Source of the DNA: a virus
Direction: 5' to 3' (one strand)
IMG/VR virus record: IMGVR_UViG_3300036852_000133
Location: 1 to 34,246 of that record
Length of the DNA: 34,246 bases
The notes beneath the pieces were generated by a model. That model saw only the letters and a program-made list of their open reading frames with translations. It searched no databases and was not told where the DNA came from. Shown in pieces: positions 1 to 34,246 of this stretch. Positions within the stretch are counted from its first letter, which is position 1. Every line of letters begins with the position of its first letter. Position numbers and translations under genes: made by a program.

Positions 1-2
1 TG

Positions 3-155
3 CGCCTCTTCTGGACGGGGTGCGGGGCTATGAAGTGGCACGCCAAATTTATCAGCGGGGCCCATCTTTGGGAATGGCGCGGTAGCTGGGGCGGCTTCTG
101 GGAAGAGATGACCACCTCGGGCACGAATGGAGTGGGCAACAGTGAAAAAGGATAG
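3..155 (+). CDS. Partial small ORF at window edge, unknown function
   Basis: The frame is open from the window edge to TAG at 153-155. An internal ATG at 30 would give a 41-residue peptide rich in Trp (WEWRGSW, GGFWEE), but the frame is already open upstream, so this may be the C-terminus of a longer gene. The next ORF starts at 127 inside it, an overlap typical of phage early operons. I recognise no family. Coding status is uncertain because the piece is short and its upstream part is missing. Confidence 0.35.
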   Translation, partial: RLFWTGCGAMKWHAKFISGAHLWEWRGSWGGFWEEMTTSGTNGVGNSEKG

Positions 156-306
156 CGCTAGGTTTGACCGGTTCCCGCCGATGATGGCGTGGCTCAATGA
201 CTATCGGCCAAAGCCTGGGCGCTACATTCGAACGATCATGACGAGATCCAGCCCCTTTGCGGCCTTGAAGCCTCGCAAGGGGAAGTACAAGCCGCGCCGG
301 ACTTGA
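127..306 (+). CDS. Small basic hypothetical protein (59 aa)
   Basis: ATG at 127, stop TGA at 304-306. The protein is strongly basic at its C-terminus (KPRKGKYKPRRT) and has a motif RFDRFPPMMAWLNDYRPKPG that reads like a real fold rather than a shadow frame. It overlaps the end of the preceding frame by 29 bases, and the next gene follows after 20 bases, suggesting one rightward operon. No family is recognised; a nucleic-acid-binding role is possible from the charge but is only a guess. Confidence 0.5.
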   Translation: MEWATVKKDSARFDRFPPMMAWLNDYRPKPGRYIRTIMTRSSPFAALKPRKGKYKPRRT

Positions 307-326
307 CCTTAAAATCGAGGATGACC

Positions 327-542
327 ATGAAGAAAAGCACCTACTTGAGTCGATCTCAAGCCCTTCAAATGGCCGTTTCGAGAATCTGCGCCGATATCAG
401 CTCCCGCATCCAACAAATCGATAAGCAAAAGGGCATTCTCCGCGCTGAGCAACGAGAACTAAGGCTGCAACTCGAACCATATGAAATGAACCAAGCAGTT
501 TCGATGTGGCTGGATTCCGCTGATGGGCTACCTCGGACTTGA
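327..542 (+). CDS. Small helical hypothetical protein (71 aa)
   Basis: Start chosen at ATG 327 because GAGG lies at 317-320, six bases upstream; a longer frame from TTG 303 lacks such a site. Residues about 8-55 are Gln/Arg/Leu-rich and look like one long amphipathic helix or coiled coil (ISSRIQQIDKQKGIL, EQRELRLQLEPYE). No enzymatic motif is visible. It sits in the rightward small-gene cluster at the left end. Function unknown. Confidence 0.6.
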   Translation: MKKSTYLSRSQALQMAVSRICADISSRIQQIDKQKGILRAEQRELRLQLEPYEMNQAVSMWLDSADGLPRT

Positions 543-558
543 GCAGGATCACCCGGCC

Positions 559-645
559 ATGACAATCGCGATCTACATAGCAGTTTGGCTGCTGGGGACA
601 TGGGCGGTCTGCAGATTGCTCGGCATCCAAATGCCGTGGGACTAG
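559..645 (+). CDS. Very small membrane peptide (28 aa)
   Basis: ATG at 559, TAG at 643-645, with AGGA about ten bases upstream. Nearly the whole peptide is one hydrophobic stretch (IAIYIAVWLLGTWAV) followed by a short polar tail. Phage early operons often hold such single-span peptides, but at this length chance is a real alternative. The gap to the preceding stop is 16 bases, consistent with co-transcription. Confidence 0.4.
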   Translation: MTIAIYIAVWLLGTWAVCRLLGIQMPWD

Positions 646-664
646 CGGACTTGGCCAATAACCT

Positions 665-883
665 CTAGTCCGGCTCCAGAACGATCAGCTCTGACCGCCG
701 CATCGCCGCAATGCCCCTCACCCGCTCGCAAGCCTTCTTGTAATCCATCGCCTCGGGCATAATAACATACTTGTCTTTTGTCGTGATGCTCGGGGATACG
801 ATCGTGAAGGCCCAGAAGCGCTTTCCTTTGGGCTTGCCGTGCTGGGCCTCGTAGCGAGAGGTATCGATTTTTATCATGCTCAT
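665..883 (-). CDS. Hypothetical protein (72 aa), leftward in a rightward cluster
   Basis: Start chosen at ATG 883 (GGGA eight bases upstream); ATG 877 is an alternative. The protein has a convincing mixed alpha/beta composition (KRFWAFTIVSPSITTKDKYV, then MDYKKACERVRGIAA). Its 5' end overlaps the 5' end of the rightward gene beginning at 876, so the two are divergent with overlapping starts and each promoter would have to lie inside the other gene. Family not recognised. Confidence 0.5.
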   Translation of the reverse strand: MSMIKIDTSRYEAQHGKPKGKRFWAFTIVSPSITTKDKYVIMPEAMDYKKACERVRGIAAMRRSELIVLEPD

Positions 884-1088
884 CCGTATCATCCCGCACA
901 CCATCAAGGAAATCCCGGACTGCGGGAGTTTCGCGGTCTGGTTTGAGGATGGGCGCGAAAGCATCTATTTCCGCTGGGATGACAATGCCGGCCGACGGTC
1001 GATCTTGAAGAGCGTCACGATGGGTCGTGAAGAGGCTCTGGAAGCAGCCCGGGAGTTTGCGAGGAAGGAACGGGAGAAGCTTGGATGA
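876..1088 (+). CDS. Small hypothetical phage protein (70 aa)
   Basis: ATG at 876, GAGAGG about 13 bases upstream. N-terminal half is beta-like (IPHTIKEIPDCGSFAVWFEDGR; YFRWDD), C-terminal half is a charged helix (EEALEAAREFARKEREKLG). The style matches small accessory proteins of alphaproteobacterial phages, but I cannot assign a function. Its stop overlaps the next start by four bases (ATGA), so the two are translationally coupled. Confidence 0.6.
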   Translation: MLIRIIPHTIKEIPDCGSFAVWFEDGRESIYFRWDDNAGRRSILKSVTMGREEALEAAREFARKEREKLG

Positions 1089-1279
1089 CCGTATGGATTT
1101 ACGTGGATACGAGCAAAGACGTCGGTGACAGGGACCATTTGAAAGTCTTTGCGAACGAGGACGCCGCTCAGGCTTGGTTCGAGCAGAACGACCCCGAGGG
1201 CGTTGCATTTGAATACGAGGTCATTTCCGACTTTCCCTCCGCCAAGCTCGCCATTCCTGAAAACAAACACCGACCGTGA
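1085..1279 (+). CDS. Small acidic hypothetical protein (64 aa)
   Basis: Start ATG 1085 overlaps the upstream stop (ATGA). The sequence reads as a compact alpha/beta protein: VWIYVDTSKDVGDRDHLKVF, then an acidic helix (NEDAAQAWFEQNDPEG) and FEYEVISDF. No catalytic motif. Last gene of the left rightward cluster; the convergent leftward gene ends at 1337. The 57-base gap between them holds only a weak AGGAACG/CGTTCCT inverted repeat with a long loop, not a convincing terminator. Confidence 0.6.
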   Translation: MTVWIYVDTSKDVGDRDHLKVFANEDAAQAWFEQNDPEGVAFEYEVISDFPSAKLAIPENKHRP

Positions 1280-1336
1280 GGAACGCGAGAATAATCATGA
1301 ATGCTGCCAGCCATTGAACCCACCAGAATGAGTTGC

Positions 1337-1771
1337 TCACGTTCCTGATTTCTCTATCCGCTTGCTAAGACCATCAATGCGATCCCGGAAGTCCGATTTG
1401 ATGTCGGCGCCCATCGCGCGAATGTCGGAGCGGATGGAATCCGTGGCCTTTTCGAATTCACCCTTCTGGACATAATTATCCCGTCCCCAAATCTCGACTT
1501 CGCGGACCTTCTTCTCAACGTCGGCGATATACTGTCTCATGGCAGCGCCTACCTCTCCGAAGTTGTGGTCTTGCATGCGCTGGTCTTGCTCAAATTTCTC
1601 TTCAAGTTCTTCAAGCTTTGAAACGAGCTTGTCTCGTTCGTTGTCTATCTCTTTCTTGATGGCCGCTCGCATCTGCTCGACCACTCGTCCCAGTTTGAAG
1701 GCTCCTAATATCCAGGTAGCTAAAAACCCAAGAGCGCCGAGTCCCAGCGTCACCCATTGGTAAGTTGTCAT
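1337..1771 (-). CDS. Membrane-anchored coiled-coil protein (144 aa), possible inner-membrane spanin
   Basis: One N-terminal transmembrane segment (residues about 6-25, TLGLGALGFLATWILGAF) is followed by about 100 residues of heptad-like charged coiled coil (EIDNERDKLVSKLEELEEKF and on). AGGAG lies about ten bases upstream of ATG 1771. Its place at the end of the lysis cassette and its N-in single-span plus coiled-coil layout resemble inner-membrane spanins, but no Cys-bearing outer-membrane partner was found, so this is inference. A structural or exclusion role is possible. Confidence 0.75.
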   Translation of the reverse strand: MTTYQWVTLGLGALGFLATWILGAFKLGRVVEQMRAAIKKEIDNERDKLVSKLEELEEKFEQDQRMQDHNFGEVGAAMRQYIADVEKKVREVEIWGRDNYVQKGEFEKATDSIRSDIRAMGADIKSDFRDRIDGLSKRIEKSGT

Positions 1772-1785
1772 TTCACGTTAATCTC

Positions 1786-1893
1786 CTAGGAACCGCCGTC
1801 CGCTAGGATTCCCCCAGCCATCGGTATGGTTAACGCCATACTGGTGGTCAGGGCCGTCGCGACGTTCACAGCGCCGCGGCGGCCCGCCTTCAT
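1786..1893 (-). CDS. Very small signal-like peptide (35 aa)
   Basis: The start is embedded in TGATG with the stop of the preceding gene, which argues for translational coupling. The peptide has a basic N-terminus (MKAGRRG), a hydrophobic middle (VATALTTSMALTIPMAGGI) and a short tail, like a signal peptide or small membrane peptide. No cysteine, so it is not a classical lipoprotein o-spanin. Could be non-coding. Confidence 0.42.
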   Translation of the reverse strand: MKAGRRGAVNVATALTTSMALTIPMAGGILADGGS

Positions 1894-2051
1894 CAGCGCA
1901 GTCGCGCCTTAAGTGATCGAACCTGATCCTCAAGTTCTCCAACGTAGTTCTCGGCGCCCTTGTACCAGCGTGTCACCGGCTGTTTCACAAACCAAATTAA
2001 CGCCCCGCCAGAGACAAATCCGAGCGTTCCTGAGATCACCCATGTGGTCAT
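1893..2051 (-). CDS. Small membrane protein of lysis cassette (52 aa)
   Basis: Residues about 3-22 form a single transmembrane segment (TWVISGTLGFVSGGALIWFV), followed by basic and helical residues (TRWYKGAENYVGELEDQVRSLKARLR) that could form a short coiled coil. The start overlaps the stop of the 3-TM holin-like gene by four bases (ATGA). A lysis accessory role (spanin-like or holin regulator) is inferred from position only. Confidence 0.6.
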   Translation of the reverse strand: MTTWVISGTLGFVSGGALIWFVKQPVTRWYKGAENYVGELEDQVRSLKARLR

Positions 2052-2551
2052 GCTTTCGTTCCTTTTGTGATTGCGAGCGTTGCGGCCATGCGCTGATTAC
2101 CCCGGAGCATCATGCGATCGCCAAACCAGAATCCAATGATGGCGCCGAACATGGCTTGAGTTTCATCTGGCCAAAGCACCTTGACGAGCTGGCCGAGGTC
2201 ATAGCCGCTGTTCACCGCATAGATGAACATGAAGATCTCTAGAAGTATCCAGAGATGGAAGAAAACCAGCGTGACATATGGCCTGACAAAAATGGCCAGC
2301 GCGTCCACAAACCGGTTGCCAGAAGCGCCGCTGCCAAAACTGTAAATATGGTCTGCCTGTCGAATATCAGCCTGAGCATTTGCGAGATCAACCTGTAGCG
2401 CCACGCCTTCCTTAGCAGCCTGTCTCTGCTCTTGGGCCATTGCGAGCTGGTGGGCATTGTTTGCCTTCAATGTGAAGAGCTGCACAAGCGCCGGCACCAT
2501 TCCGGCAAGTGCACCGAGGATCGCAGGGAGGGCGGCGAGAAGGGCGATCAT
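2048..2551 (-). CDS. Holin-like membrane protein of the 3-TM type (167 aa)
   Basis: An N-terminal hydrophobic segment (residues 1-27), a Gln/Ala-rich amphipathic middle (LAMAQEQRQAAKEG...), and two C-terminal hydrophobic segments (IFVRPYVTLVFFHLWILLEIF and MFGAIIGFWFGDRMM). The RP near the second segment and the FWFGDR-type end recall the 3-TM holin family known from gene transfer agents and alphaproteobacterial phages. It would form membrane lesions that release the endolysin. Start overlaps the previous stop (ATGA). Assignment is by pattern and position. Confidence 0.72.
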   Translation of the reverse strand: MIALLAALPAILGALAGMVPALVQLFTLKANNAHQLAMAQEQRQAAKEGVALQVDLANAQADIRQADHIYSFGSGASGNRFVDALAIFVRPYVTLVFFHLWILLEIFMFIYAVNSGYDLGQLVKVLWPDETQAMFGAIIGFWFGDRMMLRGNQRMAATLAITKGTKA

Positions 2552-2790
2552 GGTTTCTTCTCGGTAGAGATCGACGCAATCGTGTCGTCTTTCTGCTTAC
2601 TGCTGATGGTGCTGCCAACCCAGTAGCCGGTTACTGCGAAGGCAAGCCCCGACCAATTGCCGAGAAGAACGAGAACGATCTCATATTTCACCCCGGCTGA
2701 TTCTGGTTTCATCGCAAGAAAGGAAAGCAGAATAAATCCGGTAAGGACAACTATGGATACGATGATCGCTCCTAACTTGGACGAATCCAT
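2548..2790 (-). CDS. Two-span membrane protein, putative holin or antiholin (80 aa)
   Basis: Start set at ATG 2790, one base after the endolysin stop, rather than an upstream in-frame ATG inside the endolysin gene. Two hydrophobic segments (about residues 7-26 and 36-57) separated by a short polar loop, then a charged Lys/Ser tail: the class II holin layout. It lies between the endolysin and the 3-TM holin-like gene; two holin-like genes side by side suggest a holin/antiholin pair, which is inference. Confidence 0.68.
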   Translation of the reverse strand: MDSSKLGAIIVSIVVLTGFILLSFLAMKPESAGVKYEIVLVLLGNWSGLAFAVTGYWVGSTISSKQKDDTIASISTEKKP

Positions 2791-2791
2791 T

Positions 2792-3724
2792 TTAATACCC
2801 CTTCGGCTTGAAGAGATCGAGAACGCGACCCCAGAATGTCGGCGCAAGATCGGTTCGAGCCTTGGTGCCGGGAGGGGGCAGTACGATTTCAGGTGGGACA
2901 GGGATCGTTGGAATGGGCTTGCCGGCCGCTAGTGCAGTGTCCAGTGCGGCAAAGGTGGCGGGGCCAACCAAACCATCGGCGACGAGCCCGCTGCTCAATT
3001 GGAAGGCGCGGACAGCGTTGCGCGTAGCGGGGCCAACAATGCCATCGACCTCGATTTGCGGGTTGGCACCGAGCTTGTTGAGGGAAGACTGAAGCCATGC
3101 TCCATCCTTCTCAATAATGGCCGGACTTGGCGGAAGGGTTGTGGTCTGCGTAATGGCACCACCATCGAACTTGATCGATGAATCGAGCGACATCATCGCC
3201 ATGATCAGGCCGGCGCACCCGAGCTGCTTATCAACCTCGCCGGGGTCGAACACGCCGTCGGCAACGTATTTGCCTTGCTTATACTGGTCGGTTCCGGACC
3301 AAATATATGGTGATGGTAGCCCGCGGCTGAGATAGCCGAGGCCATTGTATTGCTCCAGCTTCGCCAGCGTACCGCCGATTGACCAATCCTTATTCCGGGC
3401 TGCGTAGGGAGCGCAGTTCACCAGAGCGTCGTAGGCGGCCTCCTCCCACGATTGGAATGGTCCTCGGCCGGCCGGAACGTGTGTCGAGACCTGATTCCAG
3501 GGGTCACCCTGCGCCAAGCTGCGCGACCAGTTTTGCGACGATTCCCGCTGATGCGTCACGGCGATAAACGGCCACGGAATGCCGGTCTTTTGTGAGACGG
3601 TCAGATAGCGCTGTTTCGCTGCAACCAGCCGCTTCGCTACCGGCAGGAACTCCGGCCCGCGCGTCAATTTTGCTGCATTCCAGCGCCGAACGTTGGCGTC
3701 CTTCAGCTTGACCAAATCAGCCAT
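2792..3724 (-). CDS. Endolysin: lysozyme-like domain plus peptidoglycan-binding domain (310 aa)
   Basis: Degrades host peptidoglycan at the end of infection. Residues about 25-185 look like a lysozyme-superfamily muramidase (PFIAVTHQRESSQNW with a candidate catalytic Glu at 61, then GRGPFQSWEEAAYDAL and LAKLEQYNGLGYLSRG). Residues about 208-262 form a PG_binding_1 repeat (LQSSLNKLG...VDGIVGPATRNAVRAFQ...ADGLVGPAT). A Pro-rich stretch follows. No signal peptide, so export depends on the holin genes downstream. A strong AAGGAGG lies upstream of ATG 3724, inside the loop of a hairpin. The exact glycosidic bond cut cannot be read from sequence. Confidence 0.9.
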   Translation of the reverse strand: MADLVKLKDANVRRWNAAKLTRGPEFLPVAKRLVAAKQRYLTVSQKTGIPWPFIAVTHQRESSQNWSRSLAQGDPWNQVSTHVPAGRGPFQSWEEAAYDALVNCAPYAARNKDWSIGGTLAKLEQYNGLGYLSRGLPSPYIWSGTDQYKQGKYVADGVFDPGEVDKQLGCAGLIMAMMSLDSSIKFDGGAITQTTTLPPSPAIIEKDGAWLQSSLNKLGANPQIEVDGIVGPATRNAVRAFQLSSGLVADGLVGPATFAALDTALAAGKPIPTIPVPPEIVLPPPGTKARTDLAPTFWGRVLDLFKPKGY

Positions 3725-3729
3725 GGCGA

Positions 3730-3754
3730 GCCTGAAACCTCCTTAGATTCAGGC
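3730..3754 (-). promoter_or_regulatory. Leader hairpin presenting the endolysin ribosome-binding site
   Basis: Inverted repeat GCCTGAA (3730-3736) / TTCAGGC (3748-3754), 7 bp perfect, with an 11-base loop. In the leftward transcript the loop contains AAGGAGG, the Shine-Dalgarno of the endolysin. A stem with the site exposed in its loop may tune translation of the lysis operon. The pairing is seen; the role is inference. Confidence 0.5.
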
Positions 3755-3774
3755 ACTTTTACCCGTGGCAAAAT

Positions 3775-3789
3775 TGATTTGTATAGGGG
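3775..3789 (-). promoter_or_regulatory. Candidate late promoter motif, copy 2 (lysis operon)
   Basis: On the minus strand this reads CCCCTATACAAATCA, identical over 15 bases to 27176-27190. Both copies sit about 50 bases upstream of a leftward ATG (here 3724). TATACA could serve as a -10 element, but no TTGACA-like -35 is present at the expected distance, so an activator-dependent promoter or phage-specific polymerase site is possible. Confidence 0.45.
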
Positions 3790-3840
3790 GTGTTGCTCGA
3801 TCTGGGGTTGAACTGGTAAGTTGAGTCAACGGAGATCCAC

Positions 3841-3984
3841 ATGCCTCAAGTTGACGACGAAAAAGATCGAGAAACTGCTGCGTTGAAAAAGCTTGCGGAG
3901 GCTGCCGCAGAGCTGGCAAAACTGAATAACAAGAGGCCCCTTACAAGAGAAGAGGCAGAAGATCTGACGCGCAGATCGACTTAG
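3841..3984 (+). CDS. Small charged helical protein (47 aa), rightward
   Basis: ATG 3841 with CGGAG about six bases upstream, TAG at 3982-3984. The product is almost wholly charged helix (DDEKDRETAALKKLAEAAAELAKLNNKRPLTREEAEDL). It is transcribed against its leftward neighbours and ends one base before the tailspike stop, so the two genes are tail to tail without space for a terminator. Function unknown; possibly a moron or small regulator. Confidence 0.5.
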   Translation: MPQVDDEKDRETAALKKLAEAAAELAKLNNKRPLTREEAEDLTRRST

Positions 3985-3985
3985 A

Positions 3986-5458
3986 TTAGCCAATGCTGAT
4001 GGGAGTACCACCGTTACTGAGCGCCAATATTTGGTTGTTGCTTTGCGCATAGCCAGTGGCGTTAGGCGAAATACGAATACCAACCCCTTGGGTCTCCACA
4101 TCGCCGATCTTCTTGCCGATGACGTTCCCAAGAATACCGGGCCGCGCAGCCTTTTGAGCTATAATTGAAGCATATGTTCCCGGCGATGCCATTCCATTCA
4201 TCGATAGTTTGCAACTCTGGACCAGTGCATCCTGCGGGGCCAGTGTCCCGTCGATCATGATGCCGTGCAACTGAGTGTTCTCGTGCCGACCGCCGATCAC
4301 ATGAACGTCGTCAGAACCCTCCTCGATCGAGACACTCCGAAGGTGCCCGGACGAACTGCAATTGATAAACTTCGCACCCCGGATCATGCGGGCCACGAAG
4401 GCATGCTGGGTCGGGGATCCTGAGTAACTGATGACATCGCTAACCACGATATCGGACGACATGAGCGGATCGTAGGTCGGAACGTAGCCCGCGGCTCCAT
4501 AAACGTTGTCGCCAAGGCTATCGAGATGAACAACAGCATTCGATCCGACCTGAGTGTCCAGCCGCATATGCTCGACGCGATGCCCGCGGCTGATCCTTGC
4601 AGCAGCCCCATTCTGCGCATACTCACGGCCGAAATCGCCACCAACCGTTCGGAACAAGGCTGACGCTTGCTTGGCGTGAACGTGTTGGATCGAAACATCG
4701 TGAGCGGCTGACAGGCGGATGATGGTAGGGCCGCCATCTTCAGCCGCCGCGCCGGAATAGGACATCGCTCCGGCATAGATTCGGTTGATGATCCCGGCGC
4801 CTGGGTGCATCGTGTAGCCTTGCCCGTTAGACCATTTTGTCCGCATCACCTCCCAAGTATCGACGGACATGTCTAACCCGCGCGGCAGCCAATCCATGCC
4901 GATGCAAAGCCCAGCAGTAGCCGAGTCCTCAAAGAACACATCCTCAATTAGGTAGTCTTCAAACGAGCCGTGGCAGCCGATAATTGACCCATCCGGCTTT
5001 GCCGTGTTGAGCCTGACGCCGCCGCCGACCCGCCATGTTCGCTGGTCAAGAAAAGGGTTTGTGACGTTGAACGGGCCATCATCCCCATAGGCACAGCCAA
5101 CCGCGATCGGCGCATGGTCAATACGCTGCGAGCTACCGTTGTTGGAAACCGGAGTATGCACAAGCCCCTCACCCCAGACCGAACCTCGGTTCTGCATCCG
5201 AAAGCCAAAGGTATGCGGCGTCGAAAATTCAAACGAAACGGTTGAGTTGTTCGGGTCGAAATGCACACCGTTGAGCGGAATGCCTTTGGTTGAAACGCCG
5301 CCAAGGCCAACGATGCGGTATTCCGCTCCTTTCTTCCCAACAATCCAGTCCCCCGGAGTAGCCCCCATGATGGCGGCATAAAACGCTGCGGTGTCATCGG
5401 TTGCGCCATCGCCAGCCAGTTGTGTCACGTCTTCCAGATAGATGGCGCGGTCAGGCAT
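3986..5458 (-). CDS. Tailspike-like protein with pectate-lyase-type beta-helix fold (490 aa)
   Basis: The N-terminus carries the motif typical of phage tailspikes and pectate lyases at the start of a right-handed parallel beta-helix: GDGATDDTAAFYAAI (about 15-30). The remainder is rich in short beta repeats with Asn/Gly turns (IIGCHGSFEDYLIEDVFFEDS, ISYSG, VHVIGGRHENTQLHGIMIDG). Such proteins bind and often cleave surface polysaccharide, here presumably the host O-antigen or capsule. Catalytic residues cannot be named. It lies between the fibre genes and the lysis cassette, the last virion gene of the leftward late operon. Confidence 0.82.
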   Translation of the reverse strand: MPDRAIYLEDVTQLAGDGATDDTAAFYAAIMGATPGDWIVGKKGAEYRIVGLGGVSTKGIPLNGVHFDPNNSTVSFEFSTPHTFGFRMQNRGSVWGEGLVHTPVSNNGSSQRIDHAPIAVGCAYGDDGPFNVTNPFLDQRTWRVGGGVRLNTAKPDGSIIGCHGSFEDYLIEDVFFEDSATAGLCIGMDWLPRGLDMSVDTWEVMRTKWSNGQGYTMHPGAGIINRIYAGAMSYSGAAAEDGGPTIIRLSAAHDVSIQHVHAKQASALFRTVGGDFGREYAQNGAAARISRGHRVEHMRLDTQVGSNAVVHLDSLGDNVYGAAGYVPTYDPLMSSDIVVSDVISYSGSPTQHAFVARMIRGAKFINCSSSGHLRSVSIEEGSDDVHVIGGRHENTQLHGIMIDGTLAPQDALVQSCKLSMNGMASPGTYASIIAQKAARPGILGNVIGKKIGDVETQGVGIRISPNATGYAQSNNQILALSNGGTPISIG

Positions 5459-5477
5459 TAATACCCTGTAACTTGGT

Positions 5478-6758
5478 TTATATTTCGAACGCGGAACAGG
5501 AAAGATTGGTTAATGTGGTAGTACCAGAGCCGCCAGTTGCTGCGGCTATATCAATCCATATTGCAACACCAACAGTTAAACCAGTAACTACACCACTTAA
5601 TTCAAATGGAGCCAGTTGAGCTGCTGCGGAATTGGTGAAGGCTACCGAAGCAGAACCAATTTGAGTGCCGGTTACAGCCGCGCCATTGGCAGGGGCCCCG
5701 CCAGTTCCTCGACGAAGGGCTGCGGCAGCGGTTCCTGCGGCTGCACTGTTGGCCATCCGGCCAGTTACAGACACGAAAACACGGGTGGAGAATGCCGGAG
5801 TTATAGTGCAAGTGCCACCAATTCCCATCATTAAAAGGCTGCCGCTACCAGAGCCTGCAGGGTCGGCTGGAGTAGCAGAAAGAGTAGCTCCATTCCAGGC
5901 GAGCCTTGCGGAGTTAAGGGTTCCGGTTGAGACATTGGAGGCATTTAAGCCCGTGATATTGGTTCCAACGCCAGCTGATGGCGTGCCGATATTAGGAGTG
6001 GTCAATGTCGGAGAGGTCGCCAGCACATTAGCGCCGGTCCCCGTATTTGCCGTGATCTGGACGCCGTTAATCCTGAAGACGTTGCCGACGCCGGCAGTAT
6101 CAAAAGTTTTGTTCGTCAGCGTCTCGGTGCCGGCCAATGTGGCAAGCGTCCCGGTAGTCGGCAGCGTGACGCTGGTCGAGCCGGTGTTGGTCAACGTCAC
6201 GCTGTTGCCACCCGCAATCGTAAAATCCCCTCCGAATGCAGTGGTGATATTGCCGCCAATCGAAAGCGTGCGGCTGGCGTTGTTGACGTTGATTGTCAGC
6301 ACGCGGCCTGCGCTTAGGGCAGGAGAAGATGTCGCTGTAAATGTCAGGTTGAACGCCGCGCTGGTATCGCGGAGAGAAAACGAACTCAGGTCCGAAACGA
6401 TTCCTCCCTGAATCGACTTGTTGGTTAGAGTGTCCGTCGTATTCCTGCCAACGAACGTATCCGTCGCCGCCGGCAATGTCATGGTCACGCCGCCGAGCGC
6501 GCCCACCGGCGGGGCAATCGTGATTGAACCGCTGGTAGCGTTGAAGAACTCAACCGTGCCTGCTGACGTTCCGGTGGTGCCGACTTGTAATGTGTCGATG
6601 ATGCGGACCGGGCCATCCAGTTCGGGCGGGTTCAACCCGACATCCAGATCATCGAAATACGCTTCAGCGTCGGTTGGGTCGATCAGCGTGCCGAACACGG
6701 GGTTAGAGAATGAATTCGAAACCCTTGTGTAAACGCCGGTTGTTGCGCTGCGAGGCAT
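5478..6758 (-). CDS. Tail fibre protein with repetitive beta-structure (426 aa)
   Basis: Starts MPRSATTGVYTR and has an N-terminal segment (about 1-45) similar in layout to that of the neighbouring collar protein, probably the virion-attachment end. The middle holds repeats recognisable in phage fibres (TTDTLTNKSIQGG; GTETLTNKTFDTAG; TGLNASNVSTGTLNSARL), Thr/Ser/Gly/Ala-rich throughout. The C-terminal about 110 residues resemble a compact beta domain (FSTRVFVSVTGRMANSAAAGTA...). Likely trimeric receptor-binding fibre. Starts one base after the stop of the upstream fibre gene. Confidence 0.8.
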   Translation of the reverse strand: MPRSATTGVYTRVSNSFSNPVFGTLIDPTDAEAYFDDLDVGLNPPELDGPVRIIDTLQVGTTGTSAGTVEFFNATSGSITIAPPVGALGGVTMTLPAATDTFVGRNTTDTLTNKSIQGGIVSDLSSFSLRDTSAAFNLTFTATSSPALSAGRVLTINVNNASRTLSIGGNITTAFGGDFTIAGGNSVTLTNTGSTSVTLPTTGTLATLAGTETLTNKTFDTAGVGNVFRINGVQITANTGTGANVLATSPTLTTPNIGTPSAGVGTNITGLNASNVSTGTLNSARLAWNGATLSATPADPAGSGSGSLLMMGIGGTCTITPAFSTRVFVSVTGRMANSAAAGTAAAALRRGTGGAPANGAAVTGTQIGSASVAFTNSAAAQLAPFELSGVVTGLTVGVAIWIDIAAATGGSGTTTLTNLSCSAFEI

Positions 6759-6759
6759 A

Positions 6760-7683
6760 TCAAACTCCGGCGAAGATGATGTAATTGACGATGATGGTGG
6801 GCTGGACTTTGTTGAAGGCCGTTCCCGAGCCGCCCAAAGCGGTAGAAGCAGTGATACCGGTTGTATTGGAGGCTATTGTTACCGATCCATCAGTCCCGTT
6901 GTTGAACTGAGCGACGACCAGCGCACCCCCAACTTGAGCGCTACCAAAAAGCCTTATCGTTTGTCCAAAATTGTGAGGATGGCCCGGGTCGTTAATTGTG
7001 GTTGTCAGCGTTGCTGCCGGGAGATTGGCTTGCGTGATCGTCGCCGCCTGCGCGCCGCCAATAGCTCCCATCGTGTTTCCATCAGGCGTCATCGTGGCTG
7101 AAGTCAGGATGGTGCCGGTATCGTCTCTGTTGGCTGGAACGCGCCCCTTCATATTGGCCACAGTGAACGTGGTTGTCCCGTTGCCGTTCGTGAAGAGCAG
7201 GCTCCCGGCGGCGATTTCGATCGCAGCGAACGCCCATAGCTCAGGATAGGTCGCGCGCAACAAGGTTTGACCTATTGCAAAAATCCATTTGGGCGGGGCT
7301 GTAGATCCGAACCACACCATGCCCGCGCCAACCGGAATGAGCGGGGCGCCACCAGAAGTAATCGCACCGGATACCGCCAGTGTCCCCGCAACAGACGCCC
7401 CGGTGGGCGTTGCTGTTACGACATCGACCCCACCGCATTGAATGGCCTGCGTGTCCGCCCCTGTGCGCCGCATCCCCGTGTTCGGGTCAGTCAGATAAGC
7501 GAAGCCGGTATTTGCGAGCGGGAGAACAGCCGTCATGCCGCCCTGCCCGTCGCGGGCCAGCGAGTCGGTCAGGGCATCCCCAATGTCAGAAAAGTCAGAA
7601 TTGACCGCCGCCGACGAAATCGCAGTGTTGGGGATGAAGGCCGCCTCAGGCAGCGAATATGAGCCGGAACCGTTGCGCGGCAT
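6760..7683 (-). CDS. Tail fibre with phage tail collar domain (307 aa)
   Basis: Residues about 118-185 match the tail-collar type: GMVWFGSTAPPKWIFAIGQT, PELWAFA, and FTVANMKGRVPANRD. The N-terminus (MPRNGSGSYSLPEAAFIPNT) is a typical virion-attachment leader and is followed by DPNTGMRRTGADTQAI, common in fibres. The C-terminal half is Thr/Ala-rich and ends FNKVQPTIIVNYIIFAGV, the usual collar/fibre terminus. It probably acts in adsorption together with the two downstream proteins. Confidence 0.85.
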   Translation of the reverse strand: MPRNGSGSYSLPEAAFIPNTAISSAAVNSDFSDIGDALTDSLARDGQGGMTAVLPLANTGFAYLTDPNTGMRRTGADTQAIQCGGVDVVTATPTGASVAGTLAVSGAITSGGAPLIPVGAGMVWFGSTAPPKWIFAIGQTLLRATYPELWAFAAIEIAAGSLLFTNGNGTTTFTVANMKGRVPANRDDTGTILTSATMTPDGNTMGAIGGAQAATITQANLPAATLTTTINDPGHPHNFGQTIRLFGSAQVGGALVVAQFNNGTDGSVTIASNTTGITASTALGGSGTAFNKVQPTIIVNYIIFAGV

Positions 7684-7708
7684 CTATCGAATCCCTCGGA
7701 TTTGGGCT

Positions 7709-7951
7709 ATGTTGGCCGGTATGATAGAGATCATGCGGTTTGCTGCCGTTACTGTTCTGGGACTGGTTTGCACTTGGCTTGCCAAGCGATGGCTCGAAAA
7801 CTTTGACGACAAACTCAATGGTGCGTTGCTTGGCTTTGCCATTCTCTGCCTCATCGCGTTTTTGATCGATTATCGGAACGACCTTCGGCTGGCGCGAGAG
7901 CCCCAATCCAGCGCTGAGAACCAACCAGACCGGATATCGCACGAGAATTAG
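7709..7951 (+). CDS. Rightward membrane protein (80 aa), possible moron
   Basis: Two hydrophobic segments (FAAVTVLGLVCTWLA and LLGFAILCLIAFLIDY) flank a polar loop (KRWLENFDDKLNG), with a charged tail. ATG 7709 is chosen, but 7721 and 7733 are also possible; no strong ribosome-binding site decides. It fills the 167-base gap between two leftward virion genes and overlaps the 3' end of the ejection gene (7851) tail to tail by 101 bases. A lone gene against the late operon suggests a lysogenic-conversion moron such as superinfection exclusion; that is inference. Confidence 0.45.
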   Translation: MLAGMIEIMRFAAVTVLGLVCTWLAKRWLENFDDKLNGALLGFAILCLIAFLIDYRNDLRLAREPQSSAENQPDRISHEN

Positions 7952-9887
7952 TAGCCGCTGTCTGCGCCGATCGCAGAAGCTCCTGCGCTATCCGCTCAAC
8001 GGCAGGGCCTTGCGAGGCTAGTAGGCGCCCAACTTCATCCTTCGTCGTGGCACTGCTGGCGCCAGATATCGCCTTTGCTATGAGATTGATCGCCTTCAGG
8101 CCGAGGCCCGTCATCGTCGTATCGTGCGGGACAACACCGCCTTCCGCCCCTCGCATCGCTTTTGCGGCTTCTTGGCGCTGGGCAGTCTGTGAATTCTGAA
8201 CAATGTCCTGGTACGACTGTCGGAACTGGCGATTGTCCATTAAAGCCTTTGCCACGCGCGCAGCCGCGCCTTCACCGAAGACAGTTGCCATCTTCTGAGC
8301 GTTCCAATCCTGCGGCGTGCCTAGCTTGCGCTCAAGCGCGTTCAGGTCGTTGACATTCGTACCGACAATGCGGTCGACCTCGGCGCGCGCGCCCTGCCGA
8401 AGGCGTAGCGGAGCACCAGAAGGACCAATCATCTCGCCTTGCGGCAGCGCCGAGGCTGAAATCTCGTCAGCCAGTTCGACGGGGCGAATTGCCGTTTTCC
8501 CACTGTCTAGAACCTGCGACCCGCGCTGAAGGCCCGCGGACTGCCGCGAGAGTTCAGCAAACTGAGCATCCACAGCCTTGATGCCGGGAACGGCGTTCGC
8601 CAATTCAGTGTCAACAGCCTGCCGGGCCTGCGTCAGAACGCGGATGGTGTTCGGATCAACCTCGTTTGTAAGCATTCCGTCAATTGCTTGACGGGTGTTG
8701 AGCAGCGCCGCCGGGTTGCGATCCAGCTCCCGCGTGGCAACGGGATCATTGAGCATTTCACGGACTTGGCGGACCGCCCGTTGTGCTGGGCCGCGCTCAG
8801 CCACAGCTATTGCATTCAATCTTTCAGCCAGAACGCTTGTATCTACCGGCCGCGCGCCCTGAAACACCTGCTGATAGGCCGGTGCCAGCTCCTGCCGTGC
8901 CCCGGCCAATCCTGCCTCTACCTGCGATGGGACAGGAGAGCGTCCAAGATTTTCATCAAGCACTGTAGCCAGCCGGTTACCCGTCCCGGCATCACGGCGT
9001 TGCAAAGCTTCAACTAGCGCCGTCCGGCCCGACCCTGTGCCCGTGCCAGCACCCTGCCCAAGCCCCTTCATGGCCGGGCCAGCGTCTACCAGCATAGCCT
9101 CTGGCCCCATCGAAGACAGGCCACGCAAGCCCGCCTCATCAGCCTGCGCAGCCGTTCGAAGCAGCGAAGACGCGCCGCGGCTCGCACCTTCAACACGAGG
9201 CCCGAGAAACGCGGACCCAGCACGATAGGCGCCGCTTGCGGCCGCTCCTGCCAAGGGTAACGCGCCGCCTACCAAGAGCCCAAGGGCACCGCTATTCTTG
9301 GCGTTCTCTACATAATCGCCAATCTTGTCTGAATAGGTGTTGCCGGCGCCATGCGCCGCACCATAGGCCGCGCCTTCCGTGCCATAGCCAAGCACGCGCG
9401 GCAGCAACCGAGGACCAGCGCGGCCCGCCAGTGTAATGCCGCTGCGGATCAGCCCGGCTCCAGTGCCGAGCCCGCCAACGGCCTCCGCGACCGCGGCCGG
9501 CCCTGGACTTGCCTCCCGGATCGCTTGTGTCTCCGCGCGCTGTGCTTTTACGCCCTCGTCATAACTCTTGGCGCGCCCGGTCAGATAATCCATGCCGCCC
9601 GCGAACTTGTCCGCAAGCCCGAAGGTAGCGCCGCCTGCAGCCATCCGCGCGCCCTTATCCAGCACGCCACCGACCCGCCGCAGTTCTTCACCAAGGCCCG
9701 GTCCGCCTGCGGTATAAACTGACGTTCCTTCCATCGTCGATGGCTCTACGGACTGCTGTGGCGCTTCTGGAGCAGCCGTGGTCTGGCGCAGACGCATGAT
9801 TTCACCGGCCAACGCCCGCGCCGCAGCCGTATCGCCGGCCGCATCAGCGTTCACGAGGGCTTGCCCGAGTTGTTCCAGCGATGCCAT
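7851..9887 (-). CDS. Putative ejection / internal virion protein (678 aa)
   Basis: Ala/Gly/Arg-rich long protein with an N-terminal helix (EQLGQALVNADAAGDTAAARALAGEI), a Gly-rich segment like other podoviral ejection proteins (GGATFGLADKFAGGMDYLTG), a hydrophobic/Gly Ala stretch (about 195-225) that could insert into membrane, and long helices (LNAIAVAERGPAQRAVRQVREM...). Such proteins are packed in the capsid and enter the cell with the DNA, forming a periplasmic conduit. Its start is fused to the upstream stop (TAATG). No enzymatic motif. The C-terminal end overlaps the opposing 7709 ORF. Confidence 0.75.
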   Translation of the reverse strand: MASLEQLGQALVNADAAGDTAAARALAGEIMRLRQTTAAPEAPQQSVEPSTMEGTSVYTAGGPGLGEELRRVGGVLDKGARMAAGGATFGLADKFAGGMDYLTGRAKSYDEGVKAQRAETQAIREASPGPAAVAEAVGGLGTGAGLIRSGITLAGRAGPRLLPRVLGYGTEGAAYGAAHGAGNTYSDKIGDYVENAKNSGALGLLVGGALPLAGAAASGAYRAGSAFLGPRVEGASRGASSLLRTAAQADEAGLRGLSSMGPEAMLVDAGPAMKGLGQGAGTGTGSGRTALVEALQRRDAGTGNRLATVLDENLGRSPVPSQVEAGLAGARQELAPAYQQVFQGARPVDTSVLAERLNAIAVAERGPAQRAVRQVREMLNDPVATRELDRNPAALLNTRQAIDGMLTNEVDPNTIRVLTQARQAVDTELANAVPGIKAVDAQFAELSRQSAGLQRGSQVLDSGKTAIRPVELADEISASALPQGEMIGPSGAPLRLRQGARAEVDRIVGTNVNDLNALERKLGTPQDWNAQKMATVFGEGAAARVAKALMDNRQFRQSYQDIVQNSQTAQRQEAAKAMRGAEGGVVPHDTTMTGLGLKAINLIAKAISGASSATTKDEVGRLLASQGPAVERIAQELLRSAQTAATNSRAISGLVGSQRWIGALAPAEGRSDNRSKTR

Positions 9888-11782
9888 TAGGGCAGGTACT
9901 TCTTAACGAGGTCATCAATTTGGGTTGGCGACACCGCAGGCGCAGGCGGCTTGATAGTCGCCGGCTTGAATTCATCGAAAGGCCCGAATGTCGGCAGGAC
10001 ATGCGCCTCATTCATCCTCTGATCTTTGGCAATCTGCCGATACATCCCCGCGTCCTGATCAAACATGCCTTGATAGGCCGTGATGCGACTCCTGGCTTCC
10101 TGCATGATTTGTGCGCGAAGTTCTGGCGTCAGGCGCCCGGATTCCGTCATCTGGCTCTTGATGGCTGCCTGAAGCTGCTGCGGCAGGGTCGCAATAGCCT
10201 GCGCCACCGTCATTTCGCTCTCGCGAACCACCGAGCCGGGGTCCATGATCTTCGCCATGCCATAGATCATGTTAACGTCGGCTGCTCGCGTGTCGCGCCC
10301 GGCGGCTTCCATCATCGACTTGTAGACCGGGGCAGCCTGCGCAACGTTCTTGTAGGACGGCAGACCCTGAATCTCGTTGCGGAGTTTCGAAGTCTCTTCC
10401 GACGACGCCGGCATGCCTTCCGAGGCAGCGCGCTTGGAAGCCGCTTCGCGAATTACCTTCGGGTCAATACCGGGCGCGATAGGAATAGGCTTTCCGTCAG
10501 AACCGGTGATGGTGGGCTGAGTAGTACCTTGCGGGGCCGCTGGTGTCGTTGATTTGTCGCGCGGATCGCGCCAACCGTATCGCTCGTTGCCGAACTCATC
10601 CTTTCCGATGACCCCAAATTCTGGTCCCTTGTTCGGCTCTCCCTTGGCCATTTCGCGCACGACGTTGCCGCGCTTGTCCATGACGATGATCTTGTTGCCG
10701 GCGTCGGCAGTTGTCACGCCTTCGCCCGAAATCGCACTTTGCAGCAGTGCCTGTGCCATCGCACGCGCGCCAGGGCTCCGCGATGACATGCCCGCCGCTA
10801 TTCGTTCGCGGGTTTCCTGCGGGAGACGAGAGAGTGGGTTTGTAGCAGGAGGGGCAGCAGCCTGCGCAGCGGTCGGCAGCGCACCCTGTGCTGGCGTAGC
10901 GCCCCGCGGAAGGGTTACATCTCCGGTTGGAGCGGTCAGGGCTGATGCGATTTGCGGAGCCGCCGCTGGTCTGCCGTTCTCGACCTCTGACATTGCCGCA
11001 ATCAGCCGAGGCCGCATCTCTGGCGTAATCGGATCGTTCGGGCCGATGCCGAGCTTCTTCGCAACCGCCGCGGCATAGGCAGCCGAGTTGTTTTCACCCT
11101 GCGGTGCCCAGCGGCCGATGATCCCGGCCGGCGTGTTGAGGCCGTACTTGCTCTCGTAGGTATCCAGCAGCTTGCTCGCCGCAGCGATGCCCTGATCTGG
11201 CGTCTCGAATCTTGCGAAACGGCCATCAGAACCAACGAAGCCGGGTTGCCCCTTCGTGAAATCGCCGGCTTCAATGTTCAGCGGGTTGTTGTTGCGGAGA
11301 CCGCGCGGGAGGTTTCCGTCAACCGGCCCGGCAGGAGCCGGCGCAGTTATGCCCGGCCGGAACGTGGTGGGTGCCGGGCCGGCCGCTGGGGGTGGTGCGT
11401 ACGCAGCCTGATCTGATGGAATGCCTGCAGGAGCAGCTAAGGCCGGTGGTGGTGCAACTGCAGGACTCGCTGGAACACCACCTCCCCCGCCATTCAGCAG
11501 CGCGGCCAGCTTCTGGAAACCGCCTGTAGGTGCCTCTGCGGCGGCCGCCGGCGGCGGCAGCCCGACCATCTTGTAGTTTTCCGCAATTTCGTTGGCCCTT
11601 TCGGCGCGGCGCTCTTCGCCGGCCTTGGAATATTCATAGCCGCCGAGGGCAGAGTTCGCGAGGTTGGCCAAACCTTGCGCCCAGTGCGTGACAGGCGCCT
11701 GCCCTTGCTCCATCAGCTTCTGCGCCATGGCGTAGCGCCGGGCGAGTGTGGCTTGATCGTATGAACCGCTGTCCGTTGGCAT
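9887..11782 (-). CDS. Internal virion protein with RNNNPxNI (P5-like) domain (631 aa)
   Basis: N-terminal helical part (1-70) is followed by a Pro/Ala-rich linker (75-157) and a recognisable domain at about 158-272: LPRGLRNNNPLNIEAG, GRFARFETPDQGIAAASKLL, WAPQGENNSAAYAAAVAKKLGI. This domain is common in virion-associated structural proteins and may help pass the cell wall, although catalytic activity is not proven for it. The C-terminal 250 residues are helical (TVAQAIATLPQQLQAAIKSQ). Start and stop overlap neighbours (TGATG, TAATG), so it is co-translated with two other ejection genes. Confidence 0.75.
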   Translation of the reverse strand: MPTDSGSYDQATLARRYAMAQKLMEQGQAPVTHWAQGLANLANSALGGYEYSKAGEERRAERANEIAENYKMVGLPPPAAAAEAPTGGFQKLAALLNGGGGGVPASPAVAPPPALAAPAGIPSDQAAYAPPPAAGPAPTTFRPGITAPAPAGPVDGNLPRGLRNNNPLNIEAGDFTKGQPGFVGSDGRFARFETPDQGIAAASKLLDTYESKYGLNTPAGIIGRWAPQGENNSAAYAAAVAKKLGIGPNDPITPEMRPRLIAAMSEVENGRPAAAPQIASALTAPTGDVTLPRGATPAQGALPTAAQAAAPPATNPLSRLPQETRERIAAGMSSRSPGARAMAQALLQSAISGEGVTTADAGNKIIVMDKRGNVVREMAKGEPNKGPEFGVIGKDEFGNERYGWRDPRDKSTTPAAPQGTTQPTITGSDGKPIPIAPGIDPKVIREAASKRAASEGMPASSEETSKLRNEIQGLPSYKNVAQAAPVYKSMMEAAGRDTRAADVNMIYGMAKIMDPGSVVRESEMTVAQAIATLPQQLQAAIKSQMTESGRLTPELRAQIMQEARSRITAYQGMFDQDAGMYRQIAKDQRMNEAHVLPTFGPFDEFKPATIKPPAPAVSPTQIDDLVKKYLP

Positions 11783-12789
11783 CAGGCAGCCTTCCCCAGT
11801 GCCATGAAGCCACGGGGTACCGCGTCATAGTTGACCATCAGGCCCTTGCGGTCACGCGCCACAGCGTGCGGGTAGACCTGCGCTACTTCCTGCGCGACCA
11901 AGCCGCGATTGCCCTTCTCGCCGCCAAATTCCGGCTTGTAGTCGAAGTCGATCACATGAAGGCCGTCTGCGCGCTCGCCGACGACTTCGATATTCTCCTT
12001 GGAATTGATATCCGAGCGCGCCCACCCGCCCAGCGCCGCCGAGCCGAGCCCGAATAGGCCTGACATGAGGGCATTATTCGATTGTGCTTGCATTTGAGCG
12101 TTCAGATTGCCCTGGTTCAGGCTCTGCTGTTGCGCACCGATCACATCGGTCGGCGCCACGCCCGGCTGTGGCGTGTTCGTGAATCCCGGCTGGGAAACCT
12201 GAGATCCCGAAAGCAGCGCCGTAATTTCATTGATCGGCTGATTGCGCTCGGTCAGCGCTTCCTGTGCTCCCTGCCCTCGACCTGTAAGATAAAGCTGGTT
12301 ATAGGCATCATTCTTCTGCTGGGCAAATTGCGTCTGCGCATCATTCCATGCCGCAGAGCCGGGACGAATTCCCTTGTTGATCAACTGAGCGTCGAGCGAA
12401 GCGCTTTCCTTCTGGAAGCGCGGGTCGAGCCTTGCCGCTCCCAGCTGGTTGATCTTCTCCTCAGTCGCCGTGCTCAGGTTGATCGGCTTGTTCAGCAACT
12501 CACCGATCTTGGCAGATTGAGACGTTCCGATATCGGCCAGATTGCCTTGGGTGATGAGGCTCTTGTTGTAGAGGTTCTGTTGCTCAGGGGAATAGGCAGT
12601 CGTCGCCTCGAACCGCGGCGTTCCGTCCGCCCATGTGCCGATTTGTTTATAGCTCAGGCTGCCCTGCGGCGTGACCTGGTTGGTCGCATTGAGACCGTAC
12701 TGGGCAACTGCGGTTTCCTTGTTCGCGGTTGCCTGTGCTGCAGCGGTTTTCGCGGGATCTGGGGCGGCTGGCGCCTGCGGTGCGTCGAT
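11782..12789 (-). CDS. Virion protein with C-terminal S74-like chaperone domain; apparent ATC start (335 aa)
   Basis: The frame is open and protein-like from just after the TAG at 12799-12801 to 11782. There is no in-frame ATG or GTG near its beginning; the first TTG (12498) would cut off about 97 residues that read well (DPAKTAAAQATANKETAVAQ, SYKQIGTWADGTPRFEA). A perfect AGGAGG is followed after five bases by ATC (12787-12789), so I set the start there: either a non-ATG start or an ATG lost by mutation or sequencing error. The C-terminus (about 258-335: SDINSKENIEVVGERADG, GLVAQEVAQVYPHAV) resembles the intramolecular chaperone Peptidase_S74 domain. Likely tail or ejection protein. Confidence 0.7.
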   Translation of the reverse strand: MDAPQAPAAPDPAKTAAAQATANKETAVAQYGLNATNQVTPQGSLSYKQIGTWADGTPRFEATTAYSPEQQNLYNKSLITQGNLADIGTSQSAKIGELLNKPINLSTATEEKINQLGAARLDPRFQKESASLDAQLINKGIRPGSAAWNDAQTQFAQQKNDAYNQLYLTGRGQGAQEALTERNQPINEITALLSGSQVSQPGFTNTPQPGVAPTDVIGAQQQSLNQGNLNAQMQAQSNNALMSGLFGLGSAALGGWARSDINSKENIEVVGERADGLHVIDFDYKPEFGGEKGNRGLVAQEVAQVYPHAVARDRKGLMVNYDAVPRGFMALGKAA

Positions 12790-12798
12790 CGGAGCCTC

Positions 12799-13212
12799 CT
12801 ATAGCCGCCATCGCTGACGGAATGACGGCAAGTCATCCCGAACCAGCGAATAAACGAAGGCATCCTCTCGACCGTAGAATCTACGTGATTTGCCCTCGAA
12901 CGCAAACCCGAGACGCGGGGCCAGTTTGCGAACAGTCTCGTTGCTCGACGCCGTATGGATTTGAATCCGGTCAGCCTGCAACTGGTCGAACACGTAGTGA
13001 AGAATGGCCCGCCACAGACCGCGATGCGTCACCCCATGACCTGCAAGGGAGAGCTCAATCGAGGTGCCGTTAAAGCCTGTGAAGACGAAGCCCCCGGTCA
13101 GACGCCCTTCATGGTCCACCGCACCAATGGCGGTAAACGGTGGGTGGAATGGCTTTCCGGTGATGGAGCCAACCCAGTTCGCCACCGTCTCGTCATGACC
13201 AAGGAGGATCAT
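12799..13212 (-). CDS. GNAT-family acetyltransferase (137 aa)
   Basis: Length and layout fit a small GNAT: beta strands ITGKPFHPPFTAIGAVD and LTGGFVFTGF, then the presumed acetyl-CoA binding region near HRGLWRAILHYVFDQLQADRIQIHTASSNETVRKLAPRLGFAFEGKSRRFY, with the typical N-ETVRKLAPRLGF helix and GF-EG strand. It would move an acetyl group from acetyl-CoA to an unknown target. It lies within the virion operon, start overlapping the upstream stop, and is in phase with the next gene across a single TAG codon. Target unknown; perhaps host-protein or virion modification. Confidence 0.75.
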   Translation of the reverse strand: MILLGHDETVANWVGSITGKPFHPPFTAIGAVDHEGRLTGGFVFTGFNGTSIELSLAGHGVTHRGLWRAILHYVFDQLQADRIQIHTASSNETVRKLAPRLGFAFEGKSRRFYGREDAFVYSLVRDDLPSFRQRWRL

Positions 13213-14849
13213 ACGATCGCTCCCTTTTCCATCGTTACGTCAAAAGCGTTTACTTGCAGAACAATCTCATCCGCAATGGTCACTCCCCATGTTGAGACAC
13301 CCCAAACCCCGGTACCCCACACGCCCGGCTCACCGAGCGGGGCTCCTGCAATATCCACCGCGAGCCGGATCGAAGCGCAGTATCCGATACCATCAACCGA
13401 ATTCCAGTTCGCCTGGGTCCGGACATCCCCTGTCCAGATTCCTTGATCCCACAGCGCCACATCCCACAGCGACGCAGCAACAATCTGTGTTGATGGAATT
13501 GAGAGAGGCGCATCGTCCCGGAAGTCGACGTTGAGCGCCAAGCCCGGGTTAACCTGCCCGTCCGTAGTCAATTGCGGACGACACATGGTCCAGCGCTTTT
13601 GATTGCCCCGGATCCCATAGTAATTATAGGCTGTCAGCATGTCAGCCTTTAGCGCGTTGCCGGCATCGTTTCCTGAAGTGTCCGCCTTGTAGACAACCCC
13701 GTCGTTGCCCCCGAAATACAGATCCTCATTGAGCAATTCCCAGCAATTCGCTTTCATGCCGATGAACTGACACCACGCTCCGGAAAGCGTGTTCATGACA
13801 TACTGGACCTGATCGGTGTTTTCCTCGATCGGGACATTGAGGACCGCCCGCGTCCCTCGGGGATAGGAAATCAATTGCCAGCCGAAATTATTCCGGTAGA
13901 GCCTTGCTGACTGGTTCATCACCCGCTGGATACGTTCCGTCAGCGATACCTTTACGACCGCGGCGCGCTCGAAGATCATCGCCCGCGACAACGGCACAAC
14001 ACCATCGATGCAGATCAGGGCAATGTCAGCCCCTACCCGCGTCATGCAGCGACGGCCGATCGGCGCGCCCATGTCGAACACGCCGACAAGTGCCCATGTC
14101 GCTGCCGTTGCCGGATCAGTCCCTTGATAAATCGCACACTGGCCCTGCGATGACAGGAACACGGCATAGTCGTCCGGGCCGTCACCTGCATCGATCGACC
14201 ATGTGCCCATCGCCATCAGAAATCCGCCCTTGGTGAACAGGCCTCCTAATGGGAACGTGACGGCCGCGCCCTGGATCGAATCGACAGGGAGATAAGCCGC
14301 GTCAGACGAACCCGTCAGTGTAAACCACAGCCGGTTCTTGAAGGCATTGACGTGGATGATATCGGAGGAGGAAATGCCCGTAATGACGGCGGTTTGCCAC
14401 GTCGCGCCATCCCAGTATTGCGGGACATCGGCGCCATTCACCATGTAGAGGAAGTTGCCCCCAGTGGTGGCGAAATTCACATATTGGAAACGGGAGTTTG
14501 CCAGCCCCGAGACCTGGAGCACTCCAGCAGAATTTGCCGTCACATCATAGATTGAGCCGCCCGACACCGCAAACATGGTTCGTGTCGAGACGCCGTTATA
14601 AGTCGCCAGCGTTTCAACGGGGTCTGCTGCAGTCGATGAGTGGATGATATGACCCTTGCGAACCTCGATCCAGTCCGGTTGCGGAAACCAGTTGTCCATC
14701 TTCACCGCGCGCTTGGGAGACATCGCGGCAATAGGCGAAACAGCGTCCCAGCCCTCTACTGGGCTTGGTTGCGACGCTCCAACCGAAACTTGAGCGCCAC
14801 CTAGCTTTCCAACAGCCGACCGTCCTTTGAGAGTCGCAGTTAAGCGCAT
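13209..14849 (-). CDS. Tail-accessory / DNA-stabilisation-like virion protein (546 aa)
   Basis: Beta-rich protein with repeating short blades (TMFAVSGGSIYDVTA; FLYMVNGADVPQYWDGATWQ; FKNRLWFTLTG; DYAVFLSSQGQCAIYQGTDP; DIALICIDGVVPLS), like the beta-propeller tail proteins that plug the portal in P22-type phages (gp10 position). The C-terminus has Trp-rich repeats (VWGTGVWGVSTWGV). Position fits: downstream of portal, coat and the 16316 connector. The name is by synteny and composition, without a specific motif. Confidence 0.7.
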   Translation of the reverse strand: MRLTATLKGRSAVGKLGGAQVSVGASQPSPVEGWDAVSPIAAMSPKRAVKMDNWFPQPDWIEVRKGHIIHSSTAADPVETLATYNGVSTRTMFAVSGGSIYDVTANSAGVLQVSGLANSRFQYVNFATTGGNFLYMVNGADVPQYWDGATWQTAVITGISSSDIIHVNAFKNRLWFTLTGSSDAAYLPVDSIQGAAVTFPLGGLFTKGGFLMAMGTWSIDAGDGPDDYAVFLSSQGQCAIYQGTDPATAATWALVGVFDMGAPIGRRCMTRVGADIALICIDGVVPLSRAMIFERAAVVKVSLTERIQRVMNQSARLYRNNFGWQLISYPRGTRAVLNVPIEENTDQVQYVMNTLSGAWCQFIGMKANCWELLNEDLYFGGNDGVVYKADTSGNDAGNALKADMLTAYNYYGIRGNQKRWTMCRPQLTTDGQVNPGLALNVDFRDDAPLSIPSTQIVAASLWDVALWDQGIWTGDVRTQANWNSVDGIGYCASIRLAVDIAGAPLGEPGVWGTGVWGVSTWGVTIADEIVLQVNAFDVTMEKGAIV

Positions 14850-15340
14850 GGCCGCCAGTTGACCCCCGATAAGACCCCATCAATGGCAGATGTCGTGACG
14901 CCGAATTTCTCGGCGATTGGCTTTATCTTCCAGCCGCTGGCGCGAAGAGAGCGAACCTGCTCCGCATCTTCACGAGTGAGTTTTGCTTTCCAATGGCGCT
15001 CGCCGCCGTACATGCGCCTCTTGGCAACCATGTCCTCGCTGTTTTGTTTGGGCGTACCGAGGAACAGATGATCCGGGTTCACGCAAAGGCGATTGTCGCA
15101 GGTGTGGCAGACTAATAGGCCAACAGGCGGCTGACCGTTATGGATCATCCAAGATGCGCGCGATGCCGGAATGACTCCTCTTCGCCCCAAGAGAGCGACG
15201 CTCGCATATGCGCCATAGCCGTCCGCTCGCAACGCCCCATTCCAATTCCAGCATCCGGTCGCCTCGTCGCGAATAAACTTCCGGTAGAGTAATTCTTTCG
15301 GGTCACTCGGCATATTTTGTTTGCCAAACTTTCGCGACAT
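14840..15340 (-). CDS. HNH homing endonuclease, free-standing (166 aa)
   Basis: Start chosen at ATG 15340 rather than an upstream in-frame codon inside the previous gene. Residues about 28-100 are the HNH core: CWNWNGALRADGYGAY, then CHTCDNRLCVNPDHLFLGT with His79, Asn88 and His91 as the metal/catalytic set and Cys81/Cys86 nearby. The C-terminus (about 120-161) is a helix-turn-helix (KLTREDAEQVRSLRASGWKI, AEKFGVTTSAIDGVLSG) for DNA recognition. It lies between two tail-accessory genes and overlaps the next by ten bases: a selfish insertion in the structural operon. Confidence 0.88.
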   Translation of the reverse strand: MSRKFGKQNMPSDPKELLYRKFIRDEATGCWNWNGALRADGYGAYASVALLGRRGVIPASRASWMIHNGQPPVGLLVCHTCDNRLCVNPDHLFLGTPKQNSEDMVAKRRMYGGERHWKAKLTREDAEQVRSLRASGWKIKPIAEKFGVTTSAIDGVLSGVNWRPCA

Positions 15341-15359
15341 GTTAAATACCTCAATGATA

Positions 15360-16316
15360 TCAATTACCTGGGTACGACCCATCTTGGACGTTGGCAGATG
15401 AGATCAAGTAAGGATATTTGCGACGCCCCATTTGAAGATCAGGCATTCCACCATCACGTGCTTTTTCTCTGTTCACAAAGTCGATGTATTCTTGCTGGAA
15501 GGCGGCATATTCAAAGCCTTTCACTTGCCACATTCTCCACTTCACCCCGAGGATGAACATCTGATCGTTCAGGAGCGGGATATCCGTATCGGCCGTGAAC
15601 TTGTTGCCGAACGTACCGTCAACGTGCATCACCCAGCCGTCATTGACGTATTCGAAGACCAAAGCATCAGGCGTGCTTGCGGCTGTCGGCGGCGGCCATA
15701 AGCGAAACACGGTCGGGCGAACGCCGATCTGCCGCCAGCGCAGCCGTGGTCCTGTCGTGACGATGCCCGAGCGCTGCCATTGGTCAAACTGCGGAGACTG
15801 CGGGCCGATCAGCATCCAGTGGTTGGTTCGATCCCACCACGTGTGCGAGATGTAATGATCGAAGTCGGATGGGATCGTGTAGGTATCCCGCGCGAAGTTC
15901 AGTTCGGTCGCGAACGCGGTCGCCGTCGATTCCATCTCCACCCGGATGATCCCGGCGCCCGGTGTGGTATCTACGATCTCCGCCACGCGCTGCGCCGCCG
16001 GCTGTCCGTTGCCCGAGACCGAGTAAGCCCCGGCCGTGATGCCTGTTGTCGATAGGACATTCGTGATCAGGGTTGAGCCCTGTGCCACATCGCCGATCGT
16101 ATTGATCGGCGTTTCCAGATTGACGATGTGTTCGCCCTGCAGCGCCGTCCAGCCCTCGGAAGGCATGCGATAGAGTTCGTTGCCGTCGCGGTTCACGAGG
16201 GCCAGCAGTTGGATAACCTGCAAGTCCTGTGAACCGACGACGGTTGCCGGCGCGTTAAGCCCAAGCTCGTTGCATGCCGTCTGGACGATCTCCAAGAGAT
16301 TGAGTGGCGTTCCCAT
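15360..16316 (-). CDS. Head-tail connector / tail-accessory protein (318 aa)
   Basis: N-terminus is helical (LLEIVQTACNELGLNAP...DLQVIQLLALVNRDGNELYRM), followed by a beta-rich middle and WWDRTNHWMLIGPQSPQFDQWQRSG and RPTVFRLWPPP, which recur in proteins found after the coat gene in P22-like alphaproteobacterial podoviruses. It fills the place of gp4, the first factor that closes the portal. No gp4-type muramidase motif is evident. Start overlaps the exonuclease stop by one base. Assignment by synteny. Confidence 0.72.
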   Translation of the reverse strand: MGTPLNLLEIVQTACNELGLNAPATVVGSQDLQVIQLLALVNRDGNELYRMPSEGWTALQGEHIVNLETPINTIGDVAQGSTLITNVLSTTGITAGAYSVSGNGQPAAQRVAEIVDTTPGAGIIRVEMESTATAFATELNFARDTYTIPSDFDHYISHTWWDRTNHWMLIGPQSPQFDQWQRSGIVTTGPRLRWRQIGVRPTVFRLWPPPTAASTPDALVFEYVNDGWVMHVDGTFGNKFTADTDIPLLNDQMFILGVKWRMWQVKGFEYAAFQQEYIDFVNREKARDGGMPDLQMGRRKYPYLISSANVQDGSYPGN

Positions 16317-16747
16317 TATGCAACCTCCTTCTGATGCCAGACCATTAATGCATGCGCGTCAGAAAGAGCATTATGTGGAACAGTCGGGCGGACATCAGAC
16401 GGTCCGGACAAAAGTAAAAATTTGCATCCGTAATCTAGGCTGGTGCCGAAATCGTCGCCTGACAACATCGCGCAAAAATGCTGTACGTCTGCATGCCAAT
16501 CGCAAACGACCAAAGGGTCTTTAAATTTAAGTAGAAATGAATGTAGGGAAGCCCGCGCGGCTTTGAGGCCGATTGCGGGCTTCTCCAGTTTTGGTAGAAC
16601 GTTTTCTTTAACCCAAGGGTCAGGATTATCTGGGATATCGATGACCTCATACCAATATCGGTATGGGTGACCTGAAACGAGAGCCATCGATATCAACGAG
16701 CCGCCATGCCCGTTAAATTCTGTATCTAGGTATAGCGGCGTGACCAT
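16316..16747 (-). CDS. DEDDh 3'-5' exonuclease-like protein (143 aa)
   Basis: Three exonuclease motifs are visible in order: LYLDTEF (Asp8, Glu10; ExoI), VCDWHADVQHF (Asp83 or Asp87; ExoII), and HNALSDAHAL (His125, Asp130; ExoIII of the DEDDh type). Length is short for the family but all catalytic positions are present. It would trim nucleic acid 3' ends using two metal ions; RNA or DNA substrate cannot be told. Unusually it sits inside the head-tail connector cluster, 17 bases from its upstream neighbour's stop. Confidence 0.75.
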   Translation of the reverse strand: MVTPLYLDTEFNGHGGSLISMALVSGHPYRYWYEVIDIPDNPDPWVKENVLPKLEKPAIGLKAARASLHSFLLKFKDPLVVCDWHADVQHFCAMLSGDDFGTSLDYGCKFLLLSGPSDVRPTVPHNALSDAHALMVWHQKEVA

Positions 16748-16764
16748 GATCGCCCCTTATGCGG

Positions 16765-17124
16765 TCAGCTTAACGCTGCCCATAGAGTTGGACTGATCTT
16801 CCAGAACATCGCCGTCACGTTATTCGCCATCGGGAACGATGCGTTCACCCCGAGGCCATTAATATTGCCGCCAACCGGAGGAAAGATTACTGCGGCAGTT
16901 CCGGACTGGTTAGCCATAACGTAAGGGCCAGACCCAGCAGGCGCCGCCGGCAAGATGAATGCGGTGTTGCCACCCGAGGCCGTCAACACGGTGAAGTTTG
17001 TCGTGATCGGAGTCGCACCGACCTGAGCCACGCCAACGCCGGTCTTTGCCGAAGGCGAATTGCCAATGGAGCCGGCCTGCTTTGGCGGCGCACCGAGGCC
17101 GATAAGTTCTGCTGCTGAGGGCAT
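16765..17124 (-). CDS. Small virion-type hypothetical protein (119 aa)
   Basis: Start at ATG 17124 (MPSAAELIGLG), 13 bases after the upstream stop with AAGGAG upstream. Gly/Ala/Thr/Asn-rich beta sequence (TTNFTVLTASGGNTAFILPAA, GTAAVIFPPVGGNINGLGVNAS) suggests a virion surface or head-fibre protein; an upstream in-frame extension is a shadow of the neighbouring gene. No known domain. Its position after the coat gene favours head decoration or connector function. Confidence 0.65.
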   Translation of the reverse strand: MPSAAELIGLGAPPKQAGSIGNSPSAKTGVGVAQVGATPITTNFTVLTASGGNTAFILPAAPAGSGPYVMANQSGTAAVIFPPVGGNINGLGVNASFPMANNVTAMFWKISPTLWAALS

Positions 17125-17137
17125 TTTCTTCTCCTTG

Positions 17138-17734
17138 TTATGCGGCCTCGCCGCGTTTCTTGTTGGCTTCCGTGAGTGCCATTTCAAGCGCCTTGATGCG
17201 CTCCTTGTCCGCCGCGCGATCGGCTTCCATCTGATCAACCTTTGCGGTGAGCTGAGCAAAGCCCCTGCCGCTGTTGGCTGCTTTCAGAAATGCCTTTGCC
17301 TTGTCGACGAACTGACGCCCGCCAAGGCCGATATTGCCGATCTGGGTATCGTTCAATTCGGCAAGCTGCTCGACGACGAAAATCTTGTCGTACTTCAGGT
17401 TCTCTACGATCTCGGGATTGTTCGGAAACAGAATTGAAAGCGGCGTTCCGTCCGGCGTTGCCTGCCGGCCTTCCTGATAAGCCTGCCAGTGACGGGAGAA
17501 GCGGCGCCGGTCGCCGTCGTGCGCCGGGCGGTTGATCTCGTCCCGCTCTCCGGGTTGGCGGATACGGACATAGTCCACCTGAACATGGACAGGACGGTCA
17601 GCGCTTTTGCTAGCTACCTCATCTCGCACTGACCGGCTGTAGAACTCTACGAACAAACGGGCATCGCTGCCAAACTCGACAATGCCGCCGTTCCGCGCGT
17701 CGAAACGCTGCTCCATGTTTCCGAAATCGCTCAT
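17138..17734 (-). CDS. Conserved phage virion protein, coiled-coil C-terminus (198 aa)
   Basis: Start ATG 17734 (MSDFGNMEQRF), with GGAGGAATGC upstream. Central segment PVHVQVDYVRIRQPGERDEI, FSRHWQAYQEGRQ and GTPLSILFPNNPEIVENL recurs in head/neck operons of podoviruses infecting alphaproteobacteria; the C-terminus (about 155-195) is a coiled coil (KVDQMEADRAADKERIKALEMAL). Exact role unknown; probably a capsid-associated protein. Confidence 0.7.
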   Translation of the reverse strand: MSDFGNMEQRFDARNGGIVEFGSDARLFVEFYSRSVRDEVASKSADRPVHVQVDYVRIRQPGERDEINRPAHDGDRRRFSRHWQAYQEGRQATPDGTPLSILFPNNPEIVENLKYDKIFVVEQLAELNDTQIGNIGLGGRQFVDKAKAFLKAANSGRGFAQLTAKVDQMEADRAADKERIKALEMALTEANKKRGEAA

Positions 17735-17788
17735 TGCATTCCTCCAAAAAGCGGCCCGGCCAGCGGAATGCAAGCCGAGCCGTAAAGT

Positions 17789-18322
17789 TTACACGATGGC
17801 AACAACCGGTTGATTGAGTGTGCCGGGAACAGCCGCCGCTGGCGTAGTAGTAGCCGTAATCACAACGCCATTGATGATGCCAGTCGTAACCGCGTCGTCG
17901 AGAACGCCCGGCGAGGCCGTCGTATACAGAATGGCATCCGTAGCGCAGCCCGCAGCAACACTGATATTCTGACAAGCGCCAGATCGCTGTAGCCAGCCAA
18001 AGGCACCGCTCGCGATAGGAACTTGAGCGAAACCGACCTGCTCGCCCTCAGCACCCGTAGCTAGCGTGGTTGTGATCGCGGCGGCCGTTTGTGTCGCAGG
18101 GGTAATGAGACAACAATCTCCGAGGTTGATCGTTGTAGTAGCCTGAACGAACACGAACTCCGAATTGCCGTTGCCCTTGACGACGGTTCCGACCCCCATC
18201 GGGGGACCGGGGTTGTCGGGGCTGTTGGTGGGTGTGACCGGCAGCGCCTGATTGTAGGCGGTGTACGTCGCGTTGAAGTTGACGCCTTCGGTAGGCGTAA
18301 CGGGGATGAGGGTAGTAGTCAT
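17789..18322 (-). CDS. Putative capsid decoration / head fibre protein (177 aa)
   Basis: Thr/Ala/Val/Gly-rich beta protein (VNFNATYTAYNQALPVTP, INLGDCCLITPATQTAAAITT, NISVAAGCATDAILYTTASPGVLDD) with the composition of capsid decoration proteins, encoded next to the coat gene apart from one inserted gene. Start overlaps the upstream stop (ATGA). No enzymatic motif. Decoration role is inference. Confidence 0.65.
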   Translation of the reverse strand: MTTTLIPVTPTEGVNFNATYTAYNQALPVTPTNSPDNPGPPMGVGTVVKGNGNSEFVFVQATTTINLGDCCLITPATQTAAAITTTLATGAEGEQVGFAQVPIASGAFGWLQRSGACQNISVAAGCATDAILYTTASPGVLDDAVTTGIINGVVITATTTPAAAVPGTLNQPVVAIV

Positions 18323-18951
18323 TTCTTGGACTCCTTGTTCCTTGTGTATTGCGGAGCCGCGATAAGAGCTTCTTCAAGCTCCCAACCGGCGCGAAGACGG
18401 GAATGCAGCCGATCGCGCGGCATGCAATATTCCTTGGCCCACTGAGTGAGGTTCTGCGTTTTGCCGAATGCCGTGAGATTGCGATTCCGCCGCGAGTTGT
18501 TCCGCTGAACTTTCATTGTCGCCCACACACAATTTGATTTGGTGTAGGGGCCATCATTGTCCTTGCGTTCAATGGTATAGCCCGTCGGACGTTCACCCAT
18601 ATCGGTAATGAACACGTTGAAGTCTCGCCATGTCGGATCGACGGTTATCCCGCGCGCTCCATAGTTTTTATAGGCTTCGCAATCCGGGTTTTCACAACGC
18701 TGGAAGAGCTGCTTCCAAACGTTGTGAATCTGCGTTCGTGATCGCCCATGCTTGAAAATCCTTTCGGCATTCAAGCAACCGCATGACTTGACTTTGCCCT
18801 TGGCCAAATCCTGACCGTAGGCCGTGACCATCCGCCCGCAATCGCAACGGCAGAACCAACGCGCGTTGGTATCGCTCTTGCTGGCATTCGGTGCCCGCGC
18901 AGTGACGACAAGACGCTCGTACCGACTACCCAACCGATCAATAAGCCGCAT
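18319..18951 (-). CDS. HNH/AP2-type homing endonuclease-like protein with zinc ribbon (210 aa)
   Basis: Start ATG 18951 (GGGAG eight bases upstream) preferred over ATG 18957. N-terminal zinc ribbon-like Cys set (FCRCDCG ... KSCGC, Cys34/36/38 and 57/59). Then NVWKQLFQRCENPD, YKNYGARGITVDPTW, and IERKDNDGPYTKSNCVWAT...NNSRRNR, a signature of a mobile phage family related to HNH nucleases. The C-terminus is a helical DNA-binding segment (NLTQWAKEYCMPRDRLHSRL). It interrupts the order coat gene then decoration gene, as a homing element would. Cleavage activity is inferred. Confidence 0.7.
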   Translation of the reverse strand: MRLIDRLGSRYERLVVTARAPNASKSDTNARWFCRCDCGRMVTAYGQDLAKGKVKSCGCLNAERIFKHGRSRTQIHNVWKQLFQRCENPDCEAYKNYGARGITVDPTWRDFNVFITDMGERPTGYTIERKDNDGPYTKSNCVWATMKVQRNNSRRNRNLTAFGKTQNLTQWAKEYCMPRDRLHSRLRAGWELEEALIAAPQYTRNKESKK

Positions 18952-19024
18952 AGCCATTTCTCCCTTGACTGATAGGGAAATGGCTAGCATATTCTTGTTC
19001 AATTGGCTAGTTTGCATTTGCATC

Positions 19025-20050
19025 TTACGTCGTCATTACCCCTTGTAGGAAGCTGTTTGAGGTCGTCATGTTCCCAGCTACCCCGATCAGCTTAACCATT
19101 GCGTCCTGGTTGACCGAGAACCGATCCGGGTCCAGCGGCACCATGTTGCGATCCTTGTGAGGCCGCCAGAAGATGTAGTCGGTGTTCAGCGCGTAGAAGT
19201 TGACCGCCGAAGGAATGCCGCCAACGGCGCCGGTGCCGCCGGGACCCCAGTTGCTTCCGTCCGTGGTCGTGCCTTGGAAACCGCCATCCAGCACAACATC
19301 CGAATCCATGAACTTGAGGTTCATGAAACCGGCCTTGGCCAGATCGTTGTCGGTCGAGGTAATGCGCTGGATCGCGTGCAGCGATTCATTGTAGGCGCGC
19401 CATGCCACGTCAGAGGCCAGCCAGAGGTCCGGCCGGTCCTGCTGCCGCACCAGCTTGGTATAGAGCTGGAGCATGTAGCTGTAGGCGTTCGCCGCGGAGA
19501 TCGCCGCTCCACCGGTAGCGGTAGCCGCGAACACCTGGTTCTGCCAGAACGACCATGTTGCCCGGTCAATGCCGCCGACGATGCCGGTAGTTGGCGTCGA
19601 GGAAACGAGGAACTGGAGGCCGCCGATCTGCGCCGTCTGGCTTCCATCGGAATAGAAGTCATACGACAGGCCGTTCATGAACGTCTTCTCGGCGTTCTTG
19701 ATGCGGCTTTCCAAGAGGTCGATCACGCGTTCCCGGCCCGAGTTCTGGAGCATTTCCAGACCGGAGATCGAGACCGCGACCGCCGCCTGACGGATCGGGT
19801 ATTCCGCAGCGGTGAAGACATCGCTGGGCTGGATGTTGAGGACTTCGTAACCCGAATAACGCTTGTAGGTCGAATTGTTGGCGTATTCGAGCTCCTGAAC
19901 GATGGTGCGGCCACCGTCGAACGGCTTCACGTTGCCGCGGCTGTTGAGCCGAGTCATGACGCCGTTGTTGCGCAGCATGTTGTCTGCGAGCTTCTTGCTG
20001 CGGTTTCGCAGCGTCGTGGTAACGATCTCACTAAGGCCCGGAGAGGGCAT
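19025..20050 (-). CDS. Major capsid (coat) protein (341 aa)
   Basis: Directly follows the scaffold gene, as coat genes do in P22-like phages. The sequence has HK97-fold character: RIKNAEKTFMNGLSYDFYSDG, LVRQQDRPDLWLASDVAWRAYNESLHAIQRITS, and FMDSDVVLDGGFQG, ending in a beta-rich YIFWRPHKDRNMVPLDPDRFSVNQDA. No protease gene and no long N-terminal delta domain, so maturation by a separate scaffold is expected. The identification is by gene order plus composition; no residue-level marker is diagnostic. Confidence 0.85.
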   Translation of the reverse strand: MPSPGLSEIVTTTLRNRSKKLADNMLRNNGVMTRLNSRGNVKPFDGGRTIVQELEYANNSTYKRYSGYEVLNIQPSDVFTAAEYPIRQAAVAVSISGLEMLQNSGRERVIDLLESRIKNAEKTFMNGLSYDFYSDGSQTAQIGGLQFLVSSTPTTGIVGGIDRATWSFWQNQVFAATATGGAAISAANAYSYMLQLYTKLVRQQDRPDLWLASDVAWRAYNESLHAIQRITSTDNDLAKAGFMNLKFMDSDVVLDGGFQGTTTDGSNWGPGGTGAVGGIPSAVNFYALNTDYIFWRPHKDRNMVPLDPDRFSVNQDAMVKLIGVAGNMTTSNSFLQGVMTT

Positions 20051-20069
20051 GGCTTTGCTCCTTTGAGCG

Positions 20070-21218
20070 TCAGCCGGTCATCGCCCTCATGATTTCGTCG
20101 CGCAGTGAGGCCGCCGGCTCTTGTCCCGCAGAACCCTGCAGAGAGCCGGTTACAGACACGGCCGCGCCTCGCGCCTTGGTGGCGCGCTGGGCAGCCTCGG
20201 TTCGTCGCTTCTCTTCCGCTGCCGTCTCGCGCGCCGTCAGGATGGTCTGGCGGGTCGCGGGGTTGGCGAATACGGCCCGATCATAGGCTTCCTGCAGAAC
20301 CTGCTGGGGAGTCCATGTCGGGTTGCGCTCTTTCAGCGGAGGGATCAGATCCATGATATCCTGTTCAACCGAACCGAAATGCTCATGGCCTTGGGAAGCG
20401 GCGAAGTCGACGACCATTTGAGTGGTCATCTCCTGCTGGCGCTGTTCTTCCTGCTGCCACCGCTGCTGAATTGGAGCAACAATGGGGGCAACGGACCGTT
20501 GGACGGCCTGTCGAACAATCGCCTCTATGTCTGGGGCTTGTGCGCTCGGAACATCGTCGGGCTGACCGGCAAGTGTTGCGAGGTTGACGCCGTGAGACTG
20601 TGCCAGCCACTTGATCGCGGCGGTCGGGTCCCGCTCGAGAAAGGACTGAGCGTTGAGCAAGGCTTGAAGCCCCTGCTCGGTGTTCATCCCATTTCGACGG
20701 GCCGCTTCCGCGACAGGTGTCAGCACGGCTTCATAGCGCCGCTTTTCATCGGACCACTGACGGCTTCCCGCTGCTGCCCCTTGTTCTCTCAAAAGCGCTG
20801 CCGCTTGCACGGAACGCACAGCCGCTTGCGCGGCAGGAGAAAGGGCGGGAAGCTCTTTTGCAAGAGCCGCCCATGCGGCCTTTCCTTCAGGCGTCCAGCC
20901 AGTGGGAGGGGCGTTAGGGTCGCTTGCGCTAGCCTGTTCGCTTGCCTTCACTGCGTCCGTGGACGCTAGTTCTGTTGCCGCTGCTACCTTTTCGGGAGCG
21001 GCTTGGGTTTCGGCTTTCGGGATGAACTTACCATCGGGACCGCGAGCTCGGCCATCGGCTTCTGCCGGAGCAGCTTCAGACGCTTCCGTAGCCGGCGCAT
21101 CTCCTGCGGCTTCAATGTGAGTATCCTGTGCGGATTCCTCATCGCTGCCCCCAAACGCAGCTTCGAGCTCGCTGCGCAGCGAGTCATCAGGAGGTGTCAG
21201 TTCGCCTTCAATCGGCAT
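20070..21218 (-). CDS. Scaffolding protein (382 aa)
   Basis: Acidic, Ala/Glu/Gln-rich and predicted largely helical or disordered: acidic N-terminus (LEAAFGGSDEESAQDTHIEAAGD), Pro/Ala linker, GWTPEGKAAWAALAKELPALSPAAQAAV, long coiled coil (APIQQRWQQEEQRQQEM) and a C-terminal basic helical end (AAEEKRRTEAAQRATKARG) like the coat-binding tail of scaffolds. Located immediately upstream of the coat gene, 19 bases from its start. It would guide procapsid assembly and then leave. Confidence 0.8.
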   Translation of the reverse strand: MPIEGELTPPDDSLRSELEAAFGGSDEESAQDTHIEAAGDAPATEASEAAPAEADGRARGPDGKFIPKAETQAAPEKVAAATELASTDAVKASEQASASDPNAPPTGWTPEGKAAWAALAKELPALSPAAQAAVRSVQAAALLREQGAAAGSRQWSDEKRRYEAVLTPVAEAARRNGMNTEQGLQALLNAQSFLERDPTAAIKWLAQSHGVNLATLAGQPDDVPSAQAPDIEAIVRQAVQRSVAPIVAPIQQRWQQEEQRQQEMTTQMVVDFAASQGHEHFGSVEQDIMDLIPPLKERNPTWTPQQVLQEAYDRAVFANPATRQTILTARETAAEEKRRTEAAQRATKARGAAVSVTGSLQGSAGQEPAASLRDEIMRAMTG

Positions 21219-21543
21219 GCGGTTTCCCTAATAGGGCCTCAGGCGCGACATCCTTGAGCTTCTGCAATGGTCTGATCTGGACCTGAACGTCATGCAGCAT
21301 GCCGCTAACCGCAACGGCGGCCTTGAGGCGAATTGAGTTGGCCTGCTTGAGTTCGGGCGGGGTCAGCGTAAAACTGGCCACAACTTCACACGCCTGCGGG
21401 CCCATCTGCTTCGGGGCCTTGATCTGCACACCCATCGAGCCTTGGGTGTTGTCCCAGACCGCAAGCGGCGCGATGACCTCAGCGCCAGTAAGCCGCCTTG
21501 CCTCTTCCAGACAGATGCGCTTGACGGTTTCGACGATGCTCAT
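21208..21543 (-). CDS. Hypothetical head-operon protein (111 aa)
   Basis: Starts with a helix (IVETVKRICLEEARRLTG), then two beta-rich segments (VIAPLAVWDNTQGSMGVQI; CEVVASFTLTPPELKQANSIRL) and AVAVSGMLHDVQVQIRPLQ. It overlaps the previous gene's stop (ATGA) and the scaffold start by 11 bases, so it is translated within the head operon. Family not recognised. Confidence 0.65.
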   Translation of the reverse strand: MSIVETVKRICLEEARRLTGAEVIAPLAVWDNTQGSMGVQIKAPKQMGPQACEVVASFTLTPPELKQANSIRLKAAVAVSGMLHDVQVQIRPLQKLKDVAPEALLGKPHAD

Positions 21544-22016
21544 AGGTCAGCCTCGCGCTTGGCGTAGGCGTACTGGATTTCTTCGATCCGCTTCTGGAGC
21601 ACATTCCAATCAGCGAGGATCTTCTGATTTTCCTCCGAGAGCATTTCTGCTGGAATCTGAGCAGCAAATTGAGTAGCGCGGTTGACTTCGAACTGCATCA
21701 GGCGCCGCTTATTGGAGGGCCAAATCTTCTCAATCTCGGCCTGCTCCTGCGCTCGCAGTTCATTGATGGCGCGGGCTTTCAGTTCTTCAGGGCTCGGATC
21801 ATCGTTGACGATCTCGTAATCGATCGTGAATTCGTCCGGCGTATCCGGGCCAGTCGGAGTGCGCTTGATGAATTGATCCAGAAACGGGTCAGACGGCGAC
21901 GACGTGCCGACCTCTTCGCTCATCATGTGGTCGATCTTGGCCTGACGCAGCTTTTCCAGCGCGTCGCGAAACGCAGCCTCGTCCTTGACCTGGGATTTCA
22001 GAATTTTCACTGTCAC
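21540..22016 (-). CDS. Hypothetical acidic helical protein (158 aa)
   Basis: Predicted helical throughout: KDEAAFRDALEKLRQAKIDHMM, SPEELKARAINELRAQEQAEIEKIWPSNKRRLMQFEVN, AEMLSEENQKILADWNVLQKRIEEIQYAYAKRE. Overlaps both neighbours by four bases (ATGA). The gene lies between portal and scaffold, where head-completion accessory proteins are found. No known domain identified. Confidence 0.65.
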   Translation of the reverse strand: MTVKILKSQVKDEAAFRDALEKLRQAKIDHMMSEEVGTSSPSDPFLDQFIKRTPTGPDTPDEFTIDYEIVNDDPSPEELKARAINELRAQEQAEIEKIWPSNKRRLMQFEVNRATQFAAQIPAEMLSEENQKILADWNVLQKRIEEIQYAYAKREADL

Positions 22017-22309
22017 AACCCAAGTTGCTCCATTGCGATGGATATGTCTCTGCGTCGCGTTTCGCTGTCAAGGCCAGTAGCCGCGCGACGGTCGACCAGC
22101 TTTTCGTTGCCGACCTCGACGCAGCCCTTGGCTTTCGTGACCTTCCGAAACTCGCTCTTGCTGTCCATCAGCTTGCCGGTGCAAGGATGGATCAGCGCGT
22201 CCATGGTGTCGGAGATGACGCCTCTGACACGGCCGGAATGCTTCGGTGGCGCGAGGTGCTTTTGCACCAGCTTGCCGTTGCGATAGACCCAGGTTCCGGT
22301 CTTGGCCAT
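22013..22309 (-). CDS. Hypothetical protein (98 aa), head operon
   Basis: Start ATG 22309 rather than GTG 22312. The N-terminal TGTWVYRNGKLVQKHLAPP and later VISDTMDALIHPCTGKLMDSKSEFRKVTKAKGCVEVGNEKL read like a short DUF family common in podovirus head operons (a peptide with a zinc-finger-like Cys pair at CTG and GC, but too few ligands for a clear finger). Basic overall. Start follows the previous stop with two bases' separation. Confidence 0.65.
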   Translation of the reverse strand: MAKTGTWVYRNGKLVQKHLAPPKHSGRVRGVISDTMDALIHPCTGKLMDSKSEFRKVTKAKGCVEVGNEKLVDRRAATGLDSETRRRDISIAMEQLGL

Positions 22310-22311
22310 CA

Positions 22312-22467
22312 CTAATCCCTTGCCGATTGCTCGACCAATTTCCAGATTCTAGCCGCCCTCTCACTGGCGCTCTCCTCGGTCCGTACTGGCTCGCTTACTT
22401 CTAGTTCACGAACAGCGGCCTTCGCTTCAAGATACCGTTCGTCGGCAGGCGTGTAATACATAGTCAT
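22312..22467 (-). CDS. Small helical protein (51 aa) after portal
   Basis: ATG 22467 overlaps the portal stop in ATGA; an in-frame second ATG follows two codons later. Charged helical peptide (DERYLEAKAAVRELEVSEPVR, SERAARIWKLVEQSARD). The tight coupling and clean composition argue that it is real. Function unknown. Confidence 0.6.
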   Translation of the reverse strand: MTMYYTPADERYLEAKAAVRELEVSEPVRTEESASERAARIWKLVEQSARD

Positions 22468-24926
22468 GCATTTGCTCCGTTGACTGGCGCCTTTGCCTTC
22501 TTCTCGTCCGTCTTGGCCTTCATCGCGGCGGAATGCTCTGCAGTGGCAGCCTTGATCGATGCGGCATGAGCCTGCGCCCGCTCCTGCAAGGCCAGTTTCC
22601 GCTCCTCGAATGCCAGCTCCATTTCCATTCTCTCGCGCTCGATCGCCTGTTTGTCGGCCATGGCTTGGATTTCGGCGGCTTGCTTCTGCTGCTCCAGTTC
22701 AAATTGCTGTTGCGCCTGCTGCTGAGCCAATTGAGCATCCATCTGCTTGGCTTGCTGTTCCCGCTCGAAATTCTGCTGATCCATCAGCGCCTGCGCTTCC
22801 ATGCGCTTGTTCTCGTTGGCCTGCTGCTCACGCATCATTTCCGCCTTGATCTGGTCGGGCGTCGGAGGCGGCGGCGGTTTCGGCTTGGCGGCGTCCCGCG
22901 TCATGTCGTCGATAAACTGCTCGAAGGCGGACTCGATGTCCCTTGAGGCCTTGAAACCGCGCAGGAAGAACATCAGCAGGCGAGCAAGCAATGGCTTGAG
23001 TTCCGGAGACTGAGCGCCGGCAGCAACCGCTTGCGGCAGGAATTGCGAGATTGCACCCATCAATTCCGTACGCGCCTGCTGCATCTGCTGCTGGTCAGGC
23101 TCGATGATCGAATCCGTCTCGATGTCGATGCGGAAGCCGCGGAGCTTGTCGTTCCGTAAAAGCGCTACCGCCTTCTTGAACATGTCGGCGGCTTTTTGCA
23201 TCGCCAGCATTTGAGGGTCAGGCGGCGGCGCCATCATGCCCATAGGCATCTGCCCGCCCCCGGATGAGGATGCCGGACCGGGGACGGGCGCGCCAACAGC
23301 CGACGGAGGAGCGATGGCGGCTGGAGCTGGTTGATCGAGCGGCGGACCGCCATTGTGGCCCATCATCGGGGCCATTGGCGGCGCATCAGGCACTTCCGGC
23401 GGCCACTGCTCCTTGGCGTACTGCTCGAAACCGGAGATTTCGAACAGCGTCATCGGGTCGAAATGCTCGGCGATGATCTCGCCCATGATCCGCAGCGTAT
23501 CCCGCGCGAACCGGGCGACCTCGGCTTGCATGTCGTTCAGCCGCATCGAGGCGAACTGGCCCTTGATGCGCTGTTCAGTCGCTGTCTTCGCCCCGCCTTG
23601 GGAGGCGCCGCGAACGATGTCAGAAATCCCCGTGACTTCGTACAGAACCTGCTTGGTCCGCTCCCGCGCGTCGTATAATTGAATCAGGGTTTCCGCCATA
23701 TCCTTGATCGGCAGCATCCAGATATGGCCCATGCCGTTAGCGCCGGCCTTGGACGAGAATTCCGCCATGTTGTCGCAAGGAACCAGTTCGTTCTCGAATC
23801 CCTCTTTGAACATGCGCTGCAGTTCGGATACCGAGGCATCGTAGACGCCGCATGCCTTGATGGTCTTGACGAGGTTGGTGATGCGGGTGGTCAGGTCATC
23901 CAGTTCCTGCGCCTGATCCTCGTATTCCACGTAATCCGGGACCGGGATCAGCGAGTCATTGGTGAGAGTTGCGAACAACGGTTTCGGGACCGGCCAGAAG
24001 CTTTCGAGCCCAAGCGGGTCGTCCTTCTCGTCGAGCAGTCTTTCCTTGTAGGATTCCGCCATCCAGTAGACGCGGCGGACCTGTTTGTTCCAGATTTCCC
24101 AGACCTTGGCGCGGCGCTGCTTGGTGTCGCCTTCGGATATTTGCCCCCTTGCGGAGGACGAGGTTTCGACCGGCGACCAGTCCAGTGTGACCTCTTTGCC
24201 GACAGGTCCGAACCGTTTCACCAGTTCCTCACGGGTCATGTAGACCCGTTTGCCAACCCACCAGACTTCCTCCCACGTCCTTGCGGGAGAAGTCATGAAA
24301 TCGCGCCAGTCGATGTAATCGACAACTACCGATTCATCGGCGACCTGCTCGATCGGCGCGTCGGATGTGACCTCCTGAGGGCCAGCTTCAGGACGATCAT
24401 CAGCAACAGACGCCCCGACTCGCTCTTGCGATGTCGCGCCAGCAGCGATAGGAGCCTCACTGGCAGCCTCCTGTGTCTTGCCGGGCATCGGCGTGAACTT
24501 CGGCTCGTACCGAATCCAGACCACGCCCCGGCCCGGCAGAAGCCTGTCCAGCACGCCTTTCTTCAGGCCCGAGAGATACGTCCCATCGTCCAGCTCATAG
24601 GAAAGCGTGCGCTCCAGAATGACCGAGGCTGTCCGGCCTACTTCGTCACGGTCCAGATAGCGGCGCTCTACAACCGGCTTTGGCGCCTTGGCGAACAGCG
24701 CCGGCAACAGCGTCTGCACGTTCGACCACAGGATATTGAACCGCGCGCCTTCAAGGTTGTCGGAATTCTCCGAGACGTCAGGTCGCTCGGCCCGGTAGCG
24801 CTTGACGATACGCTCTGACCGCTTGTGCCACTGGTCAAAGCCCTTGGCTTTCCGGGAAAGTTCAAGTTCGTCGTTCCAACGCTGCCATGCAGACTGGCCG
24901 GGGGTATCTTCGTTGCTTTCAGCCAT
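22464..24926 (-). CDS. Portal protein, P22-like (820 aa)
   Basis: Start at ATG 24926 (MAESNEDTPGQSAWQRW); an upstream extension overlaps the previous gene. Large portal of the P22 type: N-terminal YRAERPDVSENSDNLEGARFNILWSNVQTLLPALFAKAP, stem region DYIDWRDFMTSPARTWEEVWWVGKRVYMTREELVKRFG, WEIWNKQVRRVYWM, and a crown helix ARERTKQVLYEVTGISDIVRGASQGGAKTATEQRIKGQFASMRL. The C-terminal about 200 residues are Gln/Glu-rich coiled coil (MDQQNFEREQQAKQMDAQLA), a barrel-like extension. It forms the dodecameric DNA entry ring. Confidence 0.92.
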   Translation of the reverse strand: MAESNEDTPGQSAWQRWNDELELSRKAKGFDQWHKRSERIVKRYRAERPDVSENSDNLEGARFNILWSNVQTLLPALFAKAPKPVVERRYLDRDEVGRTASVILERTLSYELDDGTYLSGLKKGVLDRLLPGRGVVWIRYEPKFTPMPGKTQEAASEAPIAAGATSQERVGASVADDRPEAGPQEVTSDAPIEQVADESVVVDYIDWRDFMTSPARTWEEVWWVGKRVYMTREELVKRFGPVGKEVTLDWSPVETSSSARGQISEGDTKQRRAKVWEIWNKQVRRVYWMAESYKERLLDEKDDPLGLESFWPVPKPLFATLTNDSLIPVPDYVEYEDQAQELDDLTTRITNLVKTIKACGVYDASVSELQRMFKEGFENELVPCDNMAEFSSKAGANGMGHIWMLPIKDMAETLIQLYDARERTKQVLYEVTGISDIVRGASQGGAKTATEQRIKGQFASMRLNDMQAEVARFARDTLRIMGEIIAEHFDPMTLFEISGFEQYAKEQWPPEVPDAPPMAPMMGHNGGPPLDQPAPAAIAPPSAVGAPVPGPASSSGGGQMPMGMMAPPPDPQMLAMQKAADMFKKAVALLRNDKLRGFRIDIETDSIIEPDQQQMQQARTELMGAISQFLPQAVAAGAQSPELKPLLARLLMFFLRGFKASRDIESAFEQFIDDMTRDAAKPKPPPPPTPDQIKAEMMREQQANENKRMEAQALMDQQNFEREQQAKQMDAQLAQQQAQQQFELEQQKQAAEIQAMADKQAIERERMEMELAFEERKLALQERAQAHAASIKAATAEHSAAMKAKTDEKKAKAPVNGANA

Positions 24927-24934
24927 CACATCCC

Positions 24935-26797
24935 CTACAACTGAATGAAGCCGGTAGGCGGCGTCCACGGATACGGCACGCTGTTGGCCACAACCGATAT
25001 GCCGCCTGACCAAGCACCGACGCCGCCGTACACCGGACCAGTCCAGTTTTGCGCAGTGCTATTCGTCCCGGCAACCACCTGCGCCAGCGTCGCAAGCGAA
25101 CCGATGCCGATAAAGTTGGTGCCGTCTTTCGTCCACCAGACCTGTTTGGTAATCGGATCAACCACGACGCCGACCGTATTGCCATTCGTGAAGCCGCCAA
25201 GACCCGAGTTCGGAGACGCGGCCCCTGTAAACACACCACCGCTCTGATACCAGCCAGCGCCACCAGTGAGTGCCGGGCCGAATCCCATGTCAACGTTGAC
25301 GTCTGCCGCCGTCACAATCCCGGCGTTCGTGAAGTTCGCCACGCCGGAGACAAACGTGAAAGCGAACACCGATTTGGCCGTGATGGGGTTGACCAGATAG
25401 GCAATGCTGCCATTGCCCAATGTGGCGGTCTGCATTGTCGTGACCAACATCACAGGCACAGCACCGCTCGACTTATACCCGGGCGGATTGGGGAAGTACC
25501 TCAGCGCACCGTTCGCGCCACGAGCGGATAGCGACGGGATGCCGATGCCTGCTTGAGCACATTTGGCAAGCTCAAGCCATCCTGGGTTGACGAAGTGGAG
25601 CTGGTCGGCGTTGTAGTAAAAGGTATCGGCAGGGTTTTGTAGCGTCGGCCATGCATCGAAGTCCATCAACCATGTCGCGCCCCAAGAGAGATAGTTGGCG
25701 CGAATTAGTGGATTCAGTGCATTGAGAATGGTTTGAGCGGCTGGATTGTCGCCTCGTTTAGGGACCGTGCCAACAGCGACTTTGTAGCCGGTGGCGAGGG
25801 CAAGGCCTATATGGGTTTGAATATTCGTTGCGATTGTCGCCGCGGCGACACCACTGCCGGCATCGTTGGTGCCCCCCATAAACAGGTAGGTGTTAGCTGT
25901 GGGTGCGTTGAATGAAGTACCCCCTTGAGTTGGGTAGTCAGCATTCATCCCTGGAACAGTCGCGCCACCAACGGCCCAGTTTGCAGCTACGGCGATGCCG
26001 ACATTGCGCGACATGTCACTGGGATAGTTGCCGGCGAGGCCAGTGCCAATGGTGAGGCTATCACCTTCGGCAACAAAGCCCTTCGGAGCTGGCCCCCACG
26101 CCACGGAAATGATGTTATGCGGGCAGGCGACGCTGACCGTAATCGTCGGCGTAAAGGACCCGCTCGTATTGTAGAATCCGGCCGCGATCGTCGATGCGCC
26201 CTCAATGGCTAGATACGTGGGCACTCCAGCATCATTGACGCTCGCGGACCACGACGCCGTAGCAGCGCCGTCGAGATAGGAATCGAACACAATGCCGACG
26301 CCGCCGTTGGGAACCGTGAGATTGCCGGTCGCTTGAGTAGCGCCAAACCCGGTCCCTGCCGCCGGAGTCGATACAGGCGTTGAATTAGCTGTGGTTATCG
26401 TGAATATCTCAATGCCGCAGCGTGCCGCGGTACCGCTTGCAACCGGAACAACGATGGTTGCCGTTGTCCCGGCGGGCATAGGAAATTGGAAGATGCCAGC
26501 GCTGTTGGAGGAGCCAGCGCCGCTGACAGCCCGCGAGGCCGTCATCGTATTGCCGCCAATCGTTGGCGTGCCGACGACAGTACCTCCTCCCGAGGAGGTC
26601 ATTGCCACGCAGACGACAACGACCCGATCAGCGCTAGGCGTACCAATATCAGAGTCGAGGAACGTATAGGATGCGGGCGAGACTACATCCGCAACGTCGG
26701 TATACCGATTGACGTAAGTGATAGTCGCAGGAGCCACACCAGACCCGGCGCCGCCGCCCTTCCCCCACATTCCCATCGAAAGCGACAGGCTGGCCAT
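24935..26797 (-). CDS. Virion protein with SGNH/GDSL hydrolase domain (620 aa)
   Basis: N-terminal Thr/Ser/Gly-rich beta region (1-235) is followed by an SGNH hydrolase: FVAEGDSLT (Ser247, block I), YLFMGGTNDAG (Gly309, Asn311; block III), and DQLHFVNPG (Asp398, His401; block V). The C-terminus (about 520-600) resembles a SPRY-like lectin domain (GVVVDPITKQVWWTKDGTNF). It would deacylate a surface glycan, perhaps acetylated O-antigen or exopolysaccharide. Location between terminase and portal is unusual for a receptor-binding protein. Tail, fibre or head fibre cannot be decided. Confidence 0.8.
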   Translation of the reverse strand: MASLSLSMGMWGKGGGAGSGVAPATITYVNRYTDVADVVSPASYTFLDSDIGTPSADRVVVVCVAMTSSGGGTVVGTPTIGGNTMTASRAVSGAGSSNSAGIFQFPMPAGTTATIVVPVASGTAARCGIEIFTITTANSTPVSTPAAGTGFGATQATGNLTVPNGGVGIVFDSYLDGAATASWSASVNDAGVPTYLAIEGASTIAAGFYNTSGSFTPTITVSVACPHNIISVAWGPAPKGFVAEGDSLTIGTGLAGNYPSDMSRNVGIAVAANWAVGGATVPGMNADYPTQGGTSFNAPTANTYLFMGGTNDAGSGVAAATIATNIQTHIGLALATGYKVAVGTVPKRGDNPAAQTILNALNPLIRANYLSWGATWLMDFDAWPTLQNPADTFYYNADQLHFVNPGWLELAKCAQAGIGIPSLSARGANGALRYFPNPPGYKSSGAVPVMLVTTMQTATLGNGSIAYLVNPITAKSVFAFTFVSGVANFTNAGIVTAADVNVDMGFGPALTGGAGWYQSGGVFTGAASPNSGLGGFTNGNTVGVVVDPITKQVWWTKDGTNFIGIGSLATLAQVVAGTNSTAQNWTGPVYGGVGAWSGGISVVANSVPYPWTPPTGFIQL

Positions 26798-26800
26798 GTA

Positions 26801-27127
26801 TTATACGCCATTACCCGGCGTGAAGTAGACAATCGGCGTTCCAGCCGTGCAAATCGCAGCTACGTGCGTCGTGCCCTCTGGAACGGAAAAGCCGCCTGTC
26901 TCTCCGGGCCCGATCGGCATAGATCCTGGCGTTGCCCCTGCAGGGACGGTAGCAACGACGGTTGAATCGCCGAAGTTGATATAGGCAATGTCCGTGGTGT
27001 CGATGTTCTTGACCCGGATTACCATAGCTGCGGCAGGCTTGGTCAGTGCAACTCTGGCCGAGACCACACCTGACGTAATGGAAGTGGTACCCTGCGCCTT
27101 CGGGGCAAATAGATTGATGCCGGACAT
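26801..27127 (-). CDS. Small beta-rich virion-type protein (108 aa)
   Basis: INLFAPKAQGTTSITSGVVSARVAL, VIRVKNIDTTDIAYINFGDSTV and EGTTHVAAICTAGTPIVYFTPG form a single beta-sandwich-like composition common in decoration and fibre-cap proteins. It is the first gene after the candidate late promoter at 27176-27190 and after a hairpin covering its ribosome-binding site. Three bases separate it from the SGNH gene, so it may be a partner or assembly factor for that protein. Confidence 0.65.
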   Translation of the reverse strand: MSGINLFAPKAQGTTSITSGVVSARVALTKPAAAMVIRVKNIDTTDIAYINFGDSTVVATVPAGATPGSMPIGPGETGGFSVPEGTTHVAAICTAGTPIVYFTPGNGV

Positions 27128-27129
27128 GT

Positions 27130-27155
27130 TTGTCGCCTCGCGTGAATGGCGACAA
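27130..27155. promoter_or_regulatory. Perfect 8-bp hairpin in leader / intergenic region
   Basis: TTGTCGCC (27130-27137) and GGCGACAA (27148-27155), ten-base loop. In the leftward transcript the Shine-Dalgarno GAGG (27139-27136) of the 27127 gene lies half in the loop and half in the stem. On the plus strand the hairpin is followed by TCTTTTAT, so it could instead terminate rightward transcripts. Confidence 0.5.
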
Positions 27156-27175
27156 TCTTTTATGTGCGTCGAATC

Positions 27176-27190
27176 TGATTTGTATAGGGG
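27176..27190 (-). promoter_or_regulatory. Candidate late promoter motif, copy 1 (structural operon)
   Basis: Minus strand CCCCTATACAAATCA, identical to 3775-3789. It starts immediately after the terminase stop and lies 49 bases upstream of ATG 27127. No -35 hexamer is evident. Spacing to the start is almost the same as in the lysis copy. Confidence 0.45.
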
Positions 27191-28678
27191 CTACATGCGG
27201 CGGCGCTTCTGCCGCTTCCGCTCTTTCCAAAGGTCTTCCATCGTCACGCCACGCATTCCGGGGGGAAGCGTAAGAGGGCCACCAACCACGAGAGCGCGAT
27301 CCGGTAAAGCAGGCTGCGCCGGCACGATCTCCCGATAAGCCATGGCCAGATATCGAAATGCATCGGCCGGATGGCTGGTCCAGTCATGCAACGGCTCATC
27401 CCTGAATTTCTTCTTCTTGTCGTCCCATTCGGACTGATACTGCCTAAGTGCCTCTAGCCCGTGTGCACATCGCGCCTCATCGAACCAGCAGCGGTGCAGG
27501 ATCTGCCGCACCGCAGAAATGCCGTCCTGTACTGAATGCAGCTTGACGACCTTTACGCGAGCCTGCCCGAACTGCTCGGCCATTACCTCAATACGCTGCT
27601 TGGCTTTCAGGGTGTCCGGATCCCAACTTCCTTGTTCACGGACTGTAGCGTCGTGAGGAACGTAGTTGATACCGAGCCTGAATCCTTCGCCGCCCTTGGC
27701 TCGATCTTCTGTATCCCAATAGGAGATTCGTCGCTTAACCTCGTCAGTGTAATGCTTAATCCCGTAGCCGTGGGCAGTATAATAATCGAGGATTTTGATT
27801 TGTCCGCGCCCTGCACTGCTAGGCACAGCCTGCCAGAACCAGATCGGATTACTATCACCGACGCCCAGGTCCCATGCGGTATGTATTGGCACCCCTTGCG
27901 TGGGCTCAACATCTGTAATTCGTCCTTGCTGCTCTGCGGTGGCCAGCTCTTTGCCATAGTAGCTACCGAGAATAGCCGCCTCAAAGCTGCACCAGTATTC
28001 CTGCTGGATCAGGGCCTCTGCCGCCTCCTCGCCGAACAGCGAGACATATCCTGCCTTGGCTTCCGCGATCTGCTCATGCGTTACTTGATGCGTATCGCCC
28101 ACTGTAAGGACTTGGGAGAACCACGTTGCTGGCCGCTCTCTGGCCATCTTGAGCATACCGTGGACGTGGTTGCGGCCGCGCGGGGTTGTGATGAAGTCGG
28201 CCCATCCTCCGTTCTCTAAGAGGATCGGTTGGAGCAACCCCCACGCGGATGGATTGGATATGGCCCATTCAGAGAACGCGATTCCAAGCGGAGGGGCACC
28301 CACAAGGGAATCAGGATTATCAGACCCAACAACGCGATAAACTGAACCAGTCTTAAACTCAATGACCATGCCGCCATTATCAGTTCTCTTCCTGATCTCC
28401 ATGGGGAACGCTTCATCGATCCTCTTCCTTCCTGAATGCGGATTAACGGCTTCCCAAATGGCTTTGCGGGCCTGTTCATACATCGGGAGGCAATGCCAGT
28501 AATTCGCCGGCCTGAGCTGGCTTGCAACTGCAAATTTCTGCAAACTCAACTCGTCCTTGCCAGCGCGACGATGCCAAACCAAGAGCGACCGCTTGATGCC
28601 CTTTTCCCACGCGGCCCATGCTGGCATTTGGTAAGGTCTTGGCCGCCAGCCGTTAGCCGGTATGACGATTTTGGGCAC
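27191..28678 (-). CDS. terL: Terminase large subunit (495 aa)
   Basis: ATPase and nuclease that packages DNA into the procapsid. Visible motifs: adenine-site YQMPAW (16-21), Walker A WHRRAGKDEL (35-44), Walker B LGIAFSEW (131-138), coupling motif TTPRGRN (164-170), nuclease start AWDLGVGDSNPIWFW (268-282), PHDATVREQG (341-350) and the last acidic site at SHPADAFRYL (435-444). Full length for the family. The stop is followed directly by the candidate late promoter, so terminase is the end of the upstream operon rather than part of the late one. A small gene (28653-28829) overlaps its start. Confidence 0.95.
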   Translation of the reverse strand: MPKIVIPANGWRPRPYQMPAWAAWEKGIKRSLLVWHRRAGKDELSLQKFAVASQLRPANYWHCLPMYEQARKAIWEAVNPHSGRKRIDEAFPMEIRKRTDNGGMVIEFKTGSVYRVVGSDNPDSLVGAPPLGIAFSEWAISNPSAWGLLQPILLENGGWADFITTPRGRNHVHGMLKMARERPATWFSQVLTVGDTHQVTHEQIAEAKAGYVSLFGEEAAEALIQQEYWCSFEAAILGSYYGKELATAEQQGRITDVEPTQGVPIHTAWDLGVGDSNPIWFWQAVPSSAGRGQIKILDYYTAHGYGIKHYTDEVKRRISYWDTEDRAKGGEGFRLGINYVPHDATVREQGSWDPDTLKAKQRIEVMAEQFGQARVKVVKLHSVQDGISAVRQILHRCWFDEARCAHGLEALRQYQSEWDDKKKKFRDEPLHDWTSHPADAFRYLAMAYREIVPAQPALPDRALVVGGPLTLPPGMRGVTMEDLWKERKRQKRRRM

Positions 28679-28829
28679 CGCGCCATTCCCTCAAATCATC
28701 CTCATCATACAGCGGCTTGTGCTTCGTGCCTGAGTTCCGCGGCCCCTGTCCGAGATAGGCCCAGCGGCAGAGCTGCACGGCTGGAACGCCGATGATCTTA
28801 GAGGCTTGTTCGGGGGTCAGGATGGTCAT
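28653..28829 (-). CDS. Small helix-turn-helix DNA-binding protein (58 aa), MerR/excisionase-like
   Basis: Start at ATG 28829 (ATGA overlap with upstream stop). TPEQASKIIGVPAVQLCRWAYLGQGP is a helix-turn-helix of the HTH_17/excisionase type, followed by the typical wing KPLYDEDDLREWR. It overlaps terL by 26 bases. It could be an excisionase-like or terminase small-subunit substitute (DNA recognition); sequence alone does not decide. Confidence 0.7.
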   Translation of the reverse strand: MTILTPEQASKIIGVPAVQLCRWAYLGQGPRNSGTKHKPLYDEDDLREWRGAQNRHTG

Positions 28830-28966
28830 TCGGGCGGGAAGATTATTTTGTTTGCCTCGGCGCAGATGACCTTCCAAGCTTCATCGGCCACTTGTCTGGC
28901 TTCTGCCGGCGGATTGTATTGATGCTTCATGTAAGCCCATACGACCAGCGCTTGTTCAAGAGTCAT
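28826..28966 (-). CDS. Small hypothetical protein (46 aa)
   Basis: ATG at 28966 overlaps the upstream stop (ATGA), and its own stop overlaps the next start in the same way. Amphipathic helix throughout (LEQALVVWAYMKHQYNPPAEARQVADEAWKVICAEANKIIF). Coupling and composition support coding. Function unknown. Confidence 0.6.
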   Translation of the reverse strand: MTLEQALVVWAYMKHQYNPPAEARQVADEAWKVICAEANKIIFPPE

Positions 28967-29142
28967 TTACTCTCTCCCGCATTTGCTAATTCCAGCATCT
29001 GAATCGCCCAGCCGTATCCGACCTCCTTGTTCGAACTCCAACGCCATCCTGCTTTATCCTGCTCCACAGGCATGATCGTTATCTCGCCGCCACGCGTACC
29101 ATAAACGTTGTATTTCTTGCCGTCCTTCTCGACGATGCTCAT
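28963..29142 (-). CDS. Small hypothetical protein (59 aa)
   Basis: ATG at 29142 in an ATGA overlap. Beta-rich N-terminus (IVEKDGKKYNVYGTRGGEITIMPV) and helical C-terminus (VGYGWAIQMLELANAG). Reads as a small soluble protein. Part of a chain of five tiny genes upstream of terL. Family unknown. Confidence 0.6.
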   Translation of the reverse strand: MSIVEKDGKKYNVYGTRGGEITIMPVEQDKAGWRWSSNKEVGYGWAIQMLELANAGESK

Positions 29143-29345
29143 TTTCCCTCCCTCAACATGCTCCGATTAGCCAGCACCCGAACCTCGCTGTTGTGCCATG
29201 TCCAAAGCTCGCCTGTGTGCTCGCCTTCCTGCTGGATGCAGGTCCAAAGGTGATCAGATTCGGCGCCGTAATCCGTACACAAAATTGCCAGCCCTTCTCC
29301 GTACGGGGTCTTCATCCAAAGCGGCTGGCGGAGTTCTAGGATCAT
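29139..29345 (-). CDS. Small conserved phage protein (68 aa)
   Basis: LRQPLWMKTPYGEGLAILCTDYG ... WTCIQQEGEHTGELWTWHNSEVRVLAN is a beta-rich small protein of a type met repeatedly in alphaproteobacterial phages next to packaging or replication genes. ATG overlaps the upstream stop. No role assigned. Confidence 0.65.
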   Translation of the reverse strand: MILELRQPLWMKTPYGEGLAILCTDYGAESDHLWTCIQQEGEHTGELWTWHNSEVRVLANRSMLREGK

Positions 29346-29608
29346 TCGTCGGCCGTGAATCGATTGACTACGACCTGAAGCGCGCCGCCGTCTGCCCCTG
29401 TGATTTGCATTGGCAACACCTTCCCGAGCAGCGCCATGAACGGGCCTGGGTTCACAGCCGCCTGTGCTTTCAGATAGGCTACTATCCCACCATCTCCTCC
29501 GGCTTGTTCGGCTGCTTGCAGGACAGCATCCTTCAACAAGGCCGTCGTTTTGTTCGGCGTGCCTTTCTTGCGGCCTCCTGTTTTTGGTGTCCCTTTGGGA
29601 TGCAACAT
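29342..29608 (-). CDS. Basic DNA-binding-like protein (88 aa), possible terminase small-subunit role
   Basis: N-terminal HPKGTPKTGGRKKGTPNKTTALLKDAVLQAAEQAGGDGGIVAYLK: the GGRKKGTPNK stretch is a recurrent nucleic-acid-binding leader in phage proteins near terminase. C-terminus NPGPFMALLGKVLPMQI. Upstream of terL by several small genes, so it could act as the packaging recognition subunit, although no clear small-terminase fold is visible. ATG 29608; its stop overlaps the next start. Confidence 0.7.
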   Translation of the reverse strand: MLHPKGTPKTGGRKKGTPNKTTALLKDAVLQAAEQAGGDGGIVAYLKAQAAVNPGPFMALLGKVLPMQITGADGGALQVVVNRFTADE

Positions 29609-29659
29609 CGCTCTATTTCTCTTCTATTCCATATCTACTTTAGCTGATTTTCGGTCATA

Positions 29660-29845
29660 TCATGCAACATCCTGCTTTAACGCCTCAACAGTCGGCTCTG
29701 GCGTATCTTCAACCTCGCCACGCAGGACCGGGAATCGATTTGCCAACCATTGAATACGGCCAGGGCGTTCTCGGTAATAGTCTACGATCTGGTCCCACGC
29801 TGGAGCCTTTACCGTCCATTCCTTGATGACCCGCTTTTCATTCAT
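29660..29845 (-). CDS. Small hypothetical protein (61 aa)
   Basis: ATG 29845 overlaps the previous stop (ATGA). KEWTVKAPAWDQIVDYYRERPGRIQWLANRFPVLRGEVED is a helical globular sequence. The 51 bases downstream before 29608 hold no recognised signal. Function unknown; it shares an operon with replication genes. Confidence 0.6.
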   Translation of the reverse strand: MNEKRVIKEWTVKAPAWDQIVDYYRERPGRIQWLANRFPVLRGEVEDTPEPTVEALKQDVA

Positions 29846-30432
29846 GGCATCAGCCTTAGCTTTGGCTTATCGGTTTCAGGAACGGGATCTGGGTCCATTG
29901 CCTGCTCGATCGATACTGCTGACAACAGGCGATTGAGCTTCCAAGCTTGGGCCTTGAACGGTTCAAGTTCCTCTTCGCAAAGGCGCCGTAGGGCACCAGG
30001 GCTCGGCGCGAAATCAATGTTTCCCTTCTCGATATCTCCGCGCACCCAGCGCTTGATTGCGGCGTCGAGAGCCCAAGGCGCGATATCCGAGACAGCGTCG
30101 TGATAGAAATTCAGCCTCGCTTCTGCAGCTTCGTTAGTGGTGTTTCCAGCCGCTGGATATCCCAACATGAGGTTTATCAGGAGCGATAATCTCGCCTTCG
30201 AGCACTCCTTCGGATCCAGATTTGCACCTGTTGTCACCCGCTGAATCTCTTCCAGCCGGCTCGTCAGGTGCTTTCGGTCGTCCTCCGACAGCCCAATTCC
30301 CGAAGGAAAATTCACCCTCGTCGGCTGGCCCGGCCATCTCACCGTCCCCAACGATTTTTCGAGCCGCGCGAAGACCGGCGGCAAAGATAGCAGCATGTCC
30401 AGTCGTTCGCGGATTTCCAGTTCTTTGGCCAT
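29842..30432 (-). CDS. Replication-operon hypothetical protein (196 aa), overlaps upstream gene in another frame
   Basis: Start ATG 30432 (MAKELEIRERLDMLLSLPPVF). The body reads well: SEDDRKHLTSRLEEIQRVTTG, KARLSLLINLMLGYPAAGN, AARLNF-type helix, APWALDAAIKRWVRGD, FAPSPGALRRLCEEELEPFKAQAWKLNRLL. Its first 299 bases overlap the 3' part of the 30134-31021 gene in a different frame; both frames look coding, so dual coding or a wrong start must be considered. Possibly a helicase loader or primosome partner; no motif settles this. Confidence 0.65.
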   Translation of the reverse strand: MAKELEIRERLDMLLSLPPVFARLEKSLGTVRWPGQPTRVNFPSGIGLSEDDRKHLTSRLEEIQRVTTGANLDPKECSKARLSLLINLMLGYPAAGNTTNEAAEARLNFYHDAVSDIAPWALDAAIKRWVRGDIEKGNIDFAPSPGALRRLCEEELEPFKAQAWKLNRLLSAVSIEQAMDPDPVPETDKPKLRLMP

Positions 30433-31021
30433 TTCTAGCTCCAGTAGGCTGATATTTTTTGATATCGCGCATGCGATTGCGCCAAGTGGCTTTCCAGTTG
30501 AGCTTGACGCCCTTGGAGCCAGCAACGCTTGACCAGTAATCAATGAATTGAGGCGTCTCGGCTTCCACGATTTCCGGTGGAATTCCCAAGGACGCGGCAA
30601 ACGCGCGGTCTCCGTCGTCAATTGCGAAGTCCGGTGGAATTCTTGTCCCGCGCGCAATCCTCTTACTTTCTTTCTTTTCCTTAACTTCTTCTTTAACTTC
30701 CTTATTGGAAGCACCTTCTTTACTACTAAGTATACTAGCCACGTCCGGTGGATTCCGGTGGATTCCGGTGGAATGTCCGGTGGACACAGGTGGACATCCG
30801 GTGGAATTTGCGGACATGCGTTGCCGCCTTTTCCGTTCCCTGTCCCATGCACGGCGCTTGTCGATAGTCGAAGTGTCCACCGGACGGACATTCTCCTGTC
30901 CGGTGGAAACGGCCCTCGCCGCCATCGCCTCTTCGAGTGTCGCAACTGCGCTGACAATCAATTCCACCGGAATTCCCTTGCCGTGCATTTCAGCAATCAT
31001 GTTTGCAATCGGAGTTTTCAA
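30134..31021 (-). CDS. Replication protein, DnaT-like C-terminal domain, contains iteron cluster (295 aa)
   Basis: N-terminal helix (ANMIAEMHGKGIPVELIVSAVATL), charged RRAWDRERKRRQRMS at 57-70, a low-complexity stretch (72-125) encoded by iterons and an AT-rich tract, then RIPPDFAIDDGDRAFAASLG ... QFIDYWSS ... WKATWRNRM (127-184), a pattern found in phage replisome-organiser proteins related to the DnaT-type DNA-binding domain. Start overlaps the GapR gene stop (ATGA). The origin inside it (see 30573-30971) is the expected binding target, as lambda O binds ori inside its own gene. Role is inferred. Confidence 0.72.
   Translation of the reverse strand: MKTPIANMIAEMHGKGIPVELIVSAVATLEEAMAARAVSTGQENVRPVDTSTIDKRRAWDRERKRRQRMSANSTGCPPVSTGHSTGIHRNPPDVASILSSKEGASNKEVKEEVKEKKESKRIARGTRIPPDFAIDDGDRAFAASLGIPPEIVEAETPQFIDYWSSVAGSKGVKLNWKATWRNRMRDIKKYQPTGARNGQRTGNPRTTGHAAIFAAGLRAARKIVGDGEMAGPADEGEFSFGNWAVGGRPKAPDEPAGRDSAGDNRCKSGSEGVLEGEIIAPDKPHVGISSGWKHH
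30573..30971. repeat. Iteron cluster with AT-rich tract, probable phage replication origin
   Basis: Ten perfect copies of TCCGGTGGA: direct at 30573, 30630, 30744, 30754, 30764, 30776, 30797 and 30899, inverted (TCCACCGGA) at 30876 and 30963, plus a degenerate copy at 30786. Three neighbouring copies are exactly ten bases apart. A tract at 30661-30740 is 26/80 G+C, far below its surroundings. Iterons next to an easily melted region inside a replication gene form the classical phage origin. Function not tested. Confidence 0.65.
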
Positions 31022-31266
31022 CCCGCCATCCCCAACGCATGCATGTAGCTAGCGAGAATGGCTTCAGCCTCCGCACGCTTGTTCTGGTCCTGCCGGCGTA
31101 TGGCAACGACCTTCCGAATTATCTTCACGTCCAGGCCGTTAGATTTGGCCTCCTGGTAGATTTCCTTGATGCCCTCGGCAATCTCTGCCTTGGAGGCTTC
31201 TTCGCGCTCTACGCGCTCTACAATCGATTTAAGCTGGCTGTTGTCGCCTATTGTCGGCTCGGGCAT
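31018..31266 (-). CDS. GapR-family (DUF2312) nucleoid-associated protein (82 aa)
   Basis: Matches the alphaproteobacterial GapR family: LKSIVERVEREEASKAEIAEGIKEIYQEAKSNGLDVKIIRKVVAIRRQDQNKRAEAEAILASYMHALGM, including the charged EE-K--IAE-IKE-Y-EAK-NG-D-K-IRK helix and terminal YMHALGM. Cellular GapR binds overtwisted DNA and helps chromosome replication. A phage copy in the replication operon, directly before a replication gene, may open or constrain phage DNA or interfere with the host protein. Length is normal for the family. Family identification is strong; role is inference. Confidence 0.92.
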   Translation of the reverse strand: MPEPTIGDNSQLKSIVERVEREEASKAEIAEGIKEIYQEAKSNGLDVKIIRKVVAIRRQDQNKRAEAEAILASYMHALGMAG

Positions 31267-31444
31267 TTGCGTCCTCGGTTTGGGGTTTATGGGAACGCAG
31301 CGGATACACAGGCATCTTGTTGCTCAGCCATTCGATCCAGGAATGGTTGGGCTTGTCGAAATCGGGCATGATGTAGGCCCAGCCGCAGCGGTAGTAGCGA
31401 TCAAGCTTGTTGGTCGGGACGGACTGGCGAAGGGGATCTGTCAT
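31229..31444 (-). CDS. Small hypothetical protein (71 aa)
   Basis: ATG 31444 overlaps the upstream stop (ATGA). RYYRCGWAYIMPDFDKPNHSWIEWLSNKMPVYP looks like a small folded domain with a Trp/Tyr-rich core; the C-terminal 20 residues are polar and overlap the GapR start by 38 bases. Unknown function. Confidence 0.6.
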   Translation of the reverse strand: MTDPLRQSVPTNKLDRYYRCGWAYIMPDFDKPNHSWIEWLSNKMPVYPLRSHKPQTEDANARADNRRQQPA

Positions 31445-31686
31445 CCCGCTGCCCTCTGCATGAACAACGGCGGCGGCTCGATCGCTTCCATGAAGGCCTT
31501 CTCGTCCAAGACGAAACGATGGTCATCATCGATCCACTTGCGCGCGCCGATGAATATTTCATGGATGTGATCGGTAGCGCCGGCATCATCTGCTGCGACT
31601 GTCACGGCCGTTGCTGATGCCGGCGCCATCTCTGCCGGGGGCTGGCTTTCGGCAGAAAGGAATGGGGATTGGGGAATATCGGTCAT
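31441..31686 (-). CDS. Small hypothetical protein (81 aa)
   Basis: Start ATG 31686 in an ATGA overlap with the GcrA-like gene. N-terminal 40 residues are Ala/Pro-rich and disordered; the rest (DHIHEIFIGARKWIDDDHRFVLDEKAFMEAIEPPPLF) is a compact charged segment. A longer upstream frame is a shadow of the GcrA-like gene. Function unknown. Confidence 0.6.
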   Translation of the reverse strand: MTDIPQSPFLSAESQPPAEMAPASATAVTVAADDAGATDHIHEIFIGARKWIDDDHRFVLDEKAFMEAIEPPPLFMQRAAG

Positions 31687-32204
31687 CGGGCATTCTCCAA
31701 AAGCGCGCGGCGGAAATTGATGCCACGCATCCTGCGGGCTCGGGCGTTGGTGACGGCTTCGCTGTTCGTGCGGGCACGCATCTTGGTAAGGTGGAAATGC
31801 TCGGTGCAGTAGGAGCCGCCATCCGTTACTCGGCCGCAGAATGTGAATTGTGGACCTTCGCCGAATGGATACCGGCAGTCGTTCGGTTCGAGCTGGTCTA
31901 GCGTCAGGTGACGCGGTTCGATCTCGGCGCAGCGAAGCTGGATCTCTTCCACACGCGGGAGCGGCTTGATGGCGGCCGCTCGATCTCGGCCCCGCTTCCG
32001 TTTCTTGGGTGCCGCTTTCACCTTCTGCGGCGCCGCCAATCCAAGGCGGTATCCCTTCCCGCATGCTGCGTTGCGGGAGTAGTTGGTGTTGAACTGTGCA
32101 TTCAGCTCGGCTGCGATTTGAGAAAATGATTTGCCGGTAGCCAACATCGTTGTTAGTGCCTCGGATTGTTCATCCGTCCAGATCGTGTTGACGTGCCCGC
32201 CCAT
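31683..32204 (-). CDS. GcrA-family cell-cycle regulator homologue (173 aa)
   Basis: N-terminal helix-turn-helix WTDEQSEALTTMLATGKSFSQIAAELNAQFNTNYSRNAACGKGYRLGL (split over residues 9-56) is the GcrA DNA-binding pattern (SQIAAEL..., SRNAACGK-RLG). A basic linker (KKRKRGRDR) leads to the C-terminal Cys/His part CRYPFGEGPQF, CGRVTDGGSYCTEHF (Cys110, Cys123, Cys133, His136), like the sigma70-interacting region. Host GcrA activates promoters holding methylated GANTC. The phage protein may redirect or imitate this. It heads a coupled run with three other genes. Confidence 0.9.
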   Translation of the reverse strand: MGGHVNTIWTDEQSEALTTMLATGKSFSQIAAELNAQFNTNYSRNAACGKGYRLGLAAPQKVKAAPKKRKRGRDRAAAIKPLPRVEEIQLRCAEIEPRHLTLDQLEPNDCRYPFGEGPQFTFCGRVTDGGSYCTEHFHLTKMRARTNSEAVTNARARRMRGINFRRALLENAR

Positions 32205-32214
32205 TCAGTTGCCC

Positions 32215-32583
32215 CTAATTCTTGCCCAAAAGAGCCTTAGCCGCCCGCACAGCAGCGTGATCAGGCCCGGTAATTTCCTCGGTAATTCTGATTTCATGTT
32301 CCAGCTTTCGCATTTGTCGTCCGCACTCTGCGCGATAAGCCGCCCTGATGCTCTCGTAGACCGAGATGCTGATTGTCCTCAGTCGGTCCCGGCGATAGCG
32401 AAGCGACCAGAGGAATCCGTAATCAATTCCATACTCTCGTTCGATCTGGCGCATCGCGTTCTCGGTGTCGCCTGGTCCGCGCGCTTTCATGCGCGTAAGG
32501 TCTTTCGACCATCTCTGAGCGGCGTCGATGTAAGCGGCGTCGGACACTGGCAAACCCTTTTTCACCTTTGCAAATCCTTCCAT
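32215..32583 (-). CDS. Hypothetical phage protein (122 aa)
   Basis: First gene of the leftward operon, ATG 32583; no good Shine-Dalgarno is visible. Helical and basic: AAYIDAAQRWSKDLTRMKARGPGDTENAMRQIEREYGIDYGFLWSLRYRRDRLRTISISVYESIRAAYRAECGRQMRKLEHEIR with some similarity in style to phage DNA-binding or DNA-modulation proteins. Divergent from the rightward gene beginning at 32599, only 15 bases apart. Function unknown. Confidence 0.68.
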   Translation of the reverse strand: MEGFAKVKKGLPVSDAAYIDAAQRWSKDLTRMKARGPGDTENAMRQIEREYGIDYGFLWSLRYRRDRLRTISISVYESIRAAYRAECGRQMRKLEHEIRITEEITGPDHAAVRAAKALLGKN

Positions 32584-32598
32584 GATTGATTGCTCGAC

Positions 32599-32838
32599 AT
32601 GGAAAGCAGCAGTTACGCAAACGACAACGAAGAACTCAGCTTTGTGACCCTCGCGGCTGCAACCGCGAATGTCGTCAGATATCTACAGATCGACAAACAG
32701 AAGACAGAAAGCGACGAAGAGCGCAGCAGCAGTGGTGACGACGAGAAGCGCGCTCTCGATCGCCTCGAATTTGTGAACAGGAGGCTCAGAGAGCTCGAAA
32801 GATTTGAGGACCGAGCCAAAGGGAAGAAGAGGATTTGA
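32599..32838 (+). CDS. Small charged rightward protein (79 aa)
   Basis: ATG 32599 (TTG 32590 also possible). The N-terminus ESSSYANDNEELSFVTLAAATANVVRYLQIDKQ is followed by an acidic Ser-rich section and a charged helix (EKRALDRLEFVNRRLRELERFEDRAKGKKR). It is divergent from 32583 with no clear Shine-Dalgarno. An alternative leftward frame over the same bases (32683-32922) is less protein-like except for a hydrophobic end. Function unknown. Confidence 0.45.
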   Translation: MESSSYANDNEELSFVTLAAATANVVRYLQIDKQKTESDEERSSSGDDEKRALDRLEFVNRRLRELERFEDRAKGKKRI

Positions 32839-32866
32839 AACGCGCGGCGTAAATTGCGCGTATGGA

Positions 32867-32905
32867 GAGCCGGGCGATGGTTGACCCCCCGACATCGCCC
32901 GGCTC
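32867..32905. terminator. Perfect 13-bp inverted repeat between convergent small genes
   Basis: GAGCCGGGCGATG (32867-32879) pairs with CATCGCCCGGCTC (32893-32905), loop of 13 bases. It follows the 79-aa rightward gene and faces the 22-aa leftward ORF, so it may be a bidirectional transcription stop. No U-tract follows either arm, so a protein-binding palindrome or Rho-aided stop is equally possible. Confidence 0.5.
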
Positions 32906-32918
32906 GTTCTCCAGTGCG

Positions 32919-32987
32919 TCATTGCGGCACCGCCAGCGTCAGCAGAACGAAAGCCATAAAGAGCACGAAGGCGACGTCGGCTATCAT
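32919..32987 (-). CDS. Tiny membrane peptide (22 aa)
   Basis: ATG 32987 with GTGGAGG about nine bases upstream, an unusually good ribosome-binding site. Product MIADVAFVLFMAFVLLTLAVPQ is one hydrophobic helix. Such peptides occur in phage immunity regions (exclusion or toxin-like), but 22 residues is short and the call depends on the strong site. Its stop overlaps the start of another leftward frame (ATGA at 32922). Confidence 0.35.
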   Translation of the reverse strand: MIADVAFVLFMAFVLLTLAVPQ

Positions 32988-33125
32988 GCTACGGTCCTCC
33001 ACTGTCTCAAACTCGGACACGATGCAGCGCATGGCGGAATCTTGTCGCAGACATGAAAATTTGATTTGCGCAGCGCCAAGGTTGTGTCACTTTGGCCCCC
33101 TCGCCTCTATTGGGGGGTAATACCA

Positions 33126-33752
33126 ATGAACAACGTGGTTCGTTTTCCGCGTGCTCATACGCGCGCCTCTTCATTCCGTGAAATTTCTGGGCGGGCTACT
33201 TCTGAAGGCCATGGCGCTTCCTCTGGCCATCGGTCAGAGAACCAAGTTATCACTTCATCATATTTGCGAGCGGTGAACGTCTTGCCGTCGTCGTCCAAGC
33301 GATCGAAGAAGCGCCAATCCCCGGCGGCCAAGCGCCCCAAGGTTGCCAAGCTGACCGACCGCGCCGCAGCATATGCGGAAGCGCAGGCCATGAGATTTGA
33401 ACGCAGTTCGGATTCCATGGAAATGGAGGATAGTCGGAAAATTCCGACTTCGCAAGATATTTCTGTCGGAAACTTCCGACTGGCCCAACCGGCTGAAAAG
33501 TCGGATAAATCCGCTATGCCTACCCTTGACCAGATACGGCTCACGATCACCAAGGCCCTCGATAAGCAGGGAACTGGCGCCGTTACGGTTGCTCAGGAGC
33601 TCGGGCTGGAGCGGAACCATATAAGGGACTTCCTCAAAGGGGATAAAAACTCCCTCAAAACCGAGGTTATGCTGTCCCTTTCCGAGTATCTCGGCATCCC
33701 CTTCAAAGACTTAGTTATTTCCAAAGAAAAGAAGCTTCGGCGTAGCGCCTAG
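33126..33752 (+). CDS. Cro/CI-like HTH regulator (208 aa; a start at 33516 is possible)
   Basis: The last 78 residues (from ATG 33516) form a Cro/CI-type helix-turn-helix: DQIRLTITKALDK, VTVAQELGLERNHIRDFLKG, MLSLSEYLGIPFKDLV. The longer frame from ATG 33126 adds MNNVVRFPRAHTRASSF and a Ser/Lys-rich, low-order middle that lies antisense to a good leftward frame (33155-33418). Three operators sit in the frame just before 33516, so the real regulator may be the 78-residue form with operators upstream, or the 208-residue form may carry them inside its gene. No protease domain is present, so SOS cleavage is not expected. Confidence 0.65.
   Translation: MNNVVRFPRAHTRASSFREISGRATSEGHGASSGHRSENQVITSSYLRAVNVLPSSSKRSKKRQSPAAKRPKVAKLTDRAAAYAEAQAMRFERSSDSMEMEDSRKIPTSQDISVGNFRLAQPAEKSDKSAMPTLDQIRLTITKALDKQGTGAVTVAQELGLERNHIRDFLKGDKNSLKTEVMLSLSEYLGIPFKDLVISKEKKLRRSA
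33155..33418 (-). CDS. Candidate leftward small regulator or HTH-like protein (87 aa)
   Basis: ATG 33418, antisense to the middle of the 33126-33752 frame. Residues about 14-75 are strongly protein-like: AYAAARSVSLATLGRLAAGDWRFFDRLDDDG, KTFTARKYDEVITWFSDRWPEEAPWPSEVARP. The first part resembles a small helix-turn-helix, and the W-rich end recalls short proteins of Bradyrhizobium-type hosts. If real, it would be divergent from the HTH gene at 33516, with all three operators in the 97 bases between: the lambda OR layout. No Shine-Dalgarno is visible, so this remains uncertain. Confidence 0.45.
   Translation of the reverse strand: MESELRSNLMACASAYAAARSVSLATLGRLAAGDWRFFDRLDDDGKTFTARKYDEVITWFSDRWPEEAPWPSEVARPEISRNEEARV
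33432..33449. promoter_or_regulatory. Operator 1, palindrome
   Basis: AGTCGGAAAATTCCGACT, arms of eight bases perfect apart from the central two. First of three in-frame sites upstream of the HTH segment. Centre-to-centre distance to operator 2 is 32 bases, about three helical turns. Confidence 0.65.
33464..33481. promoter_or_regulatory. Operator 2, palindrome
   Basis: TGTCGGAAACTTCCGACT, seven-base perfect arms GTCGGAA/TTCCGAC. Member of the 33432-33515 triad. Confidence 0.65.
33499..33515. promoter_or_regulatory. Operator 3, imperfect palindrome
   Basis: AGTCGGATAAATCCGCT: left half matches exactly; the right half has lost one base (TCCGCT for TCCGACT). It abuts ATG 33516, so binding here would block translation-proximal transcription of the short HTH gene. 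Confidence 0.5.
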
Positions 33753-33760
33753 AGCAGTAC

Positions 33761-33787
33761 AGCCTCCCCTGAGGCTAAAATTATTTT
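33761..33787 (+). terminator. Terminator-like hairpin after the HTH gene
   Basis: AGCCTC (33761-33766) pairs with GAGGCT (33771-33776), loop CCCT, followed by AAAATTATTTT. Position just after the stop at 33752 fits a rightward intrinsic terminator. The stem is short and the tail is not a pure U-run. Confidence 0.42.
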
Positions 33788-33795
33788 GGCCCTCA

Positions 33796-33813
33796 TGTCG
33801 GATTTTTCCGACT
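33796..33813. promoter_or_regulatory. Operator 4, palindrome
   Basis: TGTCGGATTTTTCCGACT, centre 29 bases before operator 5 and immediately upstream of the -35 hexamer at 33820. Confidence 0.65.
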
Positions 33814-33819
33814 TAGTTA

Positions 33820-33847
33820 TTGACAGTCGGATTTTTCCGACTATGCT
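33820..33847 (+). promoter_or_regulatory. Rightward early promoter (putative)
   Basis: Perfect -35 TTGACA (33820-33825), 16-base spacer, -10-like TATGCT (33842-33847; TAT and final T conserved). It would start a transcript near 33854 leading into the gene at 33875. The spacer is operator 5, so the regulator would occlude RNA polymerase. Confidence 0.65.
33825..33842. promoter_or_regulatory. Operator 5, palindrome in promoter spacer
   Basis: AGTCGGATTTTTCCGACT, differing from operator 4 only in the first base. It spans from the last base of TTGACA to the first of TATGCT, the classical place for repression. Confidence 0.7.
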
Positions 33848-33874
33848 TGCCCCCATCAGATCGGGAGCAACCAC

Positions 33875-34129
33875 ATGGAACAGCGCCGCCGCCATTTCTT
33901 CCCTGAGAATGACTGCACCGTCATCACGGGCCTGTGCCCGAATGGTCAGTACGGCGCGACCCGCGAGGATGAAGACGAAGGTCTGATCCGCGGCTACGGC
34001 CACACCCGCCTCGCCGCGATTGCCGATCTGGTCTGGTCCATCAGCAACACCGAGGAAGAGGAAGAGCGCAACAACGCTGACTTCGAACTCGACCACGCCC
34101 GCGACTATCGCAAGCACGAGGTGGCGTGA
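33875..34129 (+). CDS. First gene of operator-controlled rightward operon (84 aa)
   Basis: ATG 33875 with GGGAG seven bases upstream. EQRRRHFFPENDCTVITGLCPNGQYGATREDEDEGLIRGYGHTRLAAIADLVWSISNTEEEEERNN...: a mixed protein with one beta-rich end and an acidic tail. No known domain. Being the first gene after the operator-controlled promoter, it is an early lytic gene, perhaps a Cro-position or anti-host factor; this is positional inference. Its stop overlaps the next start (TGATG). Confidence 0.7.
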   Translation: MEQRRRHFFPENDCTVITGLCPNGQYGATREDEDEGLIRGYGHTRLAAIADLVWSISNTEEEEERNNADFELDHARDYRKHEVA

Positions 34130-34246
34130 TGTCACCGCGCGATGAAGCCGCTCTCTCCCTCTACCAGTCCACCAAAAGCCAAGACCGTGCGGTGGCAGAG
34201 AGCATGCTTGAGCACTTTTTCAACTTTCCGTCGCGCTCCGATTACG
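34129..34246 (+). CDS. Second gene of rightward operon, truncated by window end
   Basis: ATG 34129 overlaps the previous stop (TGATG) and the frame stays open to the window end (39 codons). MSPRDEAALSLYQSTKSQDRAVAESMLEHFFNFPSRSDY... is helical and hydrophilic at the start. No family can be named from this part. Confidence 0.65.
   Translation, partial: MSPRDEAALSLYQSTKSQDRAVAESMLEHFFNFPSRSDY

Follow-up and report, generated by a model that had tools for sequence, protein, structure and literature searches.

To our knowledge, the late promoters of temperate alphaproteobacterial phages have been little described. T4 late promoters have the sequence TATAAATA, are read with gp55 and differ from the element reported here, and stoperators are known in mycobacteriophage L5. 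At T4 middle promoters, as described in the available part of PMC2988021, a MotA box centered at −30 takes the place of the −35 element and lies 12 ± 1 bp from the −10 element. T4 gene e, according to the accessible text of PMC3014915, has a ribosome-binding site that is hidden in read-through RNA and a late transcript that lacks the 5′ arm. GcrA binds sigma domain 2 and stimulates open complex formation at methylated promoters, as far as set out in the available portion of PMC7403470.

Here we analyze a 34,246-nucleotide stretch of virus DNA (IMG/VR record IMGVR_UViG_3300036852_000133, positions 1 to 34,246; hereafter the window) and report a two-part element that is most likely the on-switch for late genes in a small set of uncultured soil phages. 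Since the nearest cultured relative is ppBjS10J-1, and an integrase-like protein of the near-complete relative G001 (42,639 bases, with ends that repeat each other) is 72% identical to one encoded there, the phage is likely a tailed, temperate phage of a Bradyrhizobium-like alphaproteobacterial host.

A repeated 15-mer ahead of structural and lysis genes

A sequence-only reading of the window had put forward a candidate late promoter without a normal −35, perhaps dependent on an activator, and this description fits all 11 sites presented below. Its starting point was two exact minus-strand copies of a 15-mer, 49–51 bases before ATGs. An exact scan indeed places CCCCTATACAAATCA at 27176–27190 (site A) and 3775–3789 (site B), on the minus strand only, with the ATGs at 27127 and 3724 (49 and 51 bases away, as coordinate differences). 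Site A begins directly 3′ of the TAG stop of terL. We agree with that reading that no −35-like match lies upstream of the motif, and neither site appeared in consensus scans for E. coli-type sigma-70 promoters (TTGACA-like −35, TATAAT-like −10). The two sites and their surroundings comprise the following features.

27191–28678, minus strand: terminase large subunit gene (terL); PHROG terminase large subunit, E 5e-20
27176–27190, minus strand: left block of site A (CCCCTATACAAATCA), from the exact scan; proposed −40 to −26
27156–27162, minus strand: right block of site A (TAAAAGA), 13 bases past the left block; proposed −10 element
27150, minus strand: predicted transcription start (+1) of site A; alignment column 41, a purine at 11 of 11 sites
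27136–27139, minus strand: GAGG resembling a Shine-Dalgarno at site A, at a distance of 8 bases from the ATG
26801–27127, minus strand: 108-aa ORF that heads the structural operon following site A
3936–3956, minus strand: terminator-like stem-loop between a tail gene and site B; weak, with 10 found in the region against 6.2 expected
3775–3789, minus strand: left block of site B (CCCCTATACAAATCA), from the exact scan
3755–3761, minus strand: right block of site B (TAAAAGT); proposed −10 element
3749, minus strand: predicted transcription start (+1) of site B, from the alignment of 11 sites
3738–3744, minus strand: AAGGAGG, the Shine-Dalgarno of site B, at a distance of 13 bases from the ATG
2792–3724, minus strand: endolysin-like gene, the first lysis gene, downstream of site B; PHROG lysis families, best E 3.4e-15

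A third copy is lacking in the window at up to 3 mismatches, where 0.51 such matches would be expected by chance. The motif is one of six exact same-orientation 15-mer repeats printed for the window, which holds 13 repeats of at least 14 bases in all. Since several other such repeats are present, the pair by itself does not go beyond chance: judged by the window alone it is weak evidence, and a chance repeat is possible.

Elsewhere in the window, the 108-aa gene and the portal gene are separated by a 620-aa ORF (24935–26797, minus strand), which has no PHROG match and for which no IMG/VR relative was found; it appears to have been inserted recently into the structural operon. At the right end, the best sigma-70-like promoter (33820–33847 on the plus strand, TTGACA-16-TATGCT) contains the inverted repeat AGTCGGA..TCCGACT in its spacer and possibly marks a lysogeny or early promoter region.

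A bipartite element conserved in a narrow clade

A chance repeat, which the window alone could not dismiss, was ruled out by the relatives: the motif pair is a real signal because it is conserved there with a second block at fixed spacing. The complete element reads CCCTATACAAATCA-N13-TAAAAGT and has 11 distinct sites in seven phage records, namely two in the window, three in G001, two in G005 and one each in G002, G003, G004 and G006. At all nine sites in the six records besides the window, the second block, TAAAA(G)(T), follows exactly 13 bases on. The 15-mer of the sequence-only reading, although real, is therefore the left half only, the block 13 bases on having been missed. As expected of a late promoter, the element is repeated ahead of late operons (11 of 11 sites), conserved in seven records and absent outside the clade. 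The earlier reading had named a lack of conservation in relatives as a refutation; conservation holds within this narrow clade.

We scanned IMG/VR for the exact 15-mer and matched 36 stretches. Six of them (L015, L019, L029, L034, L036 and L037), from five contigs, carry the right block at the fixed spacing; in the remaining 30 this block is missing, and they were taken as chance matches. The five contigs are among the window's closest relatives by TerL (71–92%) or, for G005, by tail genes. A relaxed two-part pattern recovered 35 IMG/VR stretches, seven from this group. In GTDB, the same pattern gave 110 stretches, none of which matched more than three of five further consensus positions, and no prophage with the full element was seen.

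When 16 records were scanned, 11 had no copy of the motif at up to 3 mismatches; the motif-free G007, an 8.3-kb fragment, has a TerL 85% identical to that of the window. Related loci (by TerL, capsid or GcrA) amounting to ~1.97 Mb either carried the element with no more than one mismatch or did not carry it. Matches at 2–6 mismatches numbered only two in the same ~1.97 Mb, both at 6, compared with four in the reversed control. A de novo search of upstream regions covered 21 sequences: in G001, just its three sites exceeded the shuffled maximum (28–30 of 36 versus 23), the window pair was not recovered, an overlapping ORF having been chosen there, and no recognizable analogous element appeared in the 19 other sequences. 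A fourth, weak copy in G001 at 32177, before terS, was dropped, its right block being missing. In the literature searched, the CCCCTATACAAATCA 15-mer and its 12-mer did not occur and the 11-mer was present in five papers that look unrelated judging by title; no paper on such an element surfaced in searches on GcrA, phage-encoded or in connection with late promoters, and on late promoters of rhizobia.

At all 11 sites, the element is oriented in the sense of the next gene. This bears on the suggestion, made from the window alone, that the plus strand (TATAGGGG) carries a promoter for a T7-type single-subunit polymerase. The likeness of TATAGGG to such a promoter is superficial, and at every one of the 11 sites transcription would lead away from the late genes. 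PF00940 is also absent from six motif-bearing records, some of them fragments but including the near-complete G001 (the T7 control was found at 1e-109). We give this reading practically no credence.

Two constrained blocks around a drifting spacer

We numbered positions in an alignment of the 11 sites, counting the first C of the left block as 1. In the left block, positions 2 and 4–15 are invariant, position 3 is C at 10 sites and position 1 is C at nine. C23, inside the spacer, is invariant too. In the right block, TAAAA at 29–33 is found at 11 of 11 sites, G34 at 10 and T35 at nine, and position 41 is a purine throughout (A at nine sites, G at two). Flanks are unrelated in 48 of 55 site pairs, for which identity amounts to 99% in the left block, 93% in the right block, 52% in the spacer and 25–31% in the flanks themselves. 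Such conservation of two blocks at a constant distance, while the bases between them drift, points to protein–DNA contact rather than an inherited neighborhood. The sites are not all independent, as site A and G001_13751 share a spacer and site B of the window, G001_11682 and G005_b are homologous lysis leaders; there are about five or six independent contexts among the 11.

The gene 3′ of the element varies by record and may be the 108-aa gene, the portal gene, a 55-aa ORF or a lysis gene. Such variation would suit a recombination linker at module borders that marks mosaic joints and has no transcriptional role. However, homology-based joining would not hold two blocks while the 13 bases between them diverge, and the orientation kept at 11 of 11 sites would be unexplained, which makes a linker highly improbable.

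The 108-aa gene has its own motif copy after terL in the window (26801–27190) and in G004, and after the lysis genes in G001 (13751–14135, L110); the gene and its promoter copy apparently move together. In the motif-free G007, G010 and L276, the gene is found near terL and the element is missing.

Proposed promoter register

In some register, the element is very probably a phage late promoter. More specifically, the alignments make it likely that it is a clade-specific late promoter used by host RNA polymerase in the register set out here, with −35 recognition replaced by a phage factor. TAAAAG would be the −10 element (−12 to −7) contacted by the host RNA polymerase holoenzyme, the left block at about −40 to −26 (14-bp core at −39 to −26) would substitute for the −35, and transcription would start ~7 bases past TAAAAG, at position 41; in G001 this would correspond to 11722, 13791 and 34660. 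A phage-encoded factor, made early, would read the left block, and the late operons would fire only once this factor has accumulated.

In the portal genes G001_34620, G002 and G006, the A of the ATG is exactly position 41 and no Shine-Dalgarno is found, whereas the other eight sites have a Shine-Dalgarno and leaders of 17–25 nt counted from position 41. With the ATG at +1, the three portal genes would be expressed from leaderless mRNA, and elsewhere a short leader bearing a Shine-Dalgarno would be made. Leaderless mRNAs are known in alphaproteobacteria, with 171 starts given for Sinorhizobium meliloti in the available part of PMC3616915.

Counting against the stated register, TAAAAG is a poor sigma-70 −10, and column 16 is also a purine (A or G) at 11 of 11 sites. 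An alternative register would place the −10 at CTATAC/TATACA within the left block and the transcription start near column 16–17, consistent with the purine there, with TAAAAG in 5′ untranslated RNA. CTATAC also resembles the alphaproteobacterial −10 consensus. However, this register leaves the fixed 13-base spacing to TAAAAGT unexplained and shows nothing conserved in its −35 region. It would moreover give the three portal genes ~25-nt leaders without a Shine-Dalgarno, and would bury the Shine-Dalgarno in every transcript at three sites (0.00 unpaired from column 16). We consider it unlikely and retain TAAAAG as the proposed −10.

The element might instead be an operator or stoperator for a phage repressor that silences the late operons in the lysogen. 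It is asymmetric, oriented, intergenic and present in few copies per genome, all of which would be compatible with this role, and G001 encodes integrase-like and HTH_3 repressor-like proteins. One would expect a repressor to target early promoters, yet the early regions of the window and of G001 have no copy at up to 3 mismatches except that at G001 32177, in which the right block is missing. A promoter is further favored by the promoter-like distance between the two blocks and by the purine where +1 is expected, and we regard the operator as improbable.

Leaders and ribosome-binding-site hairpins

Stem-loops around the Shine-Dalgarno, likewise described from the window alone, exist in both of its leaders (−12.0 and −11.8 kcal/mol over 41 nt) but stand out only modestly from shuffles (z −2.0 and −1.4) and are not common to all sites. 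At G003, G004 and G005_a, pairing between the spacer and the Shine-Dalgarno region is perfect or almost perfect, and the predicted probability that the Shine-Dalgarno is unpaired is 0.00 in read-through RNA versus 0.37–0.53 in RNA starting at column 41. A strong hairpin of this kind is thus found at three of the eight leadered sites, none of them in the window; the other five, window sites A and B included, show no gain in Shine-Dalgarno accessibility. Over the leadered sites, the group test was not significant (p 0.13). We rejected the hairpin as a general feature on this corrected value, a cruder version with a wrong G005_b start and loose Shine-Dalgarno windows having given 0.0006.

The strong hairpins over the spacer at three sites would also suit a conserved RNA leader element that affects translation or processing of read-through transcripts. 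Against this, five of the eight leadered sites are without such an effect (p 0.13 in the group test with correct starts), the spacing is constant whatever the stem length, and the window has no Rfam match. An RNA leader element is in our view very improbable.

Candidate readers of the left block

If the left block is read by an early phage factor, as proposed for the promoter, two proteins encoded in the early region are of interest.

31683–32204, minus strand: GcrA-family protein, candidate activator; PF07750 E 6.5e-25, PDB relatives 7ye1, 5yix and 5yiu
31018–31266, minus strand: GapR-like protein near GcrA; 70% identity to a G001 protein that matches PF10073 at E 1.5e-27

The two genes lie close together, as in G001, and place two alphaproteobacterial chromosome regulators on one phage.

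Among the proteins known in these genomes, the GcrA-like protein is the best candidate activator, by correlation only; its cellular relative contacts both promoter DNA and sigma domain 2. A GcrA-family protein is encoded in all five motif-bearing records that cover the early region (five of all seven), and the two motif-bearing records without it are both fragments: G005 (10.4 kb, tail and lysis side) and G006 (4.9 kb around terL). Counting against a link, GcrA matches also occur in three of 12 motif-free records (G012, G016 and, below cut-off, G011); the other nine have none. The close motif-free relatives G007 (TerL 85%, a fragment) and G010 (capsid 77%) gave no GcrA match. L271 is a GcrA homologue, 41% identical and with a very similar sigma-binding end; no motif occurs in the 20.5 kb examined around it.

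Aligned with one another, the five phage GcrAs from motif-bearing records share an insertion of ~5 residues within the DNA-binding domain, which L271, G012 and Caulobacter GcrA lack. A DNA-binding domain changed by this insertion together with a conserved sigma-binding domain in motif-bearing phages would be the mark of a GcrA switch. The idea that the insertion is unique to these phages was dropped, as one of 13 alphaproteobacterial genome hits compared, L355, has it too and 12 are without it (the hits compared being L353 and the best ones from the 12 genomes, among 385, that gave a match). L355 is a GcrA-like protein with the phage-type insertion encoded in an 8-Mb alphaproteobacterial genome (G380, C1:6793549-6794028).

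The sequence-only reading had named a GcrA-like activator, and its support is circumstantial: the family match and the five of five early-region records speak for it, but Caulobacter-type GcrA-dependent promoters would call for GANTC, and no GANTC position is conserved across the 11 sites. We therefore dropped a link through GANTC methylation; because of this lack of a conserved GANTC, GcrA, if it is the reader, must recognize a new sequence. That the phage has recast GcrA from a sigma cofactor into a dedicated late-gene activator, reading the 14-bp box in place of the −35, is a tentative proposal that we hold to be possible but doubtful. As a separate observation, GANTC is rarer than the Markov expectation in the window (77 observed, 111 expected), G001 (74 and 128), G010 (77 and 133) and ppBjS10J-1 (63 and 123).

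Other readers were considered as well. A 78-aa protein (G001 30389–30625) has the same distribution as GcrA and, among the records compared, occurs only in motif-bearing ones. Sigma region 2 had no match in any of the eight records searched, and sigma region 4 had below-cut-off matches in three of the eight (G002, G003 and G010); divergent factors could escape this search. A Pfam scan of 31 G001 proteins from the early region and lysis side found GcrA, GapR, ERF, HNH, lysozyme, HTH_3 and integrase families. No known late activator was among the matches of these 31 proteins (structural genes and some small ORFs lay outside the scan), nor were MotA or AsiA.

Comparison with known systems

A sharp, clade-limited two-part element provides a well-defined reporter and narrows the candidate readers to a few. 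Should GcrA be the reader, a cell-cycle sigma cofactor would have been turned into a viral late switch, and the specificity of GcrA would become testable.

The Bradyrhizobium phage ppBjS10J-1 (OP596615.1) resembles the phages studied here in its capsid (54%), TerL (45%), similar gene order and GapR-like (DUF2312) protein. It differs in that no motif was seen in the 90-base upstream regions of its 37 minus-strand genes, the late ones among them, and in that Pfam gave no GcrA match. GcrA is likewise phage-borne in phiCbK-like phages, where, in contrast to the role considered here, it is proposed to steer host replication; a link to late promoters is not stated in the available part of PMC3556154. 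In comparison with the Caulobacter GcrA/sigma-70 system, both domains are present in the GcrA-family protein of the phage. However, Caulobacter GcrA acts at methylated GANTC, which is not conserved at the sites here, and the phage protein has the ~5-residue insertion in its DNA-binding domain.

An arrangement like that of T4 gene e is predicted at G003, G004 and G005_a, though not at the window's own two sites. The T4 middle promoters differ in the sequence of the MotA box, and the element here is longer and far less tolerant of change. Their −10 is a good sigma-70 match whereas the one proposed here is poor, and the genes served here are late, not middle. In its proposed register, the element nevertheless has MotA-type geometry, with a box at about −39 to −26 that would replace the −35 and lies 13 bp from TAAAAG.

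Follow-up and report, generated by a model that had tools for sequence, protein, structure and literature searches.

An initial annotation of this DNA reported five palindromes grouped around a gene for a Cro/CI-type helix-turn-helix (HTH) protein, in a layout like that of phage lambda and with one site inside a consensus promoter. This raises the question of whether the locus is the genetic switch of a temperate phage, and if so which genes and sites make it up. The window analyzed here, 34,246 bases long, comprises an entire IMG/VR virus record, an incomplete contig. We conclude, with a probability of roughly 90%, that the region is a lambda-type immunity region (OR/OL) of a temperate alphaproteobacterial phage and works like that of lambda.

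The operator array

Scanning the window for AGTCGGA-N4-TCCGACT with up to three mismatches in the 18-mer returned six matches, five of which are the reported sites. None of 100 shuffled versions of the window gave six (the shuffle mean was 1.4), so the five-palindrome array is real. The sole further near match, at 24759-24774 with one core mismatch, falls within the portal gene; a scatter of matches across unrelated genes, which would have spoken against operators, is absent within the phage record. Between 33433 and 33841 there are four perfect GTCGGA-N4-TCCGAC sites of 16 bp and one imperfect site, the third, with two mismatches in its arms. The core spacings are 32, 35 and 29 bp, which confirms two of the values originally given (about 32 and 29) and corrects the other (34). 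The features of the region are as follows.

33155-33418, minus strand: gene in the cro position, 87 aa, phrog_7669 (annotated as of unknown function), predicted to form four helices and to be HTH-like
33427-33455, minus strand: leftward (pR-like) promoter, from a reading of the sequence and its conservation in relatives
33433-33448: O1 (OR1-like), GTCGGAAAATTCCGAC, perfect, in the 17-bp spacer of the leftward promoter; position shared by nearly all of the 48 related upstream regions examined
33465-33480: O2 (OR2-like), GTCGGAAACTTCCGAC, perfect, its center 43.5 bp from the repressor ATG
33500-33515: O3 (OR3-like), GTCGGATAAATCCGCT, imperfect, adjoining the repressor ATG
33516-33752, plus strand: cI-like repressor gene, 78 aa, lambda-repressor-fold HTH without an S24 domain, predicted to be leaderless
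33761-33784, plus strand: terminator-like hairpin, AGCCTCCCCTGAGGCT, with an A/T-rich tail, directly 3' of the repressor gene
33797-33812: OL2-like site, GTCGGATTTTTCCGAC, perfect
33820-33847, plus strand: rightward (pL-like) promoter
33826-33841: OL1-like site, GTCGGATTTTTCCGAC, perfect, the whole spacer of the rightward promoter
33875-34129, plus strand: first open reading frame (ORF) of the rightward operon, 84 aa, without a convincing family

The leftward promoter reads TTGCGA (33455-33450), a 17-bp spacer made up of O1 and one further base, and TATCCT (33432-33427), and the ATG of the leftward gene follows 8 bases past this -10. The rightward promoter had been recognized correctly as a TTGACA/TATGCT promoter with the fifth site as its spacer: between TTGACA (33820-33825) and TATGCT (33842-33847) there are 16 bp, exactly site 5. 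A short CCCATC-type sequence after the rightward -10, near the expected transcription start (33848-33858), recurs in relatives. The center of O3, GGATAAATCC, could serve as the -10 of pRM, for which no -35 is recognizable. With promoters read in this way from sequence, operators overlap both pR and pRM, O1 lying in the leftward spacer and O3 beside the repressor start.

Two divergent genes around three sites

The three sites of 33433-33515 separate what appear to be a rightward cI-like gene and a leftward cro-like gene, with related operators between them. The annotation had assigned operator binding to the product of an ORF at 33126-33752, or to its 78-residue form. We rejected the full-length ORF as the regulator: toward its N-terminus it runs antisense to a conserved gene (the leftward gene at 33155-33418 lies opposite a large share of the first 130 codons), and homologues place the rightward start at 33516. 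Between the leftward gene and its homologue in a related contig (L085) we counted 6, 6 and 41 changes at the three codon positions, with dN 0.09 and dS 2.4, so the leftward strand and frame are under selection. It follows that the 33126-33752 ORF, mostly a shadow ORF, overlaps a real gene on the opposite strand, and that its true part runs from the ATG at 33516. The HTH between the two groups of sites was thus rightly identified, the 78-residue form being the correct one; what had been overlooked is the leftward, cro-position gene together with the promoter whose spacer site 1 fills. In a comparison of four repressor gene sequences, dN was 0.20-0.39 and dS was close to saturation or beyond it. 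By computation, both genes are under purifying selection, with dN far below dS.

Conservation in related phages

Used alone as a query, the 78-aa repressor gave no relatives in viral_contigs and, among named phages, only two weak matches (E 0.1 or worse). Because the repressor by itself found no usable relatives, operator-first and neighbor-first searches were needed. An operator-only scan of viral_contigs for pairs of GTCGGA-N4-TCCGAC sites with starts separated by 24-38 bp returned 11 contigs, 10 of which encode both a repressor-like HTH and a phrog_7669 gene. The HTH runs rightward and has the motif LERN(Y/F/H)IRD or GKGRDYL; the divergent protein has 80-90 aa and begins MExELRxNL. The eleventh contig (L008) was discarded as unrelated, since there the motif repeats inside a coding gene. 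Its four GTCGGAGAAATCCGAC palindromes (11863-12013) lie in an ORF (11294-12304) that encodes repeated SSEKSD-like peptides, and could be origin iterons within a replication gene.

Scanning viral contigs with an alignment of the leftward protein gave 50 loci, and 48 non-identical upstream regions were examined. O1 lies about 30 bp before the ATG in the cro position and in most regions fills the spacer of a TTG-N16/17-TATNNT-type promoter. The distance from O2 to O3 is 35 bp in 43 of the 48 regions, where both sites were sought in short stretches around their expected places, a procedure that favors regular spacing. From O1 to O2 the distance is 31-32 bp in the group that includes the window and 21-23 bp in the remaining regions. 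O3 touches the repressor ATG without a gap in 37 of the 45 loci with a called start, and the divergent start codons are mostly 88-98 bp apart. This geometry supports the lambda-like layout first proposed, with one site inside a consensus promoter.

The arms themselves differ between phages (GTCGGA, GTAGGA, GTGGGA, AGCGGA and GTTGTA), and at two of the three sites they vary in a way that preserves the palindrome. Complementary positions number 259 in the O1 arms (mean of shuffles 232) and 227 in the O3 arms (mean of shuffles 194); in neither case did any of 2,000 shuffles reach the observed value. The O2 arms are often asymmetric and show no covariation (567 of 2,000 shuffles reach the observed value).

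On the far side of the repressor gene, 33 of the 48 loci have a two-site OL array whose arms are of the same type. Under a stricter rule, a locus-matched OL pair was present in 28 of 44 loci, compared with 0-2 (mean 0.3) for decoys, which were 20 palindromic sets with permuted arms of the same composition. In nearly every case the inner OL site fills a TTGAC(A/G) promoter that points away from the repressor. Some loci have no OL pair within reach, partly as a result of cut sequence or long cargo.

A further 29 phages (L017-L045) share a neighboring 122-aa gene (32215-32583 in the window, minus strand) and have neither these operator arrays nor the gene pair, so the immunity module is exchanged between related phages. 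The exact tandem pattern was also tried as a marker in genome_contigs, where only three of 34 loci (L074, L081 and L084) gave family matches. Tandem GTCGGA-N4-TCCGAC copies in Myxococcaceae (L057-L059, L062-L064, L075) and Halorubrum (L052, L061, L077) lack the gene pair and are apparently unrelated repeats. With the gene pair missing from most of the genome_contigs loci that have the motif, the motif cannot serve as a diagnostic by itself.

The protein in the cro position

The 87-aa protein matches the phrog_7669 profile over residues 3-85 (E 6e-22). It shows no sequence similarity to HTH families and no relative in the PDB by profile, and comparison of its family profile with that of the CI HTH is not significant. 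Searches of the open literature returned no description of phrog_7669, the operator or the region. This lack of recognizable kinship would suit a different role, in which the operators are the same and only the CI-like protein reads them, with the phrog_7669 protein acting on the repressor in the manner of Mor/Coi-type antirepressors or corepressors.

We regard that role as unlikely, if worth keeping in mind, in view of the predicted structure. Modeled with moderate confidence (pLDDT 77), the protein has four helices (residues 2-20, 24-31, 37-42 and 50-63) in the same order and with the same spacing as those of the repressor HTH. Its structural matches in the PDB are weak (best probability 0.57), and nearly all of them are XRE-type HTH proteins. 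In addition, each of the 27 loci whose operators have C at arm position 3 retains G33 and W35, two residues at the start of the putative recognition helix, and changes at these residues occur only where the operators are of other types (Fisher p = 0.003 for W35). In the repressor, residue 34 (N/D) is likewise associated with this C (Fisher p = 0.0005). As few independent changes on the tree underlie them, these associations are no more than suggestive for both proteins; with phylogeny controlled, there were too few independent pairs for the comparison.

The repressor and its C-terminal module

The 78-aa protein matches the profile phrog_4583, 'transcriptional repressor' (E 4e-5), scores 20.2 bits against Pfam HTH_3, below the cut-off of 23, and weakly resembles YdaS (E 0.0036). 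Its structure, predicted with good confidence (pLDDT 85), is a four-helix HTH of the lambda-repressor type, with helices at residues 4-18, 22-28, 35-41 and 49-59. Compared with the PDB, this model matches C.AhdI, P22 c2 and lambda CI at a probability of 1.00, with E-values of only 0.03-0.3, unsurprising for a domain of this size. Profile and predicted fold both place the protein among Cro/CI-type (lambda-repressor-like) HTH proteins.

A Peptidase_S24 domain is present in 31 of 44 homologous repressors and absent from that of the window. This absence, in a record that is itself an incomplete 34-kb contig, could mean that the repressor is a decayed remnant and the region part of a defective prophage. 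Such decay is improbable, since the same 76-79-residue form occurs in four other contigs (L085, L086, L088 and L094), an OL array directly follows each short repressor gene, the dN and dS values given above indicate constraint, and a terminator-like hairpin follows the stop codon. Instead of S24, the repressors of five loci (L107, L110, L111, L113 and L115), about 195 aa long, have a second HTH-like segment. Across the family, the C-terminal module has been swapped more than once, and the operators have stayed.

A reading of the palindromes as RNA hairpins (terminators or attenuators), or as copies of a dispersed DNA repeat, is very hard to sustain: one site, 33797-33812, does score as terminator-like, and tandem copies occur in unrelated genomes (most of the 34 genome loci, and L008 within a coding gene), but in dozens of phages the sites keep fixed positions relative to promoters and start codons, and OR and OL arms match locus by locus. 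Binding of the phage proteins to the sites is putative, and a host regulator might be their main ligand, a proposal just as implausible given that operator variants differ from phage to phage, match between the OR and OL of the same phage and always flank the phage's own HTH gene.

Genomic surroundings and host

Leftward lie genes for a replication initiation protein, terminase, portal and capsid. The capsid protein shares 54% identity with its counterpart in Bradyrhizobium phage ppBjS10J-1, which makes an alphaproteobacterium near Bradyrhizobium the probable host. Beyond the cro-position gene there are, by Pfam, phage-encoded homologues of two cell-cycle regulators of alphaproteobacteria, GcrA (31683-32204, minus strand, E 6.5e-25) and GapR (31018-31266, minus strand, E 8e-28). 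The interval from the cro-position gene to the gene that follows it leftward contains a strong GC-rich hairpin (32855-32925, minus strand, z -2.8) without an Rfam match. Neither a tRNA scan nor an Rfam scan found anything in the window. The end of the contig cuts the rightward side; the corresponding operon of a close relative (L010) includes genes for Rad52 and an integrase. Replication on the leftward side of the window and recombination and integration on the rightward side of L010 correspond to the division between pR and pL in lambda.

A proposed model of the switch

Computation establishes the sites, the promoter sequences that contain them, the gene pair, its constant geometry, the palindrome-preserving variation, the locus-matched OL and the purifying selection on both genes. 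The occupancy of each site by each protein, the polarity of repression and activation, the leaderless mRNAs and the mode of induction are inferred by us as follows. In a lysogen, repressor dimers on O1 and OL1, both within -35/-10 spacers, would exclude RNA polymerase and shut both lytic promoters, with OL1 and OL2 (33797-33841) controlling the rightward early operon. From O2, centered about 43 bp ahead of the repressor ATG, the repressor would probably activate pRM as lambda CI does from OR2, which lies near -42. Occupation of O3 would block pRM, either by the repressor or, more likely, by the Cro-position protein, whose site preference would be opposite to the repressor's. With GGATAAATCC as its -10, pRM would start transcription at the repressor ATG; given this placement and the leftward ATG 8 bases after the other -10, both mRNAs are probably leaderless. 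Because the window repressor is a DNA-binding domain alone, RecA-stimulated self-cleavage is impossible for it, and dimerization, cooperativity and induction have to come about by other means. For a lambda-type CI octamer that loops the DNA from OR to OL there is no known basis here.

A wider proposal, to which we give slightly less than even odds, is that phrog_7669 is an unrecognized Cro family defining a widespread alphaproteobacterial switch of the lambda type with a fixed, leaderless geometry. In this proposal the window's group has shed the SOS-cleavable domain and kept its operators, so that exit from lysogeny would be uncoupled from RecA self-cleavage and would answer to another trigger.

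The less usual features of the region are the S24-less repressor, found in the window and four relatives, and a Cro-position protein without a characterized relative. The analysis gives phrog_7669, a family of unknown function, a function that can be tested, and it brings to light the operator code of many temperate phages, rhizobial and related, together with their immunity groups. In nature, these phages also pair the same operators with repressors that have S24, a second HTH domain or neither, a series in which the contribution of the C-terminal domain to a genetic switch can be tested directly.

Comparison with known systems

The region shares with lambda the divergent cI and cro genes around three operators, a second operator array at a far early promoter, replication on one side and recombination and integration on the other (as seen in L010), and a repressor start without a leader; the lambda cI mRNA is leaderless (PMC8630535). 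It differs in its unrelated operator sequence, its wider spacings of 32 and 35 bp, its two OL sites where lambda has three, and a Cro-position protein from an unrelated or very remote family. The window repressor, at 78 aa, also lacks a C-terminal domain, and among the features of a strict lambdoid region that we tested, this S24/LexA-type domain, which serves autocleavage and cooperativity, was the one absent.

The three-plus-two arrangement, which had appeared distinctive in the initial annotation, is not, since the immB regions of N15 and phiKO2 also have three OR and two OL sites (PMC4488713). The immB of PY54 has only OR3, and its cI and cro mRNAs have been mapped as leaderless (PMC4488713), as we predict here. 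Host group, operator sequence and proteins are different in all three.

In the PaaR2-YdaS region of CP-933P, the divergent start codons are 97 bp apart, compared with 88-98 bp here, the repressor is leaderless, a small HTH protein is the Cro analogue, and 18-bp palindromes are joined by a second array at PL (PMC8630535). That region has four evenly spaced palindromes and a second type of repeat (PMC8630535). It also includes a toxin-antitoxin pair, whereas the window has none, and the weak resemblance to YdaS in the window is on the CI side.

Cultured counterparts are Agrobacterium phage Rivra and Rhizobium phage RR1-A. Their arms (GTGGGA in Rivra, GCGTA in RR1-A) differ from those of the window, and a tRNA gene directly follows the cro-position gene (Leu-CAG, L135:3764-3839, and Met-CAT, L136:3655-3731, respectively). 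The Rivra annotation also lists a CII-like gene downstream of the one in the cro position. Both phages share with the window the repressor gene, a divergent 'hypothetical protein' of the phrog_7669 type, and O1/O2 together with a distal pair of matching arms, a layout that is unannotated in either phage.
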